DNA of 64,000 bases from an uncultured Pelagibacteraceae bacterium (GTDB lineage: Bacteria > Pseudomonadota > Alphaproteobacteria > Pelagibacterales > Pelagibacteraceae). The position numbers were made by a program, and so were the translations under genes. Below are positions 1 to 64,000 of the stretch, in pieces; positions within the stretch are counted from its first letter, which is position 1, and every line of letters starts with the position of its first letter. Where the stretch lies: the NCBI GenBank assembly GCA_902563555.1, contig CACEXM010000001.1:62001-126000 (forward strand). The letters are read 5' to 3'. The notes beneath the pieces are model-generated. The model saw only the letters and a list, made by a program, of their open reading frames with translations, did not search any database and had not been told where the DNA came from.

Positions 1-234
1 CTCATCACCTGCTAATATTTGAAGATTGATCTTAAATTTAGATAATTCAGACTTAAAGATTTCCAATGATTTTGAAAGCCACCATTTTTGTGCCTCTCTT
101 TTGGTATCAAAGTCGTTTTTGTTGTAAATGTATAGGGCAAGTACGCTATCATGATTTTGGGTTGCGTAAGAAAGGGCAGGGTTATTTTCAATTCTAAAAT
201 CCTCTCTTATCCAAGTGATCGCGTTTTTTGTCAT
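1..234 (-). CDS. phrB: Deoxyribodipyrimidine photolyase, N-terminal fragment (runs off the left edge)
   Basis: Seen: an open minus-strand frame from ATG at 234 to the window edge, 78 residues. The start reads as the photolyase/cryptochrome N-terminus: TWIREDFRIENNPAL, then a hydrophobic strand (SVLALYIYN), a helix with QKWWLSKSLEIFKSEL and the strand INLQILAGDE. Known: this is the alpha/beta antenna-binding domain of FAD enzymes that use light to split pyrimidine dimers. The FAD domain lies outside the window. The stop of this gene cannot be seen. The downstream-lying neighbour (PLP enzyme) ends 5 bases before this ATG on the same strand, so the two are probably co-transcribed with the PLP gene first. 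Confident of the family, less so of the lesion specificity. Confidence 0.85.
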   Translation of the reverse strand, partial: MTKNAITWIREDFRIENNPALSYATQNHDSVLALYIYNKNDFDTKREAQKWWLSKSLEIFKSELSKFKINLQILAGDE

Positions 235-239
235 AAAAA

Positions 240-1361
240 TTATTTTCTTCCCTTAGATAGCAGTTGTTTGTAAAGTTTAACATCTGCATTACCTTCGCAT
301 CCAATAACTAAAACATTTGAATTTTCATTAAGGTTTATCAATCTTCTAGCTTTTTGGTTGTTGCAAATTCCAATTAAAGCAATAATCCCTGGAGTAGCGC
401 ATTCACCACCTACAATTGAAGTTTTGCTGAACTTTTTATCTTTTAGACCAGCTACTGTTTTTGCAACATTTTTATCTGAAATTGAGACACAACAATTACT
501 AGCTTTTTTTAATATTTGCCAAGGCACAAGAGACATTTCATTACAAGACATACCACCCATAATGCTCTCTTTTCTTATCTTTATTTTCTTTAACTTGTTA
601 TTTTTGACACTTTGAAGAACGCAATCGGCTCTATCTGGTTCGACAATAATGATTTTTGGAATTTTTTTAAAATATTTTGCCACACCAGCAACTAACCCTG
701 CAGCTAAACCACCAACCCCTGCCTGAAGAAATATATGGGTAATATATTGATTAGTTTGTTTAGAAATTTCTTTGATTAAAATAGAGTATCCAGCCATTGT
801 TAATTGAGGAATGTACTTATAATTATTTGTCGATACATCTTGAATAATTTTCCAATTATTTTTTTTGGATAATAATTGGCATTCTTTTAATGATGCCTCA
901 TAATTTCCTCTTACTCTTATTACTTCAGCACCAAATTTTTTAATTTCTTTTACTCTTGTTTCACTCACGTATTGACTAACAAAAATTTTACACTGCAATT
1001 TTAGTCTTTTTGCTCCCCATGCTACAGATCTCCCATGATTACCAGCTGTTGCTGATGAAACAATTATTTTGTTAGCTTTCTTTGAAATTTTTTCTACTGC
1101 ATAAGCACCACCAAGTGCTTTAAAGGATTTTAAGTGAAATCGTTTCGATTCGTCTTTATAAAATATATTCTTAAGCTGAAGTTTTTTATTTAATTTATTT
1201 AACTTTAATAATGGAGTTGGACTATATCCTTTCCATTTAGATATACTTTTGTGAGAATTGACTAATAAATTTGATGGTAAATATTTTAGGACATAGTTTC
1301 TACTAAATTGAAAGTTTTTATTTAACAAAAATTTGGAGTATTTCCATTTGAGATTTTGCAT
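240..1361 (-). CDS. PLP-dependent ammonia-lyase, diaminopropionate ammonia-lyase (DpaL/YgeX)-like
   Basis: 373 aa, fold-type II PLP enzyme. Seen: a KDESKRFHLKSFKALGGAYA block at about residues 69-88, in which Lys81 of SFKALGG is the expected Schiff-base lysine; ATAGNHGRSVAWGA at 104-117; and the phosphate-binding glycine loop GVGGLAAG at 215-222. The DES-RF-SFKALGGAYA signature separates diaminopropionate ammonia-lyases from ordinary threonine dehydratases. Known reaction: 2,3-diaminopropionate to pyruvate plus two ammonia, acting in the cytoplasm. Length is slightly below the roughly 400 aa of YgeX. Exact substrate is inferred; a serine, threonine or hydroxyaspartate dehydratase role is possible. 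It is transcribed away from gpsA through a 66-base divergent gap and reads on into the photolyase. Confidence 0.72.
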   Translation of the reverse strand: MQNLKWKYSKFLLNKNFQFSRNYVLKYLPSNLLVNSHKSISKWKGYSPTPLLKLNKLNKKLQLKNIFYKDESKRFHLKSFKALGGAYAVEKISKKANKIIVSSATAGNHGRSVAWGAKRLKLQCKIFVSQYVSETRVKEIKKFGAEVIRVRGNYEASLKECQLLSKKNNWKIIQDVSTNNYKYIPQLTMAGYSILIKEISKQTNQYITHIFLQAGVGGLAAGLVAGVAKYFKKIPKIIIVEPDRADCVLQSVKNNKLKKIKIRKESIMGGMSCNEMSLVPWQILKKASNCCVSISDKNVAKTVAGLKDKKFSKTSIVGGECATPGIIALIGICNNQKARRLINLNENSNVLVIGCEGNADVKLYKQLLSKGRK

Positions 1362-1427
1362 TTTAAATTTTTTTTATATTCAAACTATAAATAAACCTAT
1401 ATTAATATTTATACAAAGAAAAACTAT

Positions 1428-2378
1428 ATGAAAAAAATATTAATCATTGGTGGTGGTGCAATGGGTTCTGCCTTTTCAGTTCCTTGTTTGGAAAATAATA
1501 ATAAAGTTACTATTACAGAACCATATAATAAAACTTTTATTAAAAACTTATCATCAAAGCAAAAATTTCACTCCGCACTAAAGCTTAATCTTCCAAAAAA
1601 GTTACAGTATAAAAAATATTCAAAAGATATTTTAAAGGAAAAATTTGATTTAATTGTTATTGCCTTAAGTCTTGCTGGAATTAATTTTATTGGAAAGGAA
1701 TTAAAAGACTTAAAAATAAAAACTCCGTTATTAGTTCTTACAAAAGGACTTAAATATGATAAAAAAAGAAATAAGCTACTTACTATTTCAGGTTTACTTA
1801 AAGATAACTTTAATGTTGCAAATGTATCAGTGCTGAAAGGACCTTGTTTAGCTAAAGAATTAGCAAAAAGAAATAATACAAGCGTAGTAGTAGCAAATAG
1901 GAATATCAAAATAGCTAAATGGATTGGAAAACAGATATCAACAAAATATTATCTGACTGAATTTTCAAGAGATGTTATTGGAGTAGAAATTTGCTCAGCA
2001 ATTAAAAATATATATGCAATGGTTATAGGCTCAGGTCAAAATTTAAATGCTGCATCAGATTTATTTCAAAAAAGTGTAAATGAGATGAAATTTTTGATTA
2101 AATATTTTAAAGGCGATCAATCAACCATATTAGGTCTTGCCGGTATTGGTGATCTCTATGTGAGTGCTGTAGGAGGAAGAAATAGTAAAATGGGAGATTT
2201 TTTAGGTAAAGGTTTTACATTTGCTGCAGCTAAAAAAAAGTTTATGCCAAAAGATACAGTTGAAGGTGAGCAATTGGCCAGAGAAATTGCTCCTTATATT
2301 TTAAGAAAAATTAATAAAAAAAAGATACCTTTGATGATCAATTTGCTAAAGACGATATTGTATAATAAAAAAATTTAA
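1428..2378 (+). CDS. gpsA: Glycerol-3-phosphate dehydrogenase [NAD(P)+]
   Basis: 316 aa. It reduces dihydroxyacetone phosphate to sn-glycerol-3-phosphate, the entry step of phospholipid synthesis. Seen: a Rossmann GGGAMG loop at residues 8-13, the strand ending in LTKGLK at about 104-109, the GPC-A-E-A block (LKGPCLAKELA) at about 136-146, and the family signature VEICSAIKNIYAM with catalytic Lys193, followed by LAGIGDLYVSA-GGRNSKMG in the C-terminal helical domain. Length is typical. The ATG start has an A-rich leader without a clear Shine-Dalgarno site. It faces the liv operon convergently. Confidence 0.9.
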   Translation: MKKILIIGGGAMGSAFSVPCLENNNKVTITEPYNKTFIKNLSSKQKFHSALKLNLPKKLQYKKYSKDILKEKFDLIVIALSLAGINFIGKELKDLKIKTPLLVLTKGLKYDKKRNKLLTISGLLKDNFNVANVSVLKGPCLAKELAKRNNTSVVVANRNIKIAKWIGKQISTKYYLTEFSRDVIGVEICSAIKNIYAMVIGSGQNLNAASDLFQKSVNEMKFLIKYFKGDQSTILGLAGIGDLYVSAVGGRNSKMGDFLGKGFTFAAAKKKFMPKDTVEGEQLAREIAPYILRKINKKKIPLMINLLKTILYNKKI

Positions 2379-2458
2379 CCAATTAGAAAATTATTTTCTA
2401 CAAGTAATCCTATAATGATACCAACCAATAATGCAAAAATTAGTTTTTTTTTATCCAC
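2375..2458 (-). CDS. Possible 27-residue single-pass membrane peptide downstream of livM
   Basis: Seen: GTG at 2458 begins only three bases after the first livM stop, behind a second in-frame TAA. The frame reads VDKKKLIFALLVGIIIGLL and then VENNFLIG before TAA at 2375, overlapping the gpsA stop by a few bases. The composition (short Lys-rich head, about 17 hydrophobic residues with small residues in the centre, polar tail) is what a genuine small membrane protein looks like. There is no homology I recognise, and it could be chance in AT-rich DNA. Translation would have to re-initiate at the livM stop. Confidence 0.3.
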   Translation of the reverse strand: MDKKKLIFALLVGIIIGLLVENNFLIG

Positions 2459-2461
2459 TTA

Positions 2462-3535
2462 TTAAGATTTTTTACCGATTGAAGAAGTTAAATTTTTAAC
2501 GTTCATAGTTGGGAATTTTGTCTTAAATTTTTGCTTTATGTTTTCCCATAATTTAGCCATTCCCAAAGGTTCATAAATCATAAAGATAATCATCAAACCA
2601 CCAAATATTACCTGCTCGATTGAAGATATTATTGTAGCGTCAATAGCACCATGAAAAACATTATTACCAATTGCATTAAGAAGAACTGGAAAAAGTAAAA
2701 TAAACGCTGCACCAATAAAAGCACCATTTATTGTACCAAGTCCACCTAAAATACACATGAATAATATCTTAAAAGATAATTTAATATCAAAGGCAACTGG
2801 TTCTAGAGATTTTAAATAACAAAATGCAAAAAGTGCACCTGCAACCCCACAATAAAACGCACTAATTGCGAAGGCCTGTACTTTTGTTCTTAACAATGAA
2901 ACTCCCATCGATTCAGCGGCAATATCCATATCTCTAACTGCCATCCAATTCCTACCCGTACTACCTCTAGCCATGTTCATCGCAAGTAAAGTTAAAACTG
3001 TGGTAACAGCCAAACATACAAAATACATAGCCAATGGAGTTGTAAATGGTTTTCCTAAGATAACTATGTCTTGTGCAGTTATAATTCCTGATGAGTCGTA
3101 GTTTTTAAACCAACCAAATTTATCTATCATCCATATAATAAAGAACTGTGAGGCCAATGTTGCTACCATCAAATAAATTCCTCTTACTTTTAAACTTGGT
3201 AAACCAAACAAAATTCCAAAAGCGGCAGCAATCAAACCTGACACTATTAGTGAACCCACGAAACCTAAATCAGGCACTCGTAAAATAAGGTTAAACATAG
3301 CAAAAGCACCTGCAGCCATGAAGCCAGCAGCACCTAAAGCTAATTGTCCTGTGTAACCCATAACAATTTGTTGTCCAATTGTAGCTAGAGCTAAGCAAAG
3401 CCAAGGTATCAATATAGAAGTGTACCAATATTCTGTTGTAATAAAAGTAGGTATTACTAATACACTTAGAACCATACAAACAGCTAAGTTAATTAGGTCT
3501 TTTTTTGTATAAGTCATAAATACTGGTTTCATCAT
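2462..3535 (-). CDS. livM: Branched-chain amino acid ABC transporter, permease LivM
   Basis: 357 aa inner-membrane permease, one half of the channel of a HAAT-family importer. Seen: many hydrophobic segments; the LivM-type stretch IGQQIVMGYTGQLALG at about residues 53-68; SLKVRGIYLMVATLASQ in the middle; the cytoplasmic coupling loop with RGSTGRNWMAVRDMDIAAESMGV; and the FKILFMCILGGLGTINGA segment. The C-terminal tail is longer than usual and Lys-rich. It is the last large gene of the liv operon and starts 3 bases after the livH stop. Known family: import of branched-chain or other hydrophobic amino acids; the true substrate (also amides or urea in this family) is not visible from the sequence. 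Confidence 0.9.
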   Translation of the reverse strand: MMKPVFMTYTKKDLINLAVCMVLSVLVIPTFITTEYWYTSILIPWLCLALATIGQQIVMGYTGQLALGAAGFMAAGAFAMFNLILRVPDLGFVGSLIVSGLIAAAFGILFGLPSLKVRGIYLMVATLASQFFIIWMIDKFGWFKNYDSSGIITAQDIVILGKPFTTPLAMYFVCLAVTTVLTLLAMNMARGSTGRNWMAVRDMDIAAESMGVSLLRTKVQAFAISAFYCGVAGALFAFCYLKSLEPVAFDIKLSFKILFMCILGGLGTINGAFIGAAFILLFPVLLNAIGNNVFHGAIDATIISSIEQVIFGGLMIIFMIYEPLGMAKLWENIKQKFKTKFPTMNVKNLTSSIGKKS

Positions 3536-3538
3536 AAA

Positions 3539-4447
3539 TTAAACTCTCCTAATAATTTTTTCTCCAAATAAACCTTCCGGTCTATATAATAAGAAGAATA
3601 TTGCTAAAACGTAAGGAGCCCAACCTTCAATTGCGCCACCAAAAAACGGTCCAATGTAAACTTCCAAAACTTTCTCTACTGCACCAATGATTAAGCCACC
3701 AATAATTGCTCCTGGGATAGATGAGAAACCACCTATAATTAAGACTGGTAGAGCTTTTAAAGCTAAGTCAACAAGAGCAAATTGAACACCAGCTCTTGCA
3801 CCCCACATACATCCTGCAACTAATGCCACAACTCCTGCAGCAGACCAAACTAATAACATAATGTGTTTTAAAGGAATTCCTATTGAACTTGCGGCACCGG
3901 CATCATCTGCAACAGCTCTTAAACCTAGACCAATTTTTGTATATTTGAATAGAAGGAATAAACCAATAATCATAATAGCAGCCACAACTCCTGCAGTAAT
4001 ATCAAGAGCACTGATAAATAATTTTAAGTTATCAGCGATCCACGGCACTGGAAAATCTCCTATACCTAAATCTAATCTTCTTACCTCTACTCCCCATGCT
4101 GCTTGAGCCAAGCCTTCTAAAACATATCCTAGACCGATTGTGGCCATTAATACGGTATCTTCGCTAGCGTTCATTAAAGGTCTTAAAACAAATCTTTCAG
4201 TGCACAAGCCAACCACTACCATCAAAAGGGCAGCCAAAATAAATGCAAGTACGAAAGGTATATTGAAGTCTTGCATAAATCCAACAAAAGCAAGAACTGA
4301 GAAGAAAACCATAGCTCCTTGTGAGAAGTTAAACGTCGCTGAAGCTTTAAAAATTAGAACAAATCCTAAAGCTACCAATGAGTACATAGTTCCAGCAAGC
4401 AAACCGCCAACTAAAACTTCCATAAAAAATAATAATTCTTCAACCAT
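3539..4447 (-). CDS. livH: Branched-chain amino acid ABC transporter, permease LivH
   Basis: 302 aa polytopic permease, partner of LivM. Seen: the N-terminal LLAGTMYSLVALGFVLIFKASATFNFSQGAM block typical of LivH (about residues 17-47), the KYTKIGLGLRAVADDAGAASSIGI coupling region at about 168-191, and the C-terminal GGFSSIPGAIIGGLIIG and YVLAIFFLLYRPEGLFG blocks. An internal ATG at codon 9 is an alternative start; no Shine-Dalgarno site settles the choice. It follows livG with a 9-base gap and precedes livM by 3 bases, so the permease pair is translated from one transcript. Confidence 0.92.
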   Translation of the reverse strand: MVEELLFFMEVLVGGLLAGTMYSLVALGFVLIFKASATFNFSQGAMVFFSVLAFVGFMQDFNIPFVLAFILAALLMVVVGLCTERFVLRPLMNASEDTVLMATIGLGYVLEGLAQAAWGVEVRRLDLGIGDFPVPWIADNLKLFISALDITAGVVAAIMIIGLFLLFKYTKIGLGLRAVADDAGAASSIGIPLKHIMLLVWSAAGVVALVAGCMWGARAGVQFALVDLALKALPVLIIGGFSSIPGAIIGGLIIGAVEKVLEVYIGPFFGGAIEGWAPYVLAIFFLLYRPEGLFGEKIIRRV

Positions 4448-4456
4448 ATTTTTATC

Positions 4457-5251
4457 CTAGTGTTCTACTCCTAAATAAGCATCTATTACTTTTTGATTTG
4501 ATCTTACTTCATCAGGCGTACCATCACCAATAACTTTACCATAATCAAGCACTACAACTCTGTCGGATATATCCATAACTACTCCCATATCATGCTCAAT
4601 AAGAACCATAGTTGTGCCGAGTTCATCATTTACTTTTAAAATGAACCTACACATGTCCCTTTTTTCTTCAACATTCATTCCAGCCATAGGCTCATCTAGT
4701 AAAATTACAGATGAGTCAGTTGCAAGAGCACGACCTAATTCTACTTTCTTTTGTAATCCGTAAGGAAGTTTTCCAACTGGCGTATCTTTAATATCTTCTA
4801 TTTCTAAAAAACTGATTATTTCTTCAGATCTTTCTCTATTAATCTTTTCTTCTTTTTTAACTTTAGGTAGTTGAAAAGCAACTTCAAGAAAATTTGTTTT
4901 CGTGTGAAGCTTTCGGCCTACTAAAATATTATCCAGAACTGACATTCTTTTAAATAGAGCTAAGTTTTGAAATGTTCTAGAAAGGCCCATTTGTGCCATG
5001 AGATTGGGAGTAATATTTGGGATTTCTTTTCCTTTAAAAGAAACTGTTCCTTGTTGAGGTTTATAAATTCCATTTATACAATTCAGCATTGAGCTTTTTC
5101 CAGCCCCATTAGGTCCAATTATAGCCCTAACCTCGTGCTCAAGTACATCAAATGAGGTATCAGTTATTGCTTTAACACCACCAAAAGAAAGGGAAATATT
5201 TTTTACCTCTAATATTGGTTTGCCTATTTTAAATTTTCTCTCAATTGCCAT
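4457..5251 (-). CDS. livG: Branched-chain amino acid ABC transporter, ATP-binding protein LivG
   Basis: 264 aa ATPase of the HAAT importer. Seen: Walker A GPNGAGKS at residues 46-53, the degenerate ABC signature LPYGLQKKVELGRAL that is characteristic of LivG, Walker B VILLDEPMAGMN, and the switch histidine in VLIEHDMGVVM. The C-terminus ends with VIGDGTPDEVRSN-KVIDAYLG, the usual LivG tail. It is separated from livF by 2 bases. It hydrolyses ATP at the cytoplasmic face together with LivF. Confidence 0.93.
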   Translation of the reverse strand: MAIERKFKIGKPILEVKNISLSFGGVKAITDTSFDVLEHEVRAIIGPNGAGKSSMLNCINGIYKPQQGTVSFKGKEIPNITPNLMAQMGLSRTFQNLALFKRMSVLDNILVGRKLHTKTNFLEVAFQLPKVKKEEKINRERSEEIISFLEIEDIKDTPVGKLPYGLQKKVELGRALATDSSVILLDEPMAGMNVEEKRDMCRFILKVNDELGTTMVLIEHDMGVVMDISDRVVVLDYGKVIGDGTPDEVRSNQKVIDAYLGVEH

Positions 5252-5253
5252 CT

Positions 5254-6069
5254 TTAATTAATTCTTTTCTTCGTTAAGCTTTCTTCTTTAAGTACATCTC
5301 TAAAATTTTTTCTACCTTTCTTTGAAATACCTAAATATAATTCTTTCACCTGATCATTACTCAATAAACTTTGAGCTGTACCATCTAGCATAACTCTGCC
5401 TGTTTCAATAATATAGCCATAATCTGAATTTTTTAGTGCAACATTGGTATTCTGCTCAGCTAGTAAAATACTCACACCTTCTTTCTGATTAAGCTCTTTA
5501 ACGATATTAAAAATCTCTGCTACTAATTGGGGTGCCAAACCCATTGTAGGTTCATCTAGAAGTAGCATTTTAGGTTTTGCCATCATAGCTCTTGCAACTG
5601 CTATCATTTGTTGCTCTCCACCTGATGTAAACGCGGCTTGGCTTTTTCTTCTTTCCTTTAATCTTATGAAATAAGTATATATTTTTTCTAATTCTTGATT
5701 GATATCACCTTTTGATAATTTTCTTGAGTATGCCCCAGCAATAATATTTTCTTCAACAGTTAGGTGGCCAAAACATCTTCTGCCCTCTAATACTTGAACC
5801 ATGCCAAGTCCAACCATTTGTGATGGATTTTGTTTATCAATTGAGTTACCATCATATTCTATAGTGCCTTTTGTTACTTTACCTCTTTCTGAGGCTAGCA
5901 TAGTTGAAACTGCTTTTAATGTTGTACTCTTACCCGCTCCATTTGCTCCAAGTAGTGCCACCACTTTTCCCTTTGGCACTTTTAATGAAACATCATGTAG
6001 AGCTAAAATAACATTATCATAAGTTACTTCGATATTTTTAATATCAAGTATGTTGGTTGAAGTGCTCAT
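5254..6069 (-). CDS. livF: Branched-chain amino acid ABC transporter, ATP-binding protein LivF
   Basis: 271 aa ATPase, heterodimer partner of LivG. Seen: Walker A GANGAGKS at residues 41-48, Q-loop region GLGMVQVLEGRRCFGHLTVEENI, signature FTSGGEQQM, Walker B MLLLDEPTMGLAP, and the C-terminal GRVMLDGTAQSLLSNDQVKELYLG. The tail beyond residue 250 is Lys/Arg-rich and longer than usual. It is the first gene after the hairpin that separates livJ from the membrane components, so its level may be set by read-through from the livJ promoter. Confidence 0.92.
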   Translation of the reverse strand: MSTSTNILDIKNIEVTYDNVILALHDVSLKVPKGKVVALLGANGAGKSTTLKAVSTMLASERGKVTKGTIEYDGNSIDKQNPSQMVGLGMVQVLEGRRCFGHLTVEENIIAGAYSRKLSKGDINQELEKIYTYFIRLKERRKSQAAFTSGGEQQMIAVARAMMAKPKMLLLDEPTMGLAPQLVAEIFNIVKELNQKEGVSILLAEQNTNVALKNSDYGYIIETGRVMLDGTAQSLLSNDQVKELYLGISKKGRKNFRDVLKEESLTKKRIN

Positions 6070-6106
6070 TAAATTTTTTTCAATTATATTTATATTAAAT
6101 TTTATT

Positions 6107-6151
6107 TAAAGGGGGAGTTAGAATAACTTGATTATCTAAACTCCCCCTTTA
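6107..6151 (-). terminator. Perfect 13-bp stem-loop between livJ and livF
   Basis: Seen: arms 6107-6119 and 6139-6151 (TAAAGGGGGAGTT against its exact complement), loop of 19 bases, five consecutive G:C pairs. On the transcribed minus strand it lies between the livJ stop (6179) and the livF start (6069) and is followed by a mixed A/T stretch without a clean U-run. Inference: a partial terminator or a 3'-end stabiliser that leaves livJ mRNA in excess over livFGHM mRNA, as is common for binding-protein genes. Confidence 0.7.
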
Positions 6152-6178
6152 GTAGATATTAATTTATTTCTAAATTAA

Positions 6179-7519
6179 TTATCCACATTTTTTCGGTGTA
6201 ATGTTGTTTTCTTTAGCAAATTTCGCTGCAGATGCCTCTACAAGACCTCTAATAAATGCAGGATCACCTGGAGCTTCCCAACCAGTTACCTGATTGAATT
6301 TAGTTCCATCCCACTGCATTACAGCAAATTTACCGGCACCTTCATGGTTTGCGCATGAAATAGCAAATGGAGCTAACATTCCTCCAACTCCAAGTTCAGT
6401 AAGTCTAGCTTCAGTCATGTTTAAATTTTCATAACCATCTCTAAACTCAGCACCAGTTACTGCTTTACCAACTTTGTTATGCATTTTTTGAGCAATTCTT
6501 AACGCCTCAATCCACATAACGGCAGCACCTAATCCTCTATTCCAGTAAACGGAACCAATCCTATTTGGATCAGCTAAGTTACCTTTTCCGGCACCATATA
6601 CTTTATCTTTAATATCTTTAACTAATGGATATTCTCCTGGCAAAGCATTTGCAACAGCATAAGTTCCCTTAGCTGCATCACCTGCTGGATACATATCCTC
6701 TTCGGCAGCACCGAATGTTACATACATCATTCTATCTCTTGGGAAATTAATTCTAGCAGCGTTAGTCATTGCTGTTGAATTCATTCCAGAACCCGCTCCC
6801 CAGAAAGTAACCCAATCAGGTTTTTCTTTTCTGATTTGCAACCATTGAGATTGTTGCTCTAATCCTGGAGGTGGAATTGAGATTTCAATTAATTTCATTC
6901 CCCAATCAGAAGTTATTTTTCTCATTGCTGGAAGTGGTTCTCTTCCGTAAGCAGAGTCGATGTGTAAGTGAACGATTTTTTTACCTTTCATCTTATCTAT
7001 ACCGCCCTCTACTTGAGCCATAAACTTCAGTTTAACCGCTATTTGTGACCAGTAGTGACTTGCAGCATTAAATACCCAAGGCCACACTCTTCCATCGGCA
7101 CCGTCAGTTCTTCCATAACCATATTGAGCTAAAACAACATTGTCTTTAGCCATACGGTTAATTACAGCGTATGCTCCTGGTGTTCCTAAAGTATCAAACA
7201 CTACTATTCTTTGACCATCTTTTTCTAAAAGTCTTTGGTAACATTCTACTGTTTTAACAGCGTTATATTCCGTCTCACACTCTTGCCATGTAAGCATTAC
7301 TCCATTCACCCCACCTGTCATGTTTACATAGTTCATGTAATCAATTTGAGCCCCGTAGTAACCAGTACCCATTGCTGAGTAAGGTCCAACACGACTACTT
7401 GCTACTGGAAAATATTGCGTCTCAGCAGCAGATACACTTTGAGGTAAAGTAAGTGAAGAAAATAAAGCGATAACTACTGTTAGAGTAGAAGTTAGCCTTT
7501 TAATTATTTTTGCTAACAT
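6179..7519 (-). CDS. livJ: Branched-chain amino acid ABC transporter, periplasmic substrate-binding protein
   Basis: 446 aa from the chosen ATG at 7519. This start is preferred to the upstream in-frame ATG at 7552 because GGGAGGA sits just before it on the minus strand and it begins a clean signal peptide (MLAKIIKRLTSTLTVVIALF, cleavage near SVSAAE). Seen: a Leu/Ile/Val-binding-type two-lobe protein with GGVNGVMLTWQECE (about 70-83), the loop carrying VVFDTLGTPGAYAVINRMA, the hinge strand MKGKKIVHLHIDSAYGRE, and the later IRKEKPDWVTFWGAGSGM. Known role: captures the solute in the periplasm for LivHM. It is the first gene of the liv operon. The closest analogues are annotated for branched-chain amino acids or amides; the ligand is inferred only. 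Confidence 0.88.
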   Translation of the reverse strand: MLAKIIKRLTSTLTVVIALFSSLTLPQSVSAAETQYFPVASSRVGPYSAMGTGYYGAQIDYMNYVNMTGGVNGVMLTWQECETEYNAVKTVECYQRLLEKDGQRIVVFDTLGTPGAYAVINRMAKDNVVLAQYGYGRTDGADGRVWPWVFNAASHYWSQIAVKLKFMAQVEGGIDKMKGKKIVHLHIDSAYGREPLPAMRKITSDWGMKLIEISIPPPGLEQQSQWLQIRKEKPDWVTFWGAGSGMNSTAMTNAARINFPRDRMMYVTFGAAEEDMYPAGDAAKGTYAVANALPGEYPLVKDIKDKVYGAGKGNLADPNRIGSVYWNRGLGAAVMWIEALRIAQKMHNKVGKAVTGAEFRDGYENLNMTEARLTELGVGGMLAPFAISCANHEGAGKFAVMQWDGTKFNQVTGWEAPGDPAFIRGLVEASAAKFAKENNITPKKCG

Positions 7520-7595
7520 TATTCCTCCCTTATGTTTAGTTATGTTAAACATTCTAATAAGCTATAATCTAATCACATAGCTTGGGTTTCTGCAA

Positions 7596-7612
7596 TTAAT
7601 AATCATTATTAA
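7596..7612. promoter_or_regulatory. 17-bp perfect palindrome in the livJ / amidotransferase divergent region
   Basis: Seen: TTAATAAT-C-ATTATTAA, perfectly symmetric around 7604, in the 212-base gap between livJ and the plus-strand amidotransferase. Its core AATAATCATTATT shares ten or more positions with the Fur-box core GATAATCATTATC found upstream of the iron transporter in this window. The flanks on the minus strand contain TTGCAG and TTAGAT at 17-base spacing, a weak promoter candidate for livJ. Inference: operator for a dimeric regulator, perhaps Fur or a related protein. AT-rich palindromes arise by chance, so confidence is modest. The rest of the gap shows nothing else I recognise. Confidence 0.35.
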
Positions 7613-7731
7613 GAAGCAAAATAAAATCGTCACACATAAAAAACAATTACAACTAGAGATTGTTAATAAAATTTTAAATAGGAATTGTTTTCTAAGAAAT
7701 TTATAAAAGTCTAATAAATATATTTTATTAA

Positions 7732-8514
7732 ATGAAAAAAATTTTAATAGTTGAGGGTAATACAGCTGAGGAAAACGGGAGTTTTACAGAGGCAGGTATT
7801 AAAACTCATACTGAAAGTTTAAGGGAAAGTTTAAAATATATATCAAATGATTTAATAATAGATGTGGTTAACCCATCATCAGATAAAAATATTGATAGTT
7901 TCAACGATAAGTTGCACACCTTTGATGGTTTGATCTGGGGAGGAAGCAGTTTAAATATTTATAACGATACTCCAGAAATAAAAAAACAAATTGAATTTAT
8001 GAAAAATTGTCAAAATAAAGTTAAAAATATTTTAGGAATTTGTTGGGGCATGCAAGTGGCTGTAACTGCTGCAGGAGGTCAGGTAAAAAAAGCCAATACA
8101 TCTCATGTAGGTATTGCAAAAGAAATTGAAATAAATGAATACGGTTTAAAGCATCCGTTATACAAAGATAAAGAAAAAAAATTTAATTCTCCTGCTTTTA
8201 ATTATGACGAAGTTGTAAAAATACCTGAAAACGGTATTTGTCTTGCATCCAATAAAATTAATAAAGTCCAAAGTTTGTATTTTCAAATAAATAAAACTAG
8301 AGTTTGGGGCTTGCAATATCATCCTGAAATAACTTATGAAAAAATGATAAGTTTGATTAATTTTAGAAGAAAAAGATTAATTGAATATAGAAAAGTATTC
8401 AAAAATGAAAATGATCTTGAAAATCACATATCTTTTATTGAAAAAGAAATTCAGGTCACAGTTAAAGAAAAAAAAATGTTAGAACTTAAAAATTGGCTTA
8501 AAGAATTAAATTAA
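7732..8514 (+). CDS. Class I glutamine amidotransferase (GATase1) domain protein
   Basis: 260 aa, stand-alone GATase1. Seen: the full catalytic triad, with nucleophile Cys104 in GICWGMQ and His197/Glu199 in QYHPEI. The oxyanion strand [14 protein letters not shown] lies at about 64-77. Known: such domains strip ammonia from glutamine or hydrolyse gamma-glutamyl bonds. Stand-alone versions resemble the GuaA N-domain and are often annotated as GMP-synthase-like. The C-terminal 50 residues are charged and helical and not part of the core domain. Partner and substrate are unknown; a gamma-glutamyl hydrolase role in amine breakdown is one option. It overlaps fhs convergently by 4 bases. Confidence 0.82.
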
Positions 8515-10196
8515 AATAAACCCTCAATTTGCCCTTTTTGATTTAATTTAATAGTATCAGCGGCTGGCTTTCTTGGTAATCCTGGCATCGTCATTATTGA
8601 CCCACAAATGACTACCACAAATTCTGCTCCTGAAGATAATCTTACTTCTCTTATTGGTATTTCATGATTTGAGGGGGCTCCTTTGAGTTTGGGGTCAGTT
8701 GAAAAACTAAATTGAGTTTTTGCAATACAAACCGGTAAATTTCCATGACCATTATCCTCAAAAACTTTTAATTGTTCTTTAACTTTGTCGTCAGCTGTTA
8801 TTTTATTAGCTTTATAGATTTGTTTAGCAATTAACTCTATCTTATCCCAGAGTTTAAGATTGTTATTATATAAAAAATTAAATTTATTTTTGTTATTTTT
8901 GCAGACTTTAACAACTTTTTTGGCAAGATCTTTGGTCCCATTTCCACCCTTAGCCCAATGCTTACATTCACTGACTTCAACTTTTCTTTTTTTACAAAAA
9001 TTTATAACAGTTTTAACTTCTTTTTTTGTATCTAGCGCAAAATGATTTATTGCTATTATCGGTTCTAAACCAAATTTTTTTATATTTGTAATATGTCTTT
9101 CCAAGTTAACCAATCCTCTTTCTAAAGCCGATATATCCTCTTTTTTTAAGTCCTCTTTTTCAACTCCTCCATGCATTTTTAATGCTCTTATTGTTGCAAC
9201 AATTACTACACAGTTTGGGGTTAATCCTGCTTTCCTGCATTTAATATTTAAAAACTTTTCTGCACCAAGATCTGCACCAAATCCTGCTTCAGTAACCACA
9301 TAATCGGATAATTTTAAAGCAGTTTTTGTTGCAATCACTGAATTACATCCGTGAGCAATGTTTGCAAAAGGACCACCATGAATGATTGCTGGATTATTTT
9401 CTAAAGTTTGAGTTACATTAGGTCTAATTGCTTCCTTAAGTAAAACAGTCATGGGTCGATGAGCATTTATATCTCTAGCATAAAGTGGCTTTCCATTTTT
9501 GTTATATGCAAAAGTAATATTACCAATTCTTTTCTCTAAATCTTTTAAATCATTAGAAAGACAAAAAATAGCCATCACTTCTGATGCAACTGTTATGTCG
9601 AAACCATCAACTCTTTTGAAATCTTTAGCAACCCCACTCGTATTGATATCAATAAATCTAAGAGCGCGATCATTCATATCCATTACACGCTTCCAAACTA
9701 TTTTTTTTTCATCAATATTTAGTTTGTTCCCCCAATAAATATGATTATCTATCATTGCTGAAAGTAAATTATGCGCTGAAGTAATGGCATGGAAATCACC
9801 TGTAAAATGTAAATTTATTTGTTCCATAGGAACAACTTGGGCATAACCACCCCCTGCAGCACCACCCTTCATTCCAAAAGATGGACCTAAACTAGGTTCT
9901 CTCAAACAGACAATAGATTTTTTACCAATTTTATTTAAACCATCACTTAGACCAACTGAAGTTGTTGTTTTTCCCTCACCTGCTGGTGTTGGCGTTATTG
10001 CAGTAACTAAAATTAATTTACCATCCTTTTTTTTCTTCAGTTTATCTAAAAATTCAAAATTAATTTTTGCGATATGTCTACCCATTGGACTGAAAGCACT
10101 GCTCTTATCTGGAACTTTAATTTTTGCTAAAATTTTACCTATCGGTTTCATTTTAGCTTTTCTTGCTATTTCTATATCTGATTTTACTTTAGCCAT
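8511..10196 (-). CDS. fhs: Formate-tetrahydrofolate ligase
   Basis: 561 aa, close to the usual 555-560. It joins formate to tetrahydrofolate with ATP, giving 10-formyl-THF, and in one-carbon-oxidising bacteria can run in reverse to make ATP. Seen: P-loop [17 protein letters not shown] at about residues 67-83, [18 protein letters not shown] at 108-125, [10 protein letters not shown], the [19 protein letters not shown] block, and near the C-terminus [17 protein letters not shown], all signatures of the family. It fits the tetrahydrofolate-linked demethylases elsewhere in the window, supplying the formate end of the C1 pathway. It appears monocistronic. Confidence 0.95.
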
Positions 10197-10255
10197 TTAT
10201 TCAAATAAAATATTTGTTTAATACATGTTTTAATTTCATATAAAATATAGTAGTT

Positions 10256-11104
10256 TCAGTCTCTTGTAGCAATATAAACTCCAACAGATGTTACAATAAA
10301 GCCGACAATATCCAAATTAGTTAATTTTTCATTTAAAAAAAACCAGGCCATTAAAGCTGAAGTTGATGGAATTAAAAAAAATATCGAGACAGTTTTGCTT
10401 GCTGAATTTTTTTTAATTAAAAGCATTAAGATTGTAAAAGCACCAAAAGAGACAAGCAGTACTTGATGGCTCATTGCAATGATAAAAACCTTGTTAAAAT
10501 TTATATATGGTTCAGCAAAGAAAATTACTATTAGAACATGAAACAAACATCCCCCAAATGCTTGGTAAAAATTACTTACTGATAAAGGTAAGTTTTTACT
10601 TATCTTTTTCTGCCAAATTGTAGATATTGTAATTGATAATAAAGCTATGATTGTTGCGATAAGTCCAAATAAAGGAATATCAGAACCTATATCTAAACCC
10701 AAAACTAAAGAGGCACCTGTGAAACCAAGTAAAACCCCAATCCATTGTTGGTTAGTTATTTTCTCATCAAGGATGGGCCCACTTAAGATGTTTGTTAAAA
10801 TCGGTTGAAGAGTGACTATTAAAGCTGCTATTCCTACTGGCATCCCAATTGAGATTGAATAAAAAACTCCACCTAAATAAAATCCATGAAAAAGCACACC
10901 ACTTAAAACAGCCTCGGCTATTTTTATCTTATTTGTAATTAATGATTGATTTAAATAAAAAGAGAAAAAATAGAAACCAAGAGCTACAAAAAAAAACCTA
11001 AAAGCCAATGCTGCAAAAGGGTCGCTATTATCTACAATTGGCTTAGTGGTTATAAATGCTGAAGACCATAGCAGAATAAAAATAAGAGGATATATTCTAA
11101 TCAC
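10256..11104 (-). CDS. EamA/DMT-family membrane transporter
   Basis: 282 aa with about ten hydrophobic segments in two repeats. Seen: the N-terminal PLIFILLWSSAFITTKPIVD typical of the RhaT/EamA group, the mid-protein GVLLGFTGASLVLG ending repeat one, and the C-terminal IPSTSALMAWFFLNEKLTNLDIVGFIVTSVGVYIA ending repeat two. Known family: exporters or exchangers of metabolites and amino acids in the inner membrane; specificity cannot be read from sequence. Flanked by fhs and a hypothetical gene on the same strand, with no close translational coupling. Confidence 0.85.
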   Translation of the reverse strand: MIRIYPLIFILLWSSAFITTKPIVDNSDPFAALAFRFFFVALGFYFFSFYLNQSLITNKIKIAEAVLSGVLFHGFYLGGVFYSISIGMPVGIAALIVTLQPILTNILSGPILDEKITNQQWIGVLLGFTGASLVLGLDIGSDIPLFGLIATIIALLSITISTIWQKKISKNLPLSVSNFYQAFGGCLFHVLIVIFFAEPYINFNKVFIIAMSHQVLLVSFGAFTILMLLIKKNSASKTVSIFFLIPSTSALMAWFFLNEKLTNLDIVGFIVTSVGVYIATRD

Positions 11105-11142
11105 TTTTAGCTTGATAGGTTAATTATCATTTATACAGTTTA

Positions 11143-11580
11143 CTAATCAATAATATTTAATTGAATAAATTCATTTTGTTTAGTCTCTTTGCACCATAAC
11201 TCATAACTTTCACACATTCTCCAAATATGATCATATGCTCTTTGGGATATCTCAAGTGGTAAATTATTTTTAGTATCATAAAGATCTGGAAACTGGATAA
11301 GTTGTTTTACCATCACGTCTTTTTGAATTTTTAATAGTCTTATTGTTTCTTCTGGAATTTTTTTATTTGTTTTTAAATCGATAAAATTATTTTTTTTTAA
11401 TTCTTTTAGCCAATCATCATGAAATTTTCCGGTACTAATATTTTTATAAGTCCCGTTACCAATAAAAGCATCAATAGCCTCTTTATTTGAGAAATTTGAG
11501 TTCTTTTTTTTAATTTCTGAAATTTCTAAATAGATTACCTCTGCAACATACAAAACATACGGCTTGTCTTTAGATTGCAT
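11143..11580 (-). CDS. Conserved-looking hypothetical protein, soluble, 145 aa
   Basis: I do not recognise the family. Seen: no signal peptide or membrane segment. There is a helical N-terminus, an NFSNKEAIDAFIGNGTYKNISTGKFHDDW segment, and a C-terminal part with aromatic and acidic residues (YDHIWRMCESYELWCKETKQ) carrying two Cys. It starts 3 bases after the racemase stop on the same strand, so the two are very likely translated together; a role linked to amino-acid racemase activity is only an inference from position. Confidence 0.6.
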   Translation of the reverse strand: MQSKDKPYVLYVAEVIYLEISEIKKKNSNFSNKEAIDAFIGNGTYKNISTGKFHDDWLKELKKNNFIDLKTNKKIPEETIRLLKIQKDVMVKQLIQFPDLYDTKNNLPLEISQRAYDHIWRMCESYELWCKETKQNEFIQLNIID

Positions 11581-11583
11581 TGA

Positions 11584-12330
11584 TTATTTTCGATATTTTT
11601 TCATTGCAGCATTTGCTAAAATTAAATTTGGATCTAAAAAAATTTTTGATTTTTTGATTTTATCAAATGATTTAAAGGCAAATATTGCTATGGGTAATTC
11701 TGTACAACCAAGAATAATTTTTTTACACTTCTTTTTAATCAAGAAGTTTATAGCCGGTTTAATTCTTCTAGCTGCTGCCTTTACGTTTCCCATTTTAACA
11801 AGTTTAATTGCATGGTTCACAGAGTTTTTTTGAATTAATTTATTTGGGTGTATCAATTTATAATCAGTATCGAAAAATTTATTGTATACACCTGTCATTA
11901 TAGTTCCTTCTGTAGCTAGTAAGCCTATAGGTGAGCTCTTTCTACACGTCTTTCTTGTATGAATATAAACTTCTTTTGGCATGTTTATTATTGGTAATTT
12001 TATTTTTTTTTTTAAATCATCATACCAATAATGTGCTGTATTACATGGAATAACAATAAACTTACATTTATCTTTTTTAAGTAATCTGCATCCTTTGAGC
12101 AAACTGTCTAAGACTAATCTATATTTTTTTTTATTTTTTGAATTTGAAAATCTATTTGTTAATCTACTCGTCTGAATTCCAATCGACTCAGGTCGACCAG
12201 GTATGTTAGATTTATTATAAAGTAAAAATAGAGGATAATCTTGATCAATTTTTCCTCTATTTAACACTGCAAGTTTATTACAGAAATCAAGACCTGCCTG
12301 TGTTCCCATTCCACCAAGAATACCAATCAT
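11584..12330 (-). CDS. Aspartate/glutamate racemase-family protein
   Basis: 248 aa. Seen: the N-terminal GILGGMGTQAG loop at residues 3-13 and both catalytic cysteines in context, Cys96 in VIPCNTAHYWY and Cys209 in IILGCTELPIAI. Known: cofactor-independent PLP-free racemases use this Cys pair as two acid/base groups to invert aspartate or glutamate; some family members are hydantoin racemases or decarboxylases. The MGT-ag start with CNTAH and GCTEL favours the aspartate racemase branch (YgeA-like). Together with the DpaL-like gene it suggests use of uncommon amino acids. Confident of family, not of substrate. Confidence 0.85.
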   Translation of the reverse strand: MIGILGGMGTQAGLDFCNKLAVLNRGKIDQDYPLFLLYNKSNIPGRPESIGIQTSRLTNRFSNSKNKKKYRLVLDSLLKGCRLLKKDKCKFIVIPCNTAHYWYDDLKKKIKLPIINMPKEVYIHTRKTCRKSSPIGLLATEGTIMTGVYNKFFDTDYKLIHPNKLIQKNSVNHAIKLVKMGNVKAAARRIKPAINFLIKKKCKKIILGCTELPIAIFAFKSFDKIKKSKIFLDPNLILANAAMKKYRK

Positions 12331-12358
12331 AACTTATAGCTTCTATTTGATAATAGTT

Positions 12359-12409
12359 TATTGGCTATAAAAATGAAATGCTTAGGTTATTTGATTAATA
12401 CAGCCAATA
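12359..12409 (-). terminator. Inverted repeat after the cold shock gene
   Basis: Seen: TATTGGCT at 12359-12366 and its exact complement at 12402-12409, separated by 35 AT-rich bases, just downstream of the csp stop on the minus strand and before the racemase start. No clean U-run follows. It may end or stabilise the short csp transcript. The long loop makes a strong intrinsic terminator doubtful. Confidence 0.4.
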
Positions 12410-12422
12410 AAATTTTTGAAAA

Positions 12423-12629
12423 TTATGCAGTTTTTAAGTTAACTGCTGAAGGACCTTTAGGACCATCTTCAACATCGAAAGTCAAAGCTTGACCCTCATC
12501 TAAACCGTTCATGCCAGCATCTCTCACTGCTGAAACGTGAACAAATACATCTTTTTCCTTGTCTTCTCGTTCAATAAAACCATAACCTTTGGTTGGATTG
12601 AACCATTTTACTTTACCTTGTAGACTCAT
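12423..12629 (-). CDS. cspA: Cold shock domain protein
   Basis: 68 aa, a single cold shock OB-fold domain. It binds single-stranded RNA and DNA and acts as an RNA chaperone. Seen: [16 protein letters not shown] with RNP1 KGYGFIE at residues 14-20, RNP2 VFVHVSA at about 28-34, and the closing GP-A-NL strand ([10 protein letters not shown]). Length is standard. The leader between 12630 and about 12740 is long for this genome. It holds a consensus -35 hexamer TTGACA on the minus strand (12710 down to 12705) without a good -10 at normal spacing, so the promoter is not settled. Csp genes commonly use long leaders for thermoregulation. Confidence 0.93.
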
Positions 12630-12740
12630 ATTTTTACTTATCGTTATGTTAATTTATTACTTATAATTAAGCAATTGTGCCTTTCTTTAGAATTTTAGGT
12701 CTTTTGTCAACTAAATTGATCTACTTGCTAGTTTTAAATA

Positions 12741-13208
12741 TTAGTCGTTGCTAATTAGTTTTGTAAAATAAAGAGAATTTACGTCCTCTTTATAATGCGC
12801 AAAAGGCGCACAAGGCTGAAAGTTACAACTTTTGAATAACTTTCTTGCAGGCTCAAAAAATTCTCCAGAACCTGTTTCAATACTAATTCTAAGAATATTT
12901 AGATTTTTTGCTTCATTGATTAAATGTTTTATTATCTTAATTCCGTTTCCTTTATTTCTAAAGTTATCATGAACTCTTATTGATTTAAATTCACCATGGT
13001 CTTTACTTAAAAATTTAAGCGCACCACATCCCATTAAGTTATTATTTTCCCATAGACTCCAAAATTTTATTGACGAAACCTTTAAACCAGGTATATCCAG
13101 AACATGGGCACTTCCCTCTGGAGACGCAGCCCTAAGTTCTCTAAAATGTTTTGTAAGAAGATCATTTACTTCTGGATGATCAAAATTTCCTTCTATTGAC
13201 TCTATCAT
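12741..13208 (-). CDS. GNAT-family N-acetyltransferase
   Basis: 155 aa. Seen: GNAT core with strand LMGCGALKFL (about 77-86), the acetyl-CoA loop region HDNFRNKGNGIKIIKHLINEA (about 100-120) standing for the R/Q-x-x-G-x-G/A motif, and the closing strand ILRISIETG then FFEPARKLFKSCNFQPC. The N-terminal LTKHFRELRAASPEGSAHVLD resembles putative acetyltransferases of the YjhQ/PA4866 type. It overlaps purK by 4 bases and is probably co-transcribed with purEK. Substrate unknown. Confidence 0.8.
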   Translation of the reverse strand: MIESIEGNFDHPEVNDLLTKHFRELRAASPEGSAHVLDIPGLKVSSIKFWSLWENNNLMGCGALKFLSKDHGEFKSIRVHDNFRNKGNGIKIIKHLINEAKNLNILRISIETGSGEFFEPARKLFKSCNFQPCAPFAHYKEDVNSLYFTKLISND

Positions 13209-14254
13209 TTTATCAAAGTAGTGATGTGTCCCATCTTCCTTTTAGCTTTAATTTCTTTTTTTAAATAATCAAAAAAAAATTCGTTTTCACTAAAAGTTTT
13301 GCTATTTCTATATTGTTCAATTTGACTTCCTATAAGATTAACCATCTTTGCATTATATAGTTTTTCTAATGAGACTTTTTTTAGAGAACAAACTGCTCTT
13401 ACATGATTTTCAAATTGGCTAACATTGTAAGCGTTGATAGTGAGATGCCCAGAATTATGTACTCTAGGAGCAATTTCGTTAACAAATAAATTTTCATTTC
13501 TATCTATAAAAAATTCTACACAAAGAGTTCCTATAAACTTTAACTCTTCAGCAATATCCATAGCCCAATTTTTTGATTGTTTAAAAATATTTTCACTTAT
13601 ATCAGCGGGTATACTGGAGTATTTAAGTATTTGATCTTCATGAGTATTTTCTATTGGTTCATAAATTTCATAATCGTTAATTCCAAATCTTGTAATAATC
13701 ACTGAAATTTCTTTTTTAAGTTTTACTAATTTTTCTAGAATGTAGCCTTTGGAAAAATCAATATTTAACGCATCTACTTCTTTAATTTCTTTAATGGGGT
13801 ATTGGCCTTTACCATCGTAACCCATAGTTGTTGTTTTTAAAATACCTGGAAGCAAATCTTTTAAAGAATCTAAGTCAGACTTTTTATCAACAGACGCATA
13901 TTGTGTGGTTCTAATATTAAGTTTATTTACAAAATCTTTCTCAGCTAATCTGTGTTGTATCAGTCTATTTATAGAGGGTTTTGGTAATACAGGCTTTGTT
14001 TTATTGATTTCATTGAGAGTTTCAAATGGAATATTTTCAAATTCATATGTAGCAACGTCTACCTTTTCAATAAATTCATTAATTTTTTCTTTTTCATCGT
14101 ATTTACCACAAATAAACTCATCACAAAAATTTTTTGCCGGTGCATCTAAATCATCACAATAGATTACTGTTTTTACATTCAACTTTTGTGCAGCATTTGA
14201 AAGCATACTTCCAAGTTGACCACCACCGATAATACCTAACTTTATTTCTGACAT
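13205..14254 (-). CDS. purK: N5-carboxyaminoimidazole ribonucleotide synthase
   Basis: 349 aa ATP-grasp enzyme. It carboxylates aminoimidazole ribonucleotide (AIR) using ATP and bicarbonate in purine synthesis. Seen: N-terminal LGIIGGGQLGSMLSNAAQ at about residues 6-23, the ATP-grasp segment KTTTMGYDGKGQYPIK, EKLVKLKKEISVII, the metal-binding EFFIDRNENLFVNEIAPRVHNSGH block, and the GSQIEQYRN C-domain. Length is typical. It begins 6 bases after the purE stop; with PurE it forms the standard two-step module. Confidence 0.95.
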   Translation of the reverse strand: MSEIKLGIIGGGQLGSMLSNAAQKLNVKTVIYCDDLDAPAKNFCDEFICGKYDEKEKINEFIEKVDVATYEFENIPFETLNEINKTKPVLPKPSINRLIQHRLAEKDFVNKLNIRTTQYASVDKKSDLDSLKDLLPGILKTTTMGYDGKGQYPIKEIKEVDALNIDFSKGYILEKLVKLKKEISVIITRFGINDYEIYEPIENTHEDQILKYSSIPADISENIFKQSKNWAMDIAEELKFIGTLCVEFFIDRNENLFVNEIAPRVHNSGHLTINAYNVSQFENHVRAVCSLKKVSLEKLYNAKMVNLIGSQIEQYRNSKTFSENEFFFDYLKKEIKAKRKMGHITTLIK

Positions 14255-14259
14255 TAATC

Positions 14260-14751
14260 TTACTTAGGTCTTTTTTTTACAGATCTTGTTTGTGATGCAC
14301 GCCATTTTTCTAATCTCCTACTTACAGTAGAATTATTATTCGCAATTATTGATGCAGCAAGTAATGCTGCATTTATAGCTCCATCATTTCCTATAGCTAA
14401 TGTTCCTACTGGGATACCCTTAGGCATTTGAGCAATTGACAAAAGACTATCTAAGCCTTTAAGCTTTTTACTTTCAATTGGAACACCTAAAACAGGAATT
14501 GAAGTTAAAGCTGCAATCATTCCAGGTAAATGCGCAGATCCTCCGGCACCGGCTATTATAACACTAATATTATTTTTTTTTGCTTTACTTGAAAATTCAT
14601 ACATTCTTTTGGGTGTTCTATGAGCTGAAATTATTTTAGTTTCAAATTTAATACCGAGAATTGTAAGTACTTTTGCAGCTAATTTCATTGTTTTATAGTC
14701 TGATTGACTACCCATCACCAATGCAACTTTTTGATTTTTATTTTTTTTCAT
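14260..14751 (-). CDS. purE: N5-carboxyaminoimidazole ribonucleotide mutase
   Basis: 163 aa from ATG at 14751; a longer in-frame start at 14799 would add 16 residues unlike the family (RLYSNFS) and is rejected. Seen: [15 protein letters not shown] near the N-terminus, the [10 protein letters not shown] block, [27 protein letters not shown], and the [19 protein letters not shown] loop, all class I PurE signatures. It converts N5-CAIR to CAIR. First gene of purE-purK-GNAT on the minus strand. It diverges from the small zinc-ribbon gene across about 100 bases. Confidence 0.95.
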
Positions 14752-14854
14752 CGAAAAATTTGAATATAATCTTATTTCAAAATTAAATAAAAATTTCAAT
14801 AAAATAAATAAAACTAAAAAAAAGTGTTAATATCATTAATAATGTTTTCATAAA

Positions 14855-15010
14855 ATGAGCAATGATAAAGATTTTGATAATTCAAAAGAGTTAGACGATA
14901 TTTGTGATGAGTGTAAAAAAGAAGACGAGAGTGTTACTCAAAATTTAATTTTAACAGGATTTAAAATTTGCAAATCGTGCAGAGTTTCAAAAACAATTTT
15001 TCCGATTTAA
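14855..15010 (+). CDS. 51-residue zinc-ribbon-like small protein
   Basis: Seen: ATG at 14855 to TAA at 15010. It is Asp/Glu/Lys-rich with two CxxC knuckles: Cys17/Cys20 (DICDECKKED) and Cys39/Cys42 (FKICKSCRVSKTIFPI), 18 residues apart. That is the spacing of a treble-clef or zinc-ribbon metal site. It overlaps the Yip1-like gene convergently by 4 bases. No signal peptide. It is too short to place in a family, but the paired knuckles and the well-formed ends argue it is real. Possible roles, by analogy only, are an RNA-polymerase or ribosome-associated zinc protein or a metal carrier. Confidence 0.65.
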   Translation: MSNDKDFDNSKELDDICDECKKEDESVTQNLILTGFKICKSCRVSKTIFPI

Positions 15011-15549
15011 ATACTGTTTACTGGTAAAGCATTCATTCTACTCATTACAAAAGAAATAGATAAGAAGACAATAATTAGAAAAGATAAGAACACAATTCCA
15101 AAAGATTTTAAATTTGATTTAAAATTTAAAATTTGTCTTGTTGAGATAATTAGCGCAGCAAAAATCCAAAATTGAGTAATAAAAATTATTGGTATCATTA
15201 ATTCAGGAGTAACAGCAAAGAATCTCAGTAGACCAGGAGCGTGAGCAAATCCAACAAAAGTTAACACTTTTTTAAAAGAGACTTTTGTTTGTTTATCAGG
15301 AAATATCTTCACTCCTAAAACATAAATTAAAATTGCCCAAATAAACCAAGTCAAAATTGCTGTTAGTCCTGACATCCCAATAGCTGTTTTGATAACTGTA
15401 TTTGCAGCTACAGCACCAGCTACTCCATCTAAGATCATAATTAATCCAGCAAAATAAATTGAGGCTTCACCAAAATTTCTGCTATCTGTATAAAGAGACT
15501 TGTCTAGTTTAATAGACTTAAAGATAATATTTAAAAACTCTCCAAACAT
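15007..15549 (-). CDS. Yip1-family-like integral membrane protein
   Basis: 180 aa with about five hydrophobic segments. Seen: an N-terminal amphipathic stretch (FLNIIFKSIKLDKSLY), GEASIYFAGLIMILDGVAGAVAANT, ILTWFIWAILIYVLGVKIF, then the conserved-type KVLTFVGFAHAPGLLRFFAV loop and two further segments ending near residue 175. The F-x-x-V-G-F-A-x-x-P signature is that of bacterial Yip1-domain proteins. Function unknown in bacteria. It starts immediately after the stop of a 34-residue membrane peptide encoded just upstream. Confidence 0.65.
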   Translation of the reverse strand: MFGEFLNIIFKSIKLDKSLYTDSRNFGEASIYFAGLIMILDGVAGAVAANTVIKTAIGMSGLTAILTWFIWAILIYVLGVKIFPDKQTKVSFKKVLTFVGFAHAPGLLRFFAVTPELMIPIIFITQFWIFAALIISTRQILNFKSNLKSFGIVFLSFLIIVFLSISFVMSRMNALPVNSI

Positions 15550-15654
15550 TTAATTTTTTTTATTTTTTTGCTCTTTGTATGAAACAATCAATGGAAAGAC
15601 TATTAAAGCAATAATTATGATAATGCAAATTCCAATTAAAAAACCTTTAGACAT
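15550..15654 (-). CDS. 34-residue single-pass membrane peptide upstream of the Yip1-like gene
   Basis: Seen: ATG at 15654, SKGFLIGICIIIIIALIVF then PLIVSYKEQKNKKN, TAA at 15550-15552, which directly abuts the ATG of the Yip1-like gene (15549). It has one 17-20 residue membrane helix with a Lys-rich cytoplasmic tail, which obeys the positive-inside rule. The direct stop-start junction suggests translational coupling. No family is recognised. Small peptides of this kind often associate with a larger membrane partner. Confidence 0.55.
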   Translation of the reverse strand: MSKGFLIGICIIIIIALIVFPLIVSYKEQKNKKN

Positions 15655-15689
15655 TTAGATTAAAAGTAATCTAGCTCTTTTAAAGACTA

Positions 15690-17048
15690 TTAACCTGAAA
15701 CTACCTCTCTTGTATTTGCATTAAAAGACTCTTTGAATGGTATATCAACAATAACTGCATCCACTGGCTGACCTGGACTATTTGAATATTTCTCTGGAAG
15801 ATGAACTTTAAATTTGGTTCCAACTTTTCCCTTCGGAAAACCATTAGCATTTAGAGTCCCGTCAAAAGGAACGTAGCCCATTGCAATATTAGTCTTCTTT
15901 TCAGGATGCCACCAAGGAGAGGTAATAAATCCAACAGGATCACCACCATTTGCATTTGAGATTAACCAAAAATCAGGTGCATAATCTTCTATTGGCTTTC
16001 CACCCAGTTCTAAACCAACTAATTGTAGTTTGTAAGGTTTCTTTCCTGCTTTTATTTCTGACCTCATTTTTTCTAAAACTTCTTTACCTACATAGTCAGA
16101 CTTTTTATTCCATTCTCCTTTACCAGATAAAGAAACTTGATAACCGAGATTACACTGAAAAGGATTATGTTGTTGATCCATATCTTGTCCCCAAGAAAGT
16201 ATACCTGCTTGGATTCTTCTGTGATGAGCTGGAGCAATTACCATCAAATTATGTTTTTCACCAGCTTTCAGAACAGCGTTCCACATATCATCCGCATATA
16301 GTGTTGCATTTCTTAAATAAATCTCATATCCAGCTTCTCCAGAGAAACCAGATTGTGAAATTACACAACTTCTTCCTCCTACTTTTGCTTCAGCTAATCC
16401 GTAAAAAGGCATATTATCCAAATCAAACTGATCACCACAAAGATCTTTCATTAAAGCTTTAGATTTAGGACCTTGTATTTGAACTGGGCAATGGTCAGTT
16501 TCTTCAATTTTACAATTAAATCTTCCATCAGCGTTTACACCCTGTAAATACATTCCAATATCTGAGTCAGATAGAGAAAACCAGAACTCATCGTCTGAAA
16601 TTCTCAAAAGAATCGGATCATTTAAAACTCCACCGTATGCATTACATAAAATCACATATCTTGCTCTCATTGGAGAAATTTTCGTTGCATCTCTGGTTAT
16701 TACATAGTCTACAAATTTTTCTGCATCTGGACCTTTCACCCTTATTTGTCTTTCGACAGCAACATTCCACATTGTTACATGGTTTACTATTGCATCATAT
16801 TCAACCATCGCTCCACCATCTTCAGGTTTTACATATCCTCTTGGATGATAAATTCGATTGTATACTGTTGCCCTCCAACATCCTGCTTGCATAGATAAAT
16901 GCCAATAAGGTGATTTTCTAACTCTTGTTGATATAAGCATTTCAACTTTGGTAGGTCCACTTTGTCTTAAGTTATAAGGTACTTCTCGATCAGATTGATC
17001 TACTGATGTTGGATGTTTTAATTTTGTATAATCAAATTCTTTAGACAT
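15690..17048 (-). CDS. GcvT-family tetrahydrofolate-dependent demethylase, DmdA-like paralogue
   Basis: 452 aa aminomethyltransferase-fold protein. Seen: the segment with IVNHVTMWNVAVERQIRVKGP at about residues 87-107, NDPILLRISDDEFWFSLSDSD in the middle, and QIQGPKSKALM followed by SGFSGEAGYEIYLRN. These blocks follow the order and wording I associate with the DMSP demethylase DmdA (W-D/N-V-S/A-V-E-R-Q, N-D-P, S-D-S-D) better than with classical GcvT. It is about 80 residues longer than SAR11 DmdA, so it is probably a related demethylase for another methylated substrate. Known chemistry: transfer of a methyl or methylene group to tetrahydrofolate in the cytoplasm. It overlaps the MetF-like gene by 8 bases, giving a demethylase plus C1-THF oxidation pair, like LigM/MetF in O-demethylation. 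Confidence 0.72.
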   Translation of the reverse strand: MSKEFDYTKLKHPTSVDQSDREVPYNLRQSGPTKVEMLISTRVRKSPYWHLSMQAGCWRATVYNRIYHPRGYVKPEDGGAMVEYDAIVNHVTMWNVAVERQIRVKGPDAEKFVDYVITRDATKISPMRARYVILCNAYGGVLNDPILLRISDDEFWFSLSDSDIGMYLQGVNADGRFNCKIEETDHCPVQIQGPKSKALMKDLCGDQFDLDNMPFYGLAEAKVGGRSCVISQSGFSGEAGYEIYLRNATLYADDMWNAVLKAGEKHNLMVIAPAHHRRIQAGILSWGQDMDQQHNPFQCNLGYQVSLSGKGEWNKKSDYVGKEVLEKMRSEIKAGKKPYKLQLVGLELGGKPIEDYAPDFWLISNANGGDPVGFITSPWWHPEKKTNIAMGYVPFDGTLNANGFPKGKVGTKFKVHLPEKYSNSPGQPVDAVIVDIPFKESFNANTREVVSG

Positions 17049-17769
17049 AATTGTTCTCCTTCAACCACTTGTTAGTTTCCGTCAAGCCGCCGAATGTATA
17101 AATGTGGAAAAAATCAGTATGAGATTTAATTTTCCCAATTAAATCATTTGGGTCTTTAGGTCTCAATAAATCTAATGCCTTGCTGAAATTAGATTTAAGA
17201 AAATTTAAGGAATTTTTTGCTCCAACGATATTTGCAAATTTTATTAGGCTCGATATCTTTAGAGGCCCAGTAATCCCTACATGGACTGGTACACTTTGTT
17301 TTGATATAAAATCTATAATAGGCTGAGGGTCTAGCAACCATTGTGTTACTATATAATCAGCATAGGGTTTTTTATCTATCATAGCTTTTTCTAATTCTGA
17401 GTCGGATATATCAGGACTCCCCTCTGGGTGTCCAGCAATTCCTATTGTCATCTTCTCAAAATAACCAGTCTCTAAAAGTTGAAAGGAGCTATCGAATTTT
17501 CCCATCGGCTCTCTACCACCTCCGATTACTAGCACTTGTTTTACACCCCCATCTTTACATCTAGAAACGTAATCTTTTAGCTGTTTTTCATCTTGCATTG
17601 ATCGAGCAGGGAAATGAGGAACTGGATTAAAGCCTTTTTTAACTAAATCAACTGCTTGTTGAGCTGTTTGTTTGTAGTCACCACCAGGCAACATTGTGAT
17701 ATAAACATCACTAACTTTTGGAACAGTGCTTAAGTCAGTTTTGGGACTTATTTCAAGAGAAAATTTCAT
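17041..17769 (-). CDS. Methylenetetrahydrofolate reductase (MetF)-like protein
   Basis: 242 aa from ATG at 17769; an upstream in-frame ATG at 17814 would add 15 residues before the family-like MKFSLEISPKTD start and is not preferred. Seen: PHFPARSMQDEKQLKDYVSR (about 57-76, counterpart of the MetF folate/FAD region), KQVLVIGGGREPMG, IGIAGHPEGSPDI (the usual A-x-Y-P-E-G-H-P loop), and ADYIVTQWLLDP, matching ADF-I-TQ-FFD. This is a short TIM-barrel MetF. It lies directly upstream of and overlaps the DmdA-like demethylase. Likely job: oxidise the 5-methyl-THF made by demethylation to 5,10-methylene-THF. Shortness relative to about 290 aa MetF is worth noting. Confidence 0.75.
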   Translation of the reverse strand: MKFSLEISPKTDLSTVPKVSDVYITMLPGGDYKQTAQQAVDLVKKGFNPVPHFPARSMQDEKQLKDYVSRCKDGGVKQVLVIGGGREPMGKFDSSFQLLETGYFEKMTIGIAGHPEGSPDISDSELEKAMIDKKPYADYIVTQWLLDPQPIIDFISKQSVPVHVGITGPLKISSLIKFANIVGAKNSLNFLKSNFSKALDLLRPKDPNDLIGKIKSHTDFFHIYTFGGLTETNKWLKENNYV

Positions 17770-17833
17770 ATTTAGATAATTATATCTTTTGAAAATACTG
17801 TCAAAGAAATTCATCCTATAATATAATTATCTG

Positions 17834-18460
17834 ATGGCACAAAAAGACGTAGGAAATAAAGTACCAATTTATAAATTGAAAACCACAAAAGAGGTAATGG
17901 ATTATTATGATGAGTGGGGTGAAAATGACAAATATAACAAAGATATGGTTGATTGGAATTATACAGGACCAAAAGAAACTGTTAATACTTTCTTAAAATA
18001 TGAGAAAAATAAAGATGCTTTGATCTTTGACGCTGGCTGTGGAACTGGTTTAGTAGGCTTAGAATTAAAAAAATTTGGTTTCAAAAACTTTCATGGTGCA
18101 GATTTATCACAAAAATTATTGAACACCATTCCCTCAAATTTATATAAAAAACTGCTTAAATCTGACTTAAACAAACCAATCAATTTAAAAGATGACACTT
18201 ATGATGCAATTTTTTGTGTAGGCACTTTTACTTTTGGCCACGTAAAACCAAATGCGTTGGATGAATTTATAAGAATAACAAAAAAAGGTGGGCTGATTTG
18301 TTTTACTATAAATGAGGGAATATATAGTGATTATGGATTTGATAAAAAGATTGACGATTTAAAGAACCAAAATTTTTGGAGTGAATTAGAATTTTATAAA
18401 TCTGATTATATCGCAAGTAAAGATGTCAATGCTTGGTTAGGTTTGTATAAAGTAAAATAA
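17834..18460 (+). CDS. Class I SAM-dependent methyltransferase
   Basis: 208 aa. Seen: an N-terminal YYDEWGENDKYNKDMVDWNYTGP lead, motif I LIFDAGCGTGLVG at about residues 63-75, acidic loop HGADLSQKLL, motif post-I with DDTYDAIFCVGTFTFGHV, and the RITKKGGLICFTIN strand. The lead resembles Williams-Beuren-type methyltransferases. First gene of a tightly packed plus-strand operon (18460 and 18867 junctions overlap by one base). A TATAAT hexamer lies about 10 bases before the ATG. Substrate unknown; its fixed pairing with a kinase and a nucleotidyltransferase suggests a small-molecule pathway. Confidence 0.8.
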   Translation: MAQKDVGNKVPIYKLKTTKEVMDYYDEWGENDKYNKDMVDWNYTGPKETVNTFLKYEKNKDALIFDAGCGTGLVGLELKKFGFKNFHGADLSQKLLNTIPSNLYKKLLKSDLNKPINLKDDTYDAIFCVGTFTFGHVKPNALDEFIRITKKGGLICFTINEGIYSDYGFDKKIDDLKNQNFWSELEFYKSDYIASKDVNAWLGLYKVK

Positions 18461-18867
18461 TGAAAATTATATTAATAATGGGTTTGCCCGGTGCAGGTAA
18501 AACAACTTTAGCTTATAATTTAGTGCCTTTGCTGAAAGCTAAATGGCTCAATGCTGATAAAATGCGGAAAGAAGCAAATGATTGGGATTTTTCTGCAGAG
18601 GGGAGAGTGAGACAAGCAAAAAGAATGTGGAGCAAAGCTGAGGAATATAAAAGTCAAGGGCATCATGTAGTTGCCGATTTTGTTTGTCCAACACCTGAAG
18701 CAAGAAGTTTATTCCCAGCAGATTATATAATTTGGGTAGACACTATAAATGAAAGTAGATTTGATGATACAAATAAAATGTTTGTAAAGCCTAGCAAGTA
18801 TAACTTTCATGTTACAACACAAGATGCTAAAAATTGGTCATTAAAAATATATGAGGAATTAAAATAA
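18460..18867 (+). CDS. Small P-loop kinase, adenylylsulfate-kinase-like
   Basis: 135 aa. Seen: Walker A MGLPGAGKTT at residues 7-16, the LNADKMRKEANDWDFS segment at about 31-46, corresponding to the substrate-binding L-x-x-D-x-x-R part of APS kinases, and the strand VVADFVCPTPEARSLF then DYIIWVDTINESRFDDTNKMFVKP, close to CysC wording. It is shorter than CysC (about 200 aa), lacking most of the lid, so APS phosphorylation is doubtful. Its overlap with a nucleotidyltransferase gene and a methyltransferase gene points to phosphorylation of a small metabolite that is then nucleotidylated. Family assignment fair, substrate unknown. Confidence 0.65.
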   Translation: MKIILIMGLPGAGKTTLAYNLVPLLKAKWLNADKMRKEANDWDFSAEGRVRQAKRMWSKAEEYKSQGHHVVADFVCPTPEARSLFPADYIIWVDTINESRFDDTNKMFVKPSKYNFHVTTQDAKNWSLKIYEELK

Positions 18868-19241
18868 TGACTTACAAATGGGACAACAAGAAACCTACAG
18901 CACAAATGCTCGGAAGATGGCAACCATTTCATGATGGACACTATACTTTATTTAAGGAAATAATAAAAAAAACCGGTCAAGTTTGTATTCAAGTAAGAGA
19001 CGTTCAAGGTGTGGACGATAACCCCTTTGATTTTGAAACAGTAAAAAAAAATATTGAAGATAGACTTAATCCAGAATTTGAGGGACGTTTCAAGGTTATG
19101 CTAGTTCCAAACATAACTAATATTTGTTATGGGAGAGGTGTGGGTTATAAAATTGAAGAAATTGAATTATCAAAAGAAATCCAGGAAATCTCTGCAACAA
19201 AAATTCGAGCTCAAATGAGAAAAGAAGGTAAACTTAAATAA
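18867..19241 (+). CDS. Small nucleotidyltransferase (HxGH superfamily)
   Basis: 124 aa. Seen: GRWQPFHDGHYTLF at residues 16-29 with His22/His25 as the HxGH catalytic pair, IQVRDVQGVDDNPFDFETV (counterpart of the NadM/NadR V-x-x-A-Q-x-N-P-F stretch), and the C-terminal ISATKIRAQMRK at 108-119, matching the IS-T-IR motif. Known superfamily reaction: transfer of AMP or CMP from NTP to a phosphorylated metabolite. A reduced single-domain form, smaller than NMN adenylyltransferase (about 170 aa). It overlaps the kinase gene by one base, suggesting the kinase product is its substrate. Confidence 0.68.
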   Translation: MTYKWDNKKPTAQMLGRWQPFHDGHYTLFKEIIKKTGQVCIQVRDVQGVDDNPFDFETVKKNIEDRLNPEFEGRFKVMLVPNITNICYGRGVGYKIEEIELSKEIQEISATKIRAQMRKEGKLK

Positions 19242-19247
19242 AACTGT

Positions 19248-20018
19248 ATGACTATTAAGGTTATTAATCAAAAAGATATTTCAAGAATAATAATGGATGA
19301 GCCTAAAACTTATAATTCACTTTCATTCAAAAATTTAACAGATTTAATTAAAGTAATAAAAAAGTTAGATAAAGATAATAATTCTAAAGTGATAATAATT
19401 GAGGGAGCAGGCAAAGGTTTTAGTGCAGGACATAATTTAAAAGAAGTAAAAAGTTTAAAAAAAAAAAAGAATTACCAAAAGCTATTCAATTTATGCTCAA
19501 AACTTATGTTACTTATTGTGGAGGGTAGAAAGCCGGTTATTGCTAAAGTTCATGGGGCTGCATATGCTGCTGGATGTCAGTTAGTTGCAAGTTGTGATTT
19601 AGCTTTTAGCTCTAAAGATGCATTGTTCTCAACACCAGGAGTAAACATTGGTTTGTTTTGTAGTACCCCTATGGTCGCAGTAAGCAGAAAAATAAAAAGA
19701 AAACCAATGATGAAAATGTTATTAACTGGCGAACCTATTACAGCAAAATATGCAAAGGAAATTGGATTAATTAATGACTTTTTTCCAAAATCAAAACTTA
19801 ATAATGAAGTTTTAAAGATTGCAAAAAAAATCGCATCAAAATCAAATCTTACAATTAAAATAGGCAAACAAACATTTTATAAGCAATTAGAAATGCCGTT
19901 AAGAAAAGCTTATGCATATACTAGTAGAATGATGACAAAAAACATGATGGCTATGGATGCAAAAGAGGGTATTTCAGCATTTCTTGAAAAAAGACGACCT
20001 GTTTGGAAAAATAAATAA
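19248..20018 (+). CDS. Enoyl-CoA hydratase/isomerase-family protein
   Basis: 256 aa crotonase fold. Seen: IIEGAGKGFSAGHNLKEVKSL at about residues 50-70 (first oxyanion-hole segment), VHGAAYAAGCQLVASCDLAFSS at about 100-121 (second oxyanion-hole and catalytic loop), and FSTPGVNIGLF. The C-terminal helices carry GISAFLEKRRPVWK, the usual end of the family. Known: hydration or isomerisation of acyl-CoA thioesters. The usual catalytic Glu pair is not obvious (Ala/Gly at one site), so the exact reaction is uncertain. It sits 6 bases after the nucleotidyltransferase and is followed 1 base later by the CoA-binding protein. Confidence 0.85.
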   Translation: MTIKVINQKDISRIIMDEPKTYNSLSFKNLTDLIKVIKKLDKDNNSKVIIIEGAGKGFSAGHNLKEVKSLKKKKNYQKLFNLCSKLMLLIVEGRKPVIAKVHGAAYAAGCQLVASCDLAFSSKDALFSTPGVNIGLFCSTPMVAVSRKIKRKPMMKMLLTGEPITAKYAKEIGLINDFFPKSKLNNEVLKIAKKIASKSNLTIKIGKQTFYKQLEMPLRKAYAYTSRMMTKNMMAMDAKEGISAFLEKRRPVWKNK

Positions 20019-20019
20019 T

Positions 20020-20421
20020 ATGGTCAATATCAAGGACATTCTATCAAATTATAAAAATATTGCTTTAGTTGGAGCCAGCAAAGATTTAAATAAAACCTCA
20101 ACAATAGTAATGAAATATCTGCAAAATTATGGATATAAAGTTTATCCCGTTAATCCAACTATTATAGGTCAGGTAATATTAGGTGAGAGAGTATATGGAA
20201 AAGTTTCAGAAATTGACGGGCCAGTGGATATAGTCGACGTATTCAGACCATCAGATGAGGCAATTGAAATTGTAAATGATGCTGTAAAGATCAATGCAAA
20301 AGTTTTATGGCTTCAATTAAATATAAAGAATTCTGAAGCTAAGAAAATTGCTGAGGCAAATAACATAATTTATATTGAAGATAAATGTACTAAGATTGAA
20401 ATAGAAAAATATCTAAATTAA
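20020..20421 (+). CDS. CoA-binding (YccU-like) protein
   Basis: 133 aa from ATG at 20020, directly after the hydratase stop; a longer frame starting inside the hydratase gene is rejected. Seen: the Rossmann-like CoA-binding core NIALVGASKDLNKTSTIVMKYLQNYGYKVYPVNP, then GERVYGKVSEIDGPVDIVDVFRPSDEAIEIV and a C-terminal strand IIYIEDKCTKIE. This is the stand-alone version of the N-terminal domain of succinyl-CoA synthetase alpha. Known: such proteins bind CoA but have no established reaction. Co-transcription with the enoyl-CoA hydratase fits. Confidence 0.85.
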   Translation: MVNIKDILSNYKNIALVGASKDLNKTSTIVMKYLQNYGYKVYPVNPTIIGQVILGERVYGKVSEIDGPVDIVDVFRPSDEAIEIVNDAVKINAKVLWLQLNIKNSEAKKIAEANNIIYIEDKCTKIEIEKYLN

Positions 20422-20436
20422 TTAATATTATAGATT

Positions 20437-20910
20437 ATGTTAAGAAAAAAATTTTTATTACTAAAATTTATAACAATTTTTTTTATCTCTATTTCTGTTT
20501 CTAACGCAGAATTAATTAAACCAAATAGTAAAATTAGTCCCTCTGAAGTTGTGAAAATACAATTACTTGGTTTACAAAAAAATAATGATGGATTTAAGGA
20601 TAGCGGGATAGAACAGACCTGGAATTTTGCTCATCCAAATAACAAAGAGGTCACTGGTCCTCTAGATAAATTCAAAAGGATGATAAAAAGTGATAACTAT
20701 CAAATGATGATTGATCACTTAAGTCATACAATTACTCAGGTTAGAAGTGGTGCTAGCTGGGCTCAATTTGAAGTCATAATATTGGATAAAGAAAAAACTT
20801 ATCATAAATTTAATTGGCAAGTAGAAAAATATACTGAGGATGGACCTTTAAAAAACTGTTGGTTGACAACTATGGTTTCAAGCCCTGTGTCATTGGGTAG
20901 CTCAATATAA
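20437..20910 (+). CDS. Exported DUF4864-like protein
   Basis: 157 aa. Seen: signal peptide MLRKKFLLLKFITIFFISIS then VSNAE (cleavage near residue 24), and a single domain with SPSEVVKIQLLGLQKNNDGFKDSGIEQTWNFAHPNNKEVTGP, FKRMI-YQMMIDH, and a C-terminal KFNWQVEKY--GPLKNCWLTTMV. The S-P-x-x-V-V-x-x-Q-l-x-A-L and W-x-x-A-P-N-x--TGP pattern is that of DUF4864. Function unknown, expected in the periplasm. Same strand as the preceding operon, 15 bases downstream. Confidence 0.6.
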   Translation: MLRKKFLLLKFITIFFISISVSNAELIKPNSKISPSEVVKIQLLGLQKNNDGFKDSGIEQTWNFAHPNNKEVTGPLDKFKRMIKSDNYQMMIDHLSHTITQVRSGASWAQFEVIILDKEKTYHKFNWQVEKYTEDGPLKNCWLTTMVSSPVSLGSSI

Positions 20911-20965
20911 TGCTCTTTATACAATTTTGTTTCGGAATGAATGAAAATTTAGTAGGAATCAGACT

Positions 20966-23398
20966 ATGAAAAGCAAAACAAAAGTAGTTGTAGTTGGCGG
21001 AGGTGTCGTAGGAGTAAGTGCACTATACCACCTAGCAAAAAAAGGTTGGTCAGATGTTGTTTTAGTAGAGAGAAAAGAGCTCACTTCAGGTTCGACTTGG
21101 CATGCCGCTGGGTTGTTGCCATTATTTAACATGAGTTATTCGGTGGGCCAACTTCATAAGTATGCTGTGAATTTATATAAAACATTAGAGGAAGAAACAG
21201 GAAAAAATGTTGGCTTTAGTGTAGTTTCTAACATTCGTTTAGCTAGCACAAAAGATAGAATGGATGAATATCATCAATATGCAGGAGTAGCAAAAACTAT
21301 AGGAGTTGATGTAAAATTTTTAACACCTCAACAGGTAAAAGAAATTTGGCCTTTATGTCATACAGATGATTTGGTTGGAGCAATACAACACCCTGAAGAT
21401 GGATATATTCAGCCGGCAGATTTAACTCAAGCCCTTGCAACAGGTGCAAGAAACAGAGGAGCTGAAATTTATCGAAACACAACTGTTTTATCTATGAAAC
21501 AAACTAAAGACGGATGGATAGTTGAAACTGATAAAGGTTCAATTGAATGTGAACATGTGATTTCTTGCTCAGGTAATTTTGCAAGACAAACAGGAGAAAT
21601 GGTTGGATTAGATATTCCAGTCATACCTGTTGAACATCAATACATTGTAACAGAGCCACATCCAGAGATTCAAAAAAGAAGAAAAGAAGGCCTTCCAGAA
21701 ATGGGAGTTTTAAGAGATAGTGACAGCAGATGGTACATGAGAGAAGAAGCTGGTGGATTAATCTTAGGTCCATATGAGGATGGTGCTCCTGCTTGTTATG
21801 TCGAAGGACCTTCAAAAAATTCAGAGTATGAATTATTTCAGGAAGATTTAGATAGACTTGCTCCACATATTGAAGGTGCAATACATCGTGTACCTGCATT
21901 TGGAGAAGTAGGAGTTAAAAAAGTTTATAATGGAGCAATCTGTTATACCCCAGATGGCAATCCAATAGTTGGTCCTGCATGGGGTTTAAAAAATTTTTGG
22001 ATTAACGAGGGGCATAGTTTTGGAATAACCGCTGCAGGTGGTGCTGGTTGGCAATTAGCAGAATGGATTGTAGATGGAGAACCAACTATAGACATGCTAG
22101 GTGTAGAACCAAGACGATATGGAAATTATGCCACTAAGTCTTATTTGAAAACTAAAAATGAGGAGGCTTATAGCCATGTTTTTATAGTTCATTATCCTGA
22201 CGAAGAAAGACCAGCAGCAAGACCTTTACGAACTGCACCGTGTTATGAAAGAATGAAAGCCTTAGGAGCTGTATTTGGACAAAAATTTGGATGGGAACGT
22301 CCTAATTTTTTTGCAACTGATGGCATGGAACAAAAAGACGACTGGTCTTTTAGAAGATCAAAATGGTTTGATGCAATAAAAAAAGAATGTGAGAATGTGA
22401 AAAAAAACGTTGGACTTTTAGATATGACTGCATTTGCAAAATGTAGGATTAAAGGACCAAAAGCTGAGGAATTTCTTGACTACTTAGTTGCTAATAAACT
22501 TCCGAAAAAAATTGGAAGAATTAATTTATGTCATGCACTTAATACTAAGGGTGGTGTTCATTCAGAATTTACAATTATGAAAGAGGCAGAAAATAGCTAT
22601 TATCTCGTTTCTGCTGGAGCCAACTTAAGATTAGATCATGATTGGATACAAAAATGGATGCCAACAGATGGCTCTGTAATATTTGAAGATCTAACTAATA
22701 GCACTGGAGTTCTAGTTGTTGCGGGTCCTAAAGCAAGAGAATTAATGAGTAAGGTTTCAACAGATGATTTTTCAAATGAAAATTTTAAATGGTTAACTGC
22801 AAAAAATGTTAACGTAGGATATGCGCCAGTTAATGCCATGAGAGTAAATTTTGTTGGAGAATTAGGATGGGAATTACATCACCCAATTGAATACCAAAAC
22901 CATATTTTCGATAAACTAATGGAAGCAGGAAAAGATTTAGGAATTAAACCATTTGGTATTAGAGCGATGAATAGTTTAAGAATTGAAAAATCATATAAGC
23001 TTGTAGGAACTGAATTATCTATTGAGTATTCTCCTTATGAATCTGGTTTAGATAGATTTGTTCATCCAAATAAAGGAAATTTTATTGGCCTAGAAGCGCT
23101 GAACAAATGGAGAGAAAAAGGTTTTGATAATAAATTGGTTACTCTTGAAGTTCACAATACAACAGACTCTGACGTATTAGGAAATAATCCAATTTACAAA
23201 GATGATAAAGTTGTAGGAAGGGCAACAGGGGGTGAATATGGATTTAGAATTGATAAATCAATAGCTTTAGCAATGGTAAAACCAGATCTAGCTAATGTTG
23301 GAGAGAAACTAAAAGTTGATATTCTTGGTAAGATGTATGAAGCTACAATTCTTGAGGAAAGTCCATATGATTCTGAGAACAAATTATTGAGAGCCTAA
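20966..23398 (+). CDS. FAD-dependent dimethylglycine/sarcosine dehydrogenase-like protein with GcvT domain
   Basis: 810 aa. Seen: N-terminal GGGVVG FAD loop at residues 11-16; [10 protein letters not shown] at 41-50, where His46 is at the position of the covalent FAD-linking histidine of dimethylglycine dehydrogenase; and [20 protein letters not shown] at the end of the DAO domain (about 350). A GcvT-fold half follows from about residue 430 with [27 protein letters not shown] and [12 protein letters not shown]. Known chemistry: oxidative N-demethylation giving 5,10-methylene-THF, electrons to ETF. Its stop overlaps etfB (TAATG) and ETF-QO follows, which supports the electron route. Substrate (dimethylglycine, sarcosine or another N-methyl compound) is inferred. 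Confidence 0.85.
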
Positions 23399-24147
23399 TG
23401 AAAATTTTAGTCGCAGTAAAAAGAGTGATTGATTACAATGTTCAAATCAGAGTGAAAGAAGACAACTCGGGTGTGGTGACTGACAATGTCAAAATGTCGA
23501 CTAATCCACCAGATGACAATGCAATTGAAGAAGCTGTAAAGATTAAAGAAGCTGGTAAAGCCACAGAGGTAGTGGCAGTAAGTATTGGTGAAGAAAAAGC
23601 ACAAGAAACAGTCCGTAAGGCACTAGCAGTTGGAGCTGATAGAGGAATACTTGTTAAAACAGAAGGTGTTGTTGAGCCTCTTTCCGTTTCCAAATTATTA
23701 CAAAAAATTGTTGAAAAAGAAAAACCAGATTTAGTTTTTATGGGTAAACAGGCAATCGATGATGACTGCAATCAAACAGGTCAAATGTTAAGTGCACTTC
23801 TTAATTGGCCTCAAGCTACCTTTGCATCTAAAATTGATATCAAAGATGACAAGTTAGAGGTAACAAGAGAAATAGATGAAGGTTTAGAAACAATAGAAAT
23901 AAATGTTCCAGCAATAGTAACATGTGATCTAAGATTAAATGAACCAAGGTATGCTTCATTGCCAAATATAATGAAAGCCAAAAAAAAATCTATTGAGCAA
24001 TTAAATGCGTCAGATTTAGGAGTAGATATAAGCCCAAGAATCGAACAAATTAAAGTTGAAGAGCCACCTAAAAGAAAAGCTGGCATTAAAGTTGCTAGTG
24101 TATCTGAATTGGTTCACAAATTAAAAAATGAGGCTAAGGTAATTTAA
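23398..24147 (+). CDS. etfB: Electron transfer flavoprotein beta subunit
   Basis: 249 aa. Seen: [21 protein letters not shown] at the N-terminus, the conserved [23 protein letters not shown] block, [34 protein letters not shown] (AMP/FAD-interface loop) and the recognition-loop region [22 protein letters not shown]. Length typical. It binds AMP and pairs with EtfA to carry electrons from dehydrogenases to ETF-QO. The ATG overlaps the dehydrogenase stop by one base, and etfA follows directly, so the ETF appears dedicated to or driven by the demethylating dehydrogenase. Confidence 0.96.
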
Positions 24148-25101
24148 ATGTCAGTTTTATTAATTGCAGAACATAATAATAAAGAATTGAAGCCTTTTAC
24201 ACTTAATGCAGCAACCGCAGCATCACAGATTGACAATGATGTTCACGCTGTAATTATTGGAAATAAATGTGACGAAGCAGCAAAAGCATTATCAAAATTA
24301 GAATTTGTTAAGAAAGTTATCCAAGTCGAAGCAGATTACTACGAGAATTTTGTTGCAGAAAATTTTGCACCAGTAATTGTGAAACTAGCCGATAACTATT
24401 CGCACATAATAAGTTCAGCAAACACTTTTGGTAAAAATTTAATGCCAAGAATTGCTGCTGCTATAGATACATCTCAAATCAGTGATATAACTAAAGTTAT
24501 TGCTCCCGATACTTTTTTGCGACCAATTTATGCTGGAAATGCTTTTGCAACAGTAAAAAGTAAAGATACAAAAAAATGTGTAACTATAAGACCAACATCT
24601 TTTGACGCTTGTGAAAGTTCTGGTGGATCAGCATCAATAGAAAAAGCTGAAGCCAGTGAGGAATTTTCAAAAACAAAGTTTGTAAAAAGAGAAGAGGTAA
24701 AATCGGATAGACCTGAACTTGGCACTGCTAGAGTTGTTGTATCAGGTGGAAGAGGAATGCAGAGTGGAGATAATTTTAAACTTATTATTTCTTTAGCTGA
24801 TAAATTAAATGCAGCAATAGGAGCATCTAGAGCAGCAGTTGATGCTGGATATATAAGTAACGATCACCAAGTTGGTCAAACAGGTAAAGTTGTTGTTCCA
24901 GATTTATATATTGCTGTAGGTATATCAGGGGCTATTCAGCACTTAGCAGGAATGAAAGAAAGTAAAGTGATAGTGGCAATAAATAAAGATGGAGAAGCAC
25001 CAATTTTTAGTGTTGCGGACTATGGTCTTGAAGCCGATCTTTTTGAGGCAGTTCCTCAATTCTTAGAGGAATTGAACAAATTAAACACTATACAAAAATA
25101 A
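24148..25101 (+). CDS. etfA: Electron transfer flavoprotein alpha subunit
   Basis: 317 aa. Seen: N-terminal MSVLLIAEHNNKELKPFTLNAATAA, mid-domain ISSANTFGKNLMPRIAA, RPIYAGNAFATVKS, then the FAD domain with VVSGGRGMQSGDNFKLI, GASRAAVDAGYISNDHQVGQTGKVVVPDLYIAVGISGAIQHLAGMK, and IVAINKDGEAPIFSVADYGLEADLFEAVP. All ETF-alpha signatures are intact. It starts on the base after the etfB stop and is followed by ETF-QO after 23 bases. Confidence 0.96.
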   Translation: MSVLLIAEHNNKELKPFTLNAATAASQIDNDVHAVIIGNKCDEAAKALSKLEFVKKVIQVEADYYENFVAENFAPVIVKLADNYSHIISSANTFGKNLMPRIAAAIDTSQISDITKVIAPDTFLRPIYAGNAFATVKSKDTKKCVTIRPTSFDACESSGGSASIEKAEASEEFSKTKFVKREEVKSDRPELGTARVVVSGGRGMQSGDNFKLIISLADKLNAAIGASRAAVDAGYISNDHQVGQTGKVVVPDLYIAVGISGAIQHLAGMKESKVIVAINKDGEAPIFSVADYGLEADLFEAVPQFLEELNKLNTIQK

Positions 25102-25124
25102 TATAATCTGTAAAAAATTAAACT

Positions 25125-26744
25125 ATGTCCAGAGAGACAATGGAATATGATGTAGTTATTGTGGGTGGTGGTCCATCAGGGTTAGCTACAGCTATAAAGT
25201 TAAAACAATTAAATTCAGAACTAAACATTTGCTTGTTAGAAAAAGCATCAGAAATTGGTGCGCATATTTTAAGTGGAAATGTATTTGAGACAAGAGCTTT
25301 AGATGAACTAATTCCAGGTTGGAAAGAATTGAATTCACCTATTAAAACTAAAGTTACTAAAGAAAAATTTTTATTTTTAGGTAAAAATAAATCATTAAGT
25401 TGGCCAACTTGGTTACTTCCAGCTGTTCAAAAAAATCATAAGAATTATATTATAAGCCTTGCTAACTTATGTCGATGGCTTGCAGAACAAGCTGAAGCAC
25501 TTGGTGTCGAAATTTTTCCAGGATTTCCGGCGAGTGAAATTTTATTTAATGATGATGGCTCTGTAAAAGGTGTAGCAACTCAAGATATGGGTATTGATAA
25601 AGAAGGAAACAAAAAAGATAGTTTCGAGCCAGGTATAGATTTATTGGGAAAGGTTACAGTTTTTGCAGAGGGTTGCAGAGGTCACTTAGGCAAACAATTA
25701 ATTAAAAGATTTGAACTTGATAAAGATAAAGACCCACAACAATATGGAATAGGATTTAAAGAGATATGGGAAGTAGATGAAAAAAATCACCAAGAAGGTT
25801 TAGTAATGCATACTGCTGGCTGGCCGTTAGATAATAGTACCTACGGAGGAAGTTTTATCTATCACGCAGAAAATAAACAAATATTCTTGGGTTATGTAAT
25901 TGGCTTGGATTATCAAAATCCACATTTGTCACCATTCGATGAATTTCAAAGATTCAAGACGCATCCTGCAATTAGAAAAATTATTGAGGGTGGTAAAAGA
26001 ATTTCCTATGGCGCTAGAGCTTTAATAGAAGGTGGCTTTCAAAGTTTGCCAAAAATGTTTATGCCTGGAGCATTGTTGATCGGATGTGATGCAGGTACTT
26101 TGAACATGCCCAAGATAAAAGGATCTCATACTGCAATGAAAAGTGGAATAATTGCAGCAGAAACAATTAATGACCATATTAAGGATAATAAAGAGCTATC
26201 AATTTTTGAGGAAAAATTAAAAAAAAGTTGGTTATATAAAGAGCTTTATGAAGCTAGAAATGTTAAGCCTAGTTTTAGTTGGGGCTTAATTTTGGGAATT
26301 ATTTTCACTGGTATCGATCAAATTTTGTTTAGAGGCAAATTACCATTTACACTAAAACATAAACATGCTGACCATCAAACATTAAAACCAGCAAGTAAAA
26401 TGCCAAAGATTGATTATCCTAAGCCAGACAACATTATCACTTTTGATAAAACGAGTTCAGTTTATTTAACTGGGACAAACCATGTAGACAATCAGCCTGT
26501 TCATTTAAAACTTAAAGATCCATCATTACCAATTAACTATACATTAGATGAATACGATGAACCTGCACAGAGGTATTGTCCAGCTGGCGTTTATGAAGTT
26601 CAAAAGGAGAATGGATCCAATAAATTTGTTATTAATTCTCAAAATTGTATTCATTGTAAAACCTGTGATATAAAAGAACCTTCTCAAAATATCACCTGGG
26701 TAACCCCTGAAGGTGGAGGCGGCCCTAAATACGGGAATATGTAA
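25125..26744 (+). CDS. Electron transfer flavoprotein-ubiquinone oxidoreductase
   Basis: 539 aa, standard length. It passes electrons from reduced ETF into ubiquinone at the inner membrane. Seen: FAD loop GGGPSG at residues 14-19, GAHILSGNVFETRALDEL, LIGCDAGTLNMPKIKGSHTAMKSGI, and a C-terminal 4Fe-4S site formed by Cys485 (YCPAGVYE) and Cys508, Cys511, Cys514 (NCIHCKTCDIKEP), ending in GGGGPKYGNM. This completes the dehydrogenase-ETF-QO electron chain encoded from 20966 on. No sign of loss of function. Confidence 0.95.
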   Translation: MSRETMEYDVVIVGGGPSGLATAIKLKQLNSELNICLLEKASEIGAHILSGNVFETRALDELIPGWKELNSPIKTKVTKEKFLFLGKNKSLSWPTWLLPAVQKNHKNYIISLANLCRWLAEQAEALGVEIFPGFPASEILFNDDGSVKGVATQDMGIDKEGNKKDSFEPGIDLLGKVTVFAEGCRGHLGKQLIKRFELDKDKDPQQYGIGFKEIWEVDEKNHQEGLVMHTAGWPLDNSTYGGSFIYHAENKQIFLGYVIGLDYQNPHLSPFDEFQRFKTHPAIRKIIEGGKRISYGARALIEGGFQSLPKMFMPGALLIGCDAGTLNMPKIKGSHTAMKSGIIAAETINDHIKDNKELSIFEEKLKKSWLYKELYEARNVKPSFSWGLILGIIFTGIDQILFRGKLPFTLKHKHADHQTLKPASKMPKIDYPKPDNIITFDKTSSVYLTGTNHVDNQPVHLKLKDPSLPINYTLDEYDEPAQRYCPAGVYEVQKENGSNKFVINSQNCIHCKTCDIKEPSQNITWVTPEGGGGPKYGNM

Positions 26745-27122
26745 TTAAGACAAATCTATAGCAAATTTTTTTAACGTTTCGATAGGTAAGATTTTCAGAG
26801 TATTTTCATGTGTGCTCTTTAGATAAATCGGGCAACCTTTACCAGCTTCGACGGCCCTTGCATACCATGTAGCACATACACACCATCCATCTCCATCCTT
26901 TAATCCGGGAAAACCATATTCAGGATGTGGTGTAATCAAATCATTACCAGCCTCTTTGCACCATACTAAAAATTCAGTTGTTACTTTTGCACAAACAGTA
27001 TGTAAACCCCTGTCATTTTCATCAGTGTTACAACAACCATCTCTGTACCATCCAGTGAGCGGATCCAATGAACAACTTTCCAAATTTTCACCTAAAACAT
27101 TTTTTTGCATTGATTTATCCAA
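26745..27122 (-). CDS. DUF2237-family protein
   Basis: 125 aa, soluble. Seen: KNVLGENLESCSLDPLTGWYRDGCCNT near the N-terminus, DRGLHTVCAKVTTEFLVWCKEAGNDLITP, and FPGLKDGDGWCVCATWYARAVEAGKGCPIYLKSTHENTL, the complete DUF2237 pattern with its conserved cysteines (at least seven Cys in all). Function of the family is not established to my knowledge. It overlaps the upstream 2OG oxygenase gene by 8 bases, making it the last gene of a hisI-oxygenase-oxygenase-DUF2237 run. The many conserved Cys suggest metal binding or disulfides. Confidence 0.82.
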   Translation of the reverse strand: MDKSMQKNVLGENLESCSLDPLTGWYRDGCCNTDENDRGLHTVCAKVTTEFLVWCKEAGNDLITPHPEYGFPGLKDGDGWCVCATWYARAVEAGKGCPIYLKSTHENTLKILPIETLKKFAIDLS

Positions 27123-27747
27123 ATATATTAAAAATTTTATTATCTATAAGCCCATTAAATGAAATGGAACGCCTTTCCTCTTTTGTTCCTTTAAAAGGAT
27201 AAACTGTATGCATCAAGTAGTGAGGAAAAAAATAGAAATCACCAACTTTTGGTTTTATAGGATATCTACATTGAGACAAAAACATTCTGTTACCATGAAT
27301 TAATTCCAAGTTTCCACCTCTATAGTCTGGTTTATTATCTTGATAGGGTTTACCAAAAGTTTCAGGTAATTTTAAAAATCCTGCACCAGATATATGACCA
27401 GAGTGCCAATGTATCGGGTTATATTCATTTTCAAATTGTCTTACCACCCACGACTCAATTAATCTAAATTCTGAAATTTTATTTCCAGTATCTTTATAAA
27501 TCCATTGAGCAACAGTATCACCTAAAAATTTAAGCCAACCACTTTCTTGGACAGTTTTTTTGTCTAATTTAAATTCTTGTTTTACGTCTCCCACAAGACC
27601 TTTACCAACATCTAATTTTTTCGACTCCTCTTCATCATTGATTGTAGCATCAATGAAATTATTTAGCTTAGATAAAAGTTCTTCTGGAATTCTAGCCTTG
27701 TAAATAGATGGACCAAAAGCTTTAATCAAACCATAATTATTTTCCAT
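27115..27747 (-). CDS. Putative 2OG-Fe(II) oxygenase, second tandem copy
   Basis: 210 aa, double-stranded beta-helix protein of the 2OG-FeII_Oxy_5 kind. Seen: VVRQFENEYNPIHWHSGHISGAGFLKLP with His113, His115 and His118, VGDFYFFPHYLMHTVYPF with the distal His, and ERRSISFNG carrying the expected 2OG-binding Arg. It is clearly a duplicate of the gene at 27756-28397. The HWHSGH cluster offers the first metal ligand; the acidic ligand of the HxD triad is not obvious, and this family uses H-x-H or variable positions. Known relatives act on proteins, nucleic acids or lipids and are common in marine phages. Substrate unknown. Confidence 0.7.
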   Translation of the reverse strand: MENNYGLIKAFGPSIYKARIPEELLSKLNNFIDATINDEEESKKLDVGKGLVGDVKQEFKLDKKTVQESGWLKFLGDTVAQWIYKDTGNKISEFRLIESWVVRQFENEYNPIHWHSGHISGAGFLKLPETFGKPYQDNKPDYRGGNLELIHGNRMFLSQCRYPIKPKVGDFYFFPHYLMHTVYPFKGTKEERRSISFNGLIDNKIFNIFG

Positions 27748-27755
27748 AATTTATA

Positions 27756-28397
27756 TCAGTAATTGCCGTAGGCGTCGTAAATATTATCATCAATTTTTGC
27801 ATTGAAGGATATTGATCTTCTTTCTTCGTCACTATCTGTAAATGGATATACTGTATGCATCATATAATTTGGAAAAAAATAAAAACTGCCAACTTCAGGA
27901 AGAACACTAAAGGTTGATCTTTGTAAAAACATTTTAGCACCATGAACTAATTCGATTTTCCCATTTTTGTAAGTTTTTTTTCCATCCTTTGATTCTTGTC
28001 CTAATATTTTAGGTACCTTTAAGTAACCAACTCCAGACACATGTCCAGAGTGCCAATGTATTGGGTTATAGTCATTTTCAAATTGTCTCACGACCCAGGT
28101 CTCATTAATTATAAATTTTGAGATTTTTTTTTTCTCAGTATTTAAAATCCAAGCACCGACTGCTTTAGCTAAAAAATTCATAAATCCTGATGTCTCTACA
28201 AATTTATTTTCTAAAACAAATTCTTGTTTTACATGCCCTGCTAATTTGTGACCCCAATCCTGTTTTTTTGATTTTTCATCATCAGCAATAATATCATCAA
28301 CGTATTTGTTTAGAGTTTTTATCAATTCATCAGGCATTTGTACTTTTGCAATACTTGGTCCAAAAGGTCTAGTTATTTGTATTTGGCTTTCAGGCAT
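27756..28397 (-). CDS. Putative 2OG-Fe(II) oxygenase, first tandem copy
   Basis: 213 aa, same architecture as its neighbour. Seen: VVRQFENDYNPIHWHSGHVSGVGYLKVP at about residues 102-129 (His114, His116, His119), VGSFYFFPNYMMHTVYPF with distal His181, then ERRSISFNA. The two copies share the core blocks almost word for word but differ in the first 60 residues, so the duplication is not recent. It begins 3 bases after hisI and probably is co-transcribed with it. Product and substrate are unknown; hydroxylation of a protein, lipid or free amino acid are all possible. Confidence 0.7.
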   Translation of the reverse strand: MPESQIQITRPFGPSIAKVQMPDELIKTLNKYVDDIIADDEKSKKQDWGHKLAGHVKQEFVLENKFVETSGFMNFLAKAVGAWILNTEKKKISKFIINETWVVRQFENDYNPIHWHSGHVSGVGYLKVPKILGQESKDGKKTYKNGKIELVHGAKMFLQRSTFSVLPEVGSFYFFPNYMMHTVYPFTDSDEERRSISFNAKIDDNIYDAYGNY

Positions 28398-28400
28398 AAT

Positions 28401-28868
28401 TTAAATTTTAGTGGGATTTGGTTGACCCTTGTACACTTCCTTTGGGTCAAATTTTTTTTCTTTTTCTAAAAATTTCATTTGTATTTCTCTTCCATTTTCA
28501 ATTTTTCCTAAGGGAACAGAGCGATAAAAGCATGAACGATAGCCAACATGACAACTTGCGCCATTACCAATATCAACCATTAACAAAATTGAGTCTTGAT
28601 CATCATCAATTCTAATCTCTTTAACCCTTTGAGTAAATCCGCTTGTTTTTCCCTTATGCCAAATAGATTTTCTTGATCGACTGAAATAATAAGCCTCTTT
28701 TGTCTCTATTGTCTTTTTTAGAGCTTCAACATTCATGTAACCATGCATTAAAATGTCTTTAGTTTTATCACACATTGTTATGACAGGTATTAAACCGTCA
28801 TTATCAAATTTTGGTGAAAGCATGTCTCCCTCTTCAATTTCAACAACATTTTCTCTTTTTTTGAACAT
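28401..28868 (-). CDS. hisI: Phosphoribosyl-AMP cyclohydrolase
   Basis: 155 aa. It opens the purine ring of phosphoribosyl-AMP in histidine synthesis. Seen: DILMHGYMNVEALKKTIETKEAYYFSRSRKSIWHKGKTSG at about residues 38-77, and the zinc/magnesium-site region DQDSILLMVDIGNGASCHVGYRSCFYRSV with two of the conserved Cys. Longer than the usual 110-130 aa by a C-terminal Lys-rich extension (KKFDPKEVYKGQPNPTKI). Mono-functional, no HisE domain. It heads a minus-strand run with the two oxygenases and diverges from folE. Confidence 0.92.
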   Translation of the reverse strand: MFKKRENVVEIEEGDMLSPKFDNDGLIPVITMCDKTKDILMHGYMNVEALKKTIETKEAYYFSRSRKSIWHKGKTSGFTQRVKEIRIDDDQDSILLMVDIGNGASCHVGYRSCFYRSVPLGKIENGREIQMKFLEKEKKFDPKEVYKGQPNPTKI

Positions 28869-28944
28869 ATTAGGTAATTATGTAGCATAAATTTGTAGAT
28901 ATTAAATATTTTAAAAGTATCTATTTATAGGTATAAAACTCGCT

Positions 28945-29559
28945 ATGAAACTTGTAAATAATACCAATCAAAAAAAAGATATTAAAAAAATTTCTGATCA
29001 GGAAGCAGAGAATGCTTTTAGGACTATATTGGCTTGGATAGGTGAAAATCCTAGTAGAGAGGGTTTGTTAGAAACTCCAAAAAGAGTTGTTAAAGCATTT
29101 AAAGAGTACTTTAAGGGTTATAAGGAAGATCCAAATATTATTTTAGATAAGACTTTCGGAGATGTCGAGGGATATGATGATATGGTTGTCCAAAAGAATA
29201 TTTCGGTACAAAGCCATTGCGAACATCATATGGCACCAATTATTGGCAAAGCTCACGTAGCTTATATTCCAAGAGATAGAGTGGTAGGATTAAGTAAATT
29301 AGCTAGAGTAGTAGAAGTTTTTTCAAAAAGACTGCAAACACAAGAAAGATTAACTATGCAGATTGCGAATACACTTATGAAATCTTTAGATGCAAAAGGT
29401 GTAGCTGTAACTATTGATTCAACTCATCAGTGTATGACAATGCGAGGAATTAAAAAAGAACAAGCTTCAACAGTAACTAATTATTATTTAGGACAGTTTA
29501 AAGAGGATCTAAGTTATCAAAACAGATACTTAAGATTTATAAGCACCCAAAAAGAGTAA
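28945..29559 (+). CDS. folE: GTP cyclohydrolase I
   Basis: 204 aa. It makes 7,8-dihydroneopterin triphosphate, the first step of tetrahydrofolate synthesis. Seen: FRTILAWIGENPSREGLLETPKRVVKAFKEYFKGY, the zinc-site SHCEHHMAPIIGKAHVAYIP, VVGLSKLARVVEVFSKRLQTQERLTMQIA, and the second Cys ligand in STHQCMTMRGI. All catalytic residues look intact. It is fitting in a genome region rich in THF-dependent enzymes. One base separates it from the acuI-like gene, so they form an operon with the LysR gene. Confidence 0.96.
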   Translation: MKLVNNTNQKKDIKKISDQEAENAFRTILAWIGENPSREGLLETPKRVVKAFKEYFKGYKEDPNIILDKTFGDVEGYDDMVVQKNISVQSHCEHHMAPIIGKAHVAYIPRDRVVGLSKLARVVEVFSKRLQTQERLTMQIANTLMKSLDAKGVAVTIDSTHQCMTMRGIKKEQASTVTNYYLGQFKEDLSYQNRYLRFISTQKE

Positions 29560-29560
29560 A

Positions 29561-30562
29561 GTGTCTGATCAATTCAAAGCATTAATACTAAATCAAGAAG
29601 GTGACAAGTTCACAAGGGAAATAAAATCAATTGATAAAAGTTTTTTAAAACATGGTGATGTAACTATCAAAGTAGATTACTCAGACTTAAATTTTAAAGA
29701 TGGGATGATCCTTAAAAATGGCGGAAGGCTAGTTAAAGAGTTCCCTCATATTCCTGGAATTGATTTTTCAGGTACTGTTTTAGAAAGTGAAAACTCAAAA
29801 TTTAAATCAGGTGACGAAGTAATTTTGACTGGTTTTAGAGTTGGGGAAATTTTCTACGGTGGTTATTCTCAAATCGCAAAAGTTAATGGAGATTTTTTGG
29901 TAAAAAAACCAAATAATTTAACGACAAAGCAAGCAATGATACTAGGAACGGCAGGTTTTACATCTCTAATGGCAGCATTTGCAATCAAGGCAAGAGAAGA
30001 AATACTGCTAGGTGAGAAAGTAAAAAATGTTTTGGTTACTGGAGCATCTGGAGGAGTGGGTAGTATTGCTGTAATGATATTAAATAAGATGGGGTATGAG
30101 GTTACTGCCGTATCTGGAAAAGAATCTAAAGCTGATTATTTAAAATCTTTAGGTGCTAAAAACGTTATAAATAGGGCCGAATTTGATAAAGATCCAAAAT
30201 TAATTGATAAAGGTTTATGGGATGGAGTTGTTGATACAGTTGGTGGGAAAATTTTAGCCAATGCGATTGTTCAAACAAATTCTAATGGAATTATTGCTGT
30301 ATGCGGTAATGCAAGCACGAATGAACTTAATACAAATGTAATCCCATTTATGTTAAGAGGAATAAAACTTTGGGGTATGGACTCTGCTAATTGTAGCATT
30401 CGAAGAAGAGAATTTATTTGGGGAGAAGCCTCAAAATTAATTGATTTTGATTTATTAGAAAATTCTATTCAAACTGTAAACTTGGAGGAGTTAATTGAAA
30501 CTTATCCGAAGATATTAAAAGGTGAAATTTCAGGAAGAGTTTTAGTAGATTTGAATAAATAA
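29561..30562 (+). CDS. acuI: Acrylyl-CoA reductase (AcuI/YhdH)-type zinc-free MDR oxidoreductase
   Basis: 333 aa, GTG start at 29561. Seen: DLNFKDGMILKNGGRLVKEFPHIPGIDFSGTVLES, FYGGYSQIAKV, LGTAGFTSLMAAFAI, the Rossmann VTGASGGVGSIAVMIL at about 163-178, and a closing GEISGRVLVDL. The L-N-[YF]-K-D and PGIDF-G-V pattern defines the YhdH/AcuI group. Known reaction: NADPH-dependent reduction of acrylyl-CoA to propionyl-CoA, the detoxification step after DMSP cleavage or lyase activity. In DMSP-using marine bacteria that role is likely, but unspecified quinone reductase activity cannot be excluded. Overlaps the LysR gene by one base. Confidence 0.75.
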   Translation: MSDQFKALILNQEGDKFTREIKSIDKSFLKHGDVTIKVDYSDLNFKDGMILKNGGRLVKEFPHIPGIDFSGTVLESENSKFKSGDEVILTGFRVGEIFYGGYSQIAKVNGDFLVKKPNNLTTKQAMILGTAGFTSLMAAFAIKAREEILLGEKVKNVLVTGASGGVGSIAVMILNKMGYEVTAVSGKESKADYLKSLGAKNVINRAEFDKDPKLIDKGLWDGVVDTVGGKILANAIVQTNSNGIIAVCGNASTNELNTNVIPFMLRGIKLWGMDSANCSIRRREFIWGEASKLIDFDLLENSIQTVNLEELIETYPKILKGEISGRVLVDLNK

Positions 30563-31452
30563 TGGATTGGGATAAATTAAAAATATTTCATGCAGTGGCT
30601 GAAGCTGGAAGCTTCACAAATGCAACAGTCAATTTAAACTTAAGTCAATCGGCTATTAGCCGGCAAATCCAATCACTAGAGCAAGATTTACAAGTTCAAT
30701 TATTCGAAAGACATGCGAGAGGGCTCACACTTACAGAAAATGGTGAGTATGTTTTTAAAACAGCTCATGAAGTTATAAGTAAATTAAAAGAAGTAGAAAC
30801 TACTTTAGGAGATCAAAAAAATAAGCCAACTGGAAAATTAACCATTACGACAGTAAGAAGTTTTGGTACTCATTGGCTGACACCAAGAATTCAAGAATTC
30901 ATGAGACTAAATCCTGATATAGAGATTGAGCTTATTTTTGAGGATAAAGAGCTAGATTTGAGCACCAGACAAGCAGATATTGGAATCTTTATGCGAAGAC
31001 CAAAACAATTAAACTATATTCAAAAAAAATTAGTAGATTTGAAGTATTATATTTATGGTTCTAATAGGTATTTAGAGAAAAACGGCATGCCTAAGTCAAT
31101 AAATGACTTAAATAAACATAAATTTATCTCTTTTGGAAGAGGAGCTCCTTCTCCAGTTTATAATCCAGATTGGGTATTAAAATTAGGGATGCCTGAAGGC
31201 AAAAAAAGAAAACCAATTATGAAGGTCAATAGTGTAATGGGTTTATTACTCGCTGTTGAAACGGGTGTTGGATTAGCTGCTTTACCAGAATATTTAGTAA
31301 GTGACTCGAATAAGGTAATTAAAGTTTTACCTAAATCTGAGGGCCCAATAACAGAAGCTCATTTCGTATATCCCCAATCATTAAAAAATACTGCAAGAGT
31401 TCAAGCTTTCAGAAATTTTTTATTCAGCAAAATAGGTGACTGGAAATCGTAG
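30562..31452 (+). CDS. LysR-family transcriptional regulator
   Basis: 296 aa. Seen: N-terminal winged HTH WDKLKIFHAVAEAGSFTNATVNLNLSQSAISRQIQSLEQDLQVQLFERHARGLTLTENG (residues 2-60), with the recognition helix SQSAISRQIQSLE, then a two-lobe effector domain starting near residue 90 (GKLTITTVRSFGTHWL) and ending in a periplasmic-binding-protein-like fold (TGVGLAALPEYLV). It acts on DNA in the cytoplasm with a small-molecule inducer. It overlaps the acuI-like gene, unlike most LysR genes, which face their targets, so it may control this operon or a distant target. The 3' end lies just before the iron-transporter Fur boxes. Confidence 0.92.
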   Translation: MDWDKLKIFHAVAEAGSFTNATVNLNLSQSAISRQIQSLEQDLQVQLFERHARGLTLTENGEYVFKTAHEVISKLKEVETTLGDQKNKPTGKLTITTVRSFGTHWLTPRIQEFMRLNPDIEIELIFEDKELDLSTRQADIGIFMRRPKQLNYIQKKLVDLKYYIYGSNRYLEKNGMPKSINDLNKHKFISFGRGAPSPVYNPDWVLKLGMPEGKKRKPIMKVNSVMGLLLAVETGVGLAALPEYLVSDSNKVIKVLPKSEGPITEAHFVYPQSLKNTARVQAFRNFLFSKIGDWKS

Positions 31453-31472
31453 AAGCCTGCGACACTATTGCG

Positions 31473-31507
31473 ATTGATAATCATTATCAATGAGAATAGT
31501 TCTCATT
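31473..31507 (+). promoter_or_regulatory. Overlapping Fur-box palindromes in front of the iron(III) transporter
   Basis: Seen: ATTGATAATCATTATCAAT at 31473-31491 is a perfect 19-bp palindrome and contains TGATAATCATTATC, 14 consecutive bases of the classical Fur consensus. A second site, AATGAGAATAGTTCTCATT at 31489-31507, has perfect 8-bp arms around a 3-base centre and overlaps the first by three bases. A weaker ATTCT/AGAAT repeat follows. The sites lie 40-75 bases before the chosen sfuA start, where Fe(II)-Fur would block a promoter. Known: Fur represses iron uptake under iron sufficiency. Confidence 0.85.
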
Positions 31508-31550
31508 CTCATTAAGAATCATGCGGAAAAACATAAAAAACGGAGAATAT

Positions 31551-32582
31551 ATGAGGAATATAATATCAATAATTACGTTAGTCCTCTCTATAATTGCATC
31601 ATCATTTGCAATCGCAGACGAGGTTAATGTTTTTAACGCAAGACACTATAAAGCAGACTCTGAACTTTACTCAAAATTTACAAATAAGACCGGAATTAAA
31701 GTCAATTTGATAAACGGAAAATCTGGTGCTTTAGAGAAAAGAATAATAAGCGAAGGTGCAGACTCTTCTGCTGATCTATACATCACTGCAGATGCAGGTA
31801 GATGTGGTGCCATGGATGCAAAAGGTACGCTTCAAGGTGGTCTAACGTCTAAAGCTATTAAAGATGCCGTTCCAAAAAGTTTTAGAACAAACAAGTGGGT
31901 GGGAATCGCAAAAAGAGCTAGGATAATTTATTATTCACCTGAAAGAGTTACAGGTGCAGAATTATCTGGAATGACCTATGAGGGTTTAGCTGATCCCAAG
32001 TGGAAAGGTAGACTGGTAATTAGAAAATCAAGTAACATTTATAATAAATCTCTTGTTGCTTCATTGATTAAAAATAATGGAAAAGCTGCAACAGCCGCGT
32101 GGGCTGAAGGAGTTGTTGCCAATATGGCAAGAACACCGACAGGCAATGATAGAGCACAAATAATGGCAGTAGCAGCTGGTGAGGCTGATATTGCTGTAGC
32201 TAATACATATTACTTAGCTTTAATGTTATCAGGTAAAAAGGGTGCAGAACAACAAGAGGCTGCAAAGAAAGTTAAAGCGTTCTTTCCTAATCAAAATGAC
32301 AGAGGAACACACATGAACGTAAGTTGCGCAGCTCTAGTAAAAGGTGCTCCTAACAAAGGCAACGCTGTTAAACTCGTAGAGTTTTTATTAACTCCAGAGT
32401 CTCAAGAGCATTTTACAAATAATACTTTTGAGTTTCCAATGATTGATGGTGTTTCGCCAAGTCCATTAGTAGTTAATAACTTGGGGTTAGATTTCAAACA
32501 AGACATGAAAACTAAGCTCGCTTCTTATGGAAAAAATCAAGCTGTTGCAGTGGAAGTAATGACGGCTGCTGGTTGGAAGTAA
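31551..32582 (+). CDS. sfuA: Iron(III) ABC transporter, periplasmic substrate-binding protein
   Basis: 343 aa from ATG at 31551, chosen because CGGAGAATAT provides a Shine-Dalgarno site and the protein then starts with a clean signal peptide (RNIISIITLVLSIIASSFAIA, cleavage before DEVNVF). An upstream ATG at 31521 is rejected. Seen: the FutA/FbpA-type start EVNVFNARHYKADSELY, DLYITADAGRCGAMDAKG, the W-V-G-I-A-K-R-A-R strand, MAVAAGEADIAVANTYYLALM carrying the paired iron-binding Tyr, and FPNQNDRGTHMNVS. Known role: captures ferric iron in the periplasm. Controlled by the Fur boxes just upstream. First gene of the sfu operon. Confidence 0.92.
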   Translation: MRNIISIITLVLSIIASSFAIADEVNVFNARHYKADSELYSKFTNKTGIKVNLINGKSGALEKRIISEGADSSADLYITADAGRCGAMDAKGTLQGGLTSKAIKDAVPKSFRTNKWVGIAKRARIIYYSPERVTGAELSGMTYEGLADPKWKGRLVIRKSSNIYNKSLVASLIKNNGKAATAAWAEGVVANMARTPTGNDRAQIMAVAAGEADIAVANTYYLALMLSGKKGAEQQEAAKKVKAFFPNQNDRGTHMNVSCAALVKGAPNKGNAVKLVEFLLTPESQEHFTNNTFEFPMIDGVSPSPLVVNNLGLDFKQDMKTKLASYGKNQAVAVEVMTAAGWK

Positions 32583-32584
32583 CA

Positions 32585-32755
32585 ATGAGAAAAAAAAAGA
32601 AATTTATATCTGATATTGATTACAATAAATCTTCTAAGGCATGTTCACCATGTAATTTAGAGTGTAAAAAAATCGATAAAAGAGTAAATAATAGAAAACT
32701 TTCAGAATTAAGTGCTAAGGAGGTTCCGCATATCCTAAAAGTATTTGATCTTTAA
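32585..32755 (+). CDS. 56-residue Cys-rich small protein inside the iron-transport operon
   Basis: Seen: ATG at 32585, two bases after the sfuA stop, ending at TAA 32755. It is Lys/Arg-rich (starts MRKKKKFISDIDY) with a CxxCxxxC cluster, Cys20, Cys23, Cys27 in KACSPCNLECKK, then KLSELSAKEVPHILKVFDL. No signal peptide or membrane segment. The tight position between sfuA and the hairpin suggests it is a genuine member of the Fur-controlled operon. The cysteines suggest iron, zinc or Fe-S handling, but nothing more can be claimed. No family recognised. Confidence 0.62.
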   Translation: MRKKKKFISDIDYNKSSKACSPCNLECKKIDKRVNNRKLSELSAKEVPHILKVFDL

Positions 32756-32765
32756 ATTTTCCGGA

Positions 32766-32815
32766 GTGCCCATACTTTGACTGAGAAGTTGTCTCCTTCT
32801 TTTTAGTATGGGCAC
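32766..32815 (+). terminator. Long stem-loop between the sfuA unit and sfuB
   Basis: Seen: GTGCCCATACT at 32766-32776 and its exact complement at 32805-32815, with an inner AGAAG/CTTCT pair (32784-32788 with 32796-32800) that can extend the stem. No U-run follows (AAATACTTTC), so it does not look like a complete intrinsic terminator. Inference: a 3'-end stabiliser or attenuating stem that leaves sfuA mRNA in excess over sfuBC. It is the third such hairpin in this window between a binding-protein gene and its permease genes. Confidence 0.6.
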
Positions 32816-32850
32816 AAATACTTTCATGTTTATAAGGTGGATTATAAATT

Positions 32851-34470
32851 ATGAGAATTAGTTTTTGGCATATATCTTCTTTTTTAATTTCACTTTTTGT
32901 AATAATCCCAATACTTACCGTCTTTTCGAGTTTTTTTGAGGATACTTCAAATTATTATCAAGTTTTAAAAGACACTTTTTTAGTAGAATATATATTTAAC
33001 TCAATTTTTTTATTATTTTCTGTTTTATTGCTAACTTTTTTAATTGGCACTGGGTCAGCTTATTTAGTTTCTTTTTACGAATTTCCATTAAGTAATTTTT
33101 TTAAATGGGGTTTAATATTATCTTTTGCAGTCCCCCCGTATATTTACGCCTATTCTTTAACAGCTTTTTTTGAAAATTATGGAACTGCATATACTATTTT
33201 AAAAAATTTATTTGGTGATGGTAATTACAATCAAAATATACCTAAATTTGATGGTTTATTTGGTGTTATCTTATCTATTTCTTTTTCTTTATATGCTTAT
33301 GTTTATATTTTAGCCAGAGCATCTTTTTTGTATCAATCACAAAATATTATAGAATTAGGTAAAAACCTAGGATTTACAAAATTAAAAACATTATATTCAA
33401 TTATTTTACCATCAGCACGACCGGCTATAATTGCAGGCTTATCGTTGGTAGCAATGGAAACTCTAGCAGAATTTGGTGCAGTTGATTTTTTTTCAATAAA
33501 TACCTTAACGACAGGAATATATAATTCTTGGATAGCCTTTGATGATTTAGCTTTTGCAAATAGATTATCATTTTTTTTACTACTTTTTATCTTTGCACTC
33601 TTCATTATAGAAAATTTTTCGAGAAAGAAGGCAAAATACCACTTCAATCCGAGGGGTGGATTTAAGCAAAAGCAGAAAATAAAACTCAAAGGAAAAGAAT
33701 CCTTTCTGGCTTTAATATTTTGTTTCTCTGTATTCTTTTTAAGTTTTTTATTCCCTTTGAGTCAGATGATGTATTGGACACTAAAATTCCCTGAAAATTT
33801 ATTTGAACTTCAAGTTTTAGATCTGTTAAAAAATACCTTATATTTGGTTTCTTTATCTAGTTTAGTTTTGATTATCTTCGCCTTAATTTCTAATTATGGA
33901 AATAGAGTAACTAAAAATAAAGTTTTAAATGTCTTGTCTACTCTGTCTATTTCAGGTTATGCAATACCAGGTGTAATATTGGCAGTTGCATACATTACTT
34001 TCATTGCTTGGTTTGATGAAAATGTAATTAAAAGTCTTGGTTTCTTTTCAATCAAGAAAATATTCATAGGTTCAATAATTGGATTAGTTCTAGTTTACTT
34101 TGTTAGATTTTATTCACTTGCGTATAATGGGATAAAGTCAGGGTATGAAAAAATTAATATCGCAGTTGATGAAAGTGCGTACTTACTGGGTTACTCTAAA
34201 AGAAAAACATTTATGAATATTCACGTTCCTTTTTTGAGAAATTCTTTATTATTCATTATTATTTTAGTCTCACTTGAAATTATAAGAGAATTACCAATAA
34301 CATTGATTTTAAGACCCTTTAATTTTGAAACTTTTGCGACGACTGCTTATATTTCTGCTTCAGAAGATTTGCTAGAAGCTGCAGCTGTGCCATCACTATT
34401 TTTAATTTTAATTGCATCTTTTTTTATTATAATTGCATCCAAATATATTTTAAGAGAAAACAATGAATAA
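32851..34470 (+). CDS. sfuB: Iron(III) ABC transporter, double permease
   Basis: 539 aa, two fused permease halves with about 12 hydrophobic segments, the FbpB/SfuB layout. Seen: FLIGTGSAYLVSFYEFPLSNFFKWGLILSFAVPPYIYAYSLTAF in half one with its EAA loop ELGKNLGFTKLKTLYSIILPSARPAI (about 168-193), and in half two SGYAIPGVILAVAYI and the second EAA loop ESAYLLGYSKRKTFMNIHVPFLRNSL. The two coupling loops contact the ATPase SfuC. Start ATG at 32851 after a long leader including the stem-loop. It overlaps sfuC by 8 bases. Inner membrane. Confidence 0.92.
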   Translation: MRISFWHISSFLISLFVIIPILTVFSSFFEDTSNYYQVLKDTFLVEYIFNSIFLLFSVLLLTFLIGTGSAYLVSFYEFPLSNFFKWGLILSFAVPPYIYAYSLTAFFENYGTAYTILKNLFGDGNYNQNIPKFDGLFGVILSISFSLYAYVYILARASFLYQSQNIIELGKNLGFTKLKTLYSIILPSARPAIIAGLSLVAMETLAEFGAVDFFSINTLTTGIYNSWIAFDDLAFANRLSFFLLLFIFALFIIENFSRKKAKYHFNPRGGFKQKQKIKLKGKESFLALIFCFSVFFLSFLFPLSQMMYWTLKFPENLFELQVLDLLKNTLYLVSLSSLVLIIFALISNYGNRVTKNKVLNVLSTLSISGYAIPGVILAVAYITFIAWFDENVIKSLGFFSIKKIFIGSIIGLVLVYFVRFYSLAYNGIKSGYEKINIAVDESAYLLGYSKRKTFMNIHVPFLRNSLLFIIILVSLEIIRELPITLILRPFNFETFATTAYISASEDLLEAAAVPSLFLILIASFFIIIASKYILRENNE

Positions 34471-35524
34471 TAATTTCTTTGAGGTAAAAAATGTTGATTT
34501 TGTTGCTGGAGGTAAAACAAAAGTAAGAAACACGTCTTTTGCAATTGAAAACGAGGGTGATGTTATATGCCTACTTGGTCCTTCGGGAATAGGCAAAACA
34601 ACTATATTAAGAACAATAGCTGGTTTACAAAAAATTAAAAATGGATCTATTGAGCTAAAAGGTAAAATTATATCCTCTAGTGATGTGAATGTTGAGCCTG
34701 AGGATAGAAATATTTCTTTAGCTTTCCAAGAGAATAGTTTGTTTCCACATTATACAGTAGAAAAAAATATTTTATTGGGTTTAGAAAAAAATAAAGGAAA
34801 AAAAGAAAAGCAAATTGATTTAAAGGAAATTTTAGATTTATTAGATCTTTCTAATATATTAAAACAGTACCCTCACCAAATTAGTGCTGGCGAAGCTCAG
34901 AGAACATCTTTAGCAAGAACTTTGCTCACCCAACCCGATCTATTATTGCTAGATGAACCTTTGTCTAATGTTGATCAAAGTTTTAAAGAGGAAATTCAAA
35001 TTAGATTAAAAAAAATTTTAAAAACTTTAAAAATCTCAACAATAATTGTAACTCATGACTCCTACGAGGCTTTTTATTTAGGCTCAAAATGTGGAATTAT
35101 TTTTGACCAAGAGCTAAGACAGTTTGATGATCCTTATAAACTTTATCACCTTCCAAATTCAATAGAAGTGGTGAATTTTTTAAATAGAGGTGTTTTGATT
35201 CCAGCAGAGGTAACAAGTCCCAAAAGTTTAGAAAATATAGATCTTGGAACTATTACAGGAAATTTTATTAAACCTTTTCCAATTGGTTCAAATGTTCAGT
35301 TATTAGTTCAACCAGAAGACTTACATCATGATGATCAAAGTAATTTAAAATTAGAAGTTGTTGATAGAAAATTTAGAGGAACAAACTTTATTTATACTTT
35401 AAAGACACCCAGCAATAGATTAATTCCGGTATTTGTTCACTCTCATCATATTCATCAACATGAAGTTAGTGAAAAATTTGGGATTAAAAGACCAATTCAT
35501 ATTGATCATATAGTTTGCTTCTAA
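34463..35524 (+). CDS. sfuC: Iron(III) ABC transporter, ATP-binding protein
   Basis: 353 aa. Seen: Walker A GPSGIGKTT at residues 39-47, Q-loop SLAFQENSLFPHYTVEKNI, a slightly altered signature ISAGEAQRTSLAR in place of LSGGQQQR, Walker B LLLLDEPLSNVD, and switch VTHDSYEAFYLG. Beyond about residue 240 there is a TOBE-like regulatory domain (DLHHDDQSNLKLEVVDRKFRGTNFIYTLKTP), as in FbpC. It drives SfuB. Cotranscribed with sfuAB and followed 18 bases later by azlC. In cultured SAR11 the sfu genes are reported to rise under iron limitation. Confidence 0.92.
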   Translation: MNNNFFEVKNVDFVAGGKTKVRNTSFAIENEGDVICLLGPSGIGKTTILRTIAGLQKIKNGSIELKGKIISSSDVNVEPEDRNISLAFQENSLFPHYTVEKNILLGLEKNKGKKEKQIDLKEILDLLDLSNILKQYPHQISAGEAQRTSLARTLLTQPDLLLLDEPLSNVDQSFKEEIQIRLKKILKTLKISTIIVTHDSYEAFYLGSKCGIIFDQELRQFDDPYKLYHLPNSIEVVNFLNRGVLIPAEVTSPKSLENIDLGTITGNFIKPFPIGSNVQLLVQPEDLHHDDQSNLKLEVVDRKFRGTNFIYTLKTPSNRLIPVFVHSHHIHQHEVSEKFGIKRPIHIDHIVCF

Positions 35525-35542
35525 TAAAAACCTTTTAGAAAA

Positions 35543-36235
35543 ATGAAAAGTAACTTAAAAGTTTTTTTAAAGGGAATTATTGATGTAAGCCCACTGATGA
35601 TTCCGGTTGTTCCCTTTGGTTTAATTTTTGGAGTTCTCGCTATTGATGTTGGATTTACTCCAATTGAAACAATGGCAATGTCTTTAATTATTTTTGGCGG
35701 CGCTTCTCAGATAGTTTTATTGCAATTATTTTCTGGTGGTGCATCTTCTTTAGTAATAATCAGTTCGGTTGGTGCAGTGAACTCCAGACATTTGCTTTAT
35801 GGAGCTGTGGTATCAGAACATTTGTCAGATTTAAAATTGATTTGGAAGATTATTATATCCTATTTTTTAATCGATCAGGCATTTGCAATTTCAAATGAAT
35901 ATTTAAAAAAGAATAAGGACCATAATAGATACTTTCACTTAGTAGGTGGAGGAGCTACTTGTTGGGTAATTTGGCAATCGACAACATTTTTAGGAATTAT
36001 ACTTGGATCAGCAATTCCAGAAAAACTTGGATTAAGTTTTGCAGTTCCTTTAACATTTTTAGCTTTATTAGTTAATGACTTTAGAAAATTTATAAATGTG
36101 ATTGTAATAATTATTTCAGGTTTGGTAGCGACTTTGGGATATAATTATATTCCTTTTAAAGCTTACGTTATTGTAGCAGCTCTAGCAGGATTATTCACTG
36201 CAATGATATTAACAAGAAAAAATAAAAAAGCATGA
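35543..36235 (+). CDS. azlC: AzlC-family membrane protein
   Basis: 230 aa, about six hydrophobic segments. Seen: LMIPVVPFGLIFGVLAIDVGFTPIETMAMSLIIFGGASQIVLLQLFSGGAS at about residues 15-66, the AzlC hallmark with G-x-x-Q, NSRHLLYGAVVSEHL, and a second repeat containing DQAFAI. Known: AzlCD exports branched-chain amino acids and analogues in Bacillus and related systems. It follows sfuC by 18 bases and overlaps azlD by ATGA, so it is read with the iron-transport operon. The reason for that link is not evident. Confidence 0.88.
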   Translation: MKSNLKVFLKGIIDVSPLMIPVVPFGLIFGVLAIDVGFTPIETMAMSLIIFGGASQIVLLQLFSGGASSLVIISSVGAVNSRHLLYGAVVSEHLSDLKLIWKIIISYFLIDQAFAISNEYLKKNKDHNRYFHLVGGGATCWVIWQSTTFLGIILGSAIPEKLGLSFAVPLTFLALLVNDFRKFINVIVIIISGLVATLGYNYIPFKAYVIVAALAGLFTAMILTRKNKKA

Positions 36236-36546
36236 GCAACTGGGCATTAATTTTATATTGTGGATTGATTACCTATTTAACAAGGTTTTCCATGATTGCT
36301 TTAATTAAAAAGGAAATGTTCAATGATAGAATTAGAGAGATATTATCATTTGTGCCATCTGCAATATTTCCTGCAATAATTTTTCCAGCTATTTTTATTA
36401 ATGACATAGGATTAATTGAAATAGATGATAATCCAAAGATATTGGCTGCAATAATTGCAATGTTTATTGGTATTTTTTCCAGAAGTATAATTGCGACAAT
36501 ATTTTCAGGATTGGCATCTTATTGGTTTTTAATATTTGTTGTATAA
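36232..36546 (+). CDS. azlD: AzlD-family membrane protein
   Basis: 104 aa with about four hydrophobic segments. Seen: WALILYCGLITYLTRFSMIAL (the conserved T-x-x-x-R region of AzlD), ILSFVPSAIFPAIIFPAIF and ILAAIIAMFIGIFSRSIIATIFSGLASYWFL. It is the small obligate partner of AzlC in amino-acid efflux. It overlaps the azlC stop by 4 bases, and a thioredoxin-like gene follows after 6 bases, so transcription likely continues. Confidence 0.87.
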   Translation: MSNWALILYCGLITYLTRFSMIALIKKEMFNDRIREILSFVPSAIFPAIIFPAIFINDIGLIEIDDNPKILAAIIAMFIGIFSRSIIATIFSGLASYWFLIFVV

Positions 36547-36552
36547 ACAATT

Positions 36553-36921
36553 ATGAAAAAAATTTTAACCTTCTGTTTTCTTATATTAGCATTCAATGTT
36601 AATGCCATGGAAAAGAAAACAACTTTTAAAAAAGAATTATTTAATAAAGCACAATCTGAGGGCAAGGTTGTAGTAGTGAGCTCTTGGATTAAGTATTGTC
36701 CCTCTTGTGCAAGTCAAATGAAAGTTTTGCAAAAAGCAAAGAATGATTTTGATAACATTGAATATTTTGCATTTGATGTAACAAATAGAGAAATTTCAGA
36801 TATGTTTAATGTGCAATATCAAACAACTCTTCTAATTTTCAAAAATAATGAAGAAGTTTATAGAAGTATTGGAGAAATTAAAAAAGAAGCAATTTACAAA
36901 GCTCTTAAATCCTCAATTTAA
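36553..36921 (+). CDS. Exported thioredoxin-like protein with CPSC motif
   Basis: 122 aa. Seen: signal peptide MKKILTFCFLILAFNVNA (cleavage before MEKK), then a short thioredoxin fold with SSWIKYCPSCASQMKVL, redox pair Cys49 and Cys52, and the cis-Pro replacement region NVQYQTTLLIFKNNEEVYRSIG where thioredoxins read P-T-[LF]. The cis-proline is replaced (QYQTT), which is odd and may alter redox behaviour. Periplasmic oxidoreductase is the likely role, perhaps for a copper or cytochrome maturation step, as cupredoxin genes lie nearby. Confidence 0.75.
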   Translation: MKKILTFCFLILAFNVNAMEKKTTFKKELFNKAQSEGKVVVVSSWIKYCPSCASQMKVLQKAKNDFDNIEYFAFDVTNREISDMFNVQYQTTLLIFKNNEEVYRSIGEIKKEAIYKALKSSI

Positions 36922-36922
36922 T

Positions 36923-37603
36923 TTAAGCGCCTAGTTTAATATTTCTTGAAACATTTGCCTCAAGTTGATCTGGTTTTTTTAGACCTAAATTATTCATGAT
37001 TTCAATATACTGATCTTTACTATCAACTTGTAATCTTGGGTTATTTTCTCTTTCTTTTCCAATTGTGCTAAATTTTTCACCTTTATAGTCATGAGCGGGG
37101 TAAAGAAGAGTTTCGTCTGGTAATTTTAGGAGTTTATTAAATATGGAATTATAAGAATCTATAGCATTTCCATTTTGAAAATCTGTTCTACCTGTCCCAT
37201 TTATCAGCAAAGTGTCTCCAGAAAATAGACAGTTATCCATTAAAAAACTATAGCTATCTGAAGTATGTCCAGGTGTATACATAGCTCTTAATTTGATGTT
37301 ATCTAAATTAATATACTCATCATCTTTAACTCTGATTTCAACCGTATCAGCCGGAGTATGATCGCCCATTATTCTAGAGCATTTTGTAATGTCTTTTAAT
37401 TTTGAGGCACCAGTTACGTGATCTGCATGTATATGAGTATCAATAACTTTGACAAGTTTTAAATTAAGTTTCTTTAATAAATTAACGTATTCATTTACAT
37501 TTTCTATTACAGGATCAATTATTAAAGCCTCTCTACCTTCCCCAGAAGAAATAAGATATGTGTATGTTGATGATCTATTGTCGAATAATTGTCTAAAAAT
37601 CAT
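36923..37603 (-). CDS. Metallo-beta-lactamase-fold hydrolase, persulfide dioxygenase (ETHE1)-like
   Basis: 226 aa. Seen: FRQLFDNRSSTYTYLISS at the N-terminus, the metal motif THIHADHVTGASKL with His57, His59, Asp61, His62, TPGHTSDSYSFLMDNCLFSGDTLLINGTGRTDFQNG, and LLYPAHDYKGEKFSTIGKERENNPRL. The TGRTDFQ-G and PAHDY-G blocks are those of ETHE1 persulfide dioxygenases rather than classic glyoxalase II. Known reaction: oxidises glutathione persulfide to sulfite with iron. Same-family glyoxalase II cannot be fully excluded. It converges with the thioredoxin-like gene, separated by a single base. Confidence 0.82.
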   Translation of the reverse strand: MIFRQLFDNRSSTYTYLISSGEGREALIIDPVIENVNEYVNLLKKLNLKLVKVIDTHIHADHVTGASKLKDITKCSRIMGDHTPADTVEIRVKDDEYINLDNIKLRAMYTPGHTSDSYSFLMDNCLFSGDTLLINGTGRTDFQNGNAIDSYNSIFNKLLKLPDETLLYPAHDYKGEKFSTIGKERENNPRLQVDSKDQYIEIMNNLGLKKPDQLEANVSRNIKLGA

Positions 37604-37673
37604 TAATCCACACTATCATACATGTATAATTTGACCCATTGTTAAAATTGTGAAAATTAATATTTATTCAATT

Positions 37674-38177
37674 ATGAAACAGATTGTAACATTATTAATT
37701 TTAGTACTTTATTGCTTCCCATCTTTTGCTGACAAAAATATGAAAATTGGTTCGAAAGGAAAAGAAGGTGATATTAATCGAATCATAAAAGTAAAGATGT
37801 ATGATAATTATTATGAACCTAGTTCTTTTCAAATTAAAGCAGGTGAAACAATAAAGTTCGAAGTTGAAAATGTGGGTGAGTTAGTCCACGAATTTAATAT
37901 AGCAAATAAAATGATGCACATGAAGCATCAGCCTGAAATGGAAAAAATGGTTGAAAATGAAATACTTTTAGCTGACTCAATTGATAAAGATAAAATGAAA
38001 AAAATGGCAAAAATGGATAAAGCCATGGGTCATTCACACAGCAATAGTGTTTTGTTAGCACCAAAAGAAAAGGAAGATATCATTTGGAAATTTGATAATG
38101 CCGTAAATATTGAAATTGCATGCAACGTGCCAGGTCATTATCAAGTTGGAATGATTGCTAAAGTTGATATAAACTAA
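37674..38177 (+). CDS. Exported cupredoxin (type I copper protein), Met/His-rich
   Basis: 167 aa from ATG at 37674; an upstream in-frame GTG at 37650 would add eight residues before the signal peptide. Seen: signal sequence MKQIVTLLILVLYCFPSFA, then a beta-sandwich core with KFEVENVGELVHEFNIANK (His72) and IEIACNVPGHYQVGM (Cys150, His155, Met160), the type I copper ligand set. Between them is an insert rich in Met and His (MMHMKHQPEMEKM and later MGHSHSN), which may bind extra copper. A TATAAT hexamer lies at 37625-37630. Periplasmic electron carrier or copper chaperone. The DUF4396 gene follows by 4 bases. Confidence 0.82.
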   Translation: MKQIVTLLILVLYCFPSFADKNMKIGSKGKEGDINRIIKVKMYDNYYEPSSFQIKAGETIKFEVENVGELVHEFNIANKMMHMKHQPEMEKMVENEILLADSIDKDKMKKMAKMDKAMGHSHSNSVLLAPKEKEDIIWKFDNAVNIEIACNVPGHYQVGMIAKVDIN

Positions 38178-38181
38178 TTCA

Positions 38182-38628
38182 ATGGACAATGCAGTCAACG
38201 CCAATTTTAATTGGTCGTGTAAACATACATGGAAAAGAAGTGCTAAAAACACTGGTTGGTGTTTATTGGGTTGTGCAATCGGTGATTTTGGTACTATTTT
38301 ATTTTTCCAACTAACTAAGACTCCGTTCCCAGTTATGGGAATAATGACTTTAGCTATCATCAACGGACTAATTACAAGTATTATTTTAGAGACAATAATC
38401 TTAATGCGACAAAGTTTTGATTTTTCTAAAGCATTAAAAACAGCAATGGGAATGAGTTTTATATCAATGATAAGTATGGAGATCATGATGAATTTGACTG
38501 ATTACTTTTTAACAGGTGGCGCAATTCTTACTTGGTGGGTAGTTCCAATTATGCTCTTAGTTGGGTTCTTAACACCTTGGCCTTATAATTATTGGAGACT
38601 AAAAAAATTTAATATTGCGTGTCATTAA
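38182..38628 (+). CDS. DUF4396-family membrane protein
   Basis: 148 aa, about four hydrophobic segments. Seen: CKHTWKRSAKNTGWCLLGCAIGDFGTILFFQLTKTPFPVMGIMTLAIINGLITS, then an EMxM segment (ISMISMEIMMNLTDYFLTGG) and a final WWVVPIMLLVGFLTPWPYNYWRLKK. The HxxWKRSAx-tgwClxGCaiGD start matches DUF4396. Function unknown. Four bases after the cupredoxin, so coupled expression is likely, and a role in copper or metal handling follows from position and the M/C-rich segment. It overlaps the following methyltransferase by 10 bases. Confidence 0.75.
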   Translation: MDNAVNANFNWSCKHTWKRSAKNTGWCLLGCAIGDFGTILFFQLTKTPFPVMGIMTLAIINGLITSIILETIILMRQSFDFSKALKTAMGMSFISMISMEIMMNLTDYFLTGGAILTWWVVPIMLLVGFLTPWPYNYWRLKKFNIACH

Positions 38629-39326
38629 AAAATTGGGACAACAAAACTTGGCTTTCATCACCGTCTTATATTAAATCTTTTAATAATTTTTTATTAAAAC
38701 AAGTTAAATTAGATAAAAACAGTCAGATTTTAGATATTGGTTGTGGTAGGGGTAAAATACTAGGAAGCCTATCATCAAAGTTAAGCTTCAAGAGAAAATC
38801 TATAGGTATAGATATAGAAAATCATAAAGATAGGGATAAAAGAATAATTTTTAAAAAAATTGATGCACTTAAATTTTTAAAAAAGAATAAAAAAAGATTT
38901 GATCTAATTTTATTAAAACAAACTATTCATCTTTTTAAAATTAAAGATATTAAGACTATACTTAAATTGTCGAAGAGATTGCTAAATTCAAACGGTAAAA
39001 TTATTATTTTTACTCTAGACCCCATTAATAATGAGATTCCAACATTTTCGATTATGAAAAAAAAGCTTAAAAAAGCCTTAATAAGAGACAAGAAAATTAT
39101 TAAATCAATTTCATACTCATTCAAAGGAAAAATCGTTAGAGGGTTTAGTTATAAAGTTAAAATTTCAAAAAAAAAATATATGGAAATGGTAAAGAGCAAA
39201 TATATATCGGTGTTGTTGGGGATGAGCCATAAGTTAATATCTAGTGGTTTAAATGAAATAAAGAAAAAGTATAAAAAACAAATATCTTTTCAAGATAAAT
39301 TGATTTGTCTAGTTTTGAATAGATAA
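38619..39326 (+). CDS. Class I SAM-dependent methyltransferase-like protein
   Basis: 235 aa, GTG start at 38619 overlapping the preceding stop by 10 bases. Seen: NWDNKTWLSSPSYIKSFNNFLL, motif I ILDIGCGRGKILGSL, acidic loop GIDIENHKDRDKRIIFKKIDAL, LILLKQTIHLFK (post-I) and SKRLLNSNGKIIIFTLDP. The second half is very Lys-rich. Substrate unknown. Last of the cupredoxin-DUF4396-methyltransferase run; downstream follows a structured intergenic region. Confidence 0.72.
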   Translation: MSLKNWDNKTWLSSPSYIKSFNNFLLKQVKLDKNSQILDIGCGRGKILGSLSSKLSFKRKSIGIDIENHKDRDKRIIFKKIDALKFLKKNKKRFDLILLKQTIHLFKIKDIKTILKLSKRLLNSNGKIIIFTLDPINNEIPTFSIMKKKLKKALIRDKKIIKSISYSFKGKIVRGFSYKVKISKKKYMEMVKSKYISVLLGMSHKLISSGLNEIKKKYKKQISFQDKLICLVLNR

Positions 39327-39340
39327 ATTAAGAAAATAAT

Positions 39341-39430
39341 TTAGGGGTTTGCTCTCTAGTTAATTAACCAAAAGAGCAGCCCCTAATTTGCCGTTCTGGC
39401 ATTTAAGTCCGAATGGACTTTATATTTTTT
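39341..39430 (+). other. Three consecutive hairpins, candidate structured RNA
   Basis: Seen on the plus strand: stem 1, TTAGGGG (39341-39347) with CCCCTAA (39380-39386), continued by TGCTCT (39350-39355) with AGAGCA (39373-39378), its loop holding the palindrome GTTAATTAAC (39359-39368); stem 2, TGCC (39389-39392) with GGCA (39398-39401); stem 3, AAGTCC (39405-39410) with GGACTT (39415-39420), loop GAAT, followed by TATATTTTTT. Local G+C is visibly higher than in the surroundings, the usual sign of structured RNA in such a genome. It may be a small RNA of about 90 bases or the 3'-UTR of the methyltransferase. The same stems can form on the minus strand. Confidence 0.45.
39405..39430 (+). terminator. 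Intrinsic terminator after the methyltransferase run
   Basis: Seen: 6-bp stem AAGTCC/GGACTT with a four-base loop, followed by a T-rich tail (TATATTTTTT). This is the classical form and would end plus-strand transcription coming from the cupredoxin-methyltransferase operon or from a small RNA starting near 39340. Confidence 0.6.
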
Positions 39431-39463
39431 ATTTACGTTTTTATGAAGTATGAAAATACCCAG

Positions 39464-39490
39464 CTAAGTATCAGGTGGTGTTTGATTCAT
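39464..39490 (-). CDS. 8-codon ORF with a near-perfect Shine-Dalgarno site (leader peptide or stop-interrupted frame)
   Basis: Seen: on the minus strand AAGGAGGT lies 7 bases before ATG at 39490, the strongest ribosome-binding site in the window; the frame MNQTPPDT stops at TAG (39466-39464). Read past that TAG the frame continues 28 codons in protein-like sense (LGIFILHK, then HSDLNARTAN), meets a second TAG, goes GLLFWLIN and meets a third. The downstream part overlaps the three hairpins. Possible readings: a leader peptide of a minus-strand RNA, a pseudogene with repeated TGG-to-TAG or TAC-to-TAG changes, or recoded stops. None can be settled here. Confidence 0.35.
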   Translation of the reverse strand: MNQTPPDT

Positions 39491-39526
39491 TAAAGCTACC
39501 TCCTTAATTAAAGATTAAATTTTGAT

Positions 39527-39587
39527 TAGGTTGTAATCAATAAATTTATTTAAATTTTCTGAAAATATATTTCTTGAATACAACCTA
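39527..39587. repeat. Interrupted inverted repeat with 14-base arms
   Basis: Seen: TAGGTTGTAATCAA at 39527-39540 and TTGAATACAACCTA at 39574-39587; the arms pair with one internal mismatch (TAGGTTGTA/TACAACCTA is perfect). The 33-base spacer is nearly all A/T. It lies upstream, on the minus strand, of the strong Shine-Dalgarno site at about 39505-39498. It may be an operator pair for a dimeric regulator, an RNA stem or a remnant of an element. No gene is seen from 39491 to 39680. Confidence 0.45.
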
Positions 39588-39680
39588 GGTATTTAATAAT
39601 ATTCCGGCATCTAAAATAATTTCACTTATTAATAGAAAATTTTCATTTGCATAAATATTAAGAATAGTTAAAATTTTAAT

Positions 39681-39860
39681 GTGAAATATATTAATGGAAT
39701 AGTAAAATTATTCTTAAGCTTATTAGCCTCTACCATAATTATTTATGCAATCAATATAGTTGCTGGATTTGCTGGAGCGGATTATTCTTTCACCCATGGT
39801 GAAACTTTTGTCATTTGGATATTAATGGCAATATTAGTGAATAATTGTTTTAATAAATAA
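39681..39860 (+). CDS. 59-residue membrane protein
   Basis: Seen: GTG at 39681 to TAA at 39860. Two hydrophobic segments, the first about residues 8-30 (IVKLFLSLLASTIIIYAINIV) and the second about 43-55 (FVIWILMAILVNN), joined by a loop with AGADYSFTHGETF. The frame ends one base before the convergent dioxygenase stop, a packing typical of real genes here. No family recognised. Short, so moderate confidence. Confidence 0.5.
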   Translation: MKYINGIVKLFLSLLASTIIIYAINIVAGFAGADYSFTHGETFVIWILMAILVNNCFNK

Positions 39861-39861
39861 T

Positions 39862-40962
39862 TTATATATTAAATTTTCTTTTTAGATGCTTAATTTTTCC
39901 TTCAGTACTATCATAATCTATATAACAACCTTGAAGAAATCTATTACCCTCATTAGCATTAAAGGATGTCCTTCCATGAAGAAGTCGATAATTGTCCATC
40001 ATTAATAGATCTCCCGGAAGAAGTTTAAACTCAATTCTATATTTGCTCGAATTATACAATTCAGAAATTTTATTTCTTGCCTTATAGTAAACATCTAATT
40101 TTTTTTTATCAATTAATGGAACAAAATCTAACCTTGGGCTAAATCTAATTTGTTTAAAATTCTTATTTTCATCTAATTCAATCATCTCAGCCCAATTCTC
40201 TAATATTACATCCTTATCTATAAATTGATATTTTACCTTTACTTCAGTTAAAATTTTGTAATATTCAGGATATTTTTCTTTTAATTCCTCTGTAACTGTA
40301 AAGCCATCTACCAAAGTAGAATGTCCACCTTCAACTGCATTTTCAATACAATGTAATATTTGAATACATGGAACAGGATTTCTATAAGGATTATCAGTAT
40401 GAGGTGCTAAAGGCAAAGATGTATAAGCTAGATCATTAGGATTGGGTTTTGATTTTACATTAAAGAATTCACCAAAATTTGTTCTCCTTATACTACCTAA
40501 AGAATTTGCGAATTTTACCAGGAAATTGTTTTCTGTCGGCACATTTTTGAAAATAATGAAACCATATTTATAGAAACTTATTAAAGCTTCATACATTATT
40601 TTTTCTTCAAATATATTTTCACTGAACTGAAAATTATTAAGATTTTTTAAAGAAGAATCCCATTTAGTTTTTTTGATAAATTTTATATCATTAATACCTG
40701 AATATTCTTCAAAGATACTTTGAATTGATATTTTTGTTTCAACTCCGTCATTAAAAGAAATCTCTAAAAATTTATCAGTCAAATTTACTTTATTTATTTT
40801 AATATTTTGATTGAGCGTTGTTGGATCAAACAATCTTTGTTTGGTACCTTTATCAACAAAATCTACACCGTTCACTCTTTCTCTCAACCAGAATGGGTGT
40901 ATTTCTTTTTTTAATCCTTGATTTTCAAAAAAAACTTTATTATCTGAAAGTTCAATTTTCAT
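39862..40962 (-). CDS. Gamma-butyrobetaine hydroxylase-like TauD/TfdA-family dioxygenase
   Basis: 366 aa. Seen: N-terminal DUF971-like domain (HPFWLRERVNGVDFVDKGTKQRLFDPTTL, about residues 22-50) followed by a TauD fold from about 115. Iron ligands His188 and Asp190 in APHTDNPYRNPVPCIQILHC, distal His329 in LLHGRTSF, and Arg331/Arg341 for 2OG. The HCIENAVEGGHSTLVDGF block is close to BBOX. Known reaction: hydroxylation of gamma-butyrobetaine to carnitine, or of related trimethylammonium compounds (trimethyllysine, trimethylaminoethylphosphonate). The N-domain has no Cys, so the zinc site of BBOX seems absent. Substrate is probably a quaternary amine, consistent with methylated-nitrogen metabolism here. 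Confidence 0.78.
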   Translation of the reverse strand: MKIELSDNKVFFENQGLKKEIHPFWLRERVNGVDFVDKGTKQRLFDPTTLNQNIKINKVNLTDKFLEISFNDGVETKISIQSIFEEYSGINDIKFIKKTKWDSSLKNLNNFQFSENIFEEKIMYEALISFYKYGFIIFKNVPTENNFLVKFANSLGSIRRTNFGEFFNVKSKPNPNDLAYTSLPLAPHTDNPYRNPVPCIQILHCIENAVEGGHSTLVDGFTVTEELKEKYPEYYKILTEVKVKYQFIDKDVILENWAEMIELDENKNFKQIRFSPRLDFVPLIDKKKLDVYYKARNKISELYNSSKYRIEFKLLPGDLLMMDNYRLLHGRTSFNANEGNRFLQGCYIDYDSTEGKIKHLKRKFNI

Positions 40963-41027
40963 AATGATTCTTATGATTATTTAAAATTTTACTTTAATCA
41001 ATACAAATTAGATTGTAATAGTCTCTT

Positions 41028-41834
41028 GTGATTAAATTAAAATCTTCAGAATATAAAAAATACTCTAAATTTCTTAATAATTTAGCAAATAAACTTACTA
41101 GATTTTATTTCTTAAAATTAAACAAGCCCTTTAAAGTTTCAAATAAGTTAAAGGGCACAGGTTATGATCCTGTTACTAATGCAGATATAGCTTTTGAAAA
41201 ATTTATAAGAAAAGAGATTAGTAATAAATTTCCCACTCATCAAATTATAGGTGAGGAATTTAAAAATAAAAAAACCAAAAGTGATTTTTCCTGGGTTATA
41301 GACCCAATAGATGGCACACGATCTTTCGTTATAGGTAACCCAACCTGGAGTAACCTCATTTCGTTAAATTTCAAAGGAATACCAATTTTAGGTCTTGCTA
41401 ATTTTCCAATTTTAAAAAAATATTATTTTAACGAAACAGATAAAGTTGCTTTTGTGTGTGAAAATGGAAATAAAAAAAGATTAAAAGTAAATAAAAAAGT
41501 AACTTTCGCAAATATGAAATTGTCGGCTGCATTTCATGGTAGCTTATCTTTAAACCAACAAAAAAAAATACCACAAATATTAAAACGAATGCAATTTCCG
41601 TGTGCTGATGCTCTGAGTTATTCTCATTTTGCTGAAGGAAAAATAGATATTGTCATTCAATGTGGAAATAAAATTTGGGATATTCATGCTTTAATTCCTA
41701 TAATTAGAGCGGCCGAAGGAATAGTTACCACTTGGAAAAATGAGGATCCAAAAAAAGCAGGAAACATTATTTGTGCGCCGAACAAAAAACTTCATAAAAG
41801 AATAGTGAAAATATTAAAACCTGTGGCTAAGTAG
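41028..41834 (+). CDS. Inositol monophosphatase-family phosphatase, possibly histidinol-phosphatase
   Basis: 268 aa, GTG start at 41028. Seen: GYDPVTNADIAFEKFIRKEI (about 45-64), the metal ligands in IIGEEF (Glu pair), DPIDGTRSFVIGNPTWSNLISL, and IWDIHALIPIIRAAEGIVTTW with the last Asp ligand. All catalytic blocks intact. The G-x-R-SF-I-G-NP-W form resembles the HisN-type histidinol-phosphatases of actinobacteria and alphaproteobacteria, and hisI is elsewhere in this window. Inositol or 3'-phosphoadenosine phosphatase are alternatives. It overlaps the SMR gene convergently by 8 bases. Confidence 0.82.
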   Translation: MIKLKSSEYKKYSKFLNNLANKLTRFYFLKLNKPFKVSNKLKGTGYDPVTNADIAFEKFIRKEISNKFPTHQIIGEEFKNKKTKSDFSWVIDPIDGTRSFVIGNPTWSNLISLNFKGIPILGLANFPILKKYYFNETDKVAFVCENGNKKRLKVNKKVTFANMKLSAAFHGSLSLNQQKKIPQILKRMQFPCADALSYSHFAEGKIDIVIQCGNKIWDIHALIPIIRAAEGIVTTWKNEDPKKAGNIICAPNKKLHKRIVKILKPVAK

Positions 41835-42162
41835 CCTTGCCAAGTGTGTTGAGTAAAATTACACCAATAATAATTAATATTATTCCTATAATTCCATAGA
41901 GATTTGGGATTTGATTGTATTTAAACACGCCAAATAAAGTTACTGCAGTAATAGTTAATCCGCCATAAGTTGCATAAGTGAAACCAACTGGAATAATATT
42001 CATTGATTTAGATAAACAAAAAATACAAGCAACTATTGATATTACACAAAAAATTGTTGGGCCAATATTTGTAAATCCATTAGTTGATTTTAAAAAACCA
42101 TTCGAAGTTATGCCTAAGATAATTGCCAATAGAAGAAATATATATCCTGACAAATTACTCAT
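41827..42162 (-). CDS. Small multidrug resistance (SMR/EmrE)-family protein
   Basis: 111 aa, four hydrophobic segments. Seen: N-terminal LSGYIFLLLAIILGITSNGFLKSTNGFTN in the position of the membrane-embedded Glu helix, where EmrE has Glu14 and this protein appears to have Ile/Gly/Thr rather than the catalytic Glu. Then SVVACIFCLSKSMNIIPVGFTYATYGGLTITAVTLFG and ILIIIGVILLNTLGK. The GFTYATYGG-T motif is SMR-like. The missing catalytic Glu suggests a guanidine-, lipid- or other non-drug-exporting relative, so transport by proton exchange is doubtful. First of the minus-strand run with DUF2798. Confidence 0.7.
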   Translation of the reverse strand: MSNLSGYIFLLLAIILGITSNGFLKSTNGFTNIGPTIFCVISIVACIFCLSKSMNIIPVGFTYATYGGLTITAVTLFGVFKYNQIPNLYGIIGIILIIIGVILLNTLGKAT

Positions 42163-42176
42163 ATTCTAAAATATAA

Positions 42177-42401
42177 TTATTTAGTTATTTTATCTACAAA
42201 TTTTTTAATAGGTGGGCCAAGTATAAGAGCAGCTATGATTGCTATCGGTAAACTTATCATCCAAGCTTTTAGGAATCTGGTGATATAATCTTTATCCATA
42301 CCAGTATTAATATAAGTAATAATAAGGGTCATAAGCAAACTCATGCCAAAGCCCATAATTAAGATAAAGATAAGATCAAAGTATTTTTTTGAAAATATCA
42401 T
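42177..42401 (-). CDS. DUF2798-family membrane protein
   Basis: 74 aa, two hydrophobic segments (about 7-30 and 46-66). Seen: FDLIFILIMGFGMSLLMTLIITYINTGMDKDYITRFLKAWMISLPIAIIAALILGPPIKKFVDKI, with the conserved-type M-x-x-x-M-s-x-x-N/T-x-G- and W-x-x-x-x-x-x-A-x-P pattern of DUF2798. Function unknown. ATG overlaps the stop of the DsbA-like isomerase gene (ATGA at 42398-42401), so they are read together. Confidence 0.7.
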   Translation of the reverse strand: MIFSKKYFDLIFILIMGFGMSLLMTLIITYINTGMDKDYITRFLKAWMISLPIAIIAALILGPPIKKFVDKITK

Positions 42402-42982
42402 TTTTTAAAAAATTTAATTGCATCTTCCATCCTATCATCACCCCAAAATATTTCATTTTTAACAACAAAAGAGGGACTACCAAAGATTTTATTTTCTCTT
42501 GCAGAATTTGTGTTGGCTAAGTATTTATCTTCAATTAATTTTGTTTTTGCTTCAGATATTATCTCATCCTTATTGAGTTTTAATTCTTTACATACTTCAG
42601 AAATACTTGGCTCTATCGCTGGTTCTTTACCCTCTTGAAACCATTTCTTATACGTCAGTCTCACATAATCCACACCCCAACTTTTATCTAATCCAAGAAT
42701 TGCAACTTGATTTGCTAAATCAAATTCAGATAGTGGGTAGGGCACAGGAGTTTTAGCAAAAAAACCATAACCCTCAGCCCGTCTTTCAATATCTCTCCAC
42801 ATGTAATTTACTTTATTAAGCTTATCCTTTGGAAATGGAATATTATTCATTTCTTTCATAATTACCCGAACGCTAAAAGGTTTCCAATTAAAACTGACTT
42901 GATGATTTTTTTCAACATCAAGTATTCTAGTGACTGCTAAATAAGTATATGTGCTTCCAATTGAGAAATAAAAGTCAATCAT
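42398..42982 (-). CDS. 2-hydroxychromene-2-carboxylate isomerase / DsbA-like thioredoxin-fold protein
   Basis: 194 aa. Seen: N-terminal IDFYFSIGSTYTYLAVTRIL (where DsbA has F-x-x-x-x-C-P-w, here S-I-G-S-T-Y, as in the HCCA isomerase/GST-kappa group), NWKPFSVRVIMKEMNN, NYMWRDIERRAEGYGF, and the C-terminal SARENKIFGSPSFVVKNEIFWGDDRMEDAIKF. The G-x-P-x-F-V block is the cis-Pro strand. No catalytic Cys pair, so it is not an oxidoreductase but an isomerase or GST-like enzyme, probably glutathione-dependent. Substrate unknown; relatives act in aromatic degradation. Confidence 0.82.
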   Translation of the reverse strand: MIDFYFSIGSTYTYLAVTRILDVEKNHQVSFNWKPFSVRVIMKEMNNIPFPKDKLNKVNYMWRDIERRAEGYGFFAKTPVPYPLSEFDLANQVAILGLDKSWGVDYVRLTYKKWFQEGKEPAIEPSISEVCKELKLNKDEIISEAKTKLIEDKYLANTNSARENKIFGSPSFVVKNEIFWGDDRMEDAIKFFKK

Positions 42983-42988
42983 TTACTT

Positions 42989-43309
42989 TTATTTTGACAT
43001 AGGAGTAGCGCCAGTCTCCAAACTTATAATCTTTCCATCTTTGTATTTATAAACTGCCATTACTGCTTCAACATTCCCATCATTAAATGTAACAATTGAA
43101 TGGTGAACTCCAACTTCATCATTTTCATAGACTACTCTTGCTTTATCTTGGTTTATATCACCACTCATTGCCCATTTTATAACATCAGTTTTACCTATGG
43201 TATTTCCTGACTTATGCATTGTGAATTTAAAGTCATCATGCAAAAGTTCATTCATAATTGACTCATCTTTATTATTAATTGCATTCGTATATTTCTCTAA
43301 TATCGACAT
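42989..43309 (-). CDS. SnoaL/NTF2-like small protein
   Basis: 106 aa. Seen: SILEKYTNAINNKDESIMNELLHDDFKFTMHKSG and VKWAMSG--NQDKARVVYENDEVGVHHSIVTFNDGNVEAVMAVYKYKDGKIISLETGATPM, the helix-then-sheet cone of the NTF2/SnoaL fold. AAGGAG lies 8 bases before the ATG on the minus strand. Function unknown; such proteins are small cyclases, isomerases or ligand-binding proteins. It sits between the DUF1330 and DsbA-like genes, 1 and 6 bases away. Confidence 0.75.
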   Translation of the reverse strand: MSILEKYTNAINNKDESIMNELLHDDFKFTMHKSGNTIGKTDVIKWAMSGDINQDKARVVYENDEVGVHHSIVTFNDGNVEAVMAVYKYKDGKIISLETGATPMSK

Positions 43310-43310
43310 T

Positions 43311-43598
43311 TTAAACTCCTTTAATTATTATTCCATTACTGACTGAATTGTCTAAACGGATTTTTTTAATTGGTTTATACTCATCTGAACTATACCACTC
43401 TAAAGCTTTTTCGTAACTTGGAAATTTAATAATAATTGTTCTGGGATATGTCCAAACACCTTCAATTACTTTGGATTCACCACCTCTGACAATATATTCA
43501 CCTCCAAATTTTTTAGCTATTGGTGTTACCTTCTGAACGTATTCTTTATATTCTTCAGGTTTTTTTATTTCTATATTAAAAATAACAAAACCTGGCAT
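43311..43598 (-). CDS. DUF1330-family protein (dimeric alpha-beta barrel)
   Basis: 95 aa. Seen: PGFVIFNIEIKKPEEYKEYVQKVTPIAKKFGGEYIVRGGESKVIEGVWTYPRTIIIKFPSYEKALEWYSSDEYKPIKKIRLDNSVSNGIIIKGV, which contains the whole DUF1330 pattern (Y-x-x-x-x-x-p-x-x-x-x-G-G-x-x-x-r-G-g, F-P-s-x-x-x-A-x-x-W-Y-x-S-x-e-Y). Function unknown. Its ATG overlaps the stop (TAATG) of a 23-codon ORF lying before it, so translation is probably coupled to that leader. Confidence 0.85.
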   Translation of the reverse strand: MPGFVIFNIEIKKPEEYKEYVQKVTPIAKKFGGEYIVRGGESKVIEGVWTYPRTIIIKFPSYEKALEWYSSDEYKPIKKIRLDNSVSNGIIIKGV

Positions 43599-43669
43599 TA
43601 AAGATCATTTAAACCACATTCTATTAAACTTACAAACGATAGCTGACTTCTGACTTCCATTGCGATCAT
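43598..43669 (-). CDS. 23-residue ORF translationally coupled to the DUF1330 gene
   Basis: Seen: AAAGGAGTGATAATG on the minus strand gives a strong ribosome-binding site for ATG at 43669; the frame MIAMEVRSQLSFVSLIECGL then NDL ends at TAA, and TAATG is shared with the DUF1330 start. A leader or small regulatory peptide is likely because the DUF1330 gene has no Shine-Dalgarno site of its own, so its translation depends on this ORF. The peptide itself shows no motif. Not recognised. Confidence 0.5.
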   Translation of the reverse strand: MIAMEVRSQLSFVSLIECGLNDL

Positions 43670-43685
43670 TATCACTCCTTTGATG

Positions 43686-44102
43686 TTAAACGTAGATTTT
43701 ATCTGCTAACCCGTAACAAAGTAAAGCACTTAAAATTGTCAAAAATAAAGGTGCGTAAATTGCTTCATCAGAAGTTTTGTCGGTATGTCCAAGTTTATTT
43801 ATCTTAGTACTATAAAAACCAACTATAAATGCTGATAGGTTTTGTAAAAACACAAGATTAAAAAACCCCCAAGTAGCTTCTACACCATTTGGTCTTATAA
43901 ATCCTATGTAAATAGCCATCGCAGTCGAGCCAAAAAATATAGAACCAAAAAATCTAACAATACCTGCGCCCGTGTCATGCATTCCATATTGATTTAAAAA
44001 AGACTGCGTTTGAAACACACACCTAAATCCATAGTAAGCAAAACCTGCAAAGTGGATTATAAATAAAGTTAAATAGATTATTCCATTAAATTTTTCTAAC
44101 AT
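43686..44102 (-). CDS. Four-helix membrane protein of unknown function
   Basis: 138 aa, hydrophobic segments at about 8-28, 50-68, 76-96 and 116-134. Seen: NGIIYLTLFIIHFAGFAYYGFRCVFQTQSFLNQYGMHDTGAGIVRFFGSIFFGSTAMAIYIGF and NLVFLQNLSAFIVGFYSTKINKLGHT. No family recognised, though the layout resembles small DUF4345-type proteins. It sits in the run of small genes, with a moderate ribosome-binding site. The location suggests the membrane partner of the soluble neighbours. Confidence 0.6.
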   Translation of the reverse strand: MLEKFNGIIYLTLFIIHFAGFAYYGFRCVFQTQSFLNQYGMHDTGAGIVRFFGSIFFGSTAMAIYIGFIRPNGVEATWGFFNLVFLQNLSAFIVGFYSTKINKLGHTDKTSDEAIYAPLFLTILSALLCYGLADKIYV

Positions 44103-44115
44103 TGATTAAAATCCT

Positions 44116-44424
44116 TTAACTAAATATTGGTCTAATCTCATCTTCAATAGTACCTTCTATTGCAACTTCTTTTAATTGCTCTAAAAGTTTAATATATTCA
44201 GGATCTGCAGACATGTTAGCGTCAGCATCATTATTACCTTCAAACATGGGTCCAATTAAAGTCTCCCTTATGGTTCTTGGGTCTCCACCCATTTGAAAAG
44301 AAAAATAAACATCATGGTTAGGATAATGTTTTTTTCTAACTGCCGCTAAACCTTTTCCTATTTCCATTGCTTTTCCTAGGCCATCATCTTTTACCCTCAT
44401 CGTTCTAGTATAAATTACCTTCAT
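44116..44424 (-). CDS. Small barrel-like soluble protein of the ABM/NIPSNAP type
   Basis: 102 aa. Seen: MKVIYTRTMRVKDDGLGKAMEIGKGLAAVRKKHYPNHDVYFSFQMGGDPRTIRETLIGPMF, followed by MSADPEYIKLLEQLKEVAIEGTIEDEIRPIF. The strand-helix-strand-strand-helix order and the Y-x-r-x-x-x-x-x-x-x-x-G-x-x-A-x-x-r pattern suggest the ferredoxin-like ABM fold. GTGAGGAAAAACA supplies a ribosome-binding site. A short 11-codon ORF (44456-44421) just upstream overlaps its start by ATGA. Function not recognised. Confidence 0.55.
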   Translation of the reverse strand: MKVIYTRTMRVKDDGLGKAMEIGKGLAAVRKKHYPNHDVYFSFQMGGDPRTIRETLIGPMFEGNNDADANMSADPEYIKLLEQLKEVAIEGTIEDEIRPIFS

Positions 44425-44458
44425 TGTTTTTCCTCACTCGGTAAAAATTTAGGCATTT

Positions 44459-44749
44459 TTATTTAGCATTAAAATCTATAACATCATCTGTACACTCAAC
44501 AAATTTATGAGGTTCGAAGAAATCGTTCATAGACTCTAACTGTTTATTAATTGCATCTGGATCAGTACCTTTCCACCAACAATACATTGTTAGATTGTCT
44601 CCAGGTGTATTCCAGCTCATTTGGCACTTTGCACTATCACTTGTCATTGCTTTAGTCATATCTTCCATAGACATTGAACCAGTAACTTCTATCATTTTAG
44701 CTTTTGCTTCTTTTGACTTAAAAGTGTGTGTTACTATATAGTTTTTCAT
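44459..44749 (-). CDS. Small soluble protein, DUF4242/ABM-like
   Basis: 96 aa. Seen: MKNYIVTHTFKSKEAKAKMIEVTGSMSMEDMTKAM, QMSWNTPGDNLTMYCWWKGTDPDAINKQLESMNDFFEPHKFVECTDDVIDF. The N-terminal Y-IVTHTFKS strand and the M-Y-CWW-G strand with the following helix fit a ferredoxin-like barrel half, as in DUF4242-type proteins. AGAAAGGAAAAAAA gives a ribosome-binding site. No signal peptide. Function unknown; it may bind a small ligand or metal (Cys, His, Trp-rich face). Confidence 0.55.
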   Translation of the reverse strand: MKNYIVTHTFKSKEAKAKMIEVTGSMSMEDMTKAMTSDSAKCQMSWNTPGDNLTMYCWWKGTDPDAINKQLESMNDFFEPHKFVECTDDVIDFNAK

Positions 44750-44764
44750 TTTTTTCCTTTCTAT

Positions 44765-44971
44765 TTAACTTTTAAAAAGAGCAAGAGCTTCATTTAAAAA
44801 TTTTTCAGATTTAGCATGGTCACCATTATTATGGGCATCCATACCCTGATCTTTAAGTTCTTGAGCTTTTTTAATTTTTTCATCAATATTTTTAGCCAAC
44901 ATTGGACATGAACCTGCGTATGCAGAGCTAACAAATAAGACCAAACAAAGTGTTAATATTATTTTTTTCAT
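44765..44971 (-). CDS. Exported 68-residue helical protein
   Basis: Seen: signal peptide MKKIILTLCLVLFVSSAYAG (cleavage after AYA), then a mature chain of about 48 residues, KNIDEKIKKAQELKDQGMDAHNNGDHAKSEKFLNEALALFKS, with the N-D/G-x-H-x-x-x-x-x-x-L-x-x-A-x-x-L pattern of a single TPR-like helix pair. AAGGAGTATAA precedes the ATG, a strong site. No family recognised. Exported, so a periplasmic adaptor or ligand-binding helper is possible. Confidence 0.6.
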   Translation of the reverse strand: MKKIILTLCLVLFVSSAYAGSCPMLAKNIDEKIKKAQELKDQGMDAHNNGDHAKSEKFLNEALALFKS

Positions 44972-44980
44972 TTATACTCC

Positions 44981-45271
44981 TTATAAATTTACTTCAGATA
45001 GTTCATATAATTTAGCACTCTCTACACATTCTGCGTAAATAGCTTTCGCGGTAGAATTATTCCCAGTTACAAATTCTTTCATTCCAGCTTCATTATGAAC
45101 ATTCACTTTAAATAACATTCCACTTTTATCTGGTATCATAGCGCCAACAGTTTTTTCTGGATAGGCAACACTTTTTCTAACACCCATTCCTTCATCTGAT
45201 TGCATCCAACCCATGAAAGTTTCTAATTTACCTTCTTTAAGTTTAAGATGAACTAACATTTCTTTTTCCAT
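44981..45271 (-). CDS. Small soluble protein, ABM-like
   Basis: 96 aa. Seen: EKEMLVHLKLKEGKLETFMGWMQSDEGMGVRKSVAYPEKTVGAMIPDKSGMLFKVNVHNEAGMKEFVTGNNSTAKAIYAECVESAKLYELSEV. A strand-helix-strand-strand-helix-strand order fits the ferredoxin-like barrel. AAAGGAGAAAAAAA sits before the ATG. Function unknown. This is one of at least three such folds in the run, which argues for a common role in handling a small hydrophobic or reactive compound. Confidence 0.55.
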   Translation of the reverse strand: MEKEMLVHLKLKEGKLETFMGWMQSDEGMGVRKSVAYPEKTVGAMIPDKSGMLFKVNVHNEAGMKEFVTGNNSTAKAIYAECVESAKLYELSEVNL

Positions 45272-45292
45272 TTTTTTCTCCTTTTTTTTGAA

Positions 45293-45664
45293 TTAATACA
45301 AAGTTTGAACTACTTTTTTAACTCTTTCAGCTCCATTAGGAACTAAAGCTTCAACAAATGTATGACATTTTTCAGTTTTAGCTTTGTCGTATTTTGAACC
45401 GTAATGTTTATCTACAGCTTTGTTTACTCCAGCATCCCAATCTTTTTCTGGAATACCTATTTCAAGAGCATATGTTTTTAAAACTTTTACAGTTGAAATA
45501 GATTTTTCTTTCATGCCGTATTCAAATTTTTCACCTGATGGCAGGAAATAGTTGGCCATATAAATTCCAACACAATCCCAAGCTTTAGATTTATCTTCAT
45601 TACTCATATCTGCATAAGCAGAAGTAAAAGCAAAAAAAGACAAGATTAAAATTATTTTCTTCAT
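45293..45664 (-). CDS. Exported protein of unknown function, first gene of the small-protein run
   Basis: 123 aa. Seen: signal peptide MKKIILILSFFAFTSAYA (cleavage before DMS), and a mature domain AWDCVGIYMANYFLPSGEKFEYGM, AGVNKAVDKHYGSKYDKAKTEKCHTFVEALVPNG with two Cys (in DCVG and EKCHT) that could form a disulfide. GAGGTTCT precedes the ATG. No family recognised. It starts just after a terminator/palindrome that ends cysEK, so the promoter of the run must lie within about 60 bases upstream. Confidence 0.6.
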   Translation of the reverse strand: MKKIILILSFFAFTSAYADMSNEDKSKAWDCVGIYMANYFLPSGEKFEYGMKEKSISTVKVLKTYALEIGIPEKDWDAGVNKAVDKHYGSKYDKAKTEKCHTFVEALVPNGAERVKKVVQTLY

Positions 45665-45696
45665 AGAACCTCAAATTTAATTATTTTAATTTAAAA

Positions 45697-45716
45697 ATGT
45701 AACTGTTTTGTTACAT
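45697..45716 (-). terminator. Palindrome between cysK and the small-protein run: terminator and possible operator
   Basis: Seen: ATGTAAC (45697-45703) and GTTACAT (45710-45716), loop of 6, followed on the minus strand by five T. That is a plausible intrinsic terminator for cysEK. The inner symmetry TGTAAC-N6-GTTACA also fits a TGT-N12-ACA two-fold site of the kind bound by PpsR/CrtJ-type or other dimeric regulators, and it lies just upstream of the first gene of the small-protein run. Both roles can hold together. Confidence 0.5.
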
Positions 45717-45731
45717 GCCTGATATGCGATA

Positions 45732-46733
45732 TTATAACCAGCTAGGTACAGGTAAGTTTTTTTCCTTTAAAAATGATTTATTAAACATCTTAGAGTTGTA
45801 TTTATCTGATTTATCACAAAGAATAGTTACGATTGTTTTTCCTGGCCCAAGTTCTTTTCCAAGTCTAATTGCACCAGCGATATTTATTCCACAACTTGTT
45901 CCTAAACTTAGACCTTCATTTTGAATTAGGTCATAAAGTATGGGCAATGCTTCGTGATCGTCAATGGAATATGCATCATCAATTTTTGCGTTCTCAAAAT
46001 TTTTTGTTATTCTACTTGAGCCAATCCCTTCAGTAATTGATCCACCTTCAGATTTTAATTTACCGTTTTTAATATAATTGTAAAGTGCTGATCCTTTAGG
46101 ATCGGAAAGATAAATTTTAACATTTTTATTCTTTTCTTTTAAAGCATTACTTACACCAGAAATTGTACCACCTGTTCCAGATGAACAAACAAAACCATCA
46201 ACTTTACCTTCAGTTTGTTCCCAAATTTCCTTTCCTGTTCCTTCATAATGTCCTTTAGCATTAGCAACATTATCGAATTGATTGGCCCAGACAACACCAT
46301 TATTATTAGTTGGTCTTAACTCATCTGCTAGACGTCCAGCAATCTTAACAAAATTATTTTCGTCTTTATATGGCTTTGCAGGTACTAATCTTAATTCTGC
46401 CCCTAGATTTTTTATTGTATCTTTTTTTTCTTGAGTTTGATTATCATTCATTACAATTATTGTTTTATAACCAAGTGAATTCCCTATCAAACCTAATCCA
46501 ATTCCGGTATTACCCGCAGTACCTTCAACAACAATACCACCTTTAGAAATTAATTTTTTTTCTTGTGCGTCTTTAAGTAATGAGAGCGCAGCTCTATCTT
46601 TGACAGACCCGCCAGGATTCATAAATTCTGCTTTACCATAAATGTTACATCCTGTTAATTCAGAGGCAGCTTTAAGTTTGATTAATGGAGTATTACCAAT
46701 TGAATCAATAAATGTATTTCTAATATGAACCAT
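45732..46733 (-). CDS. cysK: Cysteine synthase (O-acetylserine sulfhydrylase)
   Basis: 333 aa. It joins O-acetylserine and sulfide to give cysteine with PLP. Seen: IGNTPLIKLKAASELTGCNIYGKAEFMNPGGSVKDRAALSLL with the Schiff-base Lys45 in GGSVKDR, the loop VEGTAGNTGIGLGLI (residues 69-83), GTGGTISGVSNALKEKNK, and LIQNEGLSLGTSCGINIAGAI binding the phosphate. EGTAGNTG replaces the usual T-SGNTG of CysK, the form seen in the CysK/CBS-like branch of alphaproteobacteria, so cystathionine beta-synthase activity is an alternative. Overlaps cysE by one base in one operon. Confidence 0.9.
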   Translation of the reverse strand: MVHIRNTFIDSIGNTPLIKLKAASELTGCNIYGKAEFMNPGGSVKDRAALSLLKDAQEKKLISKGGIVVEGTAGNTGIGLGLIGNSLGYKTIIVMNDNQTQEKKDTIKNLGAELRLVPAKPYKDENNFVKIAGRLADELRPTNNNGVVWANQFDNVANAKGHYEGTGKEIWEQTEGKVDGFVCSSGTGGTISGVSNALKEKNKNVKIYLSDPKGSALYNYIKNGKLKSEGGSITEGIGSSRITKNFENAKIDDAYSIDDHEALPILYDLIQNEGLSLGTSCGINIAGAIRLGKELGPGKTIVTILCDKSDKYNSKMFNKSFLKEKNLPVPSWL

Positions 46734-47302
46734 TAATCTTCTTTATTATCAGTAACAGCGTAAGGCTTAAATCCTCGTGTAGCATCCCCAATTTTTTTTG
46801 CAGGATTACCAGCCATTATAGATTTTTCTGGAACATCTTTGGTTACAACTGCGTTAGCACCAATCAAAGAATTTTTTCCAATAACAACAGGTCCTAGGAT
46901 TTGAGCACCTGAACCTACCACTACATTTTCTTCTAAGGTAGGATGCCTTTTTGAATTCCTTTGTTCATTTGTATTAATGCTTGGAGATGTCCCTCCAAGA
47001 GTAACATTATGATAGATTGTTACGTTATCGCTTATTTCAGATGTTTCGCCAATGACTACACCCATACCATGATCAATAAATAAATTTTTTCCAATTTTTG
47101 CCTTTGGATGAATTTCAATTCCTGTGAAAAATCTTGATAATTGTGAAATAATTCTTGCTACTAAATCAAACTTTGCAATTGCAAAAAAATTTGCAATTCT
47201 GTGAAAAAATATCGCCTTCACTCCTGGATAAGTTAAAATTAAACTTAATTTAGATTTTGCCGCAGGGTCACGGTCGATTATAGATTGTAAAAAATCACTC
47301 AT
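46733..47302 (-). CDS. cysE: Serine O-acetyltransferase
   Basis: 189 aa, left-handed beta-helix (hexapeptide repeat) enzyme; it activates serine with acetyl-CoA for cysteine synthesis. Seen: [39 protein letters not shown]-domain, [53 protein letters not shown] with catalytic Asp-His pair, and [50 protein letters not shown]. Shorter than E. coli CysE (273 aa), the usual short form in alphaproteobacteria. First gene of cysE-cysK. Confidence 0.95.
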
Positions 47303-47369
47303 GTTGTATTTAGTGTGTCATTAAATTTAGTTTATATAGTTATTTTAAAAGATATTTAAAGGATTTATT

Positions 47370-47780
47370 ATGTACAAAAACACTAATTGTTTTCATTTAG
47401 CTATACCATGTGGTGATTTAGAAACTGCTAAAAAATTTTATAGTGAGACACTTGGATGTAGCTTAGGTAATTCTGAAAAAGAATGGGCTGATGTAGATTT
47501 TTGGGGAAATGAATTAACCCTTCATGCAAGTGATCACAAACTTAGCAATGAAAGACACGATGTTGATATGGGTAATGTCTCAGTACCTCACTTCGGTGTT
47601 CATTTATCAAGAAAAGATTTTGATGCTTTGAAACAAAGATTAAAAGACAAAGGTACAAAATACTACGATGAACCTTATCTTAGATTTAAAGGCACTAAGT
47701 ACGAGCAAGAAACATTTTTTGTTAAAGATCCTAACGAAAATATTTTGGAAATAAAAACATTAACATCAAATCCTGAATAA
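47370..47780 (+). CDS. VOC-superfamily (glyoxalase/dioxygenase-like) protein
   Basis: 136 aa, two beta-alpha-beta-beta-beta modules. Seen: NCFHLAIPCGDLETAKKFYSETLGCSLGNSEKEWADVDFWGNELTLHAS (first metal His at about residue 9) and VPHFGVHLSRKDFDALKQRLKDKG, TKYEQETFFVKDPNENILEIKTL with the second His and closing Glu. The metal set fits a glyoxalase-I or bleomycin-resistance-like enzyme. Reaction unknown. It diverges from cysE over 67 bases and is followed by msrB 28 bases later. Confidence 0.85.
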   Translation: MYKNTNCFHLAIPCGDLETAKKFYSETLGCSLGNSEKEWADVDFWGNELTLHASDHKLSNERHDVDMGNVSVPHFGVHLSRKDFDALKQRLKDKGTKYYDEPYLRFKGTKYEQETFFVKDPNENILEIKTLTSNPE

Positions 47781-47808
47781 TCTTAATCAAATTACACCAA
47801 GGTGTGAA

Positions 47809-48270
47809 ATGACTTACAGAAGAAATTTATTAAAAATTATTGGTTTATCTTGTGTGTCATTGATTCTGTATCCGTATAAATTTGTACTTTCAGAGACAAA
47901 AAAAATTATTAATCAAAACCTAACCAGCAAACAAAAAGAAATAATGTTTGAGGAAGGCACTGAAAAACCCTTTACTAGTGAATTATTAAAAGAAAAAAGA
48001 AAAGGTTTTTACCATTGTGCCAATTGTGGAAACAAATTATTTTCATCAGAGGCTAAATTCGATAGTGGTACTGGCTGGCCGTCATTTAGTGAAGCTTTAC
48101 CAGGGGCTTTTAAAACAAAAGTAGATTATTCATTTGGTATGAAAAGAATCGAATATCATTGTGCAAAGTGTGGGGTCCATCATGGACACGTTTTTGACGA
48201 TGGCCCAAGTTCAACTGGTAAAAGATTTTGTAATAATGGATTGTGTTTACTGTTTATCCCTGAAACTTGA
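47809..48270 (+). CDS. msrB: Peptide-methionine (R)-S-oxide reductase, exported form
   Basis: 153 aa. Seen: an N-terminal twin-arginine-like stretch MTYRRNLLKIIGLSCVSLIL, which may be a Tat or anchor signal, then the MsrB core from about residue 38: zinc Cys in YHCANCGNKLF (Cys70, Cys73) and YHCAKCGVHHGHVFDDGP (Cys118, Cys121), DSGTGWPSF, and catalytic Cys141 in KRFCNNGLCLLF. The core motif RFC-N-SL is altered at the C-terminal end (GLCL). It repairs oxidised methionine in periplasmic proteins. The signal fits a periplasmic role. Confidence 0.9.
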   Translation: MTYRRNLLKIIGLSCVSLILYPYKFVLSETKKIINQNLTSKQKEIMFEEGTEKPFTSELLKEKRKGFYHCANCGNKLFSSEAKFDSGTGWPSFSEALPGAFKTKVDYSFGMKRIEYHCAKCGVHHGHVFDDGPSSTGKRFCNNGLCLLFIPET

Positions 48271-48329
48271 TAATCATTTTTATTTTCTAAATATTTAAAG
48301 TAAGTTCAGAAAAATCAAATATCTATATT

Positions 48330-48938
48330 ATGGAATTTGCTTTATTAGGTTTTTTTACAGGGCTAAGTCTTATATTGGCTATTGGTGCTCAAAATGTTTT
48401 TGTTATAGAACAAGGTCTAAAAAAACAACATATCTTTTTAGTTTGTTTTATTTGTTCTATATCTGATTTTATTTTAATATTTTTAGGAATATTTCTTTTT
48501 CATTATTTTACACAATACTTTACTGTAACAGTAGAGTTAATTTTTAATATTTTGTTAATTATTTTTTTAATTCATTTTATATATTCAAAATTAAAATCCT
48601 TAAATTCAATAGTACGTTTTAATGATACAATTCCTAAAATCTCAAAATTAAATGTATTCATAAAAACACTTGGTTTTACTTATTTAAATCCACATGTTTA
48701 CTCTGATACTGTATTTTTTTTAGGAAATTTTTCTAAAAGTTTTATTTTAAATCAAAAAATATTATTTGGAATTGGAGCTTCAATAGCATCCTTGCTATTC
48801 TTTTTTACTATTGGTTATTCATCTAAATATTTATCTCAATATGTTCAGAGTTTAAAAGTGTGGAAAACAATAAATATTTTTATTATTAGTTTTATGAGTC
48901 TAATTACAATTTTTGTTATAATGGATACTGTTAATTAG
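48330..48938 (+). CDS. LysE/ArgO-family amino-acid exporter
   Basis: 202 aa, about six hydrophobic segments. Seen: FALLGFFTGLSLILAIGAQNVFVIEQGLKKQHIFLVCFICSISDFILIFLGIF (N-terminal LysE hallmark G-A-Q-N-x-F-V-x-x-Q-G at about residues 18-29) and LGFTYLNPHVYSDTVFFLGNFS, where LysE reads NP-ay-D-x-x-x-x-L-G. Known: exports lysine or arginine. A -10-like TATATTAT lies just before the ATG. It converges with the hpsN-like gene, overlapping by 8 bases. Confidence 0.88.
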   Translation: MEFALLGFFTGLSLILAIGAQNVFVIEQGLKKQHIFLVCFICSISDFILIFLGIFLFHYFTQYFTVTVELIFNILLIIFLIHFIYSKLKSLNSIVRFNDTIPKISKLNVFIKTLGFTYLNPHVYSDTVFFLGNFSKSFILNQKILFGIGASIASLLFFFTIGYSSKYLSQYVQSLKVWKTINIFIISFMSLITIFVIMDTVN

Positions 48939-50217
48939 AATATCCATATTTTTTTAGTCTTACATCACCAGTTCTTGCATGAGCTTCCATTCCTTCATAT
49001 CTTGATATTCTTGCTGCAGCAGCACCAACTAGTTCAGTAGATTCTTTTGTCATTCTTTGAAAACTTAAAGTTTTAATAAATTTACCAACAAATAAACCAC
49101 CAGTATACTTACCAGCTCCTTTAGTTGGTAAAATATGATTTGTACCTGAACATTTATCTCCATAGGCAACTGTAGTTTCTTCCCCTACAAATAACGATCC
49201 GTAATTTGTTAATCGTTCATAAAACCATTTTAAATTTTCTGTTTGAACTTCTAAATGTTCTGGAGCGTATTCATCACTAATCTTAACAATTTCTTCATCA
49301 GTATCGCAAAGAATTACCTCACCATAATCTCTCCAAGCTGCCTCTGCGCTTTTTCTTGGAACTTCGGGTAATTCTGAAATTAATTCTGGAACTCTTTTTA
49401 ACACCTTCTCGGCTAACTCTTTACTTGTTGTGTATAACCAACATGGAGAATTATACCCGTGCTCTGCCTGACCTACTAAGTCTACAGCAACTATCTCTGG
49501 ATCAGCTTTTGCATCAGCAATTATTCCAATTTCAGTCGGACCCGCAAATAAATCTATCCCCACTTTGCCATATAAAATTCTTTTCGCCTCAGCAACAAAC
49601 TGGTTTCCCGGACCAACAATGATGTCTGCTGGAGGGTTTTTAAATAATCCATTAGTCATCGCAGCAATCGCTGGAACACCGCCTAAGTTCAATATTACAT
49701 CTGCTCCACATAGATCAGCAGTGTAGACAATAGCAGGATGAGCACCAACATTTTCTTTAGGAGGGCTACATGCAATTATATTTTTAACACCGGCAACTTT
49801 AGCTGTAGTAACGCTCATAACAGCAGAAGCGATATGAGCATATCTTCCACCTGGTATGTAACAACCAGCAGTATTAACCGGGACTAATTTTTGACCTGCA
49901 TACAAACCATCGGACAATTCAACCTCAAAGTCTTGTCCATAATTTTTAAGTTGAGCTTCAGCAAATTTTCTTACTCGATCAAAAGAAAATTGGATATCAT
50001 CTATAGTTTTTTGATCTAAAGTTTTTTTAATTTCTTCAATTCTTTCTTTTGAAACAATTATTTCCCCATCGTACTTGTCAAACTTTTTTGTTAAATCAAC
50101 GCAACCTTGTTCTTTTGTAGTTTCAATATCTTTTAATAAATTTTGGACTATTCCTGTTGTCTTATTGTCATCTGTTGATGATGTTTTTGGAGATTTTTTT
50201 AGATACGTAATAGCCAT
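48931..50217 (-). CDS. hpsN: Sulfopropanediol dehydrogenase-like (HpsN), histidinol-dehydrogenase family
   Basis: 428 aa. Seen: GCYIPGGRYAHIASAVMSVTTAKVAGVKNIIACSPP (about 118-153), GGVPAIAAMTNGLF, GPGNQFVAEAKRILYGKVGIDLFAGPTE, VGQAEHGYNSP (zinc Gln/His), SDEYAPEHLEVQTENLKWF, and GEETTVAYGDKCSGTNHILPTKGAGKYTGG. The last block and GGRY-HIASA fit HpsN-type 2,3-dihydroxypropane-1-sulfonate dehydrogenases better than biosynthetic HisD, which reads FGDY--G-NHVLPT and APEHLEL. Known HpsN reaction: DHPS to 3-sulfolactate with NAD. The neighbours are a sulfolactate-dehydrogenase-like gene, pta and a Tau transporter, which supports this call. Simple HisD remains the alternative. Confidence 0.7.
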   Translation of the reverse strand: MAITYLKKSPKTSSTDDNKTTGIVQNLLKDIETTKEQGCVDLTKKFDKYDGEIIVSKERIEEIKKTLDQKTIDDIQFSFDRVRKFAEAQLKNYGQDFEVELSDGLYAGQKLVPVNTAGCYIPGGRYAHIASAVMSVTTAKVAGVKNIIACSPPKENVGAHPAIVYTADLCGADVILNLGGVPAIAAMTNGLFKNPPADIIVGPGNQFVAEAKRILYGKVGIDLFAGPTEIGIIADAKADPEIVAVDLVGQAEHGYNSPCWLYTTSKELAEKVLKRVPELISELPEVPRKSAEAAWRDYGEVILCDTDEEIVKISDEYAPEHLEVQTENLKWFYERLTNYGSLFVGEETTVAYGDKCSGTNHILPTKGAGKYTGGLFVGKFIKTLSFQRMTKESTELVGAAAARISRYEGMEAHARTGDVRLKKYGYSN

Positions 50218-50278
50218 ATTATTTGTTTACTATAATTGGATTATTTAAGACAATTTCAATTTTATTGCAATCAAACAA

Positions 50279-51190
50279 TTAATCTAAAGCAACGACGGCA
50301 GCAGCAATGGATGCTAATCTTGCGGGAGCATCGTCAGAACGACTGGTTATTACTACTGGAACTTTACCTCCAACAACTACACCTGCCGCGCACGCTCCAC
50401 AAAAGTATATTAGCATTTTTACAAGTCCATTTCCTGTCTCAACACTTGGGACTAGCAATACATCAGCCATACCAGCTACACTATTTTGTATTCCTTTGAT
50501 AGCGGCAGACTTTTTTGAGATACTATTATCAAATGCAAGCGGACCAAAAACATCGGCATTTAAATTTTCCTTTTTGGCTAAATTGGTTAATTCTTCAGCT
50601 TCTTTAGAACTTGGAACACTATCTAAAACTTCTTCAGTGGCAGATAATATTGCGACTTTAGGTTTTTCAATACCAATTCTGTTTGAAAAATTAATAACAT
50701 TTTTAAGAATATGTAATTTTGTTTTTACATTAGGCAGAACATTCAATGCTCCATCAGTAATTATTAAAGGCTTATCTTCTTTTCCTAAAGTCATATGCCA
50801 AATATGACTCAATCTGGTTTTTCCGAGCAAGTTATATTCTCTTTTCAAGACTTCTTTCATTAAAACGTCAGTATGAATATGGCCTTTAACAATAATTTTG
50901 ATCTTTTGTTCACTTGCCAATTTTGCAGCAATCATTGCTGTATTATTTTCAACAGGCACATGGATTATCTCATAATTTGAGATATCCCATTTCAGATCCT
51001 GGGCGCATTTATTAATTTCTTTTTTATCACCAATGAAAATTGGCTCAATTAGATTTTCTTTAACAGCATCTTGTACTGACTGCATAGGCAAAGGTTTTCC
51101 AGCATTAACAATCCCTGCTTTAACACCTTTCTTTTTATGAGCAACATTGAGCAAGTTATCAGGACAAATAATCTCTTTATTGGAAAGCAT
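50279..51190 (-). CDS. pta: Phosphate acetyl/butyryltransferase
   Basis: 303 aa. Seen: KAGIVNAGKPLPMQSVQDAVKENLIEPIFIG, VKGHIHTDVLMKEVLKREYNLLGKTRLSHIWHM, LIITDGALNVLPNVKTKLHILKN, AILSATEEVLDSVPSSKEAEELT and the closing AAGVVVGGKVPVVITSRSDDAPARLASIAAAVVAL, all typical of the Pta/Ptb family. Known reaction: acyl phosphate plus CoA to acyl-CoA plus phosphate. In sulfonate degradation it converts the acetyl phosphate made by sulfoacetaldehyde acetyltransferase (Xsc) to acetyl-CoA. No xsc lies in this window, so acetyl-phosphate source is not shown. It follows the dehydrogenase gene by 1 base. Confidence 0.85.
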   Translation of the reverse strand: MLSNKEIICPDNLLNVAHKKKGVKAGIVNAGKPLPMQSVQDAVKENLIEPIFIGDKKEINKCAQDLKWDISNYEIIHVPVENNTAMIAAKLASEQKIKIIVKGHIHTDVLMKEVLKREYNLLGKTRLSHIWHMTLGKEDKPLIITDGALNVLPNVKTKLHILKNVINFSNRIGIEKPKVAILSATEEVLDSVPSSKEAEELTNLAKKENLNADVFGPLAFDNSISKKSAAIKGIQNSVAGMADVLLVPSVETGNGLVKMLIYFCGACAAGVVVGGKVPVVITSRSDDAPARLASIAAAVVALD

Positions 51191-51191
51191 G

Positions 51192-52211
51192 TTAATTTTT
51201 TAAATCTACTAAATCTTTTTGAATAATTTTTGACAATTTAATTTCTTTTTTTAAGTTCATTCTAAACCTTTTATCTTTATTTTGACCAGGATACATTATT
51301 TCTTTTACTCCTTTTATCTTAGGCAATCTTTTAATTGTTTTAATATTATTCTTAATTCTTGAGGTATAATTTTTGACAAATAAGTTTGTTTTAAATGTGA
51401 TAAACAAATGTCCAATATTTTGTGGACCTGAAAAATCATCAAAAGGATCCTTAACTTTACCTGCATGATTTCCACCAGTTAAAACACCACTTAGAATATC
51501 TACCATCCATGCTAAACCTGAGCCTCTAAAACCAGCTATAGGTAATTGAACCCCGTAAAGTGCTTTTTTTGCATCAGTAGTTGGTTTACCAAATTTATCT
51601 AATGCAACACCTTTTGGTATTTTTTGATTATTTCTAGCTGCAAATCTAATTTTTCCTCTATTAATTTTTGCAATAGCTGTATCTAATATAAAAGGTACTC
51701 TTGCTCCAGTTGGAGAACCAAAACATATAGGATTTGTTCCAAATAAACTTTTTTTAGCTCCATAAGGAGCGATTGCAGGTGGAGCATTAGTATAAATCAT
51801 AGCGATTAATTTTTTTTTGACTGCTTGCTCAGCGTAGTAACCAGATAATCCATAGTGACCACTATTTTTTACTGCCACCAAACCGATACCTGTTTTTTTA
51901 GCACATTCGATTGCTTTTCTAATGGCGAGATCTGCTGCAACGAAGCCAATACTATTATCAGCATCAATGTGAGCAATCGATTGAGATATCTTTTTTACTT
52001 TTATTCTAGGTTTTGGATTGATAGCTTTTTTAGATATTCGCTCACAATACATCCTTAGTCTTGAGAGACCATGACCATAAGCACCAACTAACTCGGCGTT
52101 AATCAAAGCATTTGCTGAAATAACAGCATGAGAATTACTTAATCCGTAATTTTGAAAAATTTTGATAACTTCTTTTTTAAGATTTTCTGTTTTCAAATTA
52201 GCCTTTTCCAC
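51192..52211 (-). CDS. Ldh/ComC-family dehydrogenase, likely (R)-sulfolactate dehydrogenase-like
   Basis: 339 aa, NAD(P)-dependent malate/lactate/sulfolactate dehydrogenase family. Seen: AELVGAYGHGLSRLRMYCERI (about 34-54), GFVAADLAIRKAIECAKKTGIGLVAVKNSGHYGLSGYYAEQA with the catalytic His, KLIAMIYTNAPPAIAPYGAKKSLFGTNPICFGSP, ALDKFGKPTTDAKKALYG and IAGFRGSGLAWMVDILSGVLTGG. Known relatives: malate dehydrogenase, ureidoglycolate dehydrogenase, ComC/SlcC. Its position between pta and tauC, in the same operon as the HpsN-like gene, favours a sulfolactate to sulfopyruvate step. The protein alone does not decide the substrate. Start overlaps the tauC end by 14 bases. Confidence 0.8.
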   Translation of the reverse strand: MEKANLKTENLKKEVIKIFQNYGLSNSHAVISANALINAELVGAYGHGLSRLRMYCERISKKAINPKPRIKVKKISQSIAHIDADNSIGFVAADLAIRKAIECAKKTGIGLVAVKNSGHYGLSGYYAEQAVKKKLIAMIYTNAPPAIAPYGAKKSLFGTNPICFGSPTGARVPFILDTAIAKINRGKIRFAARNNQKIPKGVALDKFGKPTTDAKKALYGVQLPIAGFRGSGLAWMVDILSGVLTGGNHAGKVKDPFDDFSGPQNIGHLFITFKTNLFVKNYTSRIKNNIKTIKRLPKIKGVKEIMYPGQNKDKRFRMNLKKEIKLSKIIQKDLVDLKN

Positions 52212-54123
52212 GCCATGGAATTGTTTTGTCTATTATTTTTCTCAAAGTTACATCAAATAATAATCCCAGCATTCCCATTATAAATATAGTGATCCAAATA
52301 ACTTCATATTGGAAATATTTTTTAGCAACGTTTTCAACAAATCCTATGCCTGTTGTTCCAGCTAAAAACTCAGCTGCAACTAAAGTTCCCCAACACATTC
52401 CTACGGCAACTCTTATTCCAGTAAGTATTTCTGGTAAAGAGTTGGGAAAAATTACATACCTCAAGATTTGTTTTTTTGATGCACCAAGTGAGTGAGCCGC
52501 ATGGATTTTTGATAACTGAGTACCAGAGGCACCAGCTCTTGCAGAAATAATCATGATTGATAATGAGACCATAAATAACAAGAAAACTTTACCAGTATTA
52601 TCAATTCCTAAAACTGAGATGATTAAAGGAGCCCAAGCTAGAGGGGGAACAGGTCTATAAAGTTCAATTAATGGATCAAAAAAACCTTTGGCAAATCTAT
52701 TTAATCCCATAAATAATCCAAGTGGCACACCAATCAATATTCCAAACACTAATCCTAAAAATACTCTTAAAAAAGAATCCCAAATATGACCATATGGCAC
52801 GGGCACTTTAAATAACTTAAAGTCTCCTGTTACTAATTTTAAAACTTGGCCTTTAAAATTTTGTTTAACAATTCCATCTTGAGTGTGAACTGGGTATTCA
52901 CCAGGTAAAATGTCAGCAATCCAATCAGGTAAAATAAAACCAATCATTTTACTAACATCAACCAGATCTATCCAAAGAAGAGGAATTTCTTTGTAACCTA
53001 CACTCGGTTTAAGCATAAGCATAAACTTATCAAATGTATCTGACGGCTTAGGTAGCCATCTACCAGATCCTTGTTCAGAGCAGCTTGGCCCACTTGCAAC
53101 AATGGTACCTGCTGGAAATAAAAATATATCTATAAATCTCAACCCCCCTTGAGCTTCTTTTTGGGCAACATCAAAATTTATAATTGCATTTTGCATTTCA
53201 TTTAATGCATTGGGTGGATATATACTTGCAAATTCTATTCGTCTTGCAATTTTAACAATATCTTTGGCATAAGTTGAAGCTACTTCTTGAGTATCATCTA
53301 AATTTTTTCGATAAGCTTTGATCTCATCTTTGAGCTCTTTTATTTTATCTTTAAATTGAGGATTATGATTTCTTAACTTAAAGAATTCATCACTAATAAT
53401 TTGTAATTCTTTTGCGGCAGCATCAAACTTTAAACCTCTTTTAGTTTCAGGAACTAAAGGTACCTCGATAGTATTTTCTATGGAACCCGTTCCAGATTGA
53501 ACTTTTATAATTCCCCAATCTCCTTGCTCATTTACCGCTTTAAGTCTTTCATTAGCTTCTTGTTCTGTTTCAAAAGGATAATCAGGTTTTCTAAAATTTT
53601 CAGTTAATAAGTTAATTTTACCTGTAATATTATCTATTTTAAATTTCGTCTCATTTTCAATTAAATCTTCATTGGTTAATAAAGGAATTAGCTGAATAGT
53701 TTTGTTGATAAACTCAGTGAGCTCTGTTTTTTGTTGTGAGTTAAGATCTTTAGAAAATTTGATTTCATTTAAAATTGCTTTAAGATTTTTATTTTCTTTC
53801 TTAATTTGAGCAGTACTTTTGAATTCTCGTTGCTCTATTGGAAATTGATATTTTAAACCTAATAAAGAATCGTTAACTTTTGCTACTTGGCAAAGTTCAT
53901 TAGCTGATTTTGGGTAAAAACCTTTTGCAATATCCCAAGAATAGTAAAGCCATACCAATAATAGAAAGCTACTTCCGACTATAATCCAATGAGTACCACC
54001 TCTTGCCCTTTCAGGATTTCCAAAAACAGCATCAACTTTTTCAGTTTTGATTAATCTTCTTCCATAGAGAATACAGCCAATGACTGCAAAAAAAATTAAA
54101 AAAGTGACTATTTGAGTTAACAT
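52198..54123 (-). CDS. tauC: Taurine/sulfonate-type ABC transporter permease with a very long extracytoplasmic insert
   Basis: 641 aa instead of about 250-280. Seen: TM1 at about 3-20, TM2 at about 46-62, then some 380 residues with long charged helices (about 100-300, e.g. KIKELKDEIKAYRKNLDD), one more weak hydrophobic patch near 330-345, and finally the classic permease domain from about 447 with FLRVFLGLVFGILIGVPLGLFMG, PLAWAPLIISVLGI, and the EAA coupling loop AHSLGASKKQILRYVIFPNSLPEILTGI at about 543-570. The insert should lie in the periplasm and may be a coiled coil docking the binding protein or another partner. Overlaps the ComC-like gene. Confidence 0.8.
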   Translation of the reverse strand: MLTQIVTFLIFFAVIGCILYGRRLIKTEKVDAVFGNPERARGGTHWIIVGSSFLLLVWLYYSWDIAKGFYPKSANELCQVAKVNDSLLGLKYQFPIEQREFKSTAQIKKENKNLKAILNEIKFSKDLNSQQKTELTEFINKTIQLIPLLTNEDLIENETKFKIDNITGKINLLTENFRKPDYPFETEQEANERLKAVNEQGDWGIIKVQSGTGSIENTIEVPLVPETKRGLKFDAAAKELQIISDEFFKLRNHNPQFKDKIKELKDEIKAYRKNLDDTQEVASTYAKDIVKIARRIEFASIYPPNALNEMQNAIINFDVAQKEAQGGLRFIDIFLFPAGTIVASGPSCSEQGSGRWLPKPSDTFDKFMLMLKPSVGYKEIPLLWIDLVDVSKMIGFILPDWIADILPGEYPVHTQDGIVKQNFKGQVLKLVTGDFKLFKVPVPYGHIWDSFLRVFLGLVFGILIGVPLGLFMGLNRFAKGFFDPLIELYRPVPPLAWAPLIISVLGIDNTGKVFLLFMVSLSIMIISARAGASGTQLSKIHAAHSLGASKKQILRYVIFPNSLPEILTGIRVAVGMCWGTLVAAEFLAGTTGIGFVENVAKKYFQYEVIWITIFIMGMLGLLFDVTLRKIIDKTIPWRGKG

Positions 54124-54921
54124 TTAATTATCTTTCCCCATAATTTCTTCTTCCATATTCCAGATCATCTCTAATATTTCTTCACGTTTCGCGGAAAAAT
54201 CTTTGTTCTTTTTGATCTCCCTTAGATCTTCTTTCAGTCCCATTGAGGCAAATGGAAGATTGTATTCTTTATGAATTCGCCCTGGTCGAGGTGCCATAAC
54301 ATATAATCTTTCACCAAGTAAAAGAGCTTCTTCGACTGAGTGGGTGATTAAAATAATTGTTTTCCCTGTCTCTTTCCAAATTTTTAAAACTAGAGACTGC
54401 ATTTTTTCTCTTGTTAACGCATCAAGGGCTCCTAAAGGTTCATCCATTAAAATTAGGTCAGGATCATTAATCAAACATCTTGCTAGAGCAACTCTTTGCT
54501 GCATACCACCAGAAAGTTGATAGGTTGGAGTATTACCAAAACCTTTTAAGCCAACTATTTCTAACCATTCATCAACTTTTTTTTGAGTTTCAATTGGATC
54601 TTTTTTTTTCATTCTTAAACCAAAGTTGACATTTTCTGCAACTGTTAACCATTCGAACAATGCACCTTGCTGAAAAACCATACCTCTCTCTACACCTGGT
54701 CCATCAATCTCTTTACTATTTAAAGTAATACTTCCGGAAGTTGGTCGAATAAATCCTGCGGTAATATTTAATAAGGTTGTTTTTCCACAACCTGATGGTC
54801 CAAGAACTGTTAAAAGCTCTCCTTTTTTAAGAGTAAAATTTAAATCTTTTAAAGCGTGAACAGTTTCTCCTTTCGGAGTTTTAAAAATCATATTAAGATT
54901 TTGAGAAACTAGATCACTCAT
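54124..54921 (-). CDS. tauB: Taurine/sulfonate-type ABC transporter, ATP-binding protein
   Basis: 265 aa. Seen: Walker A GPSGCGKTT at residues 41-49, VFQQGALFEWLTVAENVNFG, signature QLSGGMQQRVALAR, Walker B LILMDEPLGALDALTREKMQ, switch ILITHSVEEALLLG, and YVMAPRPGRI. The D-x-L-TRE and F-Q-q-x-x-L-x-P/E-W pattern puts it in the nitrate/sulfonate/taurine subfamily. It is read with tauC (1 base apart). It follows the tauA hairpin. Confidence 0.92.
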   Translation of the reverse strand: MSDLVSQNLNMIFKTPKGETVHALKDLNFTLKKGELLTVLGPSGCGKTTLLNITAGFIRPTSGSITLNSKEIDGPGVERGMVFQQGALFEWLTVAENVNFGLRMKKKDPIETQKKVDEWLEIVGLKGFGNTPTYQLSGGMQQRVALARCLINDPDLILMDEPLGALDALTREKMQSLVLKIWKETGKTIILITHSVEEALLLGERLYVMAPRPGRIHKEYNLPFASMGLKEDLREIKKNKDFSAKREEILEMIWNMEEEIMGKDN

Positions 54922-54949
54922 CTGTTCACTTTATATTAGAATTTATAGT

Positions 54950-54989
54950 AAAAAAATAGGCACCAATTTAATAAAAAATTGGCGCCTAT
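54950..54989 (-). terminator. Intrinsic terminator-like hairpin between tauA and tauB
   Basis: Seen: arms 54956-54969 and 54976-54989, ATAGGCACCAATTT against AAATTGGCGCCTAT, loop of 6. On the minus strand the one non-matching pair is a G:U wobble, so the RNA stem is intact, and it is followed by seven T (A-run at 54950-54956 on the plus strand). A classical Rho-independent terminator, between the tauA stop and the tauB start. It should give much tauA mRNA and partial read-through to tauBC and the dehydrogenase genes. Confidence 0.82.
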
Positions 54990-55011
54990 TTAAATTTTAA
55001 TTACCTTAAAA

Positions 55012-55953
55012 TTACAAAGGTAAGAAACTCGTATCTACGTTTCCTCTTGGTGTTCCCATTCCTTTTAGGAATGCATCAAGATTTCCACTTTCCATAGAAC
55101 TTTTTGTTTCCTCTGGAGTTAGAAATTTGAAACCACTTAAAGTTTCTTTCATGTCAGGAATTTTCATTTCTGAAGCTTTTGACATTGCATTCATATCGCT
55201 TTTTCCAGCTCTATATCTTGCATTGGCTTCATGAGTTACTTCGATGAAAGTTCTCAACATTCCTGGATTTTCCTTCATAAACTTTGTAGTTACAGAAGTA
55301 ATATCAATCCCTAGGATACCTGCATCTCTAGCTTCTTGAACTGTTAGTAATCTAGATCCAACTGCAGTAGCAGCTTTAATAGAATTACCACCAAATAAAC
55401 ATGACATTACAACATCACCGCTTACTAAAGCAGCAGCACCTTCTTCAGGGTCCATTTGAATGATATCCATTTTTTTTCTATCTGCTCCAACAACTTTCAT
55501 ACTTTCATCAAAAACATATTCCGCCATTGTACCAAGTGGAACAGCAACTTTTTTACCTTCTAATTCAGTTGCGTTTGCTTTTGTAATTCCAGATGCATTA
55601 GATGTAACACAAGTTGTTCCTCCCATTCCGTATTCCATAGCAATATCAACTAATTTGATAGGTGCTTTAGATTTTACTGCGTTAATGAATGGAACCAAAC
55701 CTTGAGAATAAGAAATATCTATATCTCCTGCTAACATCGCGTCAGTCATAGCACCACCATTAGTAAAGTTAGTCCACTTTACAGGAACCCCTAGAGCTTT
55801 TGCGAAGTTTTTCTTCATCATGTCCTCTAGATTTGGACTTGGCCACTCTAAGAAGTATGCGACTCTAACTTCATTAGCTGCTGAATTAGCAACTGATATT
55901 GAAAGATTTAGAGCTACAAAACATCCAAGAATAAAACTAATTATTTTTTTCAT
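55012..55953 (-). CDS. tauA: Taurine/sulfonate-type periplasmic substrate-binding protein
   Basis: 313 aa. Seen: signal peptide MKKIISFILGCFVALNLSIS then VANSAA, then NEVRVAYFLEWPSPNLEDMMKKNFAKALGVPVKWTNFTNGGAMTDAMLAGDIDISYSQGLVPFINAV, the TauA/SsuA-type first lobe (about 25-95), GTTCVTSNASGITKANATELEGKKVAVPLGTMAEYV and VVMSCLFGGNSIKAA. The EWPSPN and G-Y-Q-G-like YSQG-P blocks are typical of taurine-binding proteins. Ligand by inference; taurine, DHPS or another sulfonate. First gene of the minus-strand sulfonate operon, sharing its control region with the aminotransferase. Confidence 0.82.
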   Translation of the reverse strand: MKKIISFILGCFVALNLSISVANSAANEVRVAYFLEWPSPNLEDMMKKNFAKALGVPVKWTNFTNGGAMTDAMLAGDIDISYSQGLVPFINAVKSKAPIKLVDIAMEYGMGGTTCVTSNASGITKANATELEGKKVAVPLGTMAEYVFDESMKVVGADRKKMDIIQMDPEEGAAALVSGDVVMSCLFGGNSIKAATAVGSRLLTVQEARDAGILGIDITSVTTKFMKENPGMLRTFIEVTHEANARYRAGKSDMNAMSKASEMKIPDMKETLSGFKFLTPEETKSSMESGNLDAFLKGMGTPRGNVDTSFLPL

Positions 55954-56040
55954 TTATGCCTCTTCTTTGTTTATTTATATGTTCCAATTTTAAGATTAAT
56001 TTGACCTATATGTAAAACAAAAAAATGATCATTATAGTTA

Positions 56041-56057
56041 CACAACTTTAAGTTGTG
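56041..56057. promoter_or_regulatory. 17-bp perfect palindrome in the tauA / aminotransferase divergent region
   Basis: Seen: CACAACTT-T-AAGTTGTG, perfectly symmetric about 56049, in the 174-base gap between tauA (minus) and the aminotransferase (plus). Position and symmetry fit an operator for one dimeric regulator serving both directions. Taurine regulators of the GntR/MocR type (TauR) bind such regions in other bacteria; whether one exists in this genome is not seen here. The rest of the gap is AT-rich with no clear pair of promoters. Confidence 0.55.
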
Positions 56058-56127
56058 ACATTATTTTGGTGGTTAATTTCTATTAATTAGTCTAAGGATT
56101 TAACTATTAAACATTTTAAATTTATTT

Positions 56128-57474
56128 ATGAGCTCAGAAAAAAGAACGTCAGTGCCTAATTCACTCAATGAACATTGGATGCCATTTACATCTAATAAGG
56201 ATTTTAAAGAAAATCCAAAATTGATTGTTGAGGCAAAAGGTGTTTATTTAAAAAATCATCATGGCAAAACACAAATTGATGCAAGCTCAGGATTATTCTG
56301 TAATCCATTGGGACATGGAAGAAAAGAAATTATCGAAGCAATAACAAATCAATTAAACACTCTTGATTATTGTCAGCCGTTTCAACAAGGATTTGGTGGT
56401 TCATTTGAATTAGCAACAAGAATTTCAAAACACACACCAGGAAATTTAAATAAAATTTTTTATACGATATGTGGATCTACTGCAGTAGAAACCGCAATAA
56501 AGATTAGTATTGCATATCACAAAGCAAGAGGTGAGGGACAAAGATTTAGATTTGTAGGTAGAGAACGTGCTTATCATGGTATGAATATTGGAGCAACCTC
56601 AGTAGGTGGTATGATCAATAACGTTAAAGCGTATGCAAGTGTATTGATGCCAGGAGTTGTTCACATGAGACACACACATTTAGATGAACATAAATTTATT
56701 TCAGGTCAACCAGAAACGGGAGCTGAGATTGCAAATGACTTAGAGAGAATTTGTACTAATTTTGGTTCTGAAAACATCGCAGCTTGTATTGTTGAACCTA
56801 TTGCTGGTTCAACAGGAACGTTAGTGCCACCAGTTGGATATTTACAAAGACTAAGAGAACTTTGTGACAAACATAAAATACTCTTAATTTTTGATGAGGT
56901 TATCACGGGCTGGGGAAGAACTGGTTCAGCTTTTGGAGCTCAAGAGTTTGGCGTAACACCTGACATAATGACAATGGCAAAAGCAACAACTAATGGAATA
57001 GTTCCTTTTGGTGTGGTTGCTTGTAAAGAAGAAATTTACGATGCGGTGATGGATAATTCTCCAAAAGGTGCAATAGAATTATTTCATGGTTATACATATT
57101 CTGGAATCCCAGTTTCAGTAGCTGCGGCTTTAGCTGTTCAAGATATTTTTGAAAAGGAAGATATTTTTAATAGAGCTAAGGAACTTGCTCCTTACTTTCA
57201 AGAAGGTCTATTTTCTCTAAAAGACATTGATGTAGTGGATAATATTAGAGGTTATGGAATGATGGGTGGTATAGATATTAAAACTGATGGTAGACCCGGC
57301 AAAGCTGGTTTAGCTACTTTCAAACATTGTTACGATGCAGGCGTAAATTTCAAAGCTACTGGTGATTGTTTAATTATAGCACCAATGTTTATATGTGAAA
57401 AAAAACACATTGATGAAATTATAGAAAAATTAAGAACAGGAATAACTAATTACGCAAAGAGTAAAAAGAATTAA
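56128..57474 (+). CDS. tpa: Omega-amino-acid / taurine:pyruvate-type aminotransferase (class III)
   Basis: 448 aa. Seen: HWMPFTSNKDFKENPKLIVEAKGVYLKNHHGKTQIDASSGLFCNPLGHGR, FYTICGSTAVETAIKISIAYHKARG, RAYHGMNIGATSVGG, LLIFDEVITGWGRTGSAFG with Asp256, and the PLP Lys285 in MTMAKATTNG. Known relatives: beta-alanine:pyruvate and taurine:pyruvate aminotransferase; the latter makes sulfoacetaldehyde and alanine. Next gene is alanine dehydrogenase, and tauA is divergent, which fits Tpa. Substrate is inferred. Starts after a plain AT-rich leader. Confidence 0.82.
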   Translation: MSSEKRTSVPNSLNEHWMPFTSNKDFKENPKLIVEAKGVYLKNHHGKTQIDASSGLFCNPLGHGRKEIIEAITNQLNTLDYCQPFQQGFGGSFELATRISKHTPGNLNKIFYTICGSTAVETAIKISIAYHKARGEGQRFRFVGRERAYHGMNIGATSVGGMINNVKAYASVLMPGVVHMRHTHLDEHKFISGQPETGAEIANDLERICTNFGSENIAACIVEPIAGSTGTLVPPVGYLQRLRELCDKHKILLIFDEVITGWGRTGSAFGAQEFGVTPDIMTMAKATTNGIVPFGVVACKEEIYDAVMDNSPKGAIELFHGYTYSGIPVSVAAALAVQDIFEKEDIFNRAKELAPYFQEGLFSLKDIDVVDNIRGYGMMGGIDIKTDGRPGKAGLATFKHCYDAGVNFKATGDCLIIAPMFICEKKHIDEIIEKLRTGITNYAKSKKN

Positions 57475-57483
57475 ATTTCGTTA

Positions 57484-58602
57484 ATGAGAATTGGCGTTCC
57501 TAAAGAAATAAAACCTCAAGAAAATAGAATTGGCCTGACACCCGATAGTGTAAAAACTTTAGTTTCAGAAGGCCATGAAGTTTTAGTTGAGAATAATGGT
57601 GGTTTTGAAGCTGGTTTTGAAAATGATCAGTACAAAAAAGCTGGCGCAAAAATTATAGAAGAAGCTAGTGATATTTTTAATGATGCTGAGATAATTGTAA
57701 AAGTTAAAGAGCCTCAAAAAGTTGAGGTTGAAATGATTAGGGAAAATCAAATTGTTTATACCTATTTACATTTAGCTGCCGCAAAAGAATTAACAGAGGG
57801 TTTGGTAAAATCAAAAAGTATTAATATTGCTTATGAAACCATCACTGATGACAATGGACGACTTCCTTTGTTGGCACCTATGAGCGCTGTAGCTGGACGT
57901 ATGTCAGTTCAAGCAGGAGCACATTGTCTAGAAAAAAATCAAAAAGGTAGGGGAGTTTTATTAGGAGGAGCTCCAGGCGGTGAACCCGCAAATGTTTTAA
58001 TTTTAGGTGGGGGTGTTGTAGGTGAAAATGCTGCAACAATAGCAACTGGCATGAAAGCAAAAGTTCATGTTGTAGATAAATCAGAAGCAAGACTAAAACA
58101 ATTAGTTGGAATGTTTGGAGACAAAATTATTCCAGAACAAAGTGACAAAATAGATTTAAAAAAGTTAGTAGCTGAAGCTGACTTAATAGTAGGTGGGGTC
58201 TTAATCCCGGGAGCAGAAGCACCAAAATTAGTTACTAAAGATATGCTTAAATTGATGAAAAGAGGTTCTGTAATTGTTGATGTTGCTATAGATCAAGGTG
58301 GATGTGTAGAAACAAGTAAACCCACAACATTTAATGATCCAACTTTTATAGTAGATAATGTCGTTCATTATTGTGTAGCGAACATGCCAGGTGGAGTTCC
58401 AAGAACTTCGACTATTGCATTAAATAAAGCAACACTTCCATATCTGGTAAAATTAGCTAATAAAGGTTATCAAAAAGCTCTTGGTGAAGATAAAAACTTT
58501 CTAGCAGGATTAAATGTTTATAAGGGTCATGTGACTTATAAAGCGGTTGCAGATGTTTTTGGACATGAATATGTTAATCCAGGAGATGCAATCAATAACT
58601 AA
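57484..58602 (+). CDS. ald: Alanine dehydrogenase
   Basis: 372 aa. Seen: MRIGVPKEIKPQENRIGLTPDSVKTLVSEGHEVLVENNGG (N-terminal signature 2-41), KVKEPQKVEVEMI, YTYLHLAAAKELTEGLV, the Rossmann loop NVLILGGGVVGENAATIATGMKAKVHVVDKSEARLKQL, and IVDVAIDQGGCVETSKPTTFNDPTFIVDNVVHYCVANMPGGVPRTSTIALN. All family blocks are complete. It oxidises alanine to pyruvate and ammonia with NAD and so recycles the aminotransferase acceptor. Ten bases from the aminotransferase and 4 from the next gene, so one operon. Confidence 0.95.
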   Translation: MRIGVPKEIKPQENRIGLTPDSVKTLVSEGHEVLVENNGGFEAGFENDQYKKAGAKIIEEASDIFNDAEIIVKVKEPQKVEVEMIRENQIVYTYLHLAAAKELTEGLVKSKSINIAYETITDDNGRLPLLAPMSAVAGRMSVQAGAHCLEKNQKGRGVLLGGAPGGEPANVLILGGGVVGENAATIATGMKAKVHVVDKSEARLKQLVGMFGDKIIPEQSDKIDLKKLVAEADLIVGGVLIPGAEAPKLVTKDMLKLMKRGSVIVDVAIDQGGCVETSKPTTFNDPTFIVDNVVHYCVANMPGGVPRTSTIALNKATLPYLVKLANKGYQKALGEDKNFLAGLNVYKGHVTYKAVADVFGHEYVNPGDAINN

Positions 58603-58606
58603 TTAG

Positions 58607-61051
58607 ATGGAAAAAAAACTTCCAAGTAGCACAAAAGTTGTTGTGATAGGAGGTGGGGTAGTAGGTTGCTCTGTTGCTTATCATTTAGCTAAATTTGGTT
58701 GGAGAAACACAATCCTTTTAGAAAGAGATCAATTAACGTCAGGAACAACTTGGCATGCAGCAGGTTTAGTGAGCCAGTTGGGTCCAACTGCAGCAGTCAC
58801 AAAAATTAGAAAATATACTTTAGATTTATATAAAGAGCTTGAAAAAAAAGTTGATCATTCTGCAGGGTTAAGATTAAACGGAGCACTTTCAATCGCTCAA
58901 TATAAAGGAAGATGGCAAGAACTTCAAAGACAAGCAACGACCGCACAACTTTACGATGTTGATGTAAGAATTTTAGATAAAGATCAAATCAAAAAAGATT
59001 ATCCCATAATCAATACAGATGAAGTTATAGGAGGTATTTTAATGCCAGGTGATGGTGCTGCAGACCCCTCTGGTGTTACTCATATGTTGGCTAAAGCAGC
59101 AAGAATGGAAGGTGCACAAATTTTTGAAAAGTCACCTGTTGAAGAAATTTTAACTAAAGAAGGAAAAATTTCTGGAGTTAAGGTCAAGGGACAAAAAATT
59201 GAATGTGAATATATTGTTTTAGCTTCAGGCATGTGGTCAAGGCAAATAGGAGAAAAAGCTGGTGTGAGTATTCCATTATATCCAGCAGAACATTTCTACA
59301 TTATTACTGAGCCAATTAAAAATTTATCTAAAACTTTACCAGTTGTTAGAGATTTTGATAATCGAACTTATATAAAAGAAGATGCAGGAAAAATACTTGT
59401 TGGAATTTTTGAAGGAAATTCAATTCCTGCCTGGAATAAAACTAATAAAGTTCCAGAAGATTTTTCCTTTGGTGAATTTCAAGAAAATTTTGAACATTTT
59501 GAACCTTATTTAGCTTCAGCAATTAAAAGATTTCCAATCTTAGAAACTGCTGGAATAAGAAAATTTTTTTCTGGACCAGAATCTTTTACTCCTGACACCA
59601 ACACATTATTAGGAGAGGTACCTGAAATTAAAAATTTTTTTGTATGTTGTGGGTTAAATAGTATTGGAATAGGGAGTGGCGGTGGTGTGGGTAAGGTTAC
59701 AGCAGAGTGGTTGATGACTGGTCATATTAATGAAGATATTTTTAGCTATGATATAAAAAGATTTCAAAAATTTCATTCGGAATTAGGTTTTATAAAAAAA
59801 AGAATTACAGAGTCATTGGGAGATTTGTATGGAATGCATTGGCCATTTAAACAACACAAAACTTCTAGAGATATAAAAAAACTTCCACATCATGATAATT
59901 TAAAAAGCTTTGGAGCCTGCTTTGGTGTATCAGGCGGATATGAAAGACCCATGTGGTTTGCACTTGATGGTGAGAAAACGAAATATGAGTATAGTTATAA
60001 CTATCAAAGTTGGTATCCCTCAGCTGAGTATGAAACAAATAATACGATAAAAAATGTTGGTTTGTTTGATTTAACCCCTTTTTCAAAATTTGAAATCAAA
60101 TCCGATAAAGCCCATCAAGAATTACAAAGAATTTGTACTGCAAATATTAAAAAAGAAGTTGGTAAATGTACCTATACTCATATGTTAAACTCAGATGGAG
60201 GAATTGAGACTGATTTAACTATAGCGGCGATAGATGAAAACCATTTTAGAATAATTAGTTCTGCCGCAACAAGAGAAAGAGACAAGCATCACATCAAAAA
60301 ACATTTAAATAAAGATATTGAATTGAAAGATGTAACTGATGATTATTGTGTTTTTGGTTTATTTGGACCCAAAAGCAGAAATCTTTTAAGTTCATTAAGT
60401 AAAGATAATTTTGATAATGAAAATTTCAAATTTGGAACAGCAAAATTTATTTCAATCGAGGATATTAGAATTTGGACACAGAGATTGTCTTATGTTGGGG
60501 AGTTAGGATATGAACTTTACGTTAAAGCCAAAGATGCGAAAAAAATTTATGAATTAATTATAGAAAAAGGTAAAAATTTTAATCTTTCAAATTGTGGTAT
60601 GCACGCAATGGATATTATGCGAATGGAGAGTGGCTTTCTACATTGGGGACACGATATTTCACCTGAGGAAAATCAATATCAAGCAGGCTTATCTTTTACA
60701 ATCAGTAATAAAAAAAAAGTAGATTTTATTGGTAAGTCAGCTCTTGAAAAAATTAATAATAAGAAGATCAAAACAAGATTTGCTATGTTTACCTTAAAAG
60801 ATAGTAAACCTGGAGAACCGCTATTACTTCATGATGAGCCTATTTATTTAGAAGATAAGATAATAGGTAGATCAACTTCAGGAAATTACTCTTTTAACTT
60901 TAAGAAAAATCTGACTTTTGGTTACATTAAAAACGATTTTTCCAATGAAAAATTGAGAGATAGTAAATTATTTATCGAGGTTGAGAAAAGGAAATACGAA
61001 ATTGAATTGATTAATAAACCATTAAAACAGACTAATTTTAAGACAAATTAA
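58607..61051 (+). CDS. FAD-dependent dimethylglycine/sarcosine dehydrogenase-like protein, second copy
   Basis: 814 aa, same two-part design as the protein at 20966. Seen: FAD loop GGGVVG at residues 16-21, TSGTTWHAAGL with His50 at the covalent FAD site, CCGLNSIGIGSGGGVGKVTAEWL, and the GcvT-like half from about 430 with VGLFDLTPFSKFEIKS, SYVGELGYELYVKA, GMHAMDIMRMESGF and SFTISNKKKVDFIGKSALEK. It is a diverged paralogue; the two differ in most surface residues. It follows ald by 4 bases, so is read with the sulfonate-type aminotransferase. No ETF genes are next to it, so it may use the ETF encoded at 23.4-25.1 kb. Substrate unknown. Confidence 0.82.
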   Translation: MEKKLPSSTKVVVIGGGVVGCSVAYHLAKFGWRNTILLERDQLTSGTTWHAAGLVSQLGPTAAVTKIRKYTLDLYKELEKKVDHSAGLRLNGALSIAQYKGRWQELQRQATTAQLYDVDVRILDKDQIKKDYPIINTDEVIGGILMPGDGAADPSGVTHMLAKAARMEGAQIFEKSPVEEILTKEGKISGVKVKGQKIECEYIVLASGMWSRQIGEKAGVSIPLYPAEHFYIITEPIKNLSKTLPVVRDFDNRTYIKEDAGKILVGIFEGNSIPAWNKTNKVPEDFSFGEFQENFEHFEPYLASAIKRFPILETAGIRKFFSGPESFTPDTNTLLGEVPEIKNFFVCCGLNSIGIGSGGGVGKVTAEWLMTGHINEDIFSYDIKRFQKFHSELGFIKKRITESLGDLYGMHWPFKQHKTSRDIKKLPHHDNLKSFGACFGVSGGYERPMWFALDGEKTKYEYSYNYQSWYPSAEYETNNTIKNVGLFDLTPFSKFEIKSDKAHQELQRICTANIKKEVGKCTYTHMLNSDGGIETDLTIAAIDENHFRIISSAATRERDKHHIKKHLNKDIELKDVTDDYCVFGLFGPKSRNLLSSLSKDNFDNENFKFGTAKFISIEDIRIWTQRLSYVGELGYELYVKAKDAKKIYELIIEKGKNFNLSNCGMHAMDIMRMESGFLHWGHDISPEENQYQAGLSFTISNKKKVDFIGKSALEKINNKKIKTRFAMFTLKDSKPGEPLLLHDEPIYLEDKIIGRSTSGNYSFNFKKNLTFGYIKNDFSNEKLRDSKLFIEVEKRKYEIELINKPLKQTNFKTN

Positions 61052-61899
61052 ACTTTATTTTTTAAAAGAAAAACAAATATAAAGCCAGTGATGTACATAA
61101 TCAAAGCGTATGAAGCCGTTGGAGTTATGTAGACTATATCTGTACCGAATATTTGTGTAGAAACAAATATCGCTAAAGTACCATTTTGTAATCCACATTC
61201 TAAAGCAATACATTTTTGTTGTTTTATTCCTGAGGCAAAAGTTTTACCAAGGTAATAAGCCACAATCATCATTGTTATATTTAGAATAAAAGTAATGAAA
61301 CCTGCTTGCATTAGAAAATCTATAAAACTTTCTCTTTCCTCATAAAACGCAGCTAAAAAAAAAATAATAAATAACATTATGTTGAGTTTTTCAAATATTT
61401 GAATTTTCGAATTTACAAAATTTTCAGCAAATTTTCTTATAATCATCCCTAAGATTACCGGAACAGTTACAACCAAAAACATTTTTAGCGCTATACCAGT
61501 CATTGAAATATTTTGAGAAATATTTTTAATTCCAAGTAAATCAGCAGATGTAAAGATTATAAGAGGAACGGTAATAATAGAAATTAAACTGATTATAGCC
61601 GTTAAAGTAATAGATAAAGCAACATCTCCTTTAGCAAACTTTGTTAATATATTAGACGTAACACCACCCGGCGCAGCAGCGATAATCATAACTCCAATGG
61701 CTATTTCAGGTGATACATTAAAAATAATAATTAAAAAGTAAGCAACTAATGGAAGAATAATTAGTTGAGAAAAAAAACCAACAAAAAAATCTTTTGGAGT
61801 TTTTAATACTCTCGTAAAATCTTCAATCTTTAAACCTAAACCTAAACCAAACATTATTAATGCGAGTATGATAGGTGCTATTTTTGTTACTATCTCCAT
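61048..61899 (-). CDS. Bile acid:sodium symporter (BASS)-family transporter
   Basis: 283 aa, about nine hydrophobic segments. Seen: IALIMFGLGLGLKIEDFTRVLKTPKDFFVGFFSQLIILPLVAYFL (residues about 14-58), VMIIAAAPGGVTSNILTKFAKGDVALSITLTA with the sodium-site crossover motif, CIALECGLQNGTLAIFVSTQIFG, and a C-terminal helix. It is a Na+-coupled importer of organic anions in marine bacteria (pyruvate, bile-acid-like or pantoate in relatives). It converges with the dehydrogenase gene by a 4-base overlap. Confidence 0.88.
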   Translation of the reverse strand: MEIVTKIAPIILALIMFGLGLGLKIEDFTRVLKTPKDFFVGFFSQLIILPLVAYFLIIIFNVSPEIAIGVMIIAAAPGGVTSNILTKFAKGDVALSITLTAIISLISIITVPLIIFTSADLLGIKNISQNISMTGIALKMFLVVTVPVILGMIIRKFAENFVNSKIQIFEKLNIMLFIIFFLAAFYEERESFIDFLMQAGFITFILNITMMIVAYYLGKTFASGIKQQKCIALECGLQNGTLAIFVSTQIFGTDIVYITPTASYALIMYITGFIFVFLLKNKV

Positions 61900-61943
61900 G
61901 ACCCCTTTGCATAATAGTAAAATATTTATAAAATATTAAAGTT

Positions 61944-62921
61944 TTATGAAATTGCAATCAAATTCAAAATTCTTGTTATAAATTTTGATTTTTCTCTAAA
62001 AAAATCTAATTGATACTTAAGTATCTGGTCTCTGTTATTTCCTGTTAAAAAATATTGCTTTTTATCATTAATTTTTAGATTTCCTTTTTTAATTAAAAAT
62101 TTACATTTTCTTATAACTGTTGCTCTTGGAATATTTGTCATTTCTGAAATAGACATAGCACTTAAACCTGGTTTGGTTAGCTGAAGAGGATTAGTAAATG
62201 TATCATCAACAAAATGTTTGTTATCTCTATTTATAGAAAAGTCTCTTGGAAATGTCTTTGTATTTAATGCTTGATGCATCATAATTGTTCCTATGACATG
62301 AACAGTTGTTAAGTCATTAAACATTTTTTGATAACCAATAATCCATGGAATTTGCATTCTATAATACCACCTCCAACATAACGTAAAATTTTTTTTTATT
62401 AATTTTTCTAAACTATTCTTGTCAATTTTTTTATCATATATTTTTTCTTTATTTAAAAGCTCTCCTACTCTAGCAAGATATTTAGCAGTTAGTGGTATTT
62501 GATTTTGTGGTTTAACATATACATAAGCAGATCCATCAATTTCAACTTGTTTTTTTTTTCTCTTGATAACACCTAATTTTTCTAGTTCTAAAACTTTACG
62601 TCTTAAAGTTTCTTTAGGTAAATTAAGTTTTTCACATAATTCTGAGATACTAAACTTATCTATTTTTAAATTATCTTTTGCATAATATTGGTCATAATTT
62701 TGTGTAATATTAACTTGGTGATAGAAATTTAAAGTTTTTTCAACTAAGGAAATTATTATCAAAAATTTTATATGATCTTGAAAAGATGTGTAGATACCAT
62801 TAATCCAATTCCACTGATGTGTAATCCAATCTGTGCCTAGGGCTTCATAATTTTGTAAAATACAATTATAAACTTGATCCTCTGAGAGTGTTTTTGAAAA
62901 ATCTATTTGTTTAACTTCCAT
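61944..62921 (-). CDS. Putative transcriptional regulator with two winged-helix motifs
   Basis: 325 aa. Seen: two helix-turn-helix units, FSISELCEKLNLPKETLRRKVLELEKLGVIKRKKKQ (about residues 91-126) and LSAMSISEMTNIPRATVIRKCKFLIKKGNLKINDKKQYFLTG (about 252-293), either side of a central aromatic/helical region (LCWRWYYRMQIPWIIGYQ). No signal peptide or membrane segment. The tandem DNA-binding units suggest binding to two half-sites. No close family recognised; it is the only candidate regulator near the tau palindrome besides the LysR gene. It is divergent from the small tail-anchored genes. Confidence 0.6.
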   Translation of the reverse strand: MEVKQIDFSKTLSEDQVYNCILQNYEALGTDWITHQWNWINGIYTSFQDHIKFLIIISLVEKTLNFYHQVNITQNYDQYYAKDNLKIDKFSISELCEKLNLPKETLRRKVLELEKLGVIKRKKKQVEIDGSAYVYVKPQNQIPLTAKYLARVGELLNKEKIYDKKIDKNSLEKLIKKNFTLCWRWYYRMQIPWIIGYQKMFNDLTTVHVIGTIMMHQALNTKTFPRDFSINRDNKHFVDDTFTNPLQLTKPGLSAMSISEMTNIPRATVIRKCKFLIKKGNLKINDKKQYFLTGNNRDQILKYQLDFFREKSKFITRILNLIAIS

Positions 62922-63033
62922 AAATTAAAATTGGTATTAATGACCCAAATTGAACACTTGTCAACCAAATACAGACCCATATTGGACTTTTTCGCAAATT
63001 GAAAAAAATTATACTTTATGTTTTATAAGCTAA

Positions 63034-63246
63034 ATGAAAAATAAAGGCTTTACAGATTTAAATACCGAAATCGAGACCCCAAATGATTTCAGTGGAGCTG
63101 GAGAGCCTTTAAAAAGAAGAGTTGATATCAACGTTTTAAAATCAAAACTTCAAGAGACTGAGAGTAGAGAGTTCAAAAAAAATCTTATCATTTTAATATT
63201 GCTATTTACAATGTTGGGAGTTTTAGGGATCAACCTCTCATTATAA
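63034..63246 (+). CDS. Small tail-anchored protein (first of a pair)
   Basis: 70 aa. Seen: a polar N-terminal half (FTDLNTEIETPNDFSGAGEPLKRR), then RVDINVLKSKLQETESREFKKNLIILILLFTMLGVLGINLSL, with one C-terminal membrane helix (about 48-67) and no signal peptide. The block D-I-N-V-L-x-S/N-K/R at residues 32-39 recurs in the next gene. -35/-10-like TTGAAA and TTTATA lie upstream at 17-base spacing. No family recognised. It overlaps the next gene by TAATGA. Confidence 0.65.
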   Translation: MKNKGFTDLNTEIETPNDFSGAGEPLKRRVDINVLKSKLQETESREFKKNLIILILLFTMLGVLGINLSL

Positions 63247-63494
63247 TGAAATTTGCAAATATAAGTTTTTCATGGTTTAATACCCTAATGAAAAATTCTG
63301 GTTTTAATGTTAAAGAAAAATTAATTGAAAAATATCTTGTTAAAGACAATATAAAAAACCAATCGAAAAGTACAAATATTAATGTTTTACTAAACAGAGT
63401 AAGGACTGAAAAAAAGAATGAAAGTATGAGGAAATTATACTTTTCTGCTGTAGCTTCTACTGGTTTAGTATTATTTGGACTTCTGATTTTCTAA
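63246..63494 (+). CDS. Small tail-anchored protein (second of a pair)
   Basis: 82 aa. Seen: an amphipathic N-terminus (FSWFNTLMKNSGFNVKEKLIEKYLVKD), STNINVLLNRVRTEKKNESMRKLYFSAVASTGLVLFGLLIF with a C-terminal helix (about 66-81). The I-N-V-L-x-x-K/R-x-x-x-x-E-x-x-x-E-x-x-x-L pattern, then the membrane helix, matches the preceding protein, so the two are diverged paralogues with different heads. Its ATG overlaps the previous stop. It lies next to guaC convergently by 4 bases. Function unknown; a membrane-bound complex of both is likely. Confidence 0.65.
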   Translation: MKFANISFSWFNTLMKNSGFNVKEKLIEKYLVKDNIKNQSKSTNINVLLNRVRTEKKNESMRKLYFSAVASTGLVLFGLLIF

Positions 63495-63498
63495 AAAT

Positions 63499-64000
63499 TT
63501 ATTTCGTAAAAGTTTCATTAAACTGATTGCTAACTCTTACAAAAGTCGTACACTTACTTAGTTGTTTTAAAGATGGTGCACCAACGTAAGTGCAGCTGCT
63601 TCTTACACCACCAAGAATATTTAAAATAGTATCATTAATTTTTCCTCGGTAATTAATCTTCACAGATCTTCCCTCACTGCTCCTGTAATTGGAAAGACCT
63701 CCATAATGTTTTTTATTAGCAACTTCAGAACTAGAGCCATAAAATTCGATATATTTTGAGCCATTTTTTTTGATTATTTTTCCACCTCCTTCGTCATGTC
63801 CTGCTAACATTCCACCCAACATAACAAAATCAGCACCTCCACCAAAACCTTTTGCAACATCACCAGGACAAGTACAACCTCCATCAGCAATAATGTGTGC
63901 TCCTAAACCATGAGCTGCATCTGCACACTCAATTACAGCACTTAATTGAGGATAACCAACTCCTGTTTGTATTCTTGTAGTACATACACTTCCAGGTCCG
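63499..64000 (-). CDS. guaC: GMP reductase, C-terminal part (runs off the right edge)
   Basis: The visible 166 codons are the C-terminal half; the start is beyond the window. Seen: the catalytic loop [42 protein letters not shown], where the Cys after GPGSV is the thioimidate nucleophile, and the phosphate-binding [24 protein letters not shown], then the flap-like region [24 protein letters not shown] and a C-terminus with [36 protein letters not shown] with GY-P-Q-L is GMP reductase rather than IMP dehydrogenase. It converts GMP to IMP with NADPH in purine salvage. Confidence 0.93.

What the first reader, a model, noticed from the sequence alone, without database searches (positions are those of the whole stretch)
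42989..45664. Operon of seven or so small proteins with unusual ribosome-binding sites and repeated barrel folds
Seen: the run SnoaL-like, DUF1330, four-helix membrane protein, three ABM/DUF4242-like proteins and two exported proteins, all minus-strand, nearly every one preceded by a good Shine-Dalgarno site (AAGGAG type), which is rare elsewhere in this window. At least three have the ferredoxin-like half-barrel pattern of oxidation- or ligand-handling proteins. The parts make a coherent but unrecognised set: exported, membrane and soluble members. This is the best candidate here for an undescribed system.
Basis: partly seen in the sequence, partly recalled or inferred. Interest (0 to 1): 0.72.

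Follow-up and report, generated by a model that had tools for sequence, protein, structure and literature searches.

The report
Mix-and-match small-gene operon in SAR11
In SAR11 ocean bacteria, a run of small genes of mostly unknown function appears to form an operon in which individual genes come and go between strains while keeping a nearly fixed order; what it does is not yet known.

Summary
Eight closely spaced minus-strand genes (42989-45664) carry strong Shine-Dalgarno sites: 6 of 8 against 5 of 66 other window genes. Only DUF1330 and SnoaL_2 pass a Pfam cut-off; six of eight do not.

In 68 SAR11 loci, the slot behind cysK holds varying subsets of these families. Order is kept (1011 of 1042 pairs), but 60 complete slots show 48 gene contents. 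Alleles are swapped between lineages. Parts of the set occur at other sites: in another SAR11 genus, and in a separate order where B981, B116 and SnoaL keep their order. A two-block leader (GCATANCWG ... TGTAACA) precedes the first gene in 38 of 65 slots, with six different first families.

I read it as a modular accessory operon of self-contained genes. Function is inferred only: handling of small reactive molecules. The mixing argues against one obligatory machine. Novelty: a new variant of the flexible genomic island, with undescribed families.

The parts
45665..45734 (-). Leader between cysK and the first gene of the set: block 1 GCATATCAG at 45719-45727, palindrome/block 2 ATGTAACAAAACAGTTACAT at 45697-45716, then a T-run
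   Evidence: Two-block element in 38 of 65 slot leaders.
45293..45664 (-). EXP: 123-aa protein with signal-like N-terminus; C31 near-invariant, C100 invariant; no Pfam family over cut-off
   Evidence: family in 78 of 197 genomes of the order
44981..45271 (-). B981: 96-aa protein, no Pfam family
   Evidence: also in 52 of 162 genomes of the order of G371
44765..44971 (-). TPR: 68-aa protein with signal-like N-terminus, weak TPR_2 match (16.3 bits, cut-off 27)
   Evidence: 15 of 60 complete slots
44459..44749 (-). B459: 96-aa protein, weakly SCO4226-like; H8, C42, C57 invariant in 10 aligned sequences
44116..44424 (-). B116: 102-aa protein, no Pfam family; allele type linked to that of B459
43686..44102 (-). 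MEM: 138-aa membrane protein by eye; weak DUF1361 hits in 7 of 20 members, one SLAC1 hit
43598..43669 (-). 23-codon reading frame with AAAGGAG site, stop overlapping the DUF1330 start (possible translational coupling; may be chance)
   Evidence: Sequence
43311..43598 (-). DUF1330 protein, 95 aa
   Evidence: Pfam 106.3 bits
42989..43309 (-). SnoaL-like protein, 106 aa; in 52 of 60 complete slots, including 38 of 38 with B981 and 32 of 32 with B116
41827..42982 (-). Downstream tail of the slot (DSBA-family protein, DUF2798 protein, small membrane protein I labelled SMR): also variable, but without Shine-Dalgarno sites of 5 nt here, so probably not part of the SD set

Best explanation
The stretch is a modular accessory operon. 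Shown: eight small genes on one strand with small gaps, whose families mostly carry strong Shine-Dalgarno sites that are rare in this window; between strains single genes are gained, lost and swapped while order is kept; in a majority of slots one leader element stands before the first gene. Inferred: they are read as one message; each gene is a self-contained translation unit ('cassette'), and homologous recombination between collinear slots trades cassettes. Inferred, weaker (about 0.3): the products are independent small-molecule binding proteins or enzymes (DUF1330, SnoaL/NTF2-like; in other slots cupin, GYD and a second SnoaL family) with exported and membrane helpers, which modify or remove reactive small metabolites; a strain's mix fits its water. 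B459 with B116, and B981 with SnoaL, are the likeliest working pairs.
For: Order: 1011 of 1042 ordered pairs over 68 loci (ten families, DsbA and DUF2798 included); 378 of 402 for the eight families in 49 slots whose cysK differs by 5% or more. Mixing: 48 contents in 60 complete slots, 15 families counted. Swaps: against the window, L021/L022 have cysE and cysK synonymous differences of 0.02-0.05, but B459, B116, MEM, DUF1330 and DUF2798 at 49-74% aa identity; in L031/L039 B459 is 95% at 0.26-0.27 while cysK is at 0.61-0.62. Correlation with cysE+cysK distance: impP 0.68, TauD-like 0.67; B981 0.08, MEM 0.17, B116 0.21, SnoaL 0.22, DUF1330 0.28, DUF2798 0.32. Other sites: genus g4; G371 and 11 of 11 fetched loci of its family f31 have B981 followed by SnoaL, with cup12 in 6 and B116 in 3. 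Leader: two-block element in 30 of 48 and 8 of 17 slot leaders, first gene EXP 28, B981 3, exp15 2, B116 2, Sno17 2, c43 1; block 1 before EXP in 7 of 7 g4 loci. Selection: high aa identity at large synonymous distance. Strong SD sites before most, not all, of these genes at the other loci.
Against: The two-block leader is missing from 27 of 65 slot leaders, 22 of them without even block 1 by my pattern, and from 11 of 11 f31 and 9 of 9 f141 leaders. EXP (0.56), TPR (0.54), B459 (0.60) and DsbA (0.61) follow cysE/cysK nearly as well as the flanks do. DUF1330 is not fixed in order (MEM before it 13, after it 7), and cup12 lies behind B116 in 9 of 9 slots but before it in G371 and f31. B981 has no SnoaL beside it in three g4 loci (L193, L196, L199) and in 9 of 9 f141 loci. 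Codon use gives no sign of high expression (C-ending 0.198 vs 0.193). No transcript was seen. The chemical function rests on family resemblance, and six of eight proteins pass no Pfam cut-off.
Confidence: 0.55

Rival explanations
1. One multi-protein machine with exported, membrane and soluble subunits.
For: Kept order; B459 and B116 co-occur (28 slots with both, 11 with one, 21 with neither; Fisher p = 1e-6, not corrected for relatedness) and their allele types match in 28 of 29 slots, against B459-MEM 22 of 29, B116-MEM 19 of 29, B981-B116 17 of 25, B981-MEM 21 of 34, B981-B459 14 of 26.
Against: 48 gene contents in 60 slots; 5 of 60 slots hold only two genes of the 16 families counted.
Confidence: 0.17
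2. A passive hot spot: small genes pile up between cysK and impP because insertion there is harmless.
For: Very variable content; slot length 1773-9223 bases; islands of hypothetical genes are known in SAR11 (PMC7318151, passages); the leader is not universal.
Against: Order, signs of purifying selection, and the same genes together at unrelated sites in g4 and family f31.
Confidence: 0.14
3. A tail of the cysE-cysK operon serving sulfur or cysteine metabolism, transcribed by read-through.
For: Next to a full cysK in 67 of 68 loci (chosen partly by cysK); the group A leader has a hairpin with a T-run that could be an attenuator.
Against: In 17 of 60 complete slots an inverted MEM gene lies between cysK and the first plus-strand gene; g4, G371 and f31 sites have no cysK beside the set in the stretches listed. 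PMC5069961 (passages): cysK and cysE were not upregulated under sulfur limitation in HTCC1062.
Confidence: 0.1
4. A defence or phage-derived island.
For: High turnover, unknown small genes.
Against: 0 of 10 proteins match PADLOC at E 0.01; PHROGs give two hits at E 0.005-0.008, both of unknown function; no relative of B459, MEM or EXP confirmed in viral contigs (the other families were not scanned there).
Confidence: 0.03

Closest known systems
Flexible genomic islands, additive and replacement (PMC4033161, passages)
   Same: Same place in different strains, different gene content, exchange by homologous recombination.
   Different: The unit of exchange here looks like a single small gene or a pair; order is kept; products are small and mostly unknown rather than O-chain or flagellar clusters.
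SAR11 hypervariable regions HVR1-4 (PMC2217521, passages)
   Same: Variable stretch in an otherwise conserved gene order.
   Different: Shorter (median 3.9 kb); the words cysK and cysteine do not occur in that paper's main text; HVR2 concerns cell-surface genes.
Integron gene cassette arrays (recalled)
   Same: Small self-contained genes read from one upstream promoter.
   Different: No repeat with three or more copies in the stretch; order is conserved.
ArqI-GloA2 operon of Pseudomonas aeruginosa (PMC12274486, abstract and passages)
   Same: Small ABM-domain protein in an operon with a glyoxalase, answering a reactive aldehyde.
   Different: No sequence relation shown; only a model for what such an operon can do.

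Membership tests
Flexible genomic island | Same chromosomal place, different content in different strains | tested here: met
   60 complete cysK-impP slots, 48 gene contents
Flexible genomic island | Exchange by homologous recombination | tested here: inconclusive
   Mosaic identities and low correlation with flanks for most families fit it; no gene trees or breakpoint tests were made
Additive fGI | Integrases or transposases at the edges | tested here: inconclusive
   None recognised by eye among recurrent slot families; the 47 singletons were not scanned against Pfam
Integron cassette array | Recombination-site repeats between cassettes | tested here: not met
   14 direct-repeat families in 42960-45740, each of two copies, none with three or more
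DUF1330 (PF07045) | Score over Pfam cut-off | tested here: met
   43311: 106.3 bits vs 23
SnoaL_2 (PF12680) | Score over Pfam cut-off | tested here: met
   42989: 30.5 bits vs 27
SCO4226-like (PF14026) | Score over Pfam cut-off | tested here: not met
   44459: 13.7 bits vs 28.5; weak hit in 10 of 10 members, best E 0.0023
ABM (PF03992) | Family match of 44981 and 44116 | tested here: not met
   No ABM hit among 17 and 7 members at E up to 10
Dimeric alpha-beta barrel | Ferredoxin-like fold of 44981, 44459, 44116 | not testable with these tools
Anti-phage defence system | Match to a PADLOC model | tested here: not met
   0 of 10 proteins

The most novel reading that the evidence does not exclude
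SAR11 and neighbouring streamlined marine Alphaproteobacteria share a cassette operon without a known integrase: single genes that bring their own ribosome-binding site are slotted, in an almost fixed order, behind a common leader, giving each strain its own kit of small proteins against reactive metabolites; 44459 and 44116 act as one pair and 44981 with the SnoaL-like protein as another.
Probability: 0.27. Interest if true: 0.82.

Novelty: new variant of a known kind. Interest (0 to 1): 0.6.

Why it matters
SAR11 is among the most abundant organisms on Earth and its genome is heavily streamlined (general knowledge). An apparent operon of about six or seven small, mostly unknown genes that stays under selection, is reshuffled between strains and shares members with a separate order points to a trait that may vary with habitat. 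The order rule makes it testable: gene content can be correlated with ocean conditions, and the leader, where present, may name further genes of the same regulon.

Tried and rejected
Spurious ORFs: rejected, because aa identity stays high at large synonymous distance. Strong SD as a mark of high expression: not supported; in the own-genome stretch around ribosomal, tuf, rpoBC and fusA genes (named by eye) 2 of 11 have a core of 5 nt or more, and codon use of the slot is average. A known RNA element: none in Rfam at E 0.5. Solved relatives: no convincing PDB hit for five alignments (best: B116 to FICD over 52 positions, E 0.0099; B981 0.48; EXP 0.11; none for B459 and MEM). Profile comparison among 13 slot families: mostly nothing; B981-DUF1330 58.9% over 31 columns, DUF1330-c18 23% over 64, and exported families matching, largely at their N-termini. 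Weak Pfam hits not used: DUF1361 in 7 of 20 MEM members and SLAC1 in one, DUF6588 and RTE1 in 6 of 15 EXP members each. Plasmid relatives: none for 44981, 43686 and the L171 B459 relative; 16 plasmid records for the cupin of L171. cysK terminator as the whole explanation of the leader: not favoured, because 8 of 17 leaders behind an inverted MEM have the two blocks. In group A the palindrome may still be a terminator: of 18 distinct 20-mers from 72 leaders, pair 5 is kept in 18, pair 6 in 16, pair 7 in 17, while pairs 2-4 were largely fixed by how I picked them; RNA fold z is only -1.4, 13 of 200 shuffles fold as well. Literature: no description found; only the held open-access library was searched. 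Recalled, from no call: HIMB59 as likely identity of G371 (1,410,127 bases) and HTCC7211 for G035 (1,456,888 bases); one search was meant to check the first and showed no exact length.
Full report
What is there. The window lies in a draft genome of 0.93 Mb, 78% complete; the nearest named records are Pelagibacteraceae. Between cysK (45732-46733) and an inositol-monophosphatase-like gene I call impP (41028-41834) lie eight small genes on the minus strand, then a DSBA-family gene, a DUF2798 gene and a small membrane-protein gene I labelled SMR. I call the eight families EXP (45293), B981 (44981), TPR (44765), B459 (44459), B116 (44116), MEM (43686), DUF1330 (43311) and SnoaL (42989). Six of eight have a Shine-Dalgarno core of 5 nt or more against 5 of 66 other genes (starts as called, gene list chosen by hand). 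The three genes downstream have none. By family the same contrast holds across slots, strongly for B981, B459, SnoaL and TPR, partly for MEM, weakly for B116, EXP and DUF1330; cupin (cup12), second SnoaL (Sno17), exp15 and c18 families of other slots are strong too.

The neighbourhood in other genomes. B116 was found in 9 of 147 genomes of the family. cysK was found in 147 of 201 genomes of the genus; I fetched 60 of those 147 slots, chosen for spread and contig length, and seven more from the B116 hits, which are biased towards B116. With the window this gives 68 loci, 60 of them reaching impP. 67 of 68 have full cysE and cysK; L018 has only a piece of cysK. Families come and go. Ordered pairs agree with the window in 1011 of 1042 cases. 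Thinned to 49 slots that differ by at least 5% in cysK, 378 of 402 pairs agree and 44 of 49 ordered contents are distinct. In 17 of 60 complete slots MEM is inverted and sits directly behind cysK. MEM-DUF1330 order is not fixed (13 to 7).

Exchange. Between the window and L021/L022 the flanks are nearly identical (cysK synonymous difference 0.05 and 0.02); EXP, B981 and TPR are at 0.20-0.31; B459, B116, MEM, DUF1330 and DUF2798 are at 49-74% aa identity and 0.58-0.67; SnoaL is at 89-90%. The other way round, B459 of L031 and L039 is 95% identical at 0.26-0.27 while cysK is at 0.61-0.62. Distances of B981, MEM, B116 and SnoaL hardly follow those of cysE+cysK (Spearman 0.08-0.22), DUF1330 and DUF2798 little (0.28, 0.32), while TPR, EXP, B459 and DsbA (0.54-0.61) come close to the flanking impP and TauD-like genes (0.68, 0.67). 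With thresholds of my own, allele types of B459 and B116 match in 28 of 29 slots; of B459-MEM in 22 of 29, B116-MEM 19 of 29, B981-MEM 21 of 34, B981-B116 17 of 25, B981-B459 14 of 26. Relatedness was not corrected for.

Other sites. In genus g4, seven loci at another place carry EXP, then from none to several of DUF1330, B981, B459, c18 and MEM (MEM in 6 of 7), then a 97-aa gene (the L193 copy weakly ABM-like, E 0.0085) and one or two GYD-like genes; best identities to slot copies reach 96%. There DUF1330 stands before B981. An eighth locus (L195, genus g2) has only EXP. In G371, which shares only the class with the window, B981-cup12-B116-SnoaL form a compact cluster (L204). B981 was found in 52 of 162 genomes of that order. 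I fetched 20 of those 52 loci: in family f31, 11 of 11 have B981 followed by SnoaL, 6 with cup12 and 3 with B116; in family f141, 3 of 9 have MEM beside B981 and none has SnoaL. B981, B116 and SnoaL keep the SAR11 order there; cup12 does not. L171, from another family of the class, has a cup12 relative, a ChrR-type cupin, a GYD gene and a B459 relative in one run. In sampled genomes of the class and phylum, own genome included, MEM was in 4 of 240 and 1 of 299, B459 in 3 of 240, B116 in 2 of 230, B981 in 2 of 230.

The leader. Behind cysK lies GCATATCAGGC, then the palindrome ATGTAACAAAACAGTTACAT and a T-run. In other slots such leaders stand before EXP, B981 and other first genes; behind an inverted MEM the two blocks are about 45 nt apart without a palindrome. 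A two-block pattern, written after seeing these leaders, fits 30 of 48 leaders behind cysK and 8 of 17 behind an inverted MEM; 5 more have block 1 only and 22 neither. Among all fetched loci from L012 on plus the window it hits 125 times: 124 outside genes longer than 100 aa and 1 inside; in every distinct case printed the next gene, 36-163 nt on, looks like a slot family, except an unclassified 162-aa gene in L176. Many of these loci overlap or are close relatives, so these are far fewer than 125 independent cases. In g4, block 1 stands before EXP in 7 of 7 loci without a clear block 2. f31 and f141 leaders do not fit (0 of 11, 0 of 9). Whether the leader is a promoter, an operator or, in group A, a terminator is open.

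Meaning. Order, strand, spacing and recurrence of the same genes together at unrelated sites say operon; the leader adds to this where it is present. The mixing says that no part is needed by all others. B981 never lacks SnoaL in the 60 slots (38 of 38), nor does B116 (32 of 32), but three g4 loci and 9 of 9 f141 loci show B981 without it nearby. I therefore favour independent small proteins with a common theme, perhaps with one or two working pairs, over a single machine. The theme, small reactive or aromatic molecules, is inferred from DUF1330, SnoaL, cupin and GYD relatives, from the ArqI-GloA2 precedent (PMC12274486, abstract and passages), and from an MsrA gene behind B981-MEM in L157. 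It is the weakest step.

Limits. No structure prediction was possible, so the fold part of the finding is neither confirmed nor refuted. No expression data were found. The library of papers holds open-access papers only.

Noticed in passing
L157 5600-8001: A second SAR11 site: a permease-like gene (by eye), B981, MEM and a peptide methionine sulfoxide reductase (PMSR) in a row.
   Followed up: partly
L171 73-2498: Run of DUF6854 (two stretches), cupin, a 111-aa gene without family (NTF2-like by eye), ChrR-type cupin, GYD and a B459 relative in an alphaproteobacterium outside the window's family.
   Followed up: partly
window 43598-43669: Possible 23-aa reading frame with strong Shine-Dalgarno site overlapping the DUF1330 start.
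   Followed up: partly
L105 2664-4119: A peroxiredoxin-like and a metallo-hydrolase-like gene (both by eye) lie left of cysE in place of VOC and MsrB.
   Followed up: no
window 27115-28397: Two adjacent similar-looking genes (210 and 213 aa) that may be tandem paralogues.
   Followed up: no
L020 around 9929-10183: A second, divergent DUF1330 gene elsewhere in the same genome (34% identical over 86 aa).
   Followed up: no
L156, L158, L159: MEM without other members of the set at a different SAR11 site, behind a glycosyltransferase-like gene (by eye).
   Followed up: no
L019 371-1170: In genus g14 a broken B116 end is followed by B981 (45%) and EXP (69%) at a contig edge.
   Followed up: no
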